44,068 bases of DNA from NCBI GenBank assembly GCA_031274255.1, contig JAISQK010000070.1, positions 1 to 44,068 of the forward strand, written 5' to 3'. The notes below the pieces were generated by a model that saw only the letters and a program-made list of their open reading frames with translations, had not been told where the DNA came from and made no database searches. The DNA comes from Planctomycetaceae bacterium (GTDB lineage Bacteria > Planctomycetota > Planctomycetia > Pirellulales > Thermoguttaceae). A program made the translations under genes and the position numbers. Of the stretch, positions 1-44,068 are shown piece after piece (the first letter of the stretch is position 1; each line of letters begins with the position of its first letter).

Positions 1-496
1 CTTGTCGGACGCATCGTGCTTACTCCTGAAAAAAGGTTGAGGTTTGTGATACAACCATTCTACAGAAAAGAACTTGCGACCGGCAATACCACTTCGGGAA
101 ATTACAAACTACTGATTATGAGAAGTACGAAGACTTTTTATCCACATGCAAAGGCTTCTTCCGATGCCGGACGAAGTAACGTGACGAACTGCGATCGCTC
201 CTGGCCGAAAACTTGCTGCGTTACACCATCTGAAAAACGGAATTCCTAGTCGACTCCGGTATAACAGGGCATTCGGACTGGCTGTTTACGCTTCGTAGCA
301 CCGTTTCCGGCGACGGACGATCTCGCATCCGTTGACGATTACTCATCCCCACGCAAAACTCGCTTCCGGTGGTGGTCAGCCTTACCGGGTGGGCTCGTCC
401 CATAAGGTTCTCCGAAAGGTTTTCATTATGTTGACTTTACACAACCTCCTCCTTCCTAACGGCTTTAAACTTGACGCAACAACACGTTCACCGCAC
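1..496 (-). mobile_element. Probable 5' portion of a group II intron (cut by window edge)
   Basis: On the minus strand the sequence starting at 496 begins GTGCGG, matching the GUGYG 5' end of group II introns. It then runs about 480 nt with many short hairpins and no credible protein before a Shine-Dalgarno-like AGGAG and an ATG at 14 (M-R-P-T...) that leaves the window. That is the usual distance from intron start to an intron-encoded reverse transcriptase. The six bases just before the intron in the 5' exon (TGCGAT, 502-497) are complementary to ATCGCA at 195-190 inside it, as expected of an IBS1/EBS1 pair. I could not place EBS2 convincingly, and domains V and VI lie outside. It could instead be another structured RNA or a decayed element. 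Confidence 0.42.
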
Positions 497-714
497 ATCG
501 CAAGTGGTTGGAAAGATGATCCATCGGAAGCCGACCGTCTCGAAGAGGCCGGGAGCAAGTGCGGTGCAGCGTGCCACGCTGCCGGCGCAGCACGGAATTT
601 CTCCGAAAAGCGGAAACTTGCCCTATCCGAAAGGGGATCATTGCTGTACAATAGTCTTTTATCGTGTCGTAACTCTCTTCTTCAGAGCGATAAGCAGAAA
701 ACAAGGCAAAAAGT
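497..714. other. Gene-free stretch between the putative intron and the radical SAM gene
   Basis: No convincing coding sequence on either strand. It holds a perfect 17-nt palindrome at 566-582 (GCAGCGTG-C-CACGCTGC), which could be a terminator-like stem or half of a target site. If the intron call is right, 497 onward is the 5' exon read on the minus strand. The promoter of the gene at 715 should lie here, but I see no clear -35/-10 pair. Confidence 0.4.
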
Positions 715-2523
715 ATGGCCGTCAAAAAACTTCACATTATTTATATTGTGCCGTCCCGTTATGATGACGAGGGTTATGTCTATCAGTGGCGCCGCGGTGT
801 CGTGCCGTCCAACACATTGGCGGTTTTGAAAGGGCTGACACAGGAAATGATGTCGCAGTCGCCGTTTCCCGGTGTGGAAACGGTCTTGAGTGCGTTCGAT
901 GAGTCGGTGGAGCGGATTCCTTTCAAAAAAATCGTGAAAATCCACCGCCAAAACGGCACTCGTGTGGCGGTGGGGCTGATCGGCGTTCAGACCGGTCAGT
1001 TTTCCCGCGCGTCCGACATCGCTCTGAAACTGCGGAAACATGGTATCAACGTCATGATCGGAGGGTTTCATGTCAGCGGGGTTCTCGCTCTGTTCGACGA
1101 AATGAGGCCGGAACTTCAACGGCTGCTTGATGCCGGAGTCACGCTGATTCAGGGAGAATCGGAAACACCGGGAGTGATGAAAAATCTCTTTCAGGACGTT
1201 ATTGACGGAAAACTTCAGCCGATTTACCGTTTTCCGGCAGCACCGTCACTGGAAGGAGCCGCCACGCCTGTCGTAGAGAAAGCGTATCTTGACCATTTTA
1301 CCGTCTCCTGGGGAACCATCGACACAAGCCGCGGTTGTCCTTACGGCTGCACATTCTGTACCGTCATCAATGTTCAGGGACGCAAGATGCGGTGCCGCAA
1401 GGCGGAGTCGGTGTTGGCGATGATTCGGGAAAACCACAAAAACGGGATTACGGCTTTTTTCTTCACAGACGACAATTTTGCACGCAGCAAAATCTGGCGG
1501 GAAGTTTTCGACGGTTTGATTGAAATGCGGAAAGAAGGGAAAAAAACCGCTTTCATGATGCAGGTGGACACGCAGGCCTACAAAATTGAGGATTTCGTGG
1601 AAAAAGCGAAGGCGGCGGGATGCCGAATGGCGTTTATCGGGATGGAAAGCGTCAATCCCGAGAGTCTCGCGGCGGCGGGAAAGTTGCAAAACAGCGTCGG
1701 CGAGTATCGTAAAATGGTCGAGGTTTGGGAAAAGGCCGGGATTCTGGTGCATGTCGGTTACATCATCGGTTTCCCGGCGGATTCGCGGGAGTCTGTCCAT
1801 CGGGATGTCATTTTTTTACGTGACGAGGTCGGAGTCCACGAAGCGTCGTTTTTCATGCTGACACCGTTGCCCGGATCGGTTGACCATCGTGAGATGCTCC
1901 GCCGCGGGGAGCCGATCGACCCTGACTTCAATAAATACGACAGTTTTCATGAAACCTTCCATCATGCCAAAATGAAACCCGGCGAATGGAAACAGACAAC
2001 TCTGGAAGCCTATGCCGAGTTTTACAGCAAAGACGCCGTTACGGACATCCTTCGGCGCACTCCGCCGGAACATTACTGGTATATGTTCTGGAATTGCATT
2101 TGGTATCGATATTCCGGCGTCTTTTCCAAAACCCATCCGATGATGACCGGCTTTTTCCGCATCAAACACCGCGATTTACGGCGTCCGGAAATGCCGAAAG
2201 AGGGATTTTTCCGATTTTTAAGACGCCGAATCAAAGAAAGGGTTCATGAAACGGTCACTTACGCAAAGATCTTTTTCGAGTTTCGGGCGATTTGGCTTCA
2301 GACGCGGCCCCCCAAGCAGAAAACATCACTTCAAAAAGGGTTACTGGCCTATCGGAAACTCCTCCTCTGGCGGGCCAAAGCGGCCGACAAACTCCGGCAT
2401 GGTCAGATTTTCAGTTGGACACTCCTTCAAACCCCTTATGCCGTTTTGGTGGATTTGCTTTTGCTGCTGAGATTCAGTCTCGCGACCATTCGTCAGGAAC
2501 GTTATACAACAGGTAATATATAG
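715..2523 (+). CDS. B12-binding-domain radical SAM protein
   Basis: A 602-residue radical SAM enzyme with an N-terminal cobalamin-binding-like region (about 1-170). The 4Fe-4S cluster motif is C-x3-C-x2-C at Cys208, Cys212 and Cys215, inside 'DTSRGCPYGCTFC'. The core barrel follows (about 200-420), then a long basic C-terminal extension. This is the architecture of B12-dependent radical SAM methylases and ring-forming or C-C bond enzymes such as those acting on hopanoids and other lipids; the substrate cannot be read from the sequence. The start has a weak AAGG ribosome site about 8 nt upstream. It lies on the same strand as the ketosynthase/CrtI cluster but is separated from it by a DUF1573 gene, so a role in modifying that cluster's lipid is plausible and unproven. 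Confidence 0.85.
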   Translation: MAVKKLHIIYIVPSRYDDEGYVYQWRRGVVPSNTLAVLKGLTQEMMSQSPFPGVETVLSAFDESVERIPFKKIVKIHRQNGTRVAVGLIGVQTGQFSRASDIALKLRKHGINVMIGGFHVSGVLALFDEMRPELQRLLDAGVTLIQGESETPGVMKNLFQDVIDGKLQPIYRFPAAPSLEGAATPVVEKAYLDHFTVSWGTIDTSRGCPYGCTFCTVINVQGRKMRCRKAESVLAMIRENHKNGITAFFFTDDNFARSKIWREVFDGLIEMRKEGKKTAFMMQVDTQAYKIEDFVEKAKAAGCRMAFIGMESVNPESLAAAGKLQNSVGEYRKMVEVWEKAGILVHVGYIIGFPADSRESVHRDVIFLRDEVGVHEASFFMLTPLPGSVDHREMLRRGEPIDPDFNKYDSFHETFHHAKMKPGEWKQTTLEAYAEFYSKDAVTDILRRTPPEHYWYMFWNCIWYRYSGVFSKTHPMMTGFFRIKHRDLRRPEMPKEGFFRFLRRRIKERVHETVTYAKIFFEFRAIWLQTRPPKQKTSLQKGLLAYRKLLLWRAKAADKLRHGQIFSWTLLQTPYAVLVDLLLLLRFSLATIRQERYTTGNI

Positions 2524-2643
2524 TTTTCCCAAAAAGTTCTTTTACGGAACAAATTCAATGACCGAACGGATTGACTTTTGTGAAGTTTTTGACTATTCTT
2601 GAACTGTGTAGTGTGATGACTCCCGTGAAATATTTGGAGATTG

Positions 2644-3840
2644 ATGATGCGATGGATTTTGATTTCTTTTGCAGGATTGATTTTGGGACTGGCCGCCGGA
2701 GGGATGTATGGAAATCAACTCGGCAATGGACCGGAATGGTCCATTGCGACGGAATCTCCTTCCGAAGAGAATCCGGCGAAGGAAAAGCTGGAAACCGCTC
2801 CGCTTTCTGAAAACAGTCCTAAAATCCAGATCGGGGAAAAAATCTACGATTTCGGAATTTTGGAAGGAGATCAGGGGGGACAGCATGATTTTGTCGTGAA
2901 AAATGTCGGAAAATCGCCTTTGATCTTGAAACTCGGAGATAAATCGTGTTCCTGTACCGATGTTTTTTTTTCCGCCAAACGGCTCTCGCCCGGTCAGGAA
3001 GGGAAAATCACTTTGAAATGGGAAAATCATCAAAGTATTAAAGGTTCTTTTCGGCATGGTGCGTCGATTTTGACCAACGACCCGGAGAATCAGGAATTCA
3101 TATTGAATATTGTCGGGAATTATTCTGTTCCGATTTCCGCCGTCCCGAGCAAAATTCTTATGCAGGGAGTGATGGCAGGGATGACCAACTCGGCCAGGTT
3201 CCGTTTATACGGCTTCGAATCGGCGCCATTGGAGGTACAAGGAGTCGAATGGGAGGACAAGGAACACTTCACGATTGAGATTACCAAGTCGGAACTGACG
3301 GAATCGGAAAAGGAAAATGTTGCAACTCGCGGTGCCAAATCGGTTTATGACGGAAAAATCACACTGGAACCGGGGTTGCCGCTTGGATATTTCCGTGAAC
3401 GGTTCCGGTTGGTCACCAATTCCGAGGCGGACAGGAGTTTTTCGATTCCGCTTGAAGGACAAATTATCGGCGGTAATCTGCGAATCATCAGTCCGAACTA
3501 CCACTCTGAAAAAGGGATTCTCGAAATGGGACGCACCTCGCGCGGAACTCCGATTGAAATGACAGCGATGATTCAATTCACTCCGCAAGGTGATGCGCCA
3601 GCGGAGTTTACAGTGAAATCCATTCAACCGGAATGGCTCAAAGCGTCGTTCGGCGAAATCACTGGGGAAGGTTCGGTACGGATCATACCGCTGACCGTTG
3701 AGGTGCCCGCAGATGCGAATTTGGGAACATTTCTCGGCCCCGAACCGGAACAATACGGTCAAATCATGATCCAAACGAATCTCCCGGACATGAATGAAAT
3801 CCGTTTTCCCGTTTCATTCGTTGTTGACAGCGGAAAATAG
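2644..3840 (+). CDS. DUF1573 domain-containing exported protein
   Basis: About 398 residues. The N-terminus is a signal peptide or membrane anchor (hydrophobic ILISFAGLILGLAAGG). The DUF1573 domain follows at roughly residues 60-160: 'YDFGILEGDQGG', the 'FVVKNVGKSPL' strand and the conserved Cys pair in 'KSCSCTD', then a GxxxxxxxTND-type strand. The rest is repeated Ig-like beta sandwich (about 160-395). These domains are common in Planctomycetes and Bacteroidetes exported proteins; their molecular role is not known. Start choice: TTG at 2641, ATG at 2644 and ATG at 2647 are all possible; a GGAG at 2636-2639 fits 2647 best by spacing. A run of nine T occurs in the coding region near 2962. Confidence 0.82.
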   Translation: MMRWILISFAGLILGLAAGGMYGNQLGNGPEWSIATESPSEENPAKEKLETAPLSENSPKIQIGEKIYDFGILEGDQGGQHDFVVKNVGKSPLILKLGDKSCSCTDVFFSAKRLSPGQEGKITLKWENHQSIKGSFRHGASILTNDPENQEFILNIVGNYSVPISAVPSKILMQGVMAGMTNSARFRLYGFESAPLEVQGVEWEDKEHFTIEITKSELTESEKENVATRGAKSVYDGKITLEPGLPLGYFRERFRLVTNSEADRSFSIPLEGQIIGGNLRIISPNYHSEKGILEMGRTSRGTPIEMTAMIQFTPQGDAPAEFTVKSIQPEWLKASFGEITGEGSVRIIPLTVEVPADANLGTFLGPEPEQYGQIMIQTNLPDMNEIRFPVSFVVDSGK

Positions 3841-3973
3841 AGAGGTTAGGTTGATGGAATAATCAGAAATGGTGTCAAGTTTGATTCGCCGCTCTTGATT
3901 TTTTTTCTTATCCCGTTATACTTGTTCGACATGTTTTCTTTTATCGTTTTTTGTCACAGTATAAGGTTTGCCG

Positions 3974-5218
3974 ATGGAACTTCCGGAAGAGCAGCGAATT
4001 GTCATTACAGGAATCGGTTTGACAGCTCCCAACGGAAACAGTCTGACGGATTTTCGCAGTGCGTTACTGACTGGCAAGAGCGGGGTTCAGGATTATGAGA
4101 TTCGCTATTTTGGTAAGACGCTTGCCGGGATTTGCCATTTTGACGCATTGAAGTATCAAAGTCGTAAAGATTTGCGCCGCGGAACCCGTGCCGGAAGTGT
4201 TGCTGTTTACTGTACAAATGAAGCCCTCATGGACGCCGGAATCGACATTAAATGTGCGGATCGGTCACAAGTCGGTGTGTTTCTTGGAATTACGGAACAC
4301 GGAAATGTTGAAACAGAAAACGAAATTTACCAGATCAGTCAGTTTGGTTACGACTGTAAATATTGGTCGCACCATCATAATCCGCGAACCGTGGCAAATA
4401 ATCCGGCAGGTGAGGTGACACTGAATCTCGGAATCACCGGACCGCATTACACAATCGGCGCCGCATGTGCCGCCGGGAATGCCGGTTTGATCCAAGGTGT
4501 TCAAATGCTTCGGCTTAGGGAATGTGACCTTGCTTTGGCGGGAGGCGTTTCGGAAAGTATTCATACCTTCGGTATTTTTGCCGCTTTTGCCGCGGAAACC
4601 GCTCTGGCGTCGCACCGTCATCCGGCTCAAGCGTCACGGCCTTTCGACAAACAGCGTAACGGAATTGTGGTCAGTGAAGGAGGCGCGGTCTATGTGCTGG
4701 AACGGCTTTCCGACGCAACGCTCCGCGGTGCAAAGATTTATGGTGAAATCATTGGTTATGCCATGAATAGCGATGCGTCCGACTACATTTTGCCCAACAC
4801 GGAACGGCAAATCGAGTGCATGATGAAAGCTCTTGATAAAGCAGGACTTGCGCCGAATGAAGTGGATATTGTCAGCACACACGCAACGGCAACCGTGCAA
4901 GGGGATATTCAGGAAATCAAGGCGTTACGGCAGGTTTTCGCCGGGTGTAAAACGACGTATATTAATAATACGAAAAGTTACATCGGTCATGCCATGGGAG
5001 CGGCTGGAGTGTTGGAATTGGCAGGAAACCTGCCATCGTTTGAGGATGGTGTCTGCCACCCGACGATCAATGTTGACGAACTCGACCCGGAATGTGAAAT
5101 CAATAACCTCGTGGTCAACAAACCGCAACCTCTCGGCGACATCCGGGTGATTCTCAACAATTCTTTCGGAATGGTGGGAATCAACTCCGTTTTAATTGTG
5201 AAAAAATACGTCCATTAA
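3974..5218 (+). CDS. Beta-ketoacyl-[acyl carrier protein] synthase (FabF/KAS II-like)
   Basis: A 414-residue thiolase-fold condensing enzyme that would extend acyl-ACP by two carbons. The catalytic triad is visible: Cys165 in 'IGAACAAGNAG', His303 in 'STHATATVQGD' and His339 in 'SYIGHAMGAAG', with the usual Lys334 before the second His. The nucleophile and first His motifs differ from standard FabF (TACATG and HGTxT), so this is a divergent clade and probably not the housekeeping enzyme. The ATG at 3974 has AAGG at 3963-3966. The acyl carrier protein gene starts 34 bp downstream, with CrtI-like, FabZ-like and FabI-like genes after it, which makes it the elongation module of a specialised fatty-acid pathway. 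Confidence 0.9.
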   Translation: MELPEEQRIVITGIGLTAPNGNSLTDFRSALLTGKSGVQDYEIRYFGKTLAGICHFDALKYQSRKDLRRGTRAGSVAVYCTNEALMDAGIDIKCADRSQVGVFLGITEHGNVETENEIYQISQFGYDCKYWSHHHNPRTVANNPAGEVTLNLGITGPHYTIGAACAAGNAGLIQGVQMLRLRECDLALAGGVSESIHTFGIFAAFAAETALASHRHPAQASRPFDKQRNGIVVSEGGAVYVLERLSDATLRGAKIYGEIIGYAMNSDASDYILPNTERQIECMMKALDKAGLAPNEVDIVSTHATATVQGDIQEIKALRQVFAGCKTTYINNTKSYIGHAMGAAGVLELAGNLPSFEDGVCHPTINVDELDPECEINNLVVNKPQPLGDIRVILNNSFGMVGINSVLIVKKYVH

Positions 5219-5252
5219 ATGTAGAGTGGAAGAAATAATCAGTGGAGAAATA

Positions 5253-5504
5253 ATGACAAACGAAGAAATACGACAAGCCGTGATTGACATTCTTTCGGAC
5301 ATTTCACCGGAGGAAGACCTGGAAAACCTCGACGACAATACACCGTTCCGCGACCAATTGAGTCTCGACAGCATGGACGTGATGGATATTATTCTGGAAC
5401 TGCGGAAACGGTACCGCGTCAATATTCCGGAAGAGGATTACGGCAAGCTTGACACCATGACGAACACTGTGGCCTATCTGGAACCGTCGCTGAAGGAGAT
5501 GTAG
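5253..5504 (+). CDS. Acyl carrier protein
   Basis: An 83-residue acidic four-helix protein. The phosphopantetheine attachment site is Ser40 in 'SLDSMDVMD', which matches the canonical D-S-[LM] motif. Length and acidity are typical of ACP. The ATG at 5253 has GTGGAG at 5242-5247; an in-frame GTG further upstream at 5226 would add nine residues and is less likely. It sits between the ketosynthase and the first CrtI-like oxidoreductase, so it is likely the dedicated carrier on which the cluster's acyl chain is built and desaturated or cyclised. Confidence 0.9.
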   Translation: MTNEEIRQAVIDILSDISPEEDLENLDDNTPFRDQLSLDSMDVMDIILELRKRYRVNIPEEDYGKLDTMTNTVAYLEPSLKEM

Positions 5505-5586
5505 TTGTCAGGCTTTGGAAAGATGTTCGATACCTAATCTCCCTGAAGTCTGATGCCCGAAGAAGTTGAACCGGAGGTCGGAAACC

Positions 5587-6969
5587 ATGTATGATGCGGT
5601 GATTATCGGTGCGGGAATGTCCGGTTTGGCGGCAGGAATCCGGATGGCTCATTATGATAAAAAAGTTTGTATTCTTGAACGTCACAAGATGATCGGCGGA
5701 TTGAATTCCTACTACCGTCAGGGAGGCAGGAATTATGATGTCGGTCTGCATGCACTGACAAACTATGCGAAAAAAGGGGCCAAAACCGGTCCGCTTGTCC
5801 GTCTGCTTCGGCATTTGCGGATGAAATGGGAAGAGCTTGCTCTGATTCCGCAGATTGGTTCTTCGGTCGCGTTTCCGGGAATGCGGCTTCATTTCACGAA
5901 TGATATTGCCCATCTGGAAGCGGAAATCCGCAAAAAGTTTCCATCGCAGATTGATGGTTTTCGCCGTATGATCGGGGAACTCGCCGATTATGATCAGCTT
6001 GGACTCGGTGCGAGCGGCGGCTCGGCTCGACAGTTCGTTTCGCGGCACCTCACCGATCCGTTGCTCATTGAAATGCTGTTTTGTCCGTTGTTGTTTTATG
6101 GCGGCGCCCGTGAAAACGACATGGAGTTCGGGCAGTTTTGTATCATGTTCCGTTCGATTTTCCTTGAAGGGTTTTCACGTCCGTACAACGGAGTGCGGCT
6201 GATTCTTCAGAAACTCCTCGACCGCTTCAAAAGACTCGGCGGCGAACTGCGGCTTCGCAGCGGAGTGCGGCAAATCGTCGCCAAAGACAGCACCGCCCGG
6301 AAAATCATTCTTGATGACGGTAGTGAAATTGAAGCGAAAAATATCGTCTCTTCGGCAGGCTGGCGGGAAACGATGAATTTGTGTCAGGTGCAGCAGCATT
6401 CCCCGCAAATTCCGTCCGGTCAGCTTTCCTTCATTGAGACAATCAGCGTTTTGGACACACAGCCGAAAAAATTCGGCCATGAAAAGACCATTGTTTTTTA
6501 TAACGACTCTCCGGTATTTACCTACAAAAAGCCTCAGCAGCCGGTTGATTTACGGAGCGGTGTGATTTGTTCGCCTAACAACTTCGCCTACGACAAACCG
6601 CTCGGCGAAGGCATGGTCCGCATCACGTCGCTGGCCAATCACGACTGCTGGGTTTCGCTCGACGAAGAGGCCTACCGGCTCGAAAAGCACCGCGCGTATG
6701 ACCGTGCGGTGGAGTCGGCGGTGCGTTTCATTCCGGATTTCCGCAGACATGTCATTGACACCGACATGTTCACGCCGCTCACCATCCGCAGATTCACCGG
6801 TCATGAAAACGGTGCCATTTACGGTGCGCCGGAAAAAAAGTATGACGGAAGAACACATCTGGACAATCTTTTTGTTTGCGGTACGGACCAGGGGATGGTC
6901 GGCATCATCGGTTCGATTGTCAGCGGCATCACCATCGCCAATAAGTATTTATTGGGTGGGAATTTATGA
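5587..6969 (+). CDS. CrtI/phytoene-desaturase-like FAD-dependent oxidoreductase (first copy)
   Basis: A 460-residue flavoprotein. The N-terminal Rossmann dinucleotide motif is 'AVIIGAGMSGLAAG' (about residues 4-17), followed by 'ILERHKMIGGLNSYY', the second FAD signature of the CrtI/amine-oxidase superfamily. The C-terminal FAD motif is near 'DNLFVCGTDQGMVGIIGSI'. In this family such enzymes desaturate or isomerise polyenes and related lipids. Here the neighbours are fatty-acid enzymes and no phytoene synthase is visible, so the likely substrate is an acyl chain. The ATG at 5587 has GGAGG at 5573-5577, nine nt upstream. Its TGA overlaps the ATG of a 20-codon frame (ATGA at 6966-6969). The related second copy starts at 7980. 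Confidence 0.86.
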   Translation: MYDAVIIGAGMSGLAAGIRMAHYDKKVCILERHKMIGGLNSYYRQGGRNYDVGLHALTNYAKKGAKTGPLVRLLRHLRMKWEELALIPQIGSSVAFPGMRLHFTNDIAHLEAEIRKKFPSQIDGFRRMIGELADYDQLGLGASGGSARQFVSRHLTDPLLIEMLFCPLLFYGGARENDMEFGQFCIMFRSIFLEGFSRPYNGVRLILQKLLDRFKRLGGELRLRSGVRQIVAKDSTARKIILDDGSEIEAKNIVSSAGWRETMNLCQVQQHSPQIPSGQLSFIETISVLDTQPKKFGHEKTIVFYNDSPVFTYKKPQQPVDLRSGVICSPNNFAYDKPLGEGMVRITSLANHDCWVSLDEEAYRLEKHRAYDRAVESAVRFIPDFRRHVIDTDMFTPLTIRRFTGHENGAIYGAPEKKYDGRTHLDNLFVCGTDQGMVGIIGSIVSGITIANKYLLGGNL

Positions 6970-7028
6970 TGAAAAAACTGTTTTTGTTGATACGGCCTGC
7001 AATTTTTCTATCGAAGCACAAAAGATGA
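6966..7028 (+). CDS. Possible 20-residue coupling peptide
   Basis: A 21-codon frame (M-M-K-K-L-F-L-L-I-R-P...K-H-K-R-stop) whose ATG overlaps the stop of the CrtI-like gene as ATGA (6966-6969) and whose TGA overlaps the next gene's ATG as ATGA (7025-7028). The double overlap would pass ribosomes from the lipid gene to the inserted pair. The basic-hydrophobic start looks like the beginning of a lost gene or a tiny membrane peptide. Chance is possible at this length; translation is not proven. Confidence 0.35.
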   Translation: MMKKLFLLIRPAIFLSKHKR

Positions 7029-7555
7029 GCTGGAATGATTTAGGGAATATCGCAAATATTGTGACAATCATTGCTGCCGGAATTTCACTGATTACAGTGG
7101 TGAAGGCATTTCTTATTAACAAAGAGGTTAAAAAAGCCCGTAACGAAGTGACAGAGATTAAGAATGAAATTCTGCGAGTTAAGAAAGAACATTTGTTTGA
7201 CTTACGGATTAGGGAACACAAGACCATTATAACAAATACTAAAAATCTGTTTAACGATAAGAGAAAAGAGTTTTTTGATTCTCAGGAAGAACAGAAAAAG
7301 AAAATTTTCGAGGAACTTCAGAAAGGAACAATCAAATGCGAATCTACTTGCAGGAATTTATTGGAAAAAGTATCTGACGAAAAAGAAGTGCTGCGTGAAA
7401 CGATACAAGATTTATGTGATGCCTGTCTTGAATTCCAAAAACTAAAATTCAAGAAGAGTTATGAAAAAGAAGTCACGAAGGTATCCACAAATCTCTATAA
7501 AACGTTATATATTATAGATGAAATTGAGAGAGACAGGAGAGGGAGTTTATCATGA
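7025..7555 (+). CDS. Hypothetical membrane-anchored coiled-coil protein
   Basis: A 176-residue protein of unrecognised family. One N-terminal transmembrane segment is visible (about residues 8-30, 'IANIVTIIAAGISLITVV'), then a long charged Lys/Glu-rich helical region (about 35-170) likely to form a coiled coil in the cytoplasm. It is much more AT-rich than the flanking oxidoreductase genes and uses codons such as AAA, ATA and TTA more freely, which suggests transfer. I chose the ATG at 7025 because it overlaps the preceding small frame and gives the membrane segment at the N-terminus; the frame is open further upstream but that part runs antiphase inside the CrtI-like gene. Its stop overlaps the next ATG (ATGA at 7552-7555). 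It has no visible link to lipid synthesis. Confidence 0.7.
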   Translation: MSWNDLGNIANIVTIIAAGISLITVVKAFLINKEVKKARNEVTEIKNEILRVKKEHLFDLRIREHKTIITNTKNLFNDKRKEFFDSQEEQKKKIFEELQKGTIKCESTCRNLLEKVSDEKEVLRETIQDLCDACLEFQKLKFKKSYEKEVTKVSTNLYKTLYIIDEIERDRRGSLS

Positions 7556-7950
7556 ACAAAGACAAGGCAATTGAATTTGTTATAAAGTTAATGGATTTAA
7601 CAAACAGAAAAAAACTTGAATGGCAAATACTTGGAGATGATCCTGAAGTAACTCCATCCAAGCTTCCTCTACACGCAAAATCAGATGATTATGCTTATGA
7701 AACACAAATAGAATCAAATCATTTTGTGTTATTTCGTTGTCGGCTTCCGATAGAGGAACGCGAAGAGATAACACCTGATGGATGGGATGAGGATTTTACT
7801 TACTATTTACAGATTTTTGATAGCAATGGTAAATTCAGAGGAAGAATTTCCCAATCCGCGGTCAATGTGGTATTAGCTGATTTATACGAAACAATCCAGG
7901 ATCAACTTCACCCCATTGACGATATTGTTGACGCAATCATGAGTAAATGA
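7552..7950 (+). CDS. Hypothetical protein, partner of the coiled-coil membrane protein
   Basis: A 132-residue soluble protein I do not recognise. It is acidic, with a predicted alpha/beta fold: an N-terminal helix (AIEFVIKLMDLTNRKKLEW), a central set of strands including 'FVLFRCRLPIEERE' and 'FTYYLQIFDSNGKF', and a C-terminal helix near 'LADLYETIQDQL'. No signal peptide or membrane segment. The start overlaps the upstream stop as ATGA and has a GGAGAGGGAG ribosome site about 6 nt before. Base composition is AT-rich like its partner and unlike the CrtI genes on both sides. The pair therefore looks like a two-gene cassette that landed in the operon in the sense direction. A defence or toxin-antitoxin-type function is only a guess from that arrangement. 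Confidence 0.72.
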   Translation: MNKDKAIEFVIKLMDLTNRKKLEWQILGDDPEVTPSKLPLHAKSDDYAYETQIESNHFVLFRCRLPIEEREEITPDGWDEDFTYYLQIFDSNGKFRGRISQSAVNVVLADLYETIQDQLHPIDDIVDAIMSK

Positions 7951-7979
7951 AACACTTCAAATATGTTTAGAATTATTTC

Positions 7980-9395
7980 ATGGCACAATACATCTCTAAA
8001 TACGACATTATCGTGATCGGTTCCGGGCTGGCCGGAATGACCGCTGCGAACACGCTGGCCAAGTCGGGGCACAAAGTTCTGCTGCTGGAGAAACACCACA
8101 AACTCGGCGGACTGGCGACCTGGTTCCGCCGTCAAGGAGGCTACGTCTTTGACGTGTCGCTGCATGGTTTTCCCGTCGGCATGATTAAAAGCTGCCGCCG
8201 TTACTGGAACGCACCAATCGCCGACCGGATCGTACCGCTTCCCCGAATCGTTTTCGACAATCCGCAGTTTACGCTGACGACCTCATTCAATCGTGAAGAC
8301 TTCACGCGGCTCCTGACGCAAAAGTTTCATCTTGCGGAAGAAACGGTCGTGGAATTTTTCGATACCGCAAGAGCGATGTCTCACACGGGCGACGCTTCCA
8401 TGACAACACAGCAGCTTTTCGACAGGTTTTTCCCCGGTCGGGAGGATGTCATCCGTCTGCTCATGGAGCCGATCACTTACGCCAACGGCTCGACGTTGGA
8501 AGACCCGGCCCTGACTTACGGGATCGTGTTTTCCAATTTCATGTCGAAGGGGGTTTACACATTCGAGGGCGGCACGGATCTTCTCATCCGGCTCATGCAG
8601 GAAGAGCTTGAACGGAACGGCGTCGATATCAAGGTGAGTGCCGATGTCACAGGAATTTCCGTTGAAAACGGTGAAGTGCGAGGCGTGCAGACCGGAAAGG
8701 ATTTAATTCGGGCAAAGGCTGTTGTTTCCAATACCAATCTGAAAGGAACGATTTTTCATCTTGTCGGCAGAGAACATTTCACGCCGCGGTTCATTGAAAC
8801 GGCGGAAGCGGTCCGTCTGAACAACTCAAGCACACAGGTTTACATGGGACTCAAGCCGGGCGAGTCGATCAACGAAGATGTCTGCGGCGATCTTCTCTTC
8901 TGTTCGGCGGCACCGGCGTTTCGGACGGAAATGCTTTTGAGCCGTCAAATCACGAGCCGTACATTTTCGTTTTACTATCCGAAGACGCGCCCCGGCACGG
9001 AAAATTACGCCGTCGTTTCCAGTACCAATGCGAATTACAGCGATTGGGCGGACCTGCCGGAAGCGGAATACAAGGCAAGCAAGGAAGCATTGATAGAGGA
9101 CACGCTTAATGCGTTGGAAAAATACGTTCCCGGTATCCGCGGTAAAATCGGCTGGCTTGAAGCCGCGACTCCCTGTACGTTTCAGGACTACACGTCGCAC
9201 TGGAACGGAGCGAGTTTCGGCACAAAATACGAAGGTTTGGCGGTGAGCCGCGAATTGCCGGAACAAATTCAAGGACTCTTCCACACCGGCAGCGTTGGAA
9301 TCATTATGTCGGGATGGCTTGGTGCGGTCAATTACGGATTCATTGTTGCCAACAATGTGGACGCTTTTATGTTGGATCAAAAAGGAAAGAATTAA
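7980..9395 (+). CDS. CrtI/phytoene-desaturase-like FAD-dependent oxidoreductase (second copy)
   Basis: A 471-residue flavoprotein of the CrtI/CrtISO superfamily. The Rossmann motif is '[15 protein letters not shown]' (about residues 10-24), with '[16 protein letters not shown]' after it and the C-terminal FAD segment near '[18 protein letters not shown]'. It is a clear but distant paralogue of the enzyme at 5587; two non-identical CrtI-like enzymes in one operon suggest sequential desaturation/isomerisation steps or a heteromeric enzyme. It is separated from the inserted gene pair by 29 AT-rich bases with no strong ribosome site, so the insertion may have altered its expression. The dehydratase gene starts 3 bp after its stop. 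Confidence 0.86.
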
Positions 9396-9398
9396 TCA

Positions 9399-9851
9399 AT
9401 GGAGGAAATATTGCAAACGAATCAGGAAATTTTAGACGCCATCCCTCATCGGGAGCCGTTTCTTTTTGTGGACGAAATTGTGCGTTGTGACGAGAGCGGA
9501 ATTCTTTGCAAAAAAACATTTACAGGCAGGGAATTTTTCTATCAGGGGCATTACCCGGATTACCCGATTACGCCGGGAGTCCTTTTGTGTGAAGCGGCGA
9601 TGCAGGCCGGAGCGATTTTTCTGTCGCGGTTTTTGAACACGTCGGGAGGCCGTGAGTCGGATGTCCCGGTGGTCGGACGCATGAATGAGGTGAAGTTCAA
9701 ACAGATCGTGCGTCCCGGCGAGGAAATCCAAATGCACGTGACACTCAAAGATCGGATGAAAGACGTGTTTTTTATGAGTGCGAAGGTCACTGTCCGCGAA
9801 AAGACCGCTGTGACGTTTGAGTTTGCCGCCAAAAAAACGCCGAGAATTTAA
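9399..9851 (+). CDS. fabZ: 3-hydroxyacyl-[acyl carrier protein] dehydratase, FabZ-like
   Basis: A 150-residue hot-dog-fold protein, the usual FabZ length. The 'IPHREPFLFVDEIV' start and the catalytic region 'FYQGHYPDYPITPGVLLCEA' match FabZ; His51 and Glu65 are the expected catalytic pair. It would remove water from 3-hydroxyacyl-ACP to give trans-2-enoyl-ACP. It lies between the second CrtI-like gene (3 bp gap) and the FabI-like reductase (27 bp gap). Given a dedicated ketosynthase and ACP, it is probably a cluster-specific paralogue and not the only cellular FabZ. No FabG ketoreductase is present in the operon, so that step must be borrowed. Confidence 0.88.
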   Translation: MEEILQTNQEILDAIPHREPFLFVDEIVRCDESGILCKKTFTGREFFYQGHYPDYPITPGVLLCEAAMQAGAIFLSRFLNTSGGRESDVPVVGRMNEVKFKQIVRPGEEIQMHVTLKDRMKDVFFMSAKVTVREKTAVTFEFAAKKTPRI

Positions 9852-9878
9852 ACTCATTCTCCACTGTAAAGGAACCTC

Positions 9879-10682
9879 ATGACATTTTTACAACTTGCGC
9901 ACAAGCGTTATCTGATTTTCGGAGTGGCCAACAAAAAGAGTGTGGCGTGTCACATTACGCAAATGCTGCTTGAGGAAAATGCCGAGGTGGTGTTGGCGGT
10001 GCGTGATGAAAAGACCCGCGATCAGGTCGCTAAAATTTTCCCGAAGCTGGACATTTATCCCTGCAATGTGGAAAATGAGGAAGAAATTACGGCGGCACAT
10101 CAACGGATTACGGAAAAGTACACCGCTTTTGACGGACTGGTTCACTCACTGGCGTTTGCCGACTTCAGCGACGGACTCAAACCGTTTCATGAAACCGGTA
10201 AGAAAGCGTTTCTTCAGGCGGTGGACATTTCCTGTTTTTCGCTGATTGCGATCAGCCGTATTTTTGCCGATCTCCTGACGAGTGATGCGTCGGTGGTGAC
10301 GGTTTCCATTTCGACAACGCGGATGGCGAGCGAAAATTACGGTTACATGGCACCGATCAAGGCGGCACTGGATTCGTCGTTGGCGTTTTTGGCGAAGTCG
10401 TTCAGCAATTTCTCGAATGTCCGTTTCAATGCGGTGGCACCGGGGCTTCTCAAGACATCCGCTTCGGCGGGAATCCCTGGTTATCTTGATTCTTACCTTT
10501 ACGCGGAAGAGGTGATTCCCCGAAAAAAAGCGGTCACCACCGAGGAAGCGGCGGCAACGGCGGTTTTTCTGCTCAGTCCGAGGTCCGGCGGCATCAATGC
10601 TCAGAAGATCGTGGTTGACGCCGGTATGGAAATCAACTACTTCGACAAAAACGTGATCCGCAAAACGGTTCACTCCGATTGA
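9879..10682 (+). CDS. fabI: Enoyl-[acyl carrier protein] reductase, FabI-like (SDR family)
   Basis: A 267-residue short-chain dehydrogenase of the FabI type, which reduces enoyl-ACP with NAD(P)H. The cofactor motif is the FabI variant '[15 protein letters not shown]' (compare GVANxxSIA) and not a plain GxxxGxG. The catalytic Tyr154-x6-Lys161 in '[13 protein letters not shown]' has FabI spacing. The C-terminal '[19 protein letters not shown]' is the conserved SDR end. It is divergent in the substrate lid (about 190-215), so chain specificity may differ or it may act as another reductase in the cluster. It is the last gene of the tight operon; 169 bp of AT-rich sequence follow before the acyltransferase. 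Confidence 0.85.
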
Positions 10683-10851
10683 ACCGACTTCACCCCATCA
10701 GGAACGGACGGAGGAGGAACCTTCTTGTTTAAGATTTTATCACACACGGATAATGGTGTTATTTGCCTCAGCGTATTCCATTAACCGAAATAATCAATAT
10801 AATCATGTAATATATTGAAAAATTATCACCTCCTCAACGGCACTGAGTTTC

Positions 10852-11604
10852 ATGGGATTGCTCCAAGATTGGCTCCTGAAGGGAACAAGCCTGACGATTT
10901 CGGCACTGATCCGCCGATGGATGGGGTCGCTTGATTACAAAGTTGTGTACCATGACCCGAACGTTGATCCGGCTTTTCCTGTAAGTCGTTCCCAAAAAAG
11001 GATTTACGTGTTTTGGCACGAATACATCCTTTTTTTGCTTTATCTGCGGAAGCGGTGCGGCCTTTCCATGCTTTTGAGCCGTCATCGGGATGCGGACTAT
11101 CTGGAACAGGTTGCGAGAATCTTCGGTTTCGGGACAGTGCGGGGTTCCACCAAACGCGGCGGAGCGGCGGCGATCCTCGAAATGATGAGTCAGGCGGAGA
11201 GCAATCATCTTGCCATCACGCCGGACGGACCGCGGGGGCCGCGGCGGAAACTTGCCCCGGGATGTGTTTTTTTGGCGTCAAAACTTCAACTGCCGCTCGT
11301 GATTATCGGACTGGGCTATCAGAATCCCTGGCGGGTCCCGACTTGGGACCGTTTTGCGATTCCGCGTCCTTGTTCGCGGGCAAGGGCGGTGGTCAGTCCG
11401 GAGATTAATATTCCGCCTAACCTTGATTCCAAAGAACTGGCCGTTCATTGTCACGCGGTCGAAGCAATGATCAACCGGCTCACGGACCTCGCGGAAGATT
11501 GGGCGAACTCAGGAGAAACGTACCTAAACCAAATTGATATGGTTTCCGGTCCGCTCAACGAATTTTGTTATTACCCTCGGCTTAAATCTGCAAGGACTCT
11601 GTGA
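10852..11604 (+). CDS. DUF374 lysophospholipid acyltransferase-family protein
   Basis: A 250-residue protein of the DUF374/LpxL-like acyltransferase group. Visible hallmarks are 'YVFWHEYILFLLYL', 'LLSRHRDADYLEQVARIFG', 'RGSTKRGG' and 'ITPDGPRGPRRKLAPG'. Family members transfer acyl chains to lipids at the inner membrane. It may load the product of the preceding fatty-acid cluster, but its own upstream gap (10683-10851, with TATAAT at 10796-10801) suggests a separate promoter. Its stop overlaps the rdgB start (TGATG), so it is translationally coupled to that gene. No strong ribosome site was seen before the ATG at 10852. Confidence 0.82.
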   Translation: MGLLQDWLLKGTSLTISALIRRWMGSLDYKVVYHDPNVDPAFPVSRSQKRIYVFWHEYILFLLYLRKRCGLSMLLSRHRDADYLEQVARIFGFGTVRGSTKRGGAAAILEMMSQAESNHLAITPDGPRGPRRKLAPGCVFLASKLQLPLVIIGLGYQNPWRVPTWDRFAIPRPCSRARAVVSPEINIPPNLDSKELAVHCHAVEAMINRLTDLAEDWANSGETYLNQIDMVSGPLNEFCYYPRLKSARTL

Positions 11605-12224
11605 TGCAAATTCCCTCCGTGATTGTTTTTGGGACAGGAAACCGTAAAAAAGGGGAGGAATTGGCCGAACTTTTTGCCGCGACAGGAATCGTCCTCAAAA
11701 CACTTGCCGATTTCGATAAAAAGCTTGATGTTGTCGAGGATGGTCATAGTTTTGCGGAAAACGCCGTCAAAAAAGCAAAAGAACAGGCGGTTTTTCTGGA
11801 GCATTGGGTACTGGCGGAAGACAGCGGCCTTTCCGTGGACGCTCTGAATGGCAGACCGGGAATCTATTCGGCAAGATTTTCCGGTGAAAAGGCCACGGAC
11901 GCTCGAAATAATGAGCTTTTACTCGAAAAGATGAAAAACATTCCTGACTCCAAACGGACGGCCCGTTACACCTGTCACATCGCTCTTTCCGACGCTTCCG
12001 GCCGAATTCTTGCCGAGAGTGAAGACATCTGTTGCGGAATCATTCGTCATCACTTGCATGGTGCCAACGGGTTCGGTTATGATCCGCTCTTTGAGATTCC
12101 GGAATATCACAAAACATTCGGTGAACTTGACCCGATCATCAAAAAAGTTATCAGTCACCGTGCCCGTGCCGTCCGCAAGATGCTTAACTTCATCCGTAAT
12201 CTTATTCACGCTTCGCATTCCTAA
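11604..12224 (+). CDS. rdgB: RdgB/HAM1-family non-canonical purine NTP pyrophosphatase
   Basis: A 206-residue Maf/HAM1-fold enzyme that hydrolyses ITP, dITP and XTP to the monophosphates and so keeps deaminated purines out of nucleic acids. Motifs present: 'VFGTGNRKKGEEL' near the N-terminus, 'AEDSGLSVDALNGRPG' with the catalytic Asp, 'SARFSG', 'HGANGFGYDPLFEIPE' and the terminal 'SHRARAVRKM'. The ATG at 11604 overlaps the acyltransferase stop; a GTG one codon earlier is the alternative. Full length for the family, no damage seen. Confidence 0.93.
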   Translation: MQIPSVIVFGTGNRKKGEELAELFAATGIVLKTLADFDKKLDVVEDGHSFAENAVKKAKEQAVFLEHWVLAEDSGLSVDALNGRPGIYSARFSGEKATDARNNELLLEKMKNIPDSKRTARYTCHIALSDASGRILAESEDICCGIIRHHLHGANGFGYDPLFEIPEYHKTFGELDPIIKKVISHRARAVRKMLNFIRNLIHASHS

Positions 12225-12233
12225 GCATCCCGC

Positions 12234-12261
12234 TTGTGACATTGGGGAACCCGTCTATAAT
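12234..12261 (+). promoter_or_regulatory. Probable sigma-70-type promoter of leuB
   Basis: TTGTGA at 12234-12239, a 16-bp spacer and a perfect TATAAT at 12256-12261. It lies just after rdgB and 70 bp before the leuB ATG, which has an AGG-containing ribosome site at about 12319-12325. Confidence 0.5.
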
Positions 12262-12330
12262 TAATGTCAGTGAGAGTCGTTTTGTGTCCGCAAAACAAAA
12301 ACAGAATTCAGCAATATCCGAGGCGATAAA

Positions 12331-13395
12331 ATGACCAGTGTTTTGAAACTTGCAGTGATCGGCGGGGATGGAACCGGACCGGAAGTGACGGCGGAAGGAA
12401 TGAAAGTTCTCCGTGCCGTTGCAAAAAAGGAAGGGTTTTCTGTCGAGGCAACGGAATTGGATTTGGGCGGCGAAAGATACCTGAAAACCGGTGAGATTCT
12501 TCCCGACAGCGAGCTGGAAGCTCTTCGCGGGTTCCATTCCATTCTCCTCGGAGCCATCGGACACCCGGATGTCGCTCCCGGGATTCTTGAACGCGGACTT
12601 TTGCTCAAGTTGCGGTTCGTTTTTGATCAGTACATTAATCTAAGACCTGTAAAGCTCTTTCCCGGTGTTGAGACTCCGTTGAAAAACAAAACCACGGAAG
12701 ATATTGATTTTGTCGTCATCCGAGAAAATACAGAAGATATGTATGGCGGTGTCGGCGGTTTTATGCATAAGGGAACCCCTCTCGAAGTCGCCACGCAGAC
12801 GGCGATTTATACCCGCGCCGGTTGCGAACGGTGGCTCCGGTGGTCGTTTGAATTCACACGTAAACGCAATAAACGTAAGCAGTTAACGCTTGTCGGAAAA
12901 ACAAACGTTTTAACCTATGGCCATGATTTGATTTGGCGGACATTTCAGGATGTTGCCAAAGAGTACCCGGACATCACGACGGATTATAATCATGTGGACG
13001 CGTGCTGCATGTGGATGATTAAGAATCCGGAATACTATGACGTGATCGCCACGACAAATATGTTCGGCGACATCATCACCGACCTTGCCGGGATTCTTCA
13101 AGGCGGCATGGGGGTTGCTGCCGGCGGAAACATTAATCCTGAACCGGGCGGTGTCAGTATGTTTGAACCAATGGGAGGAAGTGCTCCCAAATACACCGGC
13201 AAAAACATTATCAATCCCATTGCCACGATCAGTGCTGTCGCAATGCTCCTCGAAAATGCCGGATATCAGAGTGCCGCCGACCGTGTCACGAAAGCAATCA
13301 TGCACGTGACCGGTACGAAAATGAAGAGCCAATCGGCGGGAAAAATGGGATATAGCACAACCGAAATCGGTGATATTGTGTGCGATTCCTTGTAA
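12331..13395 (+). CDS. leuB: 3-isopropylmalate dehydrogenase (isocitrate/isopropylmalate dehydrogenase family)
   Basis: A 354-residue decarboxylating dehydrogenase that oxidises 3-isopropylmalate in leucine synthesis. Visible: '[11 protein letters not shown]' at the N-terminus, '[19 protein letters not shown]' with the substrate arginines, '[13 protein letters not shown]', '[14 protein letters not shown]' with the catalytic Lys, the metal-binding '[19 protein letters not shown]' and '[14 protein letters not shown]'. The RENTED sequence is the variant found in many Planctomycetes and Deltaproteobacteria enzymes; isocitrate or homoisocitrate dehydrogenase is a possible alternative, and a tartrate-type enzyme less so. 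It has its own promoter and meets dtd tail to tail with no intervening base. Confidence 0.88.
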
Positions 13396-13839
13396 TTAAG
13401 ACTCTATGAGAATCGTTACGGGGCCGGTATTGACCGTTTCCACATCCATTTCCTGTTGAAATGCCCCGGTTTGGACAGGGACCCCCTCGTTTTTGAGGAG
13501 GCGGAGGAACTCCCGATAGAGTTTTTCCGCAATGTCCGGACGTGCCGCTTCCGTAAAACTTGGACGGCGGCCTTTCTGAGCGTCTCCGTAGAGGGTGAAC
13601 TGACTCACGACAAGAGCCTCACCGCCGATGTCGAGGAGACTTTTGTTCATTTTGCCGTCCGAATCCTCAAAAATACGGAGATTCGCTGCCTTTGCGGCGA
13701 GAAATGCGGCCTCTTTTGAGGTGTCGCCGGTTTTGACGCCGAGGAAAATCAACAGCCCCGGACCGATTTGTCCTGTGATTTCGCCGGTCTTAACAAGTGT
13801 GACCTTTCCGCATTTGATTCTTTGTACGCATATTTTCAT
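13396..13839 (-). CDS. dtd: D-aminoacyl-tRNA deacylase
   Basis: A 147-residue DTD enzyme that hydrolyses D-amino acids mischarged on tRNA. Both family signatures are present: 'SQFTLYGDAQKGRRPSF' and the C-terminal Gly-Pro motif 'NTGPVT', which forms the cross-subunit chiral-proofreading site. Length is typical. It is convergent with leuB; the two stop codons abut (13393-13395 and 13396-13398), so transcripts from the two strands must overlap unless one terminates inside the other gene. Confidence 0.95.
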   Translation of the reverse strand: MKICVQRIKCGKVTLVKTGEITGQIGPGLLIFLGVKTGDTSKEAAFLAAKAANLRIFEDSDGKMNKSLLDIGGEALVVSQFTLYGDAQKGRRPSFTEAARPDIAEKLYREFLRLLKNEGVPVQTGAFQQEMDVETVNTGPVTILIES

Positions 13840-14232
13840 TGGATTTCGCCTTTGTTTCTGTAATTTATTGCTTTCTTCCCGGTGCCGTACTTCGCATGAT
13901 GAAAAATGGAGTCAATCAACCCTGATTCCGAAGTCTTATTAATTTTAACAGCTTCTACAAAAATAACTCATTGAGGAAAGAAATGACATGATCTTCCCAA
14001 ACGATGCTGTTTTTGTTTTTCTATTTTATCTATTCTCTCCCGTAGCAACTGATTCTTTCAAAAATATCGTCACATTTTACCGTGAGACGTCATTTATGAT
14101 TTAACTGCCAATACCGATATGTCCGATACTACCGCTACAGCCGTAAGCGGGAGACATGTTTGCAAGGCATGTCCCCTACATAAGTAACTAAAATTGGATG
14201 AATCTTTGTATTCATGAGGTGGGTAGAAAACC
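13840..14232. other. Intergenic region with an imperfect hairpin
   Basis: No coding sequence supported. It should hold the dtd promoter (minus strand) and the promoter of the outer-membrane gene at 14233. An inverted repeat GACATG/CATGTC lies at 14153-14158 and 14168-14173. It is followed by CCCC and not a T-run, so it looks more like a regulatory stem in a 5' leader than a terminator. A GAGGTGGG ribosome site sits at about 14216-14223. Confidence 0.4.
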
Positions 14233-15801
14233 ATGTCGCTTATTTACATGAAAAAATTCCTGAGTGCTCTGTTACTGTTGTTGGTAATAGCGTATTGTTC
14301 AACTGCCTCTGCACAGCTTTCCGAAGGGAGGCTTTGGTCGCCGGTAGCGAGCGATCAATTTGGAGGGGGCTCCCGGCTCCGTAGCGGATTCTGGGGAGAA
14401 ATCGACTACAACTATTGGCTCATCACGCAAGGGAAAAGGACCGTCATCGGTGACACGTCCAAGATTCTCGGCACACCATACTGGCTTGGAGGTTCCAATC
14501 ATTACCGTATCAACACGATGGGGACGAATCAACTCAGTCAGGATTTCCACGGCGGGACAACCATCCGGTTTGGGAATCAGCTCGGTCATCATGGCTGGGA
14601 ACTCAAAACAACGATTATGTCCAGTCAGTCCAGTTCCTTTACCGGACAATTTGGTGAAATGGACATCAATGACCCCACAGGGAATAAAATGGCGTATCCA
14701 TTTATTGTAACCGGCGACGATGAATCTACCGGTCCTTCCTACGGTTATTATTACTCCGGCAGTGGAACGACAGCTCCGCAAGAGATGGTTACAGACCAAG
14801 GATATCATGTCGGGTCTCTTTGGGGTTGGGTAGAAACTGCGGGAAGTACCGGAAATGACTTTGCCCTTACCCCTTTGCCGATTACCTTCGATCACTATAA
14901 AATCGAGTCGAAATTGAGCCATTGGGATGTGGAAGCCAACTATATTTTCAGGATGCATCCTACGAGAATCGGATTCTTCGAGTTCACCGGCGGTGTCCGT
15001 TACATGCAATTGGATGACAACCTTACCTTCAAAGGCTGGGGACGTCCTTACTCCGGGCTTTTGGAAAATGTCCTGTCGAGTACGAACACTTCAAATACCA
15101 ACAGTACGGATAACACGAATAATACCAACAATACGACAGATGTGACCTTGTTGGGCGGTGACGAGATGTCGCGTACCTATTACACGGGAACTGCGGCCGG
15201 TGTCGGAAACATTTTAGCGAATTCCGACTGGGCTTTCGGGGCACAGAATCATATTGTAGGTCCGCAAATCGGAGCACGGTACATTCGGAAAGTCGGACGT
15301 TGGTCACTCATTTGCGATACGAAGTTCTTTGCGGGCTTTAATGCTCAACGTGTGACGAGCCGGGGAACCATCGCCACGAAAGGAGCCACACGCGGAACTG
15401 CCGGAACCGGTGGTGAAACGAGCGGCAGCACGGACAGTACGGATAGTACGACTTCGGTTCAGGACAGTTATTCTTTCGCTGAAGGTGACACTTTGAGTAA
15501 TTTGTATCCCTGGACTCCGCTGGCTTATATGGACAATGCCGGTTACTTCAATCACGCGAACAACCTGACAGAGTTCACACCGGGAATCGACTTCAGACTC
15601 ATGGCGAACTGGCAGTTGACCGATGCGATCGGAATCACCGCCGGATACCAGGGAATGTACCTTGACAAAACAGCAAGAGCTTCACTTGTCAATGATTATA
15701 CCATTGACCTCAACGGGAAGGTTTTCGGAATCAACGAGAATGTCAACGACCAGACCTGGATGCACGGTTTTACTCTCGGCGTCACGATGAACAGATTCTG
15801 A
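14233..15801 (+). CDS. BBP7-like outer-membrane beta-barrel protein
   Basis: A 522-residue exported protein. The signal peptide (about residues 1-27) ends in 'CSTASA|QLSEG'. The mature part is rich in alternating aromatic/polar strands such as 'FWGEIDYNYWLI', 'WDVEANYIFRMHP', 'RIGFFEFTGGVRYMQL' and 'GIDFRLMANWQL', and ends in 'GFTLGVTMNRF', a C-terminal aromatic barrel signature. This fits Planctomycetes BBP7-type barrels, though I rely on pattern and not alignment. Two inserted loops are low complexity: an Asn/Thr/Ser run at about residues 285-303 and a Gly/Ser/Thr run at about 385-410. A strong intrinsic terminator follows, so it is probably monocistronic and well expressed. The ATG six codons in (14248) is an alternative start. 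Confidence 0.7.
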   Translation: MSLIYMKKFLSALLLLLVIAYCSTASAQLSEGRLWSPVASDQFGGGSRLRSGFWGEIDYNYWLITQGKRTVIGDTSKILGTPYWLGGSNHYRINTMGTNQLSQDFHGGTTIRFGNQLGHHGWELKTTIMSSQSSSFTGQFGEMDINDPTGNKMAYPFIVTGDDESTGPSYGYYYSGSGTTAPQEMVTDQGYHVGSLWGWVETAGSTGNDFALTPLPITFDHYKIESKLSHWDVEANYIFRMHPTRIGFFEFTGGVRYMQLDDNLTFKGWGRPYSGLLENVLSSTNTSNTNSTDNTNNTNNTTDVTLLGGDEMSRTYYTGTAAGVGNILANSDWAFGAQNHIVGPQIGARYIRKVGRWSLICDTKFFAGFNAQRVTSRGTIATKGATRGTAGTGGETSGSTDSTDSTTSVQDSYSFAEGDTLSNLYPWTPLAYMDNAGYFNHANNLTEFTPGIDFRLMANWQLTDAIGITAGYQGMYLDKTARASLVNDYTIDLNGKVFGINENVNDQTWMHGFTLGVTMNRF

Positions 15802-15855
15802 AAAAACCTGACATCGTCGTACACCTCATAAAATACAATGAAGTTTGGCTGAGAA

Positions 15856-15884
15856 ACGGGACTGCTCCGGCAGTTCCGTTTTTG
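15856..15884 (+). terminator. Intrinsic terminator of the outer-membrane gene
   Basis: A 10-bp stem (ACGGGACTGC / GCAGTTCCGT, one G-T pair) with a TCCG tetraloop at 15856-15879, followed directly by TTTTT. The remaining sequence to 16183 is AT-rich, has no gene on either strand, and must contain the promoter of the FAD gene at 16184, which I could not pin down. Confidence 0.85.
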
Positions 15885-16183
15885 TCTTTTCCCCCCGAAA
15901 ATCTTATCAAAGCCGACCAAAATGCTTAAATAACAAAGGATTTTGCCCGCCTGACCGTTCCACTTCATAGGTCACTAAACTTTGCAAAATCGAAACAGGG
16001 AAATTTTTCTTTAATTCTGTTACGCGGCCTTGTCTTTGGTATATTTTTTGCATGAAGTGAGATGAAATTTACTGCGTGAAAACAATTGGAAGAAGAATAA
16101 CGATAGCGCAATGATTCACTGCACTTCAGTGAGAGTATGTATGACCTGTGAGTGTAATAGATTACCGAATAAGAATTTAAAAT

Positions 16184-17635
16184 ATGAAAAAAGTCGTCAT
16201 TATGGGTGCCGGTCCTGCGGGACTGTCTGCCGGTTACGAGCTGACCAAAGAAGGTATCGCAACGCTGCTTGTTGAAAAAGAGAAACAAGTCGGTGGAATC
16301 AGTAAGACAATCCGTTGTGAAATGTCAACACGGACGGATACGGTTTCAGAGAAAGTCACCAATTACTTTGATCTCGGAGGACATCGTTTCTTTACGAAAT
16401 TTGCCGAAGTCAACGATCTCTGGCAGGAAGTGCTTGGTGACAGGTTCCGTAAAACGCCGCGTCTTTCACGTATTTACTACAACGACAGATTTTTTAACTA
16501 TCCGCTGACGGCCATGAATGCACTCATGGGAGTCGGACTTGCGGACACGGTGAAGATTCTTCTGAGTTACTTTGCGGCGAAGATTCATCCGAGCAAAACG
16601 GAAAACACCTTTGAAGAATGGGTTTCCAATCGATTCGGTAAAAAACTTTTTTTGATTTTTTTCAAAACCTACACGGAAAAAGTCTGGGGAATTCCCTGTT
16701 CTGAAATTCAGGCGGAATGGGCGGCCCAGCGAATCAAAGGACTTTCGCTTTACTCAGCGGTGATGAATGCTCTGCTCAAGCCGAAAAAGAGTAAAATCAC
16801 AACACTGATTGACCGGTTTGATTATCCTGAATTCGGTCCCGGGATGATGTATAACGAAATGAGTTCCCGCATCCTTGACCAACAAGGTTCTGTGCGTTTG
16901 AAAGAGCGGGTCGTAAAAGTGCATCATGCGGGCAATCGAGTGACGGCGGTGGAAACGGAGGACGCCGACGGAGAAACCACCCTTCATGAAGGAACCGATT
17001 TCCTGTCCAGCATTCCGATTACGGAACTTGTGCAGATTCTCTCCCCGGAAGCTCCCGAGAAAGTGATTCATGCCGCGAAAAGTCTGAAATACCGGAGTTT
17101 GGTCACAGTCGATATCATGGTCGATCAGGAAGAACTCTTCCCCGACAACTGGATTTATATTCACTCGCCGGAAGTCAAACTGGGACGGATTCAGAACTTC
17201 AAGAATTGGAGTCCGTCAATGGTTGGTTCGTCCGCACGGTCGACATTGGGACTTGAGTATTTCTGTAACGAAAACAATGGTTTCTGGACAATGCCGGACG
17301 ATAAAATTTTCGCTCAGGCGTCCGAGGAAGTCTCGAAAATCAAAATCTGCGAGCGTGACCGTATTGAAGACTTTCTCGTCGTGCGGGTACCGAAAGCGTA
17401 TCCGGTTTATGACATGGACTACCCGCAGCACATCCGGTTGATTCGTGAATATCTTGACCTGTTTGAAAATCTTCAGCCGATCGGACGATACGGCCTGTTC
17501 AAATACAACAACATGGACCACTCCATTCTGACCGGTTTGTATGCTGCGAAAAACATTCAGGCGGGCAAAAAGATTCATGACATCTGGAACATCAACACTG
17601 ACGAAGAATATCACGAAGAAAAACAGGAAAAGTGA
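16184..17635 (+). CDS. NAD(P)/FAD-dependent oxidoreductase, UDP-galactopyranose-mutase/amine-oxidase-like
   Basis: A 483-residue flavoprotein. The Rossmann motif is 'VVIMGAGPAGLSAGYEL' at the N-terminus, followed by 'VEKEKQVGGISKT' and the 'FDLGGHRFFTK' segment typical of the UDP-galactopyranose mutase-like and protoporphyrinogen-oxidase-like group found in surface polysaccharide loci. The C-terminal 'GRYGLFKYNNMDHSILTGL' is the FAD-contact end. The likely role is sugar-nucleotide or lipid-linked sugar modification; the exact reaction cannot be assigned. The stop is 14 bp before the first of three tandem membrane proteins, so the four genes are probably one operon. Confidence 0.8.
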   Translation: MKKVVIMGAGPAGLSAGYELTKEGIATLLVEKEKQVGGISKTIRCEMSTRTDTVSEKVTNYFDLGGHRFFTKFAEVNDLWQEVLGDRFRKTPRLSRIYYNDRFFNYPLTAMNALMGVGLADTVKILLSYFAAKIHPSKTENTFEEWVSNRFGKKLFLIFFKTYTEKVWGIPCSEIQAEWAAQRIKGLSLYSAVMNALLKPKKSKITTLIDRFDYPEFGPGMMYNEMSSRILDQQGSVRLKERVVKVHHAGNRVTAVETEDADGETTLHEGTDFLSSIPITELVQILSPEAPEKVIHAAKSLKYRSLVTVDIMVDQEELFPDNWIYIHSPEVKLGRIQNFKNWSPSMVGSSARSTLGLEYFCNENNGFWTMPDDKIFAQASEEVSKIKICERDRIEDFLVVRVPKAYPVYDMDYPQHIRLIREYLDLFENLQPIGRYGLFKYNNMDHSILTGLYAAKNIQAGKKIHDIWNINTDEEYHEEKQEK

Positions 17636-17648
17636 CAGAGAGAAAACC

Positions 17649-19001
17649 ATGTCCGCATTGCGTCACATCCCACGAAGTCCATTGTTTTGGATATTGCTTT
17701 TTGTCATCGTTTATTGGAGTGTACCGTTCCGGCAACTTCATCGTCCCCGATTGGCAACCGACTCGGCATCCTATCTTGAGGTATCTCAAAAGATACCGGC
17801 GATTCTGTCGGGTGATGTGGACATTGAACGGACGCCTGTCTATCCGGCATTTCTCGCACTTCACCGTTTGCTTTTCGGTGAGCAGTATTATTTGTATTGG
17901 GTATTCCATTCCCAACAACTTATTATTTTGATTGCCATCATCGTCTTTTATCATCTTACAGGAAGCCTTCTGAAAAACAAGATACTTGCCGCCTTTGCAA
18001 CGTTTTGTTTTGCTGTTCATCCCCATCTTATTATTTACAATATTTCCATTTTAACGGAATCCCTGTCGATTTCCTGTCTGATATTTTTTGTCTATCTGTT
18101 AGTTATCTATTATCGCAAGCCGACATTTCTCAAAGCGTTTTTATCCGGTTTTGGTGTTTTTCTGCTGATTATGCTGCGTCCGGCATTTTTGATACTTCTG
18201 CCGATCTTCATTTTGTTTTGGACATGCCGATTATTGTTTGTTCACGAAACAAGAAAAAAGGACGTTGTTGGTCTTATCACTATATTTGTGGCTTTCGGAC
18301 TTGTCCTCGGATACTGTTATCAGGTCGACAAAAAGTGCGGTATTTTCAATCTTACCATTGCTTCCGCGTTCAATCAATTTCATTGTGTCGTACAGTCAGG
18401 ATTGTATCAAAATGGAAGTGACTCGAAAATCAACCGTCTCATTATACAGACGATAGAGGAGTTCAAAAGAGAATACCCTGATAAACTAAAGGATCCCAAC
18501 TGGCTGCTCGCCGCTCACGGAATGGGGGATGAATCCGATCCGCTCCTCTATCTGCGCGAATCATGGAAACGAAACGGCATTGAACTGTCCCATGAACAAA
18601 AAAACCTTTACGCAATACAAACCATCAAGGCCAATAAACCTGCCTATATTAAATATCTTTTTCAAAAAATCATTTTTTTGAAAGGGGTTGGTTATCCTAT
18701 CAAATTTATGTATGTCTATATTTTACTTCTGTTGAATTTTTTTCTAATATTTGCTTCCTTAAAGCGGTATTCATGGAGTGAAATCATCCTTCACATAACA
18801 CTGTTTTTGATACCGGCAGGAGCTTATTTCACAGCGATTGCCGGTTCACATGCGGAATATGAACGGTTGGTTCTCCCTGTTTTTCCTTTGGTGGTTCTTC
18901 TGTTGTTTTTTGTTATTGATCATTTCACCCGGTGGCAATTTGTACATGATGAAATTTCCGGAAGAAGAAAAATCACCGTTGACATTTTATTGCAGAAATA
19001 A
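17649..19001 (+). CDS. Polytopic membrane protein, GT-C glycosyltransferase-like (copy 1 of 3)
   Basis: A 450-residue membrane protein with about ten hydrophobic segments, first at residues 11-25. An acidic residue in the first outer loop (Asp38 in 'TDSASYLEVSQ') followed by 'TPVYPAFLALHRLLFGE', and later 'TESLSISC' and 'MLRPAFLIL', resemble ArnT/PMT-type GT-C enzymes that use polyprenyl-phosphate sugars. I chose the ATG at 17649 because it gives the same length and start as the two following copies; an upstream in-frame start at 17541 would overlap the FAD gene by about 95 bp. Copies are similar along their length, with the C-terminal 26 residues identical to copy 2. Confidence 0.72.
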   Translation: MSALRHIPRSPLFWILLFVIVYWSVPFRQLHRPRLATDSASYLEVSQKIPAILSGDVDIERTPVYPAFLALHRLLFGEQYYLYWVFHSQQLIILIAIIVFYHLTGSLLKNKILAAFATFCFAVHPHLIIYNISILTESLSISCLIFFVYLLVIYYRKPTFLKAFLSGFGVFLLIMLRPAFLILLPIFILFWTCRLLFVHETRKKDVVGLITIFVAFGLVLGYCYQVDKKCGIFNLTIASAFNQFHCVVQSGLYQNGSDSKINRLIIQTIEEFKREYPDKLKDPNWLLAAHGMGDESDPLLYLRESWKRNGIELSHEQKNLYAIQTIKANKPAYIKYLFQKIIFLKGVGYPIKFMYVYILLLLNFFLIFASLKRYSWSEIILHITLFLIPAGAYFTAIAGSHAEYERLVLPVFPLVVLLLFFVIDHFTRWQFVHDEISGRRKITVDILLQK

Positions 19002-19028
19002 AAAACTTTTCACGCAAAGAAAGAAACT
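18915..19028 (+). repeat. 114-bp direct repeat, unit A (matches 20300-20413)
   Basis: The 3' end of copy 1 and the spacer before copy 2 are identical by eye to 20300-20413 at an offset of 1385 bp; after one mismatch the identity continues for about 24 bp into the next ATG and N-terminal codons. It contains the 3' coding end, the stop codon and the ribosome-site region. Confidence 0.85.
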
Positions 19029-19030
19029 TC

Positions 19031-20386
19031 ATGTTCACCACATTACGCCGCATCCCACGAAGTCCATTGTTTTGGATATTGCTTTTTGTCACCGTTTACC
19101 GGTTCGGGCTTTCCTTTTTTTACAGTGAACCGAAATTTTTTGGGGATACGTTATCCTATATTACGGCATCCCAAAATCTTACATCCCTCCGGCATGGTGA
19201 TGTGGATGTTCTCCGTCCGCCTGTTTATCCGGCTTTTATCGCTGTTCATCGAATGATCTTCGGCGAGGAACATTTGTTGGAATGGATTGTGCGTACCCAA
19301 CAATTGATTTCGTGGTTGTCTGTTATCGCACTCTACTATACCGGTATGAATCTCTTCAAAAATAAAATACTGGTGATATTGGCCACACTTTGTTTTGCTT
19401 TAAACACCGGTGTCTCCTATTTCAATGTTTCGATTTTGTCGGAATCTCCGGCGGTTTCCGGTATTATTTTTCTGATGGCACTTTTGATTTCCTATCTTCG
19501 TCATCCGACATTTCTTAAAGCGTTTTTATTGGGAATAACAGTGTTTTTGTTGATTATGCTGCGTCCGGCGTTTCTGGTATTTTTGCCGGTTTTCCTCCTG
19601 TTTTGGGGATGCCGGTTATTGTTTGTCCGAAAAATGCGGAAAAAAGACGCAATGGGACTTGTCACAACACTTGCCGGATTGTTTCTGGTTTTGGGATACT
19701 GCCACTTGAACAGCAAAAAATGCGGTGTTTTCACTCTCACAGTGGCCTCACCGAATAACCAGTTTGTTTGTATGTTGCAATCCGGATTGTATCAAAAGGA
19801 TAATACGGAAATCAGTTGTCGCACACAATCCGCAATGGAAGAATATCGTAAGCAGTATTGGTATATTACTGACGCAGAGCCGAATTGGTTGCTTCTTGCA
19901 GACGGTATCGGCTTTGATGACCCCATAAATTTCAGAGACCGTGTCTGGGCAAGAGAGGGATTCCATGTCTCTACAGAACAAAAGAACATTTACGTCACTC
20001 AAATGATTAAGAAAAACAAAATAGCTTATGCCGAATACCTGTTGAAAAAAACGGTCATGCTCGGTTTGAATACCGGTCGTTTTATAAAATTTGCCTTTGT
20101 TTATGCCCTGATTTTACTGGATTTTTTTGTAATCCTTCTTTTTATGAAACGATCTCCTGTCAATCAAACACTCTTTTTGACGGTTCTATGGATGATCGTT
20201 ACCGGAGGTTTTGTTACGGCGATTGTCGGTTCGCATGCGGAATACGAACGGCTGGTTTTTCCTGTCAGTTCACTGGTTATTCTCATGTTCTTCTCCGTCA
20301 TTGATCATTTCACCCGGTGGCAATTTGTACATGATGAAATTTCCGGAAGAAGAAAAATCACCGTTGACATTTTATTGCAGAAATAA
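19031..20386 (+). CDS. Polytopic membrane protein, GT-C glycosyltransferase-like (copy 2 of 3)
   Basis: A 451-residue paralogue of the preceding gene with the same layout: N-terminal membrane segment, Asp39 in 'GDTLSYITASQ', 'RPPVYPAFIAVHRMIFGEE', a central conserved block 'PTFLKAFLLGITVFLL' with 'MLRPAFLVFLP', and the C-terminal 'HFTRWQFVHDEISGRRK'. The central soluble-loop region (about 240-340) differs most between copies, which could reflect different acceptor or donor sugars. The start lies 29 bp after copy 1 in a conserved spacer. Confidence 0.72.
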   Translation: MFTTLRRIPRSPLFWILLFVTVYRFGLSFFYSEPKFFGDTLSYITASQNLTSLRHGDVDVLRPPVYPAFIAVHRMIFGEEHLLEWIVRTQQLISWLSVIALYYTGMNLFKNKILVILATLCFALNTGVSYFNVSILSESPAVSGIIFLMALLISYLRHPTFLKAFLLGITVFLLIMLRPAFLVFLPVFLLFWGCRLLFVRKMRKKDAMGLVTTLAGLFLVLGYCHLNSKKCGVFTLTVASPNNQFVCMLQSGLYQKDNTEISCRTQSAMEEYRKQYWYITDAEPNWLLLADGIGFDDPINFRDRVWAREGFHVSTEQKNIYVTQMIKKNKIAYAEYLLKKTVMLGLNTGRFIKFAFVYALILLDFFVILLFMKRSPVNQTLFLTVLWMIVTGGFVTAIVGSHAEYERLVFPVSSLVILMFFSVIDHFTRWQFVHDEISGRRKITVDILLQK

Positions 20387-20413
20387 AAAACTTTTCACGC
20401 AAAGAAAGAAACT
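20300..20413 (+). repeat. 114-bp direct repeat, unit B (matches 18915-19028)
   Basis: Second copy of the identical segment, at the end of the second paralogue and its spacer. The perfect identity contrasts with the diverged gene centres, which points to recent duplication or gene conversion at the ends. Confidence 0.85.
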
Positions 20414-20415
20414 CC

Positions 20416-21771
20416 ATGTTCACCACATTACGCCGCATCATACGAAATCCATTGTTTTGGATATTGCTTTTTGTCGTCATTTATTGGGGAGTATTGTCTC
20501 TCAAGTTCAATCAGCCGCAAATCGGAGGAGACACTCCGTTATATCTTGAGATTTCAGAGGACATCCGGCCTGTTTTGTGCGGGGACGAAGATATTGTCCG
20601 GACGCCTGTTTATCCGGTGTTTCTCGCTCTTCATCGGAAACTTTTCGGTAATGAACATTTTTTGGAATGGACTGTCCGTTCCCAAATGCTTCTTTCGCTG
20701 ATTGCCATCGTTGTTTTTTATTACCTCGCAAAAAGTCTTTTGAAAAACAATATTCTCGCCACTTTCACCGCATTGGGATTTGCAGGCAATCTTTTCATTG
20801 CACACGGTAATACCGTGATTATGACGGAGTCGCTTGCCATTTCCGGTATCGTCTTTCTTGCGGCGATACTGGTTTCCCACCATCATAAGCCGACATTTCT
20901 CAAAGCGTTTTTATTGGGAATAACAGTGTTTTTGTTGATTATGCTGCGTCCGGCATTTTTGATACTTCTGCCGATCTTCATTTTGTTTTGGGCATGCCGG
21001 TTGTTGTTTGTCCGTAAAACATGGAAGAAAGAGATTGCCGGTCTTATCACAATCTTTGCGATGGCCGGGCTTGTTCTCGGATACTGTCATTTGATTCGGC
21101 AAAAGAGCGGCGTTTTCAATCTCACCGTGATTGCGCCGCTGAATCAGTTTACGCGTGTCATTCAATCGGGACTCTATCAGAATGGAAGCGACCCGGAAAT
21201 CAACCGCCATATTCAGTCTGCAATCGAGGAATATCAACAGCAGTATCCTGTCTATATCAAACACCATCCCTATTGGTTGTTCCGCGCTCCCGGTTGGGAT
21301 GGTGAAAACGATCCGATTTTTTACATGTCCAAAGTGTGGGAAAGAGAAGGATACGGTCTTTCCACAAAACAAAAATGCGACTACGCGACGCAAACCATCA
21401 CGGCGAACAAACTGGCTTACATCAAGTATCTGCTCAAAAAGACGATTGTCGAGGGATATTTTTCCGGACGGTTATTGAAGTTTTGCTGGGTTTACGGTTT
21501 GCTCCTTGTTGATTTTCTTACGATCTTGTTTTTCCTGAAACGCTTTTCCGCGAGTCAAACGATTTGCCATGTGATATTGAGTCTGATTGTCGCAGGCTGC
21601 TATTTCACCGCCATTGCCGGAGGGCAAGCGGAGTACGAACGGTTGGTTCTGCCGGTTTATCCGTTGACGGTTCTCCTGTTTTTTTCCGTCATCGACCGTT
21701 TCACTCAATGGCGATTTGTACAGGATCCCGATTCCGCCAAACGGAAAATCACCATTGACATTTCGCCGTAA
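20416..21771 (+). CDS. Polytopic membrane protein, GT-C glycosyltransferase-like (copy 3 of 3)
   Basis: A 451-residue third paralogue. The N-terminus 'MFTTLRRI' is shared with copy 2; Asp39 lies in 'GDTPLYLEISE'; then 'RTPVYPVFLALHRKLFGNE' and 'PTFLKAFLLGITVFLL'. The C-terminus diverges ('QWRFVQDPDSAKRKITIDISP') from copies 1 and 2. The stretch 'PAFLILLPIFILFW' is closer to copy 1 than to copy 2, so the copies look mosaic. It is the last gene of the operon; a weak inverted repeat (ACGGG...CCCGT, about 21769-21800) without a T-run follows. Confidence 0.72.
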   Translation: MFTTLRRIIRNPLFWILLFVVIYWGVLSLKFNQPQIGGDTPLYLEISEDIRPVLCGDEDIVRTPVYPVFLALHRKLFGNEHFLEWTVRSQMLLSLIAIVVFYYLAKSLLKNNILATFTALGFAGNLFIAHGNTVIMTESLAISGIVFLAAILVSHHHKPTFLKAFLLGITVFLLIMLRPAFLILLPIFILFWACRLLFVRKTWKKEIAGLITIFAMAGLVLGYCHLIRQKSGVFNLTVIAPLNQFTRVIQSGLYQNGSDPEINRHIQSAIEEYQQQYPVYIKHHPYWLFRAPGWDGENDPIFYMSKVWEREGYGLSTKQKCDYATQTITANKLAYIKYLLKKTIVEGYFSGRLLKFCWVYGLLLVDFLTILFFLKRFSASQTICHVILSLIVAGCYFTAIAGGQAEYERLVLPVYPLTVLLFFSVIDRFTQWRFVQDPDSAKRKITIDISP

Positions 21772-22009
21772 CGGGTATTATCGCTGGATATTATCCCGTA
21801 ACAGGTCAAACTTTCATTTCGCTCTCCACAAACCACATCGCTAAGTCACTGCGTATAAATAACTTGACACATAATGCCATACCGGAGGCATGGAAAACGA
21901 GTCCATTTGGAACCGAAAACACACACAAATATCGCCGTTGGTTTGGTCAAGGAATCGCAATCCCCCAACACAAAAGAACCTATTGATTCCAATTAAAAAA
22001 ATGATATAT

Positions 22010-22128
22010 TAGACTTGTTCCAAAACTTGAAAAAGAGTGTAATGGGGTTTTAGTTTTGTTAACGGATTTTCATAAAAAACTAATCTGTAAAATCTGTTGA
22101 CAATAACAACAATAATGGAACAAGTCTA
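22010..22128. mobile_element. MITE-like element with 13-bp perfect terminal inverted repeats
   Basis: TAGACTTGTTCCA at 22010-22022 and its exact complement TGGAACAAGTCTA at 22116-22128 bound a 119-bp AT-rich, non-coding segment. If the outer TA is counted as a target duplication, the repeats are 11 bp flanked by TA, as in elements moved by IS5- or IS630/Tc1-type transposases. It lies in the 394-bp gene-free gap 21772-22165 and ends 37 bp before the UroD-family start, so it may supply promoter sequence (TTGACA at 22097-22102). Confidence 0.6.
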
Positions 22129-22165
22129 TTAAAAAACAGCATCTTCCAACTTTCACATCTCAAAA

Positions 22166-23206
22166 ATGACAAAACGTGACATTATCTATTTAGTTCTGAA
22201 CGGGCAGAAGCCGCCTTATGTTCCTTGGTCTTTTTCTTTTACTGTTGAGGCGGCGGAGAAATTGAGGGATTATTATGGGGTGGAGAGTGTTGAGGATATT
22301 GAGACACCGCTTGAAAATCATATTCTTGGATTGGGGAGTGATATTGGTTTTTTTGAGGATCTCGGCAACGATATTTTTCAAGATTATTTTGGTGTCAAAT
22401 GGGATCGCCGCGCGGACAAGGATATTGGCATTCCCGCCGAAGTCGTTCTCAAAGAACCGACATTGACCGGTTACGAATTTCCCAACCCGACTCATCCACG
22501 TTTTTTTGCGGATATTGAAGCGAAGATTGAAAAATATCCGGATCGTTTTCGGTTGTTTCGTCTTGGTTTTTCGTTGTATGAGCGGGCTTGGACGCTCCGC
22601 GGCATGGAGAATCTGTTGATGGATTTTGTCATGCACCCTGATTTTGTCCATCAATTACTCGGACAAATTGCCGACTACAATATCGCTCAAGTTCGTGCGG
22701 CGTGTCAATATGATATTGACGCTGTTTATTTCGGTGACGATTGGGGGCAACAAAAGGGGCTGATTATGGGACCGAAAATCTGGCGGCAATTCATCAAACC
22801 GCAATTAGAGAGAATGTACAACACCGTTCGGAAAGAATGCGGCAAGTACCAGTTTATTCATAGTTGCGGGCAAGTTGATTCGCTTTTTGATGATTTGGTA
22901 ACGATTGGTTTGAACTGCTTTAATCCGTTCCAACCTGAGGTCATGGATGTTTGTTCGCTTCTTCCAAAGTATCGCGGTCGGCTCACGTTTCATGGCGGAC
23001 TTTCAACTCAAAGAACGTTGCCGTTTGGCACAGTTGAAGATGTTCGCAATGAGACGCGGCGTTTGTTGGCGTTGGGGGCGGAGGGGAGTTACATTTTGTC
23101 GCCGGCGCACGCGGTCGAAGGCGATGTGCCGCTCGAAAATATGCTCGCCTTCATCGAAGAAACGCAAAACCAACCCCAATACCGAATATTGTTTCCGAAC
23201 AAATAA
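22166..23206 (+). CDS. Uroporphyrinogen decarboxylase (UroD/MtaA)-family protein
   Basis: A 346-residue TIM-barrel protein of the UroD superfamily. Signature segments are 'VYFGDDWGQQKGLIMGP', 'KYQFIHSCGQVDSLFDDL', 'LNCFNPFQPEVMD', 'LTFHGGLSTQRTLPFGT' and 'GSYILSPAHAV'. The His and Cys in 'HSCG' are where MtaA-type methyltransferases bind zinc, and the sequence resembles these more than haem-pathway HemE. Similar proteins are abundant in Planctomycetes carbohydrate and methoxyl-compound loci, where their substrate is usually unknown. No neighbouring corrinoid protein is present. No clear ribosome site; the promoter may lie in the inverted-repeat element upstream. Confidence 0.82.
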   Translation: MTKRDIIYLVLNGQKPPYVPWSFSFTVEAAEKLRDYYGVESVEDIETPLENHILGLGSDIGFFEDLGNDIFQDYFGVKWDRRADKDIGIPAEVVLKEPTLTGYEFPNPTHPRFFADIEAKIEKYPDRFRLFRLGFSLYERAWTLRGMENLLMDFVMHPDFVHQLLGQIADYNIAQVRAACQYDIDAVYFGDDWGQQKGLIMGPKIWRQFIKPQLERMYNTVRKECGKYQFIHSCGQVDSLFDDLVTIGLNCFNPFQPEVMDVCSLLPKYRGRLTFHGGLSTQRTLPFGTVEDVRNETRRLLALGAEGSYILSPAHAVEGDVPLENMLAFIEETQNQPQYRILFPNK

Positions 23207-23606
23207 CCTCCTGTTTATTTGTTGGAAATTTTTCAATTTTATTATTTCAACACTTCAAGGAGTAAAACAAAAATGCAACGAGTACGACAAAGTTCTGTAA
23301 TTACGGTTGTATTGATTTAGGTTAGCGTAACGGCGATATTATTTACCATGAAGTTATACAGCGTAAGGTAGGCAACCGTTTGCCGAACTTTCTTGGTGAA
23401 TCGTGTCGGCTTTGGCCGACAGAACCATCAAGGCGGTTTTCGCTTTTTCGTCGGCTTCGCCGACGCGAGCGCTAGCCGAGTAATCACCTACATTCTTTGG
23501 TGTTCCGTTTCTGCTCGTTCTGTTTTTTAACGTACAATGACACGGGCGGGGATGTCCGCGTCATTGCAGAACTTGGTACTGTGCTATTGTCTATCATGGA
23601 CAATTT
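23207..23606. other. Intergenic region with strong hairpins
   Basis: 400 bp without a supported gene. Two compact stems occur: 23404-23421 (TGTCGGC-TTTG-GCCGACA) and 23449-23465 (CGTCGGC-TTC-GCCGACG). They share the GTCGGC/GCCGAC arms, so could also pair with each other. A further imperfect stem (ATGAC...GTCAT) lies near 23537-23565. The genes on both sides converge here, so bidirectional termination is the simplest reading; a small repeat family is the alternative. Confidence 0.5.
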
Positions 23607-26600
23607 TCAAAAATTCTCTTTTGCTTTTTCCGGAGCATAACGAACAATGACGGGGTGTTGTTTCAGGTTGAACATTGCCCGAAGTTCGTTCATCATTTTT
23701 TCCGGCGTTTTGTTACCCGGAAATGCAGAAAGTTGACCCGCATAAGTGATGAAATGGGATCGCAGCGGAGACGATTCGATCCCTACGCCGCCTTGCAAAC
23801 CACCCGGTCCAATGACAAAAGTTGACGCTTCTTCCGGCGTAATCAGTCCGAGTATTTGCGATGCCGCATTGGATTTCAAGCCCCAAAAAACGTTCTTTTC
23901 CCGAACCTGCTTGTCTTGAACCGGTGACGAATCTGTTTTGCCGTTTGAAAATAAAAACGTTCCTTGGTTTCGGGACGGAACAAAATTTTCAGGTGAATCA
24001 AAATCCCAATAGTAATCAGTCGCACCTGAAAGCAATACTTCGACAAGCGGCAAACCGGCATAAACGGTAACCGTTTTAAAAAGTTCCCCATCTCGGTAAC
24101 AACCGTAACGAACCATCGCAGAACCTGAATTGAGGCAGCGCAACTCAAACTTCGCAGAACGAATCTCGCCGTTGATGTCGGAAAAACCGTGATAACTATT
24201 CTCGCCGCGGTCAGTCAAATCAACATGGTCGGCATCTTTGAGCAACCACTTGTAAATGTGACCTCCTTCCGTTCCAAGCAGGATTTTGATTCGGTCATTC
24301 TCAATCCATTTTGAACCGTTTGTTCCGTCCGTTGTCGTAACGGCACCGGAAATCGGCGATTCTTTTTCAAGCCCGAAATAAACGTGAATCTTTGCTTCTT
24401 GGGAATTTTTCGGAACAAGAAGAATCAGACGGTTTTGATTTTCCGTTTTATTCGTCGTTTCCGCTTCATTAAGTTGTGCAGCGATTGGTTGGACATCGCC
24501 GTTTTCCCGTATCAAAAACGCTTGAACCGATTGGTTTCGATACGTTTCAGGAATTGACAGATTCTGTTCCACCGGAATCCACAACAATTCCGGTTCTCCT
24601 GTTTTGACGGTAAAACCAATCCGCATTGGCGAGTTGGCGCAAAGCCAGCGAGATTGCGGATTCAACGTTTCCTGTAACACTTTGTCCGGCGTTAATTTTC
24701 GTTCCCAATCGGTTTGCAAAAAATCGAGTACCGGAAGCGGCGTGTCCGTATCGTTTTTGATAAAATCGGTTCGGACCGTTTGAACCTGTTTTTTCAAATC
24801 CGCGAAATGCTGATCATAATCGTCGTACTTTTTCGTAACACGATCCAGCGAATACGGTTTGCTTTCCGTGTTCCAGATTCGGACAAATTCATCTTTTAAT
24901 GCGGAATGGGCTTTGCGGTTCCTGTCAATCCTCTGTTCGATGAGATCCAGTTCATGAACGATGCTTTGTTTTTGCTGTACATCGGCAGGATTCCACGTGC
25001 GCAATGTTTTGTAACGCCGGGCAATCTCTAATCCATCCAACCGCCGGTCGGCAATCAATCGCATCCGTCTTAAACCCAAAAGAGACGAATCAAGCAACTC
25101 CTGATTGCTTACCGCCTTTTTTTTGACCTGTTCAAGCAAATCGATTGCCTGGTTTGACAAATTGACAATGACTTCCGGATTCGGGGCTTTTACGGAATTC
25201 GCCGGAACGAAATCCCGCCGCCAAAAGACATCATTTCCCACCAAACCGTATTTCGTCTGCAACTCTTGAACGATGTCCATCGCTTTGGCGAAGTCCTCAT
25301 TCTGCACACCGAACAACACCGCACCGATACGGCGGTTGAAATCTTTGTAGTCCGTTTTTGAAGCGTTCCACGCACATTCCGCCCCCCAAGCGATGGCGTG
25401 CCAATTATAGCCGTGCAAACTTTCGCCGTCGTCTTCCCAACCGGTGTTGAGCATTCCAATCGTACCGTGTTTCAGACCCGCTTCGACGAACTTCTGAATG
25501 TTCGGAACATACTGACTTAACTCCGGCAGCATTCGGCTCCAATTGCTTTGACCGGGGCAAACAAAGAAATCGTAACCGGATTCGCTGAACGGCTTGATCC
25601 ACGCTTCGTATTTTTCAATGGTGCACGGTTCGTAATACCACCAGCACAGCATCACGACATCCTTCGGAAGTTTCTTAATTTCTTCGGGATACTTGATGAT
25701 AATATCGCCCCACATCATCATCCGCTTGTTGCGTTTCTTGACGAGTTCATAGACCCGAAGAATGTGCTGCATATACACGCCGCCGACACCGATTGTTTTT
25801 GCCAATTCAACGCTTTCCGGTTTCTCTTTCGCCAAGTCCCACGTTTCATCACAACACACGTTAAACATTTCAAACGGCACGAGCGGAAACAGTTCGGCGT
25901 AAAGCGAATCAAGAAACGGCGCAACCTTATCGCTCGTCGGCGACAGAATGTAACCCGATTCGCCCAGATGCTTGTATTCCGGCACGGAAAGAATATTCCT
26001 GCTGTGGGAAAACGACTGCTGACAACCAAGAATGTCGAGGTTGTGTTCTTTCGCAAATTGAACTGCCGTTTGCAAGTCTTCCTGTGATAAGGAACCGTCG
26101 TGCGGATAAATTTTCGGATGCTTTTTGTATTCAAACTGATTCTGCATATAATAGGTAAACAGATTGTGTTTGAATTCGCTGCCGAGTGCGATTTGTTTGA
26201 GCCACGGTTCTATTTTCGGCGACGGACCCCGCGTGATGTCATCCATCCAGCAACGCCATTTCAGCGAGGGTTCGTCCTTAATTTCCAGGCACGGCAGCGT
26301 CCCGTCCGTTAAATTGGCACGAATCAATTGCCGAAGTGTTTGTACCGCATAATAAAGACCGCGGCTTGCACCGCCCCGGCAAACGATTCCGTCCTTCGTT
26401 ACGGAAAGAGAATAGGCTTCGCCCGGATCGCTCTTTCCTTCACCCGCTTTCGCCGGAAGATCGGGAATCTTTGGCACCGTGATATTTAACCCCGTGTTGG
26501 CGCGGCACAAAATCAATTGCGGTTCGTCCGTTTCCACCGGAACCACTTTCGGTAACGGCAACTTCGCTCGTTTCAATTCCTCGGTGAGAATCGGTTCAAG

Positions 26601-26771
26601 CCGTTTCTGTTCTTGGACCGGAACACGCAGTTCCAGCGAACCGGTCAAAGCGAATTGACCGTCAACCGTTTCGATTTTCTTTGGATAAGGCACCAACGCC
26701 AAATCCGCCGAAAAAACCGGCACGGTCAAAAGAAACATTGCACAAAGGCCTAAAGATTTCAAAGTACGCAT
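23607..26771 (-). CDS. Large exported glycoside hydrolase family 20 protein (beta-N-acetylhexosaminidase-like)
   Basis: A 1054-residue secreted enzyme. The signal peptide is residues 1-21. A GH20b-like N-terminal domain ('LVPYPKKIETVDGQF', to about 165) precedes the catalytic barrel (about 170-480) with the GH20-type adjacent acids Asp308-Glu309 in 'FNVCCDETWDL' and substrate-site Trp residues in 'VVMLCWWYYEP'. A helical region (about 520-690) and a C-terminal beta-rich module (about 700-1040) make it far longer than simple hexosaminidases. GH20 enzymes release terminal GlcNAc/GalNAc with substrate-assisted catalysis; exact sugar and linkage are not determinable here. Last gene of the DUF1559-lipoprotein-GH20 operon, 32 bp after the lipoprotein gene. 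Confidence 0.82.
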   Translation of the reverse strand: MRTLKSLGLCAMFLLTVPVFSADLALVPYPKKIETVDGQFALTGSLELRVPVQEQKRLEPILTEELKRAKLPLPKVVPVETDEPQLILCRANTGLNITVPKIPDLPAKAGEGKSDPGEAYSLSVTKDGIVCRGGASRGLYYAVQTLRQLIRANLTDGTLPCLEIKDEPSLKWRCWMDDITRGPSPKIEPWLKQIALGSEFKHNLFTYYMQNQFEYKKHPKIYPHDGSLSQEDLQTAVQFAKEHNLDILGCQQSFSHSRNILSVPEYKHLGESGYILSPTSDKVAPFLDSLYAELFPLVPFEMFNVCCDETWDLAKEKPESVELAKTIGVGGVYMQHILRVYELVKKRNKRMMMWGDIIIKYPEEIKKLPKDVVMLCWWYYEPCTIEKYEAWIKPFSESGYDFFVCPGQSNWSRMLPELSQYVPNIQKFVEAGLKHGTIGMLNTGWEDDGESLHGYNWHAIAWGAECAWNASKTDYKDFNRRIGAVLFGVQNEDFAKAMDIVQELQTKYGLVGNDVFWRRDFVPANSVKAPNPEVIVNLSNQAIDLLEQVKKKAVSNQELLDSSLLGLRRMRLIADRRLDGLEIARRYKTLRTWNPADVQQKQSIVHELDLIEQRIDRNRKAHSALKDEFVRIWNTESKPYSLDRVTKKYDDYDQHFADLKKQVQTVRTDFIKNDTDTPLPVLDFLQTDWERKLTPDKVLQETLNPQSRWLCANSPMRIGFTVKTGEPELLWIPVEQNLSIPETYRNQSVQAFLIRENGDVQPIAAQLNEAETTNKTENQNRLILLVPKNSQEAKIHVYFGLEKESPISGAVTTTDGTNGSKWIENDRIKILLGTEGGHIYKWLLKDADHVDLTDRGENSYHGFSDINGEIRSAKFELRCLNSGSAMVRYGCYRDGELFKTVTVYAGLPLVEVLLSGATDYYWDFDSPENFVPSRNQGTFLFSNGKTDSSPVQDKQVREKNVFWGLKSNAASQILGLITPEEASTFVIGPGGLQGGVGIESSPLRSHFITYAGQLSAFPGNKTPEKMMNELRAMFNLKQHPVIVRYAPEKAKENF

Positions 26772-26803
26772 GTTGTTTTCCTTGTAAAAAGAGGAGTGAG
26801 TTG

Positions 26804-27271
26804 TTAATCTTGCAGTTCGTATTTTAACGTCTTGTTTCCTTTGATTTCCAGCGTGATTTCCAAAGGCGTGGTTTGGGCGTCGGCGTATTTTTCCGGGAGA
26901 TGGTTATGACTTTTGGGAACCGGTGTCGGTCGACCGCGCCGGAAAAATTCCTGCGTTTCCTCAAAGGTATAAACTTTTTCAGGAATATTTTTTGTGATCA
27001 CAACCTTGTATTTTCCGGGAAACACACCATCTTTCGGCTGAAGCGTCATCATCACAAACTTTCCGTTGACGTCGGTTTCAGCGGAAGCGGGACGCTGTTC
27101 AGGAACGTTGGCCCCGCCATCCGGCACGAACAATACCAACGCTCCTTCCACCGGCTTCCCGTCATAAAGGACAACACCCGAAGCCGGAGCAAGACCGGAC
27201 AAACCGTTTTGAGTACAGCCGGCGGGAAACAAAACGATCAAACCTATCAAAAGAATATTATATCGGTTCAT
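26804..27271 (-). CDS. Lipoprotein with carboxypeptidase-regulatory-like fold
   Basis: A 155-residue protein. The N-terminal signal peptide ends in the lipobox 'LFPAGC' with the lipidated Cys at about residue 19. A transthyretin/carboxypeptidase-regulatory-like beta domain follows: 'ASGVVLYDGKPVEGALVLFVPDGG', 'SAETDVNGKFVMMTLQPKDG' and 'GKYKVVITK'. Such small lipoproteins follow DUF1559 genes very often in Planctomycetes; their role is unknown and may be surface attachment or periplasmic assembly. 55 bp after the DUF1559 stop and 32 bp before the GH20 start, so co-transcribed. Confidence 0.82.
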   Translation of the reverse strand: MNRYNILLIGLIVLFPAGCTQNGLSGLAPASGVVLYDGKPVEGALVLFVPDGGANVPEQRPASAETDVNGKFVMMTLQPKDGVFPGKYKVVITKNIPEKVYTFEETQEFFRRGRPTPVPKSHNHLPEKYADAQTTPLEITLEIKGNKTLKYELQD

Positions 27272-27326
27272 TGTATTATAAAGGGTTGAAATGTTAATGT
27301 CACGTCACCCCTGAATACGTTACGTA

Positions 27327-28535
27327 TCAGGGATGACTGTCACTTTCGCCGCCGTTCCGGGAACCGCAGGCTCCCCAGACACCGTAAGGCGACGGCTTGC
27401 CAGGATTGTGGTAAGTCCCGTTGGTTGCATGGACGTAAGGCACGGAAAGACCCGCTGTTCCCGGTGTTGTTGTACTGACCGTATCCGAAACAAACGAAAC
27501 GGAAGCGTCGCCCCACGTCACATTGACACCGCCGGTATGATAACTGGTCGGCGGCAGCAAGGCACCGTCTCCGACACCGCCTGCGGTACAGGAAGGTGAG
27601 TTCGGCGGCAGAAACGTATTAAAATAACAAAAACATGTTTCGGTTGCCTGCATCCGGTGACCGATAAAATGTTCCATCAACTGCGCGTCGGCAATGGAAT
27701 CTTTGTAACTATTGCCGTTTCCTCGTGAATCAAGACAACTTTGCGGCCCCGCCCCTGTCGCGTGGGCAAACCTGTTATCACTTCGCCAACTGGAACGCAA
27801 GGCCCGCCGGTTTCCATTGCCGATGCAGCGTTCACTCATAAAAAGCGTGTTGCTCAAACCGTCTTCAATGGCGGAAAACGGACGGGATTCGTCGTAACAA
27901 AAAGGTGCCCGCGGTACCTTTGTCGTGTACCAGTCATAAGCGTCGCCCCATGAAAATACATAATTGTTGCGTGAAATCATCGTCAGTCCTTCCGTATTCC
28001 AGCCCGAAAGGGTGGAATTGGTCAGTGCCACACTATCGCGCCAGGCGGACGATTGCGGATCCCAATTCGAGGGAATCGGCGGCGTGGTGACTCCGGTTCC
28101 TTCACTGTCGGAGGGACAAAGCAATGTCGAAATCACACCGACCCAGCCGGGATTGTATGCCCAGGGAATTTGCTGAAAACCTGTTGCAGCGATGGATTCG
28201 TAACGTGCGGTTTCCTCAAAAAACGGCAGGATTCGCGGGAACGGAGATAATTGACCTCTACCATTGCCGGCGGCCGAGAAAAAACCCGGCAAGGCGTTAT
28301 ACGCATTATGGTAGTTGTGAAGGGCAAGTCCTAACTGTTTCAATTTGTTACTGCACGACATCCGCCGGGCGGCTTCGCGTGCCGCCTGGACCGCAGGCAA
28401 AAGAAGAGCAATCAGGATACCAATGATTGCAATCACCACCAAAAGTTCGACCAGCGTAAAAGCCTGCCTTTTCTTTCCAATCCTACCCCCCCCCAGTTTA
28501 ACATTGCGGTTTTTTGACATAGTTTTTCTTGACAT
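27327..28535 (-). CDS. DUF1559 prepilin-like protein
   Basis: A 402-residue protein with a type II/IV prepilin-like N-terminus: basic leader, processing site before Phe26 in '[10 protein letters not shown]', Glu30 at mature position 5, a hydrophobic helix to about residue 50, then the DUF1559 hallmark '[19 protein letters not shown]' and '[14 protein letters not shown]'. The C-terminal '[17 protein letters not shown]' motif is also typical. These proteins are numerous in Planctomycetes and are thought to form pseudopili or surface structures. First gene of the operon with the lipoprotein and GH20. Codons 14-17 (Leu-Gly-Gly-Gly) contain nine consecutive G, which makes the frame prone to slippage. 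Confidence 0.92.
28486..28494 (-). repeat. G9 homopolymer tract inside the DUF1559 gene
   Basis: Nine consecutive C on the plus strand, read as G9 in codons 14-17 of the coding strand and followed by TAGG. One extra G gives an immediate TAG; one fewer G leads to a TGA about 20 codons later. Only the present length keeps the protein in frame. Confidence 0.9.
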
Positions 28536-28629
28536 GATTTTTCTCCTGTGAAAAAGGAAATTTGTACGGAACGGGTTACAGAGGACGACAAAAGTCTCAT
28601 CTGCTCCTCACTTATTCTTACTTTACACA

Positions 28630-28693
28630 AGTTTAAGTGCCGGATGCGGAATGGACAACTCAATTTTGCGCAACATCGCAAAGAAATTGCGCA
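28630..28693 (-). promoter_or_regulatory. Promoter and AraC-type direct-repeat operator of the DUF1559-GH20 operon
   Basis: Read on the minus strand: TGCGCAATTT from 693 and TGCGCAAAAT from 672, two direct repeats 21 bp apart, then 4 bp, a -35 TTGTCC (28658-28653), a 17-bp spacer and a -10 TAAACT (28635-28630), all ahead of the gene start at 28535. The same arrangement stands before the gene at 30111. The divergent regulator is the natural binder. A dyad TTTGCG/CGCAAA (28665-28682) overlaps it. Confidence 0.6.
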
Positions 28694-28787
28694 CGCCGTG
28701 ACAAACAGCGGTGCAAATTAATGTAAGAATGTTATAATTTGCAGACTCAATTGCCCTTCATGGAATAAAAAGAATTCGCTCCGAAAG

Positions 28788-29996
28788 ATGAAACAGCAGA
28801 ATCAAATTCCCAAAGTTGCCGTGATGGTGGAAACGTCGCGCGGTTATGCCCGTGATATTCTGCGCGGTGTTTTGCGGTATGAAGTTTTGTACGGTCCCTG
28901 GGAACTGTATGCCGTTCCCGGCGGACGGGAAGAGCAACATCTTCCTGATTGGACGGTTTCCGGTAAGAGAGGCAAAAAGGGAATCATCGCTCATATCACA
29001 ACAGAGGAAATGGCCAAAGAAATCATTGCCGTTCCGTTGCCGACGGTTTCGGTTTTTCCGACAGACGATATTCCAGACATTGCGAAAAAAATTCGTTCTT
29101 ACAGCGAAGTCCGTTGTGATTCCGCTGCAATCGGCCGGATGGGAGCAGCGCATTTGTTGGAACGTCATTTCCTTTATTACGGATTTGTCGGCGAACTTTA
29201 CGATGCCGATTGGTCGCGGTTACGGCGTGATGCTTTTTGTGAAACGATCACTCAAAACGGTTATGAAACTTTTCTTTATCCGACTCCTTCACCGGAAGAA
29301 TCGGATTGGACAGCAGAACAACACCGTTTGTCCCGTTGGCTTCAAACACTTCCCAAACCTATCGGGATTTTTGCCGCCACCGATATTCGCGGACGCCGTG
29401 TCATTGAGGCATGTCATAAAGCCCGAATCGCGGTTCCCGACGAAGCGGCGGTTTTGGGGGTCGATAACGACGAACTGTTTTGCGAAACGATCACGCCGAG
29501 ACTTTCCAGCATTTCGATTGACGCGGAACGAGCCGGTTATGAATCGGCGGCACTTCTGAATCAGTTGATGTTTGGCGGCAAAGAACGGACCTCTGCCGTC
29601 TTTGGTCCGCTTCGGACCGTTTCGCGGCAGTCCAGTGACTTTTATCGTGTTGAGGATAAAATGGTTGCCGAAGCGTTAAAATATATTCAAACCCATTATT
29701 CCCAGCCCATCGGTGTTCCTGATATTGTTCGGGCGACAAAGGGGTCGCGGCGGATTTTGGAAATAAGATTTAAGAAAAACATGGGACATTCCATCATGGA
29801 AGAAATCAAAAAACGGCGGCTCAACAAAGTGAAACTTTTGTTGCTTGATTCGGATTTGTCTCTCGAAGAAATCGCCGAACACTGCGGTTTTCAGAGCAAA
29901 AACTATTTGATCAACGTGTTCCGCAAAGAATTTCATATGACAATGGGAGCGTTCCGCGAATCGCATCACCATCCCGTCAGAAAGAGGCTCCGCTAA
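28788..29996 (+). CDS. XylR-like AraC-family transcriptional regulator
   Basis: A 402-residue regulator that combines a LacI/periplasmic-binding-type sugar domain (about residues 7-280; 'VAVMVETSRGYARDILRGV', 'GIFAATDIRGRRVIEAC', 'VLGVDNDELFCE') with a C-terminal AraC DNA-binding domain (about 290-390) holding two helix-turn-helix units, near 308-330 and 358-380 ('LSLEEIAEHCGFQSKNYL'). This is the XylR architecture: a monosaccharide bound by the N-terminal part activates transcription. It is divergent from the GH20 operon and upstream of the GATase-symporter genes, with matching direct repeats in both promoters, so it probably activates both. The effector is inferred to be a sugar released by GH20, not necessarily xylose. 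Confidence 0.88.
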   Translation: MKQQNQIPKVAVMVETSRGYARDILRGVLRYEVLYGPWELYAVPGGREEQHLPDWTVSGKRGKKGIIAHITTEEMAKEIIAVPLPTVSVFPTDDIPDIAKKIRSYSEVRCDSAAIGRMGAAHLLERHFLYYGFVGELYDADWSRLRRDAFCETITQNGYETFLYPTPSPEESDWTAEQHRLSRWLQTLPKPIGIFAATDIRGRRVIEACHKARIAVPDEAAVLGVDNDELFCETITPRLSSISIDAERAGYESAALLNQLMFGGKERTSAVFGPLRTVSRQSSDFYRVEDKMVAEALKYIQTHYSQPIGVPDIVRATKGSRRILEIRFKKNMGHSIMEEIKKRRLNKVKLLLLDSDLSLEEIAEHCGFQSKNYLINVFRKEFHMTMGAFRESHHHPVRKRLR

Positions 29997-30002
29997 GAGA
30001 AA

Positions 30003-30066
30003 TGCGCAAAATCGTTGTGTGATTTCGCAAAATGAGGTTGACACATTTTCTTCTTTCTTTACATTA
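30003..30066 (+). promoter_or_regulatory. Promoter and AraC-type direct-repeat operator of the GATase-symporter operon
   Basis: TGCGCAAAAT at 30003-30012 and TTCGCAAAAT at 30024-30033 are direct repeats 21 bp apart. Four bp later comes a consensus -35 TTGACA (30038-30043), then TACATT (30060-30065) at a 16-bp spacing as a -10. It starts just after the regulator gene, so the symporter pair has its own promoter. Repeat spacing and distance to the -35 match the GH20 operon promoter. Confidence 0.62.
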
Positions 30067-30110
30067 AATCAATACGGTTATTCACTGAAACAAAAGAAAG
30101 TTAATCCGTT

Positions 30111-30923
30111 ATGGCAGCAATTTACTACGTCGGCGACTGGGCGGTGATGATCGGTCCGATCTTTGCCGAAACCCCTTTCAACTACGCCGTCAAAGGAACC
30201 GACATTTTCAATTATGGAAAATGGCTCAAGAATGCTCTGGAATCGTCGGGCGATCATGAGGTTCACAGTGTCCCGGCCTGGGAATTTTACCGGCTCGCTC
30301 CCGGCGAATATGAAAAAATCATCGACCGGCACGACATTCTCATTTTTTCGGATGTCGAAGCGAAAAATTTTCAACTGGTACCATCCTTTTTTGACCGGCG
30401 TCAATTCGGTACGAAACCGTTGACATTTCCTGACCGTGTGCGTTTGACAACAGAGGCACTGAAAAACGGTAAGCACATGATGTTTCTCGGCGGATGGCTC
30501 AGTTTCAACGGCGAAATGGGAAAAGGAGGCTGGGGCCGGACCGGTCTGAAAGAGATTCTTCCGGTGGAATGTCTGGAATACGAAGATCTTTGCGAAAGTA
30601 CGGAAGGTTGGTCGGCAACACCGTTGTTGAAAGAACATCCGATTTTGAACGGCATTGATCTCTCGACATTACCGCCTGTTCTCGGTTACAATAAAGTCAA
30701 ACCACGGAACAATAATGGAAAGAATAATGTTAATACGGAAGTTGTTGCCGTGTGGAAAGACACCGATGATCCGATGATCGCAACGGGACAATTCGGCAAA
30801 GGACGTGTTCTGGCCTATACTTCCGATCCGGCTCCGCATTGGGGATGTAACTTCGTGTATTGGGATAAGTACTGTCAACTTTGGCAAAACGCCGTTCGGT
30901 GGCTGTTATCACGGCAACACTAA
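30111..30923 (+). CDS. Class I glutamine amidotransferase-like protein (GATase1-like)
   Basis: A 270-residue protein with the flavodoxin-like GATase1 fold of the 'putative glutamine amidotransferase' group. Visible are 'YVGDWAVMIGPIFAETPF', 'HDILIFSDVEAKNF', the glycine-rich turn 'HMMFLGGWLSFNGEMGKGGWGRT' region (about 120-145), and 'GKGRVLAYTSDPAPHWG'. The usual nucleophile Cys is not evident at the elbow, where Gly-Gly-Trp is found, so glutaminase activity is doubtful; members in sugar loci are often of unknown function. It precedes the sodium:solute symporter by 20 bp and shares its promoter. Confidence 0.72.
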   Translation: MAAIYYVGDWAVMIGPIFAETPFNYAVKGTDIFNYGKWLKNALESSGDHEVHSVPAWEFYRLAPGEYEKIIDRHDILIFSDVEAKNFQLVPSFFDRRQFGTKPLTFPDRVRLTTEALKNGKHMMFLGGWLSFNGEMGKGGWGRTGLKEILPVECLEYEDLCESTEGWSATPLLKEHPILNGIDLSTLPPVLGYNKVKPRNNNGKNNVNTEVVAVWKDTDDPMIATGQFGKGRVLAYTSDPAPHWGCNFVYWDKYCQLWQNAVRWLLSRQH

Positions 30924-30943
30924 AATAAAAAAGAGAGACTTTG

Positions 30944-32812
30944 ATGTTGGCAGCATTAACGATGGGTTCGCTGGACTGGATTGTTTTGATTTTGTCGCTT
31001 GCGGTCTGTTTTTTTCCGGCGTTGTTTTTTGGCAAACGGTCGGGAAAAAACACGTCGGAATTTTTTGCGTCCGGTCGAAGTGTGCCGTGGTGGTTGATTG
31101 GTGTTTCCATGGTCGCCACAACTTTTGCCGCTGACACACCAAATCTTGTTACGCAATTTGTGCGGGAACAGGGGGTTGCGGGCAACTGGGCGTGGTGGGC
31201 GTTTACACTAACCGGAGTGGCAACGGTTTTCTTTTACGCCCGGCTTTGGCGGCGCAGTGAAGTGATGACGGATCTTGAGTTTTATCACGCCCGTTACAGC
31301 GGAAAAATCGCAACATTTGTCCGCGGGTTCCGTGCCGTTTATCTTGGATTCTTTTTCAACTGTATCATTCTCGGAAACGTCAATCTTGCCGCCTGTAAAA
31401 TTGCGGGAATTCTTTTCGGGTTTGATTCGTGGCAGACACTTTTGACTGTCGGTTTTGTCGATTTGGCGTTCGCCATGTATGCCGGGCTTTGGGGAGCGTT
31501 GGTTATTGATATGTTCCAATTTTGCCTGATGATGACCGGTATTACGGCGATGGCGTATTTTGCCGTGAACAACGAAACGGTTGGCGGACTTCATGTCATG
31601 ATCGAAAAAGTCGGAGCCATGAGCGGTCCGAACGGAATTCATTATTTGAACATGTTTCCCGATTTCACGAACAACTGGGAGATGGCGGTTGCGGTGTTTG
31701 TCATGCCGCTTGCGGTTCAGTGGTGGGCCACATGGTATCCGGGTTCCGAACCGGGCGGCGGAAGTTACATTGCGCAACGGATGCTTGCTTCGAAATCAGA
31801 AAAAGATGCACTGGGCGGCGTCCTGTTTTTTAACGTTGCCCATTACGTTTTACGTCCGTGGCCCTGGATGATTACCGCGTTGGCCTCGCTGGTTGTTTTT
31901 CCGACATTGCCGGACATTCACGCGGCGTTTCCTCATTTGGACAAAAATTTTCTCGGTAACGATATTGCGTATCCGGCAATGATGCGTTTTTTACCGGCCG
32001 GCTTTTTCGGACTGATGGTTGCGGCGTTGTTTGCGGCCCGGTCTTCCACTTTCCTGACGCATCTGAATTGGGGAGCGTCTTATTGTGTTCACGATTTTTA
32101 CCGGCTTTTTATTGCGCCGGGCCAATCGGAAAAGCATTATGTTTTGGCGGGACGTCTTGCCATTTTGGTTATTTTTATTGCAAGCGGGTTGATGGTGTTT
32201 GTTCTGGAGTCGGCAAAAGACGGATTCGGTATTTTGCTTCAAATCGGTGCGGGAACCGGTTTGCTTTATCTGGTTCGCTGGTTTTGGTGGCGCGTCAACG
32301 CCTGGTGTGAATTGACGGCAATGATCGTGTCATTCCTTGTTTCCGCGTTGTTTTTGACCGGGGACAAACTTGCCTGGTGGTGCAGCAATACCGAAAAATC
32401 GCGGATGATATCGGAGCAATTCGGTAACGGTATTATTATATTAAGTACGCATCAACGGTTGTTGATAACAGTTGCGGTAACAACCGCAGCGTGGATATTG
32501 ACTGCGTTTTTGACACCGAAAACAGACATGAATATTCTTGTGCAATTTTATCGAAAGGTGAAGCCGGGCGGCCGGGGTTGGGAACCCGTCCGCAAAGCCG
32601 CCGGTATCCGCCGCGAAGAAGTCCGCAATACCGGTGACAGTCTTCCTATGGCACTGGTCGGCTGGAGCTGCGGATGTGCCATGATTTGGTCAAGCCTGTT
32701 TCTGGTCGGCAATCTCCTTTACGGCCGTACCTTTTTCGCCGCGATTTGCGGAACCGTGTTTGTTGCCAGTACCGCCGGAACAATAACGATTGTCAATAAA
32801 CTCTGGAAATAG
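30944..32812 (+). CDS. Sodium:solute symporter family protein
   Basis: A 622-residue inner-membrane transporter with roughly 13-15 hydrophobic segments. SSS-family marks are 'FFASGRSVPWWLIGVSMVAT' in the first helices, 'PNLVTQFVREQGVAGNWAWW', 'VMTDLEFYHARYSGK' and 'MRFLPAGFFGLMVAALFAA' with the later sodium-site region. It would import a small organic solute, most likely a sugar, with Na+. Start: an ATG at 30944 follows GAGAGA; a TTG one codon upstream is the alternative. Its place in the XylR-like regulon with an exported GH20 suggests uptake of a hexosamine or related product. Confidence 0.88.
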   Translation: MLAALTMGSLDWIVLILSLAVCFFPALFFGKRSGKNTSEFFASGRSVPWWLIGVSMVATTFAADTPNLVTQFVREQGVAGNWAWWAFTLTGVATVFFYARLWRRSEVMTDLEFYHARYSGKIATFVRGFRAVYLGFFFNCIILGNVNLAACKIAGILFGFDSWQTLLTVGFVDLAFAMYAGLWGALVIDMFQFCLMMTGITAMAYFAVNNETVGGLHVMIEKVGAMSGPNGIHYLNMFPDFTNNWEMAVAVFVMPLAVQWWATWYPGSEPGGGSYIAQRMLASKSEKDALGGVLFFNVAHYVLRPWPWMITALASLVVFPTLPDIHAAFPHLDKNFLGNDIAYPAMMRFLPAGFFGLMVAALFAARSSTFLTHLNWGASYCVHDFYRLFIAPGQSEKHYVLAGRLAILVIFIASGLMVFVLESAKDGFGILLQIGAGTGLLYLVRWFWWRVNAWCELTAMIVSFLVSALFLTGDKLAWWCSNTEKSRMISEQFGNGIIILSTHQRLLITVAVTTAAWILTAFLTPKTDMNILVQFYRKVKPGGRGWEPVRKAAGIRREEVRNTGDSLPMALVGWSCGCAMIWSSLFLVGNLLYGRTFFAAICGTVFVASTAGTITIVNKLWK

Positions 32813-32853
32813 AATGCAATCCGGTGAAAATGGGGCTTTGCTTCAAACGCGGC

Positions 32854-33036
32854 TCACGGCGTCAATGTTGGAATCCTTCGTAAAAATAGAGCGAAAAAGC
32901 ATCGGCGATGGTGGAACGTCCGACCATTCCCTTTGTGAAAGAAACCAATCCCCCCGTCAGTGGTTTTGTGTTCGGACATTCCGTTATCGCAGTCCTGTCA
33001 AATCCGTCTTCGTATTTCCGTCGGGATGGCTTTCAT
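32854..33036 (-). pseudogene. Probable IS630-type transposase N-terminal remnant
   Basis: Read on the minus strand from an ATG at 33036 with an AGGAG ribosome site: M-K-A-I-P-T-E-I-R-R-R-I, an in-frame TGA, then Q-D-C-D-N-G-M-S. This matches my memory of the N-terminus of IS630-family transposases (MKAxPxExRxRxxxDCDxGM). A one-base shift after 'GMS' would restore 'TKPLT', again IS630-like, so the gene is broken by a stop and a frameshift and then lost. It fills most of the 365-bp gap 32813-33177, which otherwise holds nothing I can support. Confidence 0.38.
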
Positions 33037-33177
33037 GGTATTTCTCCTGATTGATTTCTTGCCAATTCTCTCAACGACTTCATGTTATCCACAGGACAAA
33101 AAGTATAACAAAAAATCAAACCACGTCCATACCAATTGCTAATCCGCTCTTGCCGTCCGGTCGTTCTGTATGTAATG

Positions 33178-33717
33178 TTAAAACGTGAAGGTTTCTTTTT
33201 CTTCTTCCGCCGTATCGGCATCAATAACCTGGGGTTGCGCCATTTGCCGGGACATCAGATTAATGCATACAAACTCACGGAGTTGGCTCGAAGGCTGTGT
33301 TGAGGAAGCCGGAAACATGGCGGCAAAAGTATTTCTTGCAAGATAGATCGGCGTTAAAACCAAACCAAACGGAACGCCCCACCATCCCATGACGAATGTC
33401 ACCAGAAAATTCCAGAGATTTGATTTTTTCGCACAAGAAGCACACGAAATTTTCGGAATCGTTCGGTACTGCGTGAGAATGAGAAACGACATCACCCGAT
33501 AAGAATAGTGAAAGTCCACAGGTCCCGGACCACCGCAATAGGGACATTCTCCTTGATGAATCTTCTCCAGTGACTCTTCGACAAGCTCCTCAGGAACCGT
33601 TTCATAGGCCTGATTCGTGAAAGCCGCATCAAAACATTTTTGATTACAATAACGCAATGTCCCCTGTTTGACCCCGCCGAAAAGAATCTGTTGACCGCAA
33701 TGAGCACAGACTGACAT
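33178..33717 (-). CDS. Zinc-ribbon membrane protein of unknown function
   Basis: A 179-residue protein with three metal-site clusters: 'CAHCGQQ...CNQKC' (residues 4-33), 'CPYCGGPGP' (about 58-66) and 'CASCAKK' (about 91-97). A hydrophobic stretch follows ('LWNFLVTFVMGWWGVPFGLVL', about 100-122), likely one or two membrane helices, then a Gln/Glu-rich tail. I do not recognise a named family. The promoter lies directly upstream in the 128-bp gap to the DUF2752 gene, so it is probably transcribed separately from the two genes further upstream. Confidence 0.75.
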   Translation of the reverse strand: MSVCAHCGQQILFGGVKQGTLRYCNQKCFDAAFTNQAYETVPEELVEESLEKIHQGECPYCGGPGPVDFHYSYRVMSFLILTQYRTIPKISCASCAKKSNLWNFLVTFVMGWWGVPFGLVLTPIYLARNTFAAMFPASSTQPSSQLREFVCINLMSRQMAQPQVIDADTAEEEKETFTF

Positions 33718-33752
33718 AGAGGAATCTCCCGATGTTTACAGTTGATATAATA

Positions 33753-33802
33753 AACATTACATACTTTAATAATGTTATAAAGTAAACCGGCAAAAATGGC
33801 AA
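33753..33802 (-). promoter_or_regulatory. Promoter of the zinc-ribbon gene with an overlapping dyad
   Basis: On the minus strand a -35 TTGCCA (33802-33797), exact 17-bp spacer and -10 TATAAC (33779-33774). A perfect 7-bp inverted repeat AACATTA/TAATGTT (33753-33759 and 33770-33776) overlaps the -10 and the start region, a typical place for a repressor operator. Confidence 0.6.
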
Positions 33803-33845
33803 GACAGAATTTGTCTGAAAATTATACTGCAGATAAAGTCTTGAT

Positions 33846-34349
33846 TCAACCACCATTGGCGGAATTTTCAATGGAACCTGTCATTTTGGAAGGAGGACGC
33901 AGAACATCAAAAGCGTCGAGAGGGAGATTCCTCACGAGAAAAAACAGAATCACCATCACGAGTACTCCCCGATAGAGGGCGTTTTGGTAGGGAAACGGGA
34001 ATGGTCTATGCAAAAAGGAAGTCCAAAACCACCGTACCGTCAAAAAGAAAATCAACGGCAGCATGGTCATTGCCAGCGGATTGCACCTCAAACTCCAAAG
34101 GAAATGGCCATTCAACAGGTAATGACATGCCCGCATGGACCCGCAGCCGGGACAGTAAAGCCCTGTGACCGTGTGAAACGGACATGACGGAATAAAGCCG
34201 TAATCCGCCGGATGCTTGTAAAACAGGAGTCCGCCGGTCAAAAGCAACACGACCGCACCAACCGCGAAAAAAGACCTTTGCCGCGGTTTCATGGACGGAA
34301 ACATTTCCGGCGGTTGAGGGATTTTCTGCGGCGGTTCCGGCTGTGACAT
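33846..34349 (-). CDS. DUF2752 membrane protein
   Basis: A 167-residue protein with a Pro-rich N-terminus (about 1-25), a first membrane helix ('SFFAVGAVVLLLTGGLLFY'), the DUF2752 signature 'CPFHTVTGLYCPGCGSMRA' (about 55-74) with its three Cys, and two further helices ('LAMTMLPLIFFLTV' and 'LVMVILFFLV'). The function of DUF2752 proteins is unknown; the Cys-rich motif could bind metal. It follows the CD225 gene by 19 bp, so the two are co-transcribed, a pairing I recall from other genomes. Confidence 0.88.
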   Translation of the reverse strand: MSQPEPPQKIPQPPEMFPSMKPRQRSFFAVGAVVLLLTGGLLFYKHPADYGFIPSCPFHTVTGLYCPGCGSMRACHYLLNGHFLWSLRCNPLAMTMLPLIFFLTVRWFWTSFLHRPFPFPYQNALYRGVLVMVILFFLVRNLPLDAFDVLRPPSKMTGSIENSANGG

Positions 34350-34368
34350 GGGAAACAGGAGTCAGGAA

Positions 34369-34704
34369 TTAAAATCCTCCCCCTCCATTGTTACCGGAAA
34401 CGGCGGCGACTACGGCGATGATAATATAAATGGCTATTAAAGCGACATAGCCGATCAAACCGATGAAGAGCCATTTCTTTGCTTTGGCGGCATCTTCCTG
34501 TGCTTTGGAAAAGTTTCCGACTGACTTTGCGGAATTGGCCTGCACGGAATAAACGATGCCGACAATCCCCAACGCCGGGCAACAGAAGAGCGTTTCCAAA
34601 ATTGCCCAAACAAGATAATCCGGCACGTGCTGCGACGGTACGGTATAACCGTCATCCTCCACATTCGTGAAAGCATACGGATTGTTGTTATCATAATCAC
34701 TCAC
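34369..34704 (-). CDS. CD225/dispanin-family small membrane protein
   Basis: A 111-residue protein. The CD225 core is 'VWAILETLFCCPALGIVGIVYSVQANSAKSVGNF' in its first half (shown here by its key parts: Cys-Cys-Pro turn, GIVxIVYSxQ), a cytosolic loop with 'AAKAKKWLFIG', and a second helix 'YVALIAIYIIIAVVAAV'. The C-terminus is Gly-rich. In animals the family includes interferon-induced membrane proteins; bacterial members have no established role and often sit by DUF2752 or TM2 genes, as here. First gene of the pair with DUF2752. Confidence 0.85.
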   Translation of the reverse strand: MSDYDNNNPYAFTNVEDDGYTVPSQHVPDYLVWAILETLFCCPALGIVGIVYSVQANSAKSVGNFSKAQEDAAKAKKWLFIGLIGYVALIAIYIIIAVVAAVSGNNGGGGF

Positions 34705-34782
34705 AGATTTCTCCTCAAAAATGTCCGGATGTTACGGAATCGTTTCGGGGACGCACAAACAATCCCCCGCATATTTGAGAGT

Positions 34783-34938
34783 TTAGCAAAAAATGTCTGA
34801 GGATGCAACAGAGCCGAAAGATTTTTCCTTTTTGAGCTTTTCTTTCAGGCAAATCGGAAGAATGACGCTTTCGATTTCCGTATCAGGAAATTGACAGACA
34901 TCAAGTTTGTCGAGTTTTCGGAGAGCCGCCTTGCTCAT
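34783..34938 (-). CDS. Possible small protein downstream of the chemotaxis receptor
   Basis: A 51-residue frame on the minus strand starting with 'MSKAALRKLDKLDVCQFPD', with 'ILPICLKEKLKKEKSF' and ending in -DIFC. It begins 29 bp after the receptor stop, in the same direction. No recognisable family and no good ribosome site; it may be a real small gene at the end of the signalling block or chance. Confidence 0.25.
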   Translation of the reverse strand: MSKAALRKLDKLDVCQFPDTEIESVILPICLKEKLKKEKSFGSVASSDIFC

Positions 34939-34967
34939 CCGATTAAAACGACAGGATCGTCAGGAGA

Positions 34968-37013
34968 TTACACGAATTGTCTTTCCTCACTCGTTTTCAG
35001 AGGATGCCGGGGGCCGGAATGCAAAACAACCTGATTGTTGTCGGGACGTGTCACACAGCCGCCTTCATTATACTTGAAGTTTTTCGTGACTTTGTCAAGT
35101 TCTTCCGCTGTTCTGGTGATGGATTTCACGGCATCGGACGCGGTCATCACACTGGTGTTGTTCTCTTCGGCGGTATTGCTGATGTTTGTAATCGCCTGAC
35201 TGACTTCCTTGAGACTCTCCGTCTGTTTTTCCGACTCCTGAGAAATTTTCGAGATGAGCTGGCTGACTTCGCCCGCCTGTTCGGTGATCCGGTTGAGTGA
35301 TTCCGATGTTTCACGCATAACGGCACTTCCTGAAGCCACATGATTGATCGACTCACCGATCAACGCCGTCGTCTCCTGAGCCGCTTTGGCGCTTCGTGCG
35401 GCAAGATTGCGGACTTCCTCGGCAACGACGGCAAATCCCTTGCCGTGTGTTCCGGCACGTGCGGCTTCCACCGCGGCATTCAAGGCGAGGAGATTCGTCT
35501 GAAACGCGATTTCGTCAATCACATTAATGATTTTTTTGATTTCGCCGGAACTTTGAGTGATGGCTTCCATGGACTGCACCATCTGTTCCATTTTCTTTTT
35601 TCCATCCCCGGAGGTGTGCATCGCCATGGTCGCAATGGAGTCGGCGTTTTTCGCATTCTGAGCGTTCTGTTCGGTCTGCGAGTTCAAGGCGTTCACCGCC
35701 GAAGACACTTCCCGGAGCTGTACGGCGCTTTTCGAAGTGTTGTCAACAAGAATCTGATTGGAACCGGCAAGCTGATTTCCTTCATGATACACCGTGTGAG
35801 CGAGCGAACTGAGGTCTTTGATTGAATCGAACAGTCCATACCGCATGGCGATCAGCGCCGTTCCGAGTGTGTCTTTTTCCGAGGTGAGCGGCACCCAGGT
35901 GGTCAGGTCTCCTTTAGCGATGGAAAGTGCCACTTGCGTTTTTTCCCTCAATGACGCCGCCACTTTACGGAACGACTGCGCAAGAGTTCCGAGTTCGTCA
36001 TGAGTGTTCATGTCGAGTTCAAAATCCAGATTGCCGTCGGTCAGTTCCCTCGCGGCGTCGGTGATTTTGTGGATGCGTCCCACGATTCTCCCTACGACAA
36101 AAAACAGAATGGCAATGAAAACAAGGAGTCCGGCGACGGTGATCGTCAGATTGGTGAAAACATTCGTCATGATCGCCTGATTCTGCGTCTCCGAGGGAAT
36201 CCCGGAAAAAAGGACTCCCATGACACTTCCGTCACCGGCCAAAATGGGAGAGTAAAACACTCTCATCCGCTTTCCCTGAACATAGGTGCTGGTGAAACAG
36301 TCTTTCTTCTGTTTGAAAACAACCTGCTGCACTTCGGGATTGTCCAGTTTGGTTCCGACGGCACGGGTCCCGTCCGGTTGACGCAGTGTCGTTGCGATGC
36401 AGACATCGCCCAAAAAAGTGGTGCTGTCCACATCAAAATTTTCTTTCAAGGTGTCAATCCATTTTTCCGTGTCCAACCGGTAGCCGCATGTGATGACAGC
36501 CGACAGCCGGCCGTTTTCATCTTTGAGCGGCACGGCGGCGCGGATCGCCAGTTTGATGGAAGCGGTTGTTTCATAAGACACGCATTTCGCTTTTCCGTCC
36601 CGGATGTCCTGATAGCAGAGGAGCGAATCAAGAGAGTCTCCGAATCTTTCCGGCTTGTTTGTCCGGAAAATCACGTTGCCGTCCCGGTCGAGAATCGTGA
36701 AAAAGTCGCATGGTTTCGTCAAAATCAACGACTCCAGATGCTTTTTGATCGTCTGACGGTCTCTTGCCTGGATGGCCTTGGTGAAGACCTCCTGTTTCGT
36801 CAGACTCCCCGCCTGATCCAGTGCAAAATCCTGCAAAAGGGCCAACTCATGTTTCAGACTCTTGGCCACCGCATGAACCTCACTGTCCAGCGAGTTTTCC
36901 ACATGATGCTTGAAGGTGAACGTACTGACCGTCAAGGTTGTTCCCACAAGGGCAATGACCAGTATGATGACCGGAATCAGTATTTTCGGAAAAACGCCGT
37001 GAAGTATTTTCAT
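34968..37013 (-). CDS. Methyl-accepting chemotaxis protein
   Basis: A 681-residue transmembrane receptor. Membrane helix 1 is residues 10-32; a Cache-type extracytoplasmic sensor domain spans about 35-285 ('[16 protein letters not shown]', '[14 protein letters not shown]', '[12 protein letters not shown]'); helix 2 is about 288-312; the HAMP domain runs about 308-362; the coiled-coil signalling domain is 400-650. Its hairpin tip '[19 protein letters not shown]' (about 500-518) and '[15 protein letters not shown]' are diagnostic. It has no C-terminal NWETF-type CheR tether. The sensed ligand is unknown; Cache domains bind small carboxylates or amino acids. It is 206 bp downstream of the receiver-Hpt gene, so it is likely controlled separately from it. 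Confidence 0.93.
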
Positions 37014-37133
37014 TGGAAACCTTTCAGTTGAATTTTTTATTGTATTTGGAAAAACGATCTGACATGCGGGACATTGTTCATAATATTATTGCTTATCATG
37101 AAAAGTTTTTTTCCCGTTCCGCAATAATCGTTG

Positions 37134-37157
37134 AAAAAACAGGCCGCCGTGTTTTTT
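37134..37157 (-). terminator. Possible terminator between the receiver-Hpt gene and the chemotaxis receptor
   Basis: AAAAAACA at 37134-37141 and TGTTTTTT at about 37150-37157 form an AT-rich 8-bp stem around a GC-rich loop, flanked by further T on the minus strand. It is weak. If real it would separate the receiver-Hpt transcript from the receptor gene, whose promoter would lie in 37014-37130. Confidence 0.3.
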
Positions 37158-37219
37158 TAATTGCTGCTGTCGTCATAACCGATACAGCTTAAATGAAAAA
37201 CCTGCAAAACCGGAATGTC

Positions 37220-38338
37220 CTATCCCTCTCTTTTGATTCTCTTATAGGGCTGTCGGCCTCCCATTTGCTCCAGTGCCGTCTCAATCTCCTCGATTCCCTG
37301 ACCGTAATCATAGCGGCTGAGCGATTTTTCAATTCTGCGGATGTGATCCGCGGTTTCCGTATCCCATGCGTAATCCGCGAGTCCTGCAAAAGTTCTGCCG
37401 GCCTGCCGGGCGTTATATTGCTTCAAATATTGCGACATCTCCTCCAGAGCCGTGCGGAGCCGTTCCATGTCCGGCGGCTGTTTTTCATGGGATTCGGTGT
37501 CCTCCCCGGAATAGCCGCGAACCGCGTCCACCGTTGTCTGACAAAGTTCGAAAAACGCATCCAGATGTTTTCCGATCCGCGTGACATTCCCTTCCTTTCC
37601 CGCCGTTTCCAAATCTCCGGCCAGAGTGGAAAGCGGTGCGGCCCCGATCGTTCCGGCGATTCCCTTGACGGCGTGAAATTTGATCGTCAGCATTTTCCAG
37701 TCTTCGTCGGCATAACTCCGCTGAATCGTTTGAATGTCTTCTTCCAGCGTTTTCAGGAATGTTTTCAGGTTCATCCGGTAATTTTCCCCGTCGCCGCCGG
37801 AATACCGAAGCCCGGTTGGAACATCCAGAAGTTTTTCTTTTTGTTCCATTCTTCCGCAGTTACCCCCCCCCCCTATTTTATCGCAAATCACTCCGTCCGC
37901 CGCCGGAATCCCGCCGTATTGGGTTTGTGACGAAACCTGCACCGGGGACTGCCGAAATTCCGGAATCCAGGCGGTCATAATCTTTTTCAGTTCGGCCGGG
38001 TCCATCGGTTTGGCAATGTAATCATTGAGACCTGCATGAGCCATTTCCTCACGGATTTCGGCAATGTCGTTCGAGGTCGCCAGAATGACCGGCAATGTGA
38101 CAAAATCCTCTCCCTTGCGGCGGAGAATTTTCGTTGTCTCCATACCGTCCATGTCCGGCATCATGTGATCCATGAGAACAAGGTCGAACCGTTCCTTGCT
38201 CAGGATTTCCACCGCTTCCCGTCCGCTGTCCGCCGTCCGAACGGTCATTCCGTAGGAAGCGAGCAAACCGGACGCCGCTTGCAGACTTGTTTTACTGTCA
38301 TCCACAACCAGAACTTTTTTCGGTGTTTTTCCGCTCAT
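37220..38338 (-). CDS. Response regulator with receiver and Hpt domains
   Basis: A 372-residue protein. The N-terminal receiver (about 7-125) has Asp13/Asp14, phospho-acceptor Asp57 in 'LVLMDHMMPDMDG' and Lys110 in 'YIAKPMD'. A linker of about 35 residues includes Gly-Gly-Gly-Gly-Asn at 157-161, coded by an eleven-G run. The Hpt domain (about 185-290) carries the phospho-His222 in 'KFHAVKGIAGTIGA'. A helical C-terminal tail follows. No DNA-binding or enzymatic output is present, so it is a phosphorelay intermediate, probably fed by the hybrid kinase at 39910-43044. The gene is 93 bp downstream of the triple-receiver gene. Confidence 0.9.
   Translation of the reverse strand: MSGKTPKKVLVVDDSKTSLQAASGLLASYGMTVRTADSGREAVEILSKERFDLVLMDHMMPDMDGMETTKILRRKGEDFVTLPVILATSNDIAEIREEMAHAGLNDYIAKPMDPAELKKIMTAWIPEFRQSPVQVSSQTQYGGIPAADGVICDKIGGGGNCGRMEQKEKLLDVPTGLRYSGGDGENYRMNLKTFLKTLEEDIQTIQRSYADEDWKMLTIKFHAVKGIAGTIGAAPLSTLAGDLETAGKEGNVTRIGKHLDAFFELCQTTVDAVRGYSGEDTESHEKQPPDMERLRTALEEMSQYLKQYNARQAGRTFAGLADYAWDTETADHIRRIEKSLSRYDYGQGIEEIETALEQMGGRQPYKRIKREG
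37863..37873 (-). repeat. G11 homopolymer tract between the receiver and Hpt domains
   Basis: Eleven consecutive C on the plus strand, read as G11 in codons 157-160 of the coding strand and followed by TAAC. One extra G yields TAA at once; one fewer leads to TGA about 30 codons on. Either change would leave a receiver without its Hpt domain. Confidence 0.92.
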
Positions 38339-38431
38339 GAAACTACCCTCTGTTTTCTATTCTTCTCTGACTTTTCCTGTTGACGACCGTTTCCATTTCG
38401 GGATGGTCTCCTTGATTCCTTTGAGATTTCC

Positions 38432-39880
38432 TCAAATCTCGGCTCCCATTTTCCGGAGTTCGAGAAACCGGCGGCGGTAATCGTCCAGTTTCAACTGCAG
38501 CCGGATCCGGCGGAGCAGCAGTTCCGGCATCACGGGTTTGATGATGTAATCGGCGGCTCCCAGACTCAGACCGGTCAGTTTGCTTTCCTCATCGTCGCGT
38601 GTTGTGAAAAAAATCACGGGAACGGACATCCGGCCCGGATCCGCCTTGATTTTTTCAATCAATTGGAAACCGTCCATCTCCGGCATTTCCACGTCCAGAA
38701 GAATCAGGTCCGGCCGGTGATACTTCAAATACACCAATGCCCGGTCCGCTGTCGCAAACGGAACCGGATTGAACTCCGTTTCCAGGATTTTTTCAATCGT
38801 CGAGAGGATCATGTAGGAATCATCCACGATCAGGATGATTTTTCTTTCCCTGATGTCGGCCGGCGTTTCAATACCGATACGGCTCCGTTCCAGAAACCCC
38901 TCCAGCGTTCCTTTCAGGTCATTATCCTGTTTGTTCCGCTTGTCCGTCTCAATTTCCCTGATTTGTTCCCCGGTCCGTTTTTGGAACTGTTCCAGACGTT
39001 TCCGGTAATCGTAAAGCTCCAGTTGCATGTGAATCCGGTGAAGCAGGATTTCCGGCAGAACCGGTTTGGTGATGTAATCCACCGCTCCCAGACTCAGACC
39101 GGCCAGTTCATGCCGGGCATCGTTCTGGGAGGTGAAAAACAGAACCGGCGTCATATCCATACGGGGGTCGGCGCGGAGTTTGATCACGGTTTCATAACCG
39201 TTCTGTTCCGGCATTTCGATGTCCATGATAATCATATCCACCCACGCCCCCTGTAAATACTTTAGCGCGGATGTTCCCGAAATGAAAAGGACCACTTCAA
39301 ACTCCTTTTCAAGCAGCCCTGCCATCATGTCAAGAATGGCGGGCGTATCGTCGACCACCATTATCGTTTTTCTGGTCTTCGGATTTTTGTCCTGTTTGTT
39401 CCGTTTGTCCGTCTTCGCTTTCTCAATGTCCTGTTTGCCCGGCTTGTCCGCTTCTGCTTTTTTGGCTTGTCCGGTCTGTTCCTGGAACCGCTCCAGACGT
39501 CTCCGGTAATCGCAGAGTTCCAGCTGCGCATGAATCCGGTGGAGCAGAATTTTCGGCAGCACCGGTTTGGTGATGTAATCCACCGTTCCCAGACTCCGTC
39601 CGCCGAGTTTATGCGGAGCGTCGTTCCGCGAGGTGAGAAACAAAACCGGCGTCGTGTCCATGCGGTGGTCTGTGCGGAGCCGGAGTACCGTTTCGTAACC
39701 GCTCATCTCCGGCATTTCGACATCCATGATAATCATATCCACCCACGATCCCTTCAAATACTCCAGCGCAGAACGTCCCGAAGAGAAAGGCACAACCTCA
39801 AATTCTTTTTTAAGCAGCACGACGATCGTCTTGAGAATGGAAGGCGTGTCGTCAACAACCATTATTGTTTTTCTGGTCAT
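38432..39880 (-). CDS. Triple-receiver response regulator
   Basis: A 482-residue protein made of three CheY-like receivers with no other output domain. Phospho-acceptors are Asp53 ('MIIMDVEMPEMSGYE'), Asp220 ('MIIMDIEMPEQNGYE') and Asp396 ('LILLDVEMPEMDGF'); each domain keeps its Asp-Asp pair and a KP motif ('YITKPVLP' twice, 'YIIKPVMP'). Domains 1 and 2 are near-duplicates over their length, including the closing 'DYRRRLERFQ'/'DYRKRLEQFQ' helix and a shared charged linker 'TDKRNKQD'; domain 3 is more distant. It is probably a phosphate sink or scaffold in the local phosphorelay. The stop of the hybrid kinase gene's neighbour lies 29 bp away. Confidence 0.92.
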   Translation of the reverse strand: MTRKTIMVVDDTPSILKTIVVLLKKEFEVVPFSSGRSALEYLKGSWVDMIIMDVEMPEMSGYETVLRLRTDHRMDTTPVLFLTSRNDAPHKLGGRSLGTVDYITKPVLPKILLHRIHAQLELCDYRRRLERFQEQTGQAKKAEADKPGKQDIEKAKTDKRNKQDKNPKTRKTIMVVDDTPAILDMMAGLLEKEFEVVLFISGTSALKYLQGAWVDMIIMDIEMPEQNGYETVIKLRADPRMDMTPVLFFTSQNDARHELAGLSLGAVDYITKPVLPEILLHRIHMQLELYDYRKRLEQFQKRTGEQIREIETDKRNKQDNDLKGTLEGFLERSRIGIETPADIRERKIILIVDDSYMILSTIEKILETEFNPVPFATADRALVYLKYHRPDLILLDVEMPEMDGFQLIEKIKADPGRMSVPVIFFTTRDDEESKLTGLSLGAADYIIKPVMPELLLRRIRLQLKLDDYRRRFLELRKMGAEI

Positions 39881-39909
39881 GGTGATATCTACTCAAACCG
39901 GTTCATGGA

Positions 39910-42900
39910 TCATATCTGGAAATTTTCCGCCTGATGGCATTTCCGCAGTAATTCCTCCGTAAGCGTGATCGCTTCTTCAAATTCCGAAAGCAGAATGTTT
40001 TGTGCAATTTCATGGAGCGGCTCCCGGATTCCCGTGTTCCGGGCAAGCAATTCCGCCATGATGTTGTCCACCGTCCGTGTCTGCATTTCTTCAAGAGCGG
40101 TTTTCAGATGTTCCAGCCTGTCGTTCAGGAAACGGTCATTCTCTTCCGCCTCTTCCGTCGGAGCGGTTTTCTGTTCCGTTTTTGACGTCAGAAAATTCTT
40201 CAACCGTTCATGGAGAGCATTCAATTCGCTGACAAATTCCTCATTGTTTGCCGTGATGCAAACCAGGTCTTCCTTTTTTGCGGCGTTTTCCAGCAAGGCG
40301 GCTTTTTGGGACAGCGACGGTACGCCGATCATCGCAAGCGCACTTTTGAAACCGTGAACCGTTGTGGCGTAAAGTTTCATGTTCCCGGATTCCAGCGATT
40401 GCCGGATCGTATCGAATTTGTCGTTCACATCCGTGCAAAAACTGCGGAGAACAAGCAGATAGCCGTCCGGAGTTCCGCCTGTCCTGGCGATTCCCGCCCG
40501 AACATCAACCCCCGGTATGGCGAGAAACGGTTCCTCCTGATACTGCCGGTGTCTGCCTGCGGAATACTCCTCCTGTTTTTCTTTAGGAATCCACTTGCCG
40601 AGAATGGAATTCAGTTTCCCTGTTTCAATCGGTTTGGCGAGGAAATCGTCCATTCCGTTCTGAAGAAACATCTCTTTCATGCCGGAAACCGCGTTGGCCG
40701 TCAGTGCGATGATCGGCAGTTTTTTGAAACGTTCCCCCGAAAGTGCCCTGATCCGGCTTGTCGCTTCAATACCGTCCATTTCCGGCATCATGTGATCCAT
40801 GAAGACCAGATCATAGGAAAACTGTTTGACGAGATCAACCGCTTCGGCCCCGCTCATGGCAAAGTCGATCTGCATTTTGTAAGGCAGAAGCAGACCTTCG
40901 GCCACACTCAGATTGGTTCTGATGTCGTCCACGACGAGAATCCGCGCCGTCGGAGCCTGAAAATGAACGCGGAATTCCCGTTCCTCTTCGAAATGACCGC
41001 CGTCCGTCACGTTGTTGAGCAGGTTGGCGATGGCAAGCGAATGAGCGGGCAACATGACGGTCCGGACATTTGCCAGGTCGGATTGCTCAATGTTCTCGGA
41101 AAACAACGCGATTTTCGTGCAGGAAGGAAGGTTGCAGAGAATGTTTCTCAATCCTTCATAAGCAAACGACGCCAGAAAGATAAACGTGTACTGATTGACC
41201 CGGACATCTTCATAAAACTCGGATTGTCCTTTGACGATTTTGTATCGGACTTTCAGACTGTCGAGTGTTTTGCAGAGGGATTCCGCATAAAGGGAACGCG
41301 ATTCGTACAAAAGGACGGAATGTTCCTCGGGATGGTCAACGGAAGCAAACGGAGTGTCGTTTTCATAGATTTGCGGCAAGGTGACCGTGAAGGTGCTTCC
41401 CTGTCCGTACACGCTTTCAAAAGTGAGTTTTCCCTCCATCATCGTGGTCAGATTCAGTGTGATGGGTAAACCGAGTCCCGTTCCTTCCCCTCCTTTGTTC
41501 ACGGTCAGGTCGAACTGGGCAAAGTCGTCGAACAGCCTCGCCTTGTCTTTCTCCCTGATGCCGATACCGGTATCGGTCACGCAGAAGGTCAGAAGGATGA
41601 TATGAGCGGCCTGTTTCGTCCCTGTCACGGAAAGTGTGACCGATCCTTCACGGGTGTATTTGACGGCGTTGGAAAGGAGGTTCAGAAGAATCTGTCTTAC
41701 GTGCACCACATCGCCGGAAAGATTGTTCGGCAGCTTCGCATCGACCTCCACGGGAAACTGAAGCGACTTTTCCCGAAGTCTCATCCGTATGATGTTGACC
41801 ACATCATTGATCAGCGAGGAAAGCGTGTATTTTTCGTGGAGGATTTCCATTTTTCCCGATTCAATCTTCGAAAAATCGAGAATGTCGTTGATGATCGCAA
41901 GCAGATTGACGCTTGCGTGTCTGATATTGTTCGCGTATTCGAGGATTTTCGGAGGCAGTATTTCCCTGTCCCGTAAAATCAGGTCGGACATTCCTGAGAT
42001 GGCGTTCATCGGCGTCCGGATTTCGTGACTCATTCTGGCGAGAAAGGTCGATTTACTCTGATTGCGGATATCCGCTTCCTCTTTCTCCCCGTAGAGCCGG
42101 ACCAGAAAAAAGCAGAGAATCGACATGTGAATGAAACCAAGGAGCAAAAGGACGATCCCCATCTGGCTGACCAGCCGGTAATAATGGGCAACCGGCGTCA
42201 CGGACGTGACATACCAGCCGTTTTCCATCCGCCAGGAAAAAAAGATTTTGACGCTTCCGTCGTCATCCTTAAACCGGACGCCGTGAATCTCCTTTCCCTC
42301 GCGAATCCGTTTTGCAAGCTCGCTGCCGCTCTTGCTGATTTCAGAAACGTGTCTTCCCAGCCATTTATGGTCGTGGAATGCAAGAACATGCTGTTGTTCA
42401 TCCAGCAGTAAGGCATATCCTCCTCCGGGCATACGCAGTCCTTCAATTGTATCGGAGATCACGTCAAGGTCGAAATCAACGGCGAGAACGCCGCACGGTT
42501 TCCCGCCGTTTTCCGGGTTTTCGAAAATCTGCTTGGAAACGGTGATGCAGAGGTGACCGGTCTGGGGGGAACGGTGAGGCTCCGAATAATAAAACTTTCC
42601 TTCTTTTTCAATGGCTCCGGCATACCAGGGGTCCGACATCGGATTGCAATCGGGCGGCGGTTCCCAGCCAGTGCTGTCCAGAAATTTTCCGTAAATTTCA
42701 CCGAAAATACTGTTAAAAGCAAACCCCTTGATATTTTTTTCATGGAGAAAACGGACGGTGTCCGTGAGGAAATTCCTGACCTCCTCCGGACTGTTTCCGG
42801 TTGCAATCATGTGCTCGACGGTGAATGTGACGTTGGTAAGGATGATTTCCGTCCCCGAACGGAGCGAGTAGGCGCGGGAACGTGAGGAGGCCATGATCTC

Positions 42901-43044
42901 CTGGGCGTTAACGTCAATCTGCCGTGTGATGATGGTGCGGACGTAAAAATAACTTACGACAACCATGGTCAGAAAAGCCGCGGCGACAAACAGTAACTGC
43001 TTATAATTTTGTTGAATTGTTGTTATTTTTATCATGAGAATCAT
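39910..43044 (-). CDS. Hybrid sensor histidine kinase (Cache-HisKA-HATPase-receiver-Hpt)
   Basis: A 1044-residue membrane kinase. Helix 1 about 17-38; Cache sensor about 40-285 ('[20 protein letters not shown]', '[13 protein letters not shown]'); helix 2 about 293-316; HisKA with His340 in '[18 protein letters not shown]'; HATPase with N-box '[10 protein letters not shown]' (455-464), G-boxes 'DTGIGI' (491-496) and '[10 protein letters not shown]'. A degenerate receiver-like segment (about 575-685) without the phospho-Asp comes next, then a true receiver with Asp750 in '[13 protein letters not shown]', then an Hpt domain with His897 in '[13 protein letters not shown]'. It contains every step of a His-Asp-His relay in one chain. 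Start ATG at 43044; a second ATG three codons in is also possible. Confidence 0.93.
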
Positions 43045-43107
43045 CCGGTGTTTCTGACTTTGCAGAGAACGTATTATTTCGTGAAGTTATGTTTCGTGGA
43101 GTTGTTT

Positions 43108-43497
43108 TTACGGCCCGGTTTGCAGAATGTTTTCAACCCGTTCCAGAAGTTCCTGCGGTAAAAACGGTTTGGTGATGTAATCGGCGGCGCCCACCAGACT
43201 GCGGCATTCCCGTTCGTCGTCGCAGTTGGTTCTGGCGGTCAGAAAAATGACCGGTATTTCAGCCGTCACGGGATCGGCTTTGAGACGTCTGATGACTTCA
43301 TAGCCATCCATTCCGGGCATCTCAATGTCCAGAAGAATGAGGTCCGGTACCGTCCGCTCCAGCATTCGGAACAGTTTTTCGCCCGACGGAATCGTGATCA
43401 CATCGTAGTCTTTTCCCAGAATATTCTTGCCGTTCACCAGGTTGGTGATATTGTCGTCAACCAGCATGATTTTTTTGATTTCATCGGACATAAACAT
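43108..43497 (-). CDS. Single-domain response regulator
   Basis: A 129-residue CheY-like protein. The receiver has the Asp pair in 'IMLVDDNITNL', phospho-acceptor Asp in 'LILLDIEMPGMDGYE', Thr in 'VIFLTART' and Lys in 'YITKPFLP'. The chosen ATG at 43497 has AGAGGA 5-6 nt upstream; an in-frame ATG at 43578 would add a 27-residue unrelated N-terminus. First gene of the block, 63 bp before the hybrid kinase, and its sequence is close to receiver 3 of the triple-receiver protein, so the family probably grew here by duplication. Confidence 0.88.
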   Translation of the reverse strand: MFMSDEIKKIMLVDDNITNLVNGKNILGKDYDVITIPSGEKLFRMLERTVPDLILLDIEMPGMDGYEVIRRLKADPVTAEIPVIFLTARTNCDDERECRSLVGAADYITKPFLPQELLERVENILQTGP

Positions 43498-43601
43498 CAA
43501 TTCCTCTTGGGAGCCGCAATCAATTCGGACAGGACGCTCCTCTGAATCCCGTTCCTGTCCAACTATGTCATATTTCAAACAGCATGATAAGAAAACATGA
43601 C

Positions 43602-44068
43602 ATGATAGAAAATATTACCATCCTGATTAGAGCGGATTTGCCTGAACCCTGTTTGAACCCGAAAATCCGCAAAGGACAACAGAGTTTATCACCTCTTGTT
43701 GCCCTTTCAAGTCTGCGTGAATGGCCCGTTTGGAATGTTTTATTGGTTGACGCAGAACGTATCCGGCCGCGAGCCGCGGCGGGCGGTTTGCCTGATATTT
43801 ATTTATGGCATAGAGAAGAAGATAAAGCAGACAAGAAAGCGCGTGCTTATAAACACCAATCGTTAGAGGAGAAAGAATCCTGCAGGTGGGAGTTATACTC
43901 TCAAGTTGTGTATGAGTTGAAAAAGCAGCGTGGTTATTGGAAAATGGTAAGTGAAAACAAAAAGCATCATTTTACAAGGAACCACCGCTATAAAAATAGT
44001 TTAACAGAAAGTCGGAAGTCAAGCCGGTCGTCGATCAAAAATGATCCGTCGCCAATGAAAAATTGTCA
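43602..44068 (+). pseudogene. Partial open frame resembling an IS4-type transposase fragment
   Basis: A frame from the ATG at 43602 stays open for 155 codons to the window end, too long to be likely by chance. Its middle part, 'GLPDIYLWHREEDKADKK' and 'SLEEKESCRWELYSQ', resembles the conserved W-x-R...EEKESxRWL region of IS4/Tn5-like DDE transposases as I remember them. The surrounding residues fit less well and the part after residue 125 is Lys/Ser/Asn-rich, so it may be a degraded or frameshifted copy. The product boundary lies outside the window. An unrelated hypothetical protein is the alternative. Confidence 0.38.

Follow-up and report, generated by a model that had tools for sequence, protein, structure and literature searches.

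Organization of the receiver-Hpt locus

The window (the whole 44,068-nucleotide stretch of DNA analysed, part of the genome designated G000) carries a gene for a free-standing protein, P0001, in which a receiver and an Hpt domain are joined by a linker containing eleven consecutive G. This arrangement, put forward in the original prediction, was confirmed by the sequence, the open reading frame and the Pfam domains. The gene and its signalling neighbours have the following coordinates:

34968..37013, minus strand: Cache-HAMP methyl-accepting (MCP) protein (Pfam)
37220..38338, minus strand: receiver-Hpt protein P0001, 372 amino acids (open reading frame, Pfam and predicted structure)
37520..37768, minus strand: Hpt domain, residues 191-273 (Pfam Hpt, 3.2e-11)
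37838..37933, minus strand: interdomain linker, residues 136-167, disordered, pLDDT below 50 (AlphaFold2)
37863..37873, minus strand: G11 tract, eleven C on the plus strand and eleven G on the coding strand, encoding Gly156-159
37979..38314, minus strand: receiver (REC) domain, residues 9-120 (Pfam Response_reg, 2.1e-28)
38432..39880, minus strand: triple-receiver protein (Pfam)
39910..43044, minus strand: hybrid kinase dCache-HisKA-HATPase-REC-Hpt (Pfam), candidate phosphate source as a putative partner
43108..43578, minus strand: single receiver (Pfam)

In the AlphaFold2 model the linker is unstructured, and the receiver on one side of it and the helical Hpt part on the other are predicted with confidence. 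In an alignment of 26 sequences the phospho-acceptor Asp57 and Lys110 of the receiver, as well as His222 and Lys225 of the Hpt domain, were invariant, so both domains look active; the protein thus combines the receiver with acceptor Asp and Lys and the Hpt domain with phospho-accepting His that define a receiver-Hpt phosphorelay protein. The linker, by the same alignment, is conserved neither in sequence nor in length. Identity as a BarA/ArcB hybrid kinase was rejected, since the match covered the C-terminal part alone and reached 108 bits against a BarA cut-off of 890.

The same-strand location of the hybrid kinase, triple receiver, single receiver and MCP genes suggests a putative common pathway with the receiver-Hpt protein. 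Elsewhere in the window, positions 17541-21771 hold three tandem membrane protein genes of ~450-490 amino acids, whose products have identical C-termini in two cases (DHFTRWQFVHDEISGRRKITVDILLQK) and a similar one in the third.

Length, novelty and frame consequences of the G11 tract

Markov models of order 2, 3 and 5, trained on sampled stretches of the G000 genome with the tracts masked, predicted 0.0007-0.003 runs of at least eleven G per window and 0.06-0.25 per genome. The lengths of G-runs in the first 346 kb of the genome sampled were distributed discontinuously: runs of 5, 6, 7 and 8 numbered 195, 42, 4 and 0, and runs of 9, 10, 11, 12, 13 and 14 numbered 10, 4, 18, 46, 12 and 4. The histogram therefore has a gap at 8 and a separate hump at 11-13, within which the receiver-Hpt tract falls. 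With 135 of 919 occurrences, GGG is moreover the rarest glycine codon of the window, so a glycine linker by itself is insufficient to account for the run.

No orthologue of the receiver-Hpt protein was found in three congeners at E<=1e-20, save a 34% match in a different, larger protein, and thus there is no tract conservation at this locus. A scan of genome contigs returned homologues 26-45% identical, nearly all from other phyla, which inform on linker variation and not on tract length. The nearest one (39% identical, from another genus) has a collinear linker with neither glycines nor a long G-run, and the G-runs of 92 homologue linkers reach a maximum of 7 and are mostly of 4 or fewer. Together with the lack of a congener orthologue, these comparisons mark the run as a local novelty of the receiver-Hpt gene. 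A possible origin of the tract as an insertion with respect to the homologues was discarded, because the nearest of them aligns without one.

Frame computation bore out the predicted effects of a gain or a loss of one G, which involve two further elements:

37860..37862, minus strand: TAA met immediately on gain of one G (frame computation)
37847..37849, minus strand: ATG (Met164) in the Hpt frame, candidate reinitiation start (from sequence)

One extra G brings the TAA into frame straight after the tract and yields a product of 159 amino acids that keeps the whole receiver, while one G fewer leads to a stop ~30 codons downstream and a product of 188; loss or gain of two G gives 158 and 189 amino acids, respectively. 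The tract thus resembles a poly-G contingency locus in that its length is far above chance in a coding region, a unit change leads to an early stop and it belongs to a genome-wide tract set, described below.

Poly-G tracts in the leaders of DUF1559 genes

The support that is invisible from the window comes from the tracts of the genome and its congeners, which lie in genes with random-looking frames. By pattern searches with inspection of the flanking DNA, the G000 assembly (377 contigs, 87% complete) contains 127 G-tracts of at least 9. Among 120 distinct tracts, 98 lie upstream of a prepilin motif, 9 at contig ends and 13 elsewhere; G9 tracts outside leaders (L032, L100, L135 and others) were counted as probable chance occurrences. 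At least 98 tracts sit in the 5' leaders of DUF1559 prepilin-like genes, between the start codon and the prepilin motif. Seven tract genes sampled across four species of the genus all scored above the cut-off for PF07596 (DUF1559), and six of them also for PF07963 (N-methylation leader), with L219 just under it. The second long G-run of the window is of this kind:

27327..28535, minus strand: DUF1559 prepilin-like gene with a G9 tract, 402 amino acids (Pfam PF07596, PF07963)
28486..28494, minus strand: G9 tract, in frame (ON), in the leader of this gene

Tracts of at least 12 number 83 in G000 and 61, 55 and 41 in three congeners, many of the congener tracts being likewise in DUF1559 leaders; most remaining family members have 0-2. 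Several tracts of G012, which belongs to another genus, also fall in DUF1559 leaders.

Two large leader families share common flanks, MKKLLENVKI-GGGG and MQKFTLCPKCQN-GGGG. Examples of poly-G leaders in G000 are L037, L052, L033 and the window tract at 28486-28494. In L037, L052, L141 and others, overlapping ATGs open two frames (ATGTTAAAATGG / AAAATGGGG), one of which is closed where a G-to-A substitution at the edge of the tract converts TGG to TAG. At the G001 and G002 loci (L156-L215) the base before the tract is mostly C rather than T/A, the leaders form a distinct family (MKKLNKAFDFLGL..NMS-GGGG), and many copies carry an imperfect palindrome, TACGTAAAATGGCT..AGCCATATTTTACGT, downstream of the tract.

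The most frequent tract length is 12 in G000, G001 and G002, while in G003 lengths are spread over 9-16. Whether a length of 12 keeps the frame differs from one gene family to another. Counting ATG starts, 74 of 98 genes are ON in G000 and 16 of 25 in G003, where leaders have ATGs in two frames, against 8 of 34 in G001 and 5 of 20 in G002, where leaders have one ATG frame; with phases set at random one would expect two-thirds and one-third, respectively, and the proportions come close to this. Open frames of 330-410 amino acids persist past the tract in many OFF genes, which have therefore not decayed. Under reversible translational phase variation a single assembly would be expected to show this pattern, from which we infer such variation as the probable cause.

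Selection for length 12 to hold the frame was rejected as a general cause, since most G001 and G002 genes are out of frame at 12. Unlike this general case, three interrupted G000 tracts (L145:356, L147:2086 and L154:2055), which read G9-A-GG or G9-T-GG and retain a total of 12, are in frame with a near ATG and are perhaps locked phases. L041 and L118 (G15 and G9) were considered as alleles of one locus and set aside: they are merely 92% identical over 541 bp and hence paralogues.

The genus-wide pseudopilin tract set is a stronger finding than the receiver-Hpt tract. Among the papers searched, none tied DUF1559 proteins to phase variation, and a search combining Planctomycetes, homopolymeric tracts and phase variation returned no planctomycete study among its 20 best matches. 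With ~100 members under tract control in one genome, this pilin-like family would be, to our knowledge, among the largest single-family contingency repertoires; if the control is real, it would also offer a role for the puzzling expansion of DUF1559 proteins.

Relation of the receiver-Hpt tract to the pilin tracts

The surroundings of the receiver-Hpt tract, GATAAAATA-G11-TAACTG, match those of a pilin tract, GTTAAAATA-G11, at 19 of 20 positions. Both share an AAAATA-G11 core, an agreement of ~0.4% by chance: AAAAT or AAAATA precedes 0.4% of GG starts in G000, and either of them, or a one-base variant, stands ahead of nearly all G000 tracts of at least 10. Because of this common core, the receiver-Hpt tract looks like a stray member of the pilin set. 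It may derive from a pilin leader by copying, or the context may itself favour slippage.

Very few non-pilin genes of G000 have a tract of at least 11; other non-pilin tracts of this genome lie near the C-terminus of a lipoprotein-like open reading frame (L327) and in the region before an ankyrin-type one (L130). In relatives we observed a tract in a polysaccharide export gene (G001, L179:1497; Pfam Poly_export), an AAAATA-G11 that keeps the frame of a methyltransferase-like gene (G011 of the same family, L397) and a tract in an MBOAT-like gene (also G011), the last two named by eye. Genes of these three kinds are typical phase-variable types. A second tract beside an Hpt protein, a G10, was seen in G003 (L377:1554), where it separates a lone Hpt-like gene from a divergent hybrid kinase gene.

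A proposed switch between fused and separate domains

Taken together, these observations make it very likely that the G11 run is a hotspot of copying slippage able to split a signalling protein of two domains. With somewhat less assurance, we favour the fuller reading that the run is hypermutable and belongs to a genus-specific set of poly-G tracts, ~127 of at least 9 in G000 and mainly in DUF1559 leaders, and that its slippage toggles the receiver-Hpt protein between a fused and an ended product. Slipped-strand mispairing during replication would add or remove G; with 11 G (or 8 or 14) the receiver would be fused to the Hpt domain, and in the other phases translation would stop in or just past the linker. 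Tract length would accordingly vary within a population, most cells making the fused protein and a minority a free receiver, and the flow of phosphate would be altered in that minority.

The original prediction had slippage produce a lone receiver. The slippage-prone class of the tract, the disordered and unconserved linker and the loss of Hpt from the fused product on a change of one G in either direction all agree with that proposal, but a lone receiver is not the sole possible OFF product, since 10 nt past the TAA created by the extra G there is an ATG in the frame of the Hpt domain. In the +1 phase, termination followed by reinitiation at Met164 could yield a separate Hpt protein, so that the minority might hold a free receiver with or without a reinitiated Hpt protein. 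The switch would then be between fused and split rather than between the presence and absence of Hpt. If the tract varies, the wiring of the phosphorelay, with receiver and Hpt fused or separate, would be set by a slipping run.

A broader scheme, which we put forward as unlikely, would treat AAAAT(A)-G~12 as a poly-G leader element providing combinatorial slippage control of ~100 DUF1559 pseudopilins; the same element would have entered the phosphorelay gene, where it would toggle receiver and Hpt between fused and separate states and couple surface variation with a signalling switch.

Other readings of the tract

A doubtful but still credible account is that the tract is slippage-prone yet a passive passenger in the receiver-Hpt gene: it would have grown through slippage or come from a pilin leader by copying, and would be tolerated in a free linker, its switching unused. 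The presence of tracts of at least 11 in only a handful of non-pilin genes means that this one may be accidental, and the account draws further on the freedom of linker sequence and length among homologues, on the nearest homologue with neither Gly nor a long G-run at the linker, and on the 20-nt core that matches pilin leaders at all positions but one. Against it, the frame is intact in the only known copy, as are the active residues of both REC and Hpt.

The tract could also act at the RNA level, transcriptional slippage or ribosomal frameshifting at poly-G turning one DNA length into a fixed mixture of products. Such programmed slippage would explain how, in two congeners, most pilin genes could be read although the modal length of 12 puts them out of frame, but we consider it very improbable: the offset required varies by gene family and species and lengths span 9-18, which DNA slippage fits better than a fixed programmed shift does, and the receiver-Hpt gene requires no shift.

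We give almost no credence to an artefact of assembly or base calling, for example through poly-G tails on reads or the chimeric joining of sequences. Contig-end runs that are probably sequencing artefacts do exist (G105 at C94:1-105, L101; G66 at G001:C15:1-66, L158), and about one tract in five is found no more than ~150 bp from the end of a contig, but the receiver-Hpt tract is internal and in frame, with coherent coding sequence on both sides and collinearity with a homologue across the junction. Just as implausible is an ordinary flexible glycine linker whose run has no significance of its own, for although the tract encodes four Gly in a linker, it does so with the rarest Gly codon, falls in the separate length hump and exceeds every run in the 92 homologue linkers.

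Comparison with known systems

The slippage switch that we favour has parallels in several systems. In the lic genes of Haemophilus influenzae several ATGs precede the repeat and start codons lie in two frames, as in the G000 pilin leaders with two-frame ATGs ahead of the tract; the lic repeats differ in being tetranucleotides and in lying in lipopolysaccharide genes. MutS normally curbs homopolymer slippage, and as far as we know Campylobacter lacks a working mismatch repair system. G000 differs in this respect: its MutS is present and intact, by which mismatch-repair loss was rejected as the cause of the tracts, and switching may therefore be slower than in Campylobacter, at perhaps modest rates.

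Campylobacter otherwise resembles G000 in its numerous intragenic poly-G tracts per genome, slippage of which turns translation ON and OFF (PMC8355987). Its tract genes are mostly surface glycan, capsule and flagellar genes, whereas in G000 ~100 belong to one DUF1559 prepilin-like family. Mutations in flgR and flgS, which like those proposed here affect homopolymers in two-component signalling, fall in poly-A/T tracts shorter than 7 and are described as not reversible (PMC8355987).

A further parallel to the receiver-Hpt tract is bvgS of Bordetella pertussis, where one extra base in a C6/C7 tract truncates the sensor and switches phase (PMC1891110). Homopolymer switching of a phosphorelay protein is thus already known, and the suggestion that phase variation of a phosphorelay intermediate would be unusual has to be qualified by this precedent and by the flgR/flgS mutations. 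Both genes have a homopolymer in the coding region of a phosphorelay-type protein, but in bvgS it is a short C6 in a sensor kinase gene, and here a G11 within the linker that joins the two domains of a free-standing receiver-Hpt protein. Unlike the truncation of the BvgS sensor, the gain of one G would spare the whole receiver.
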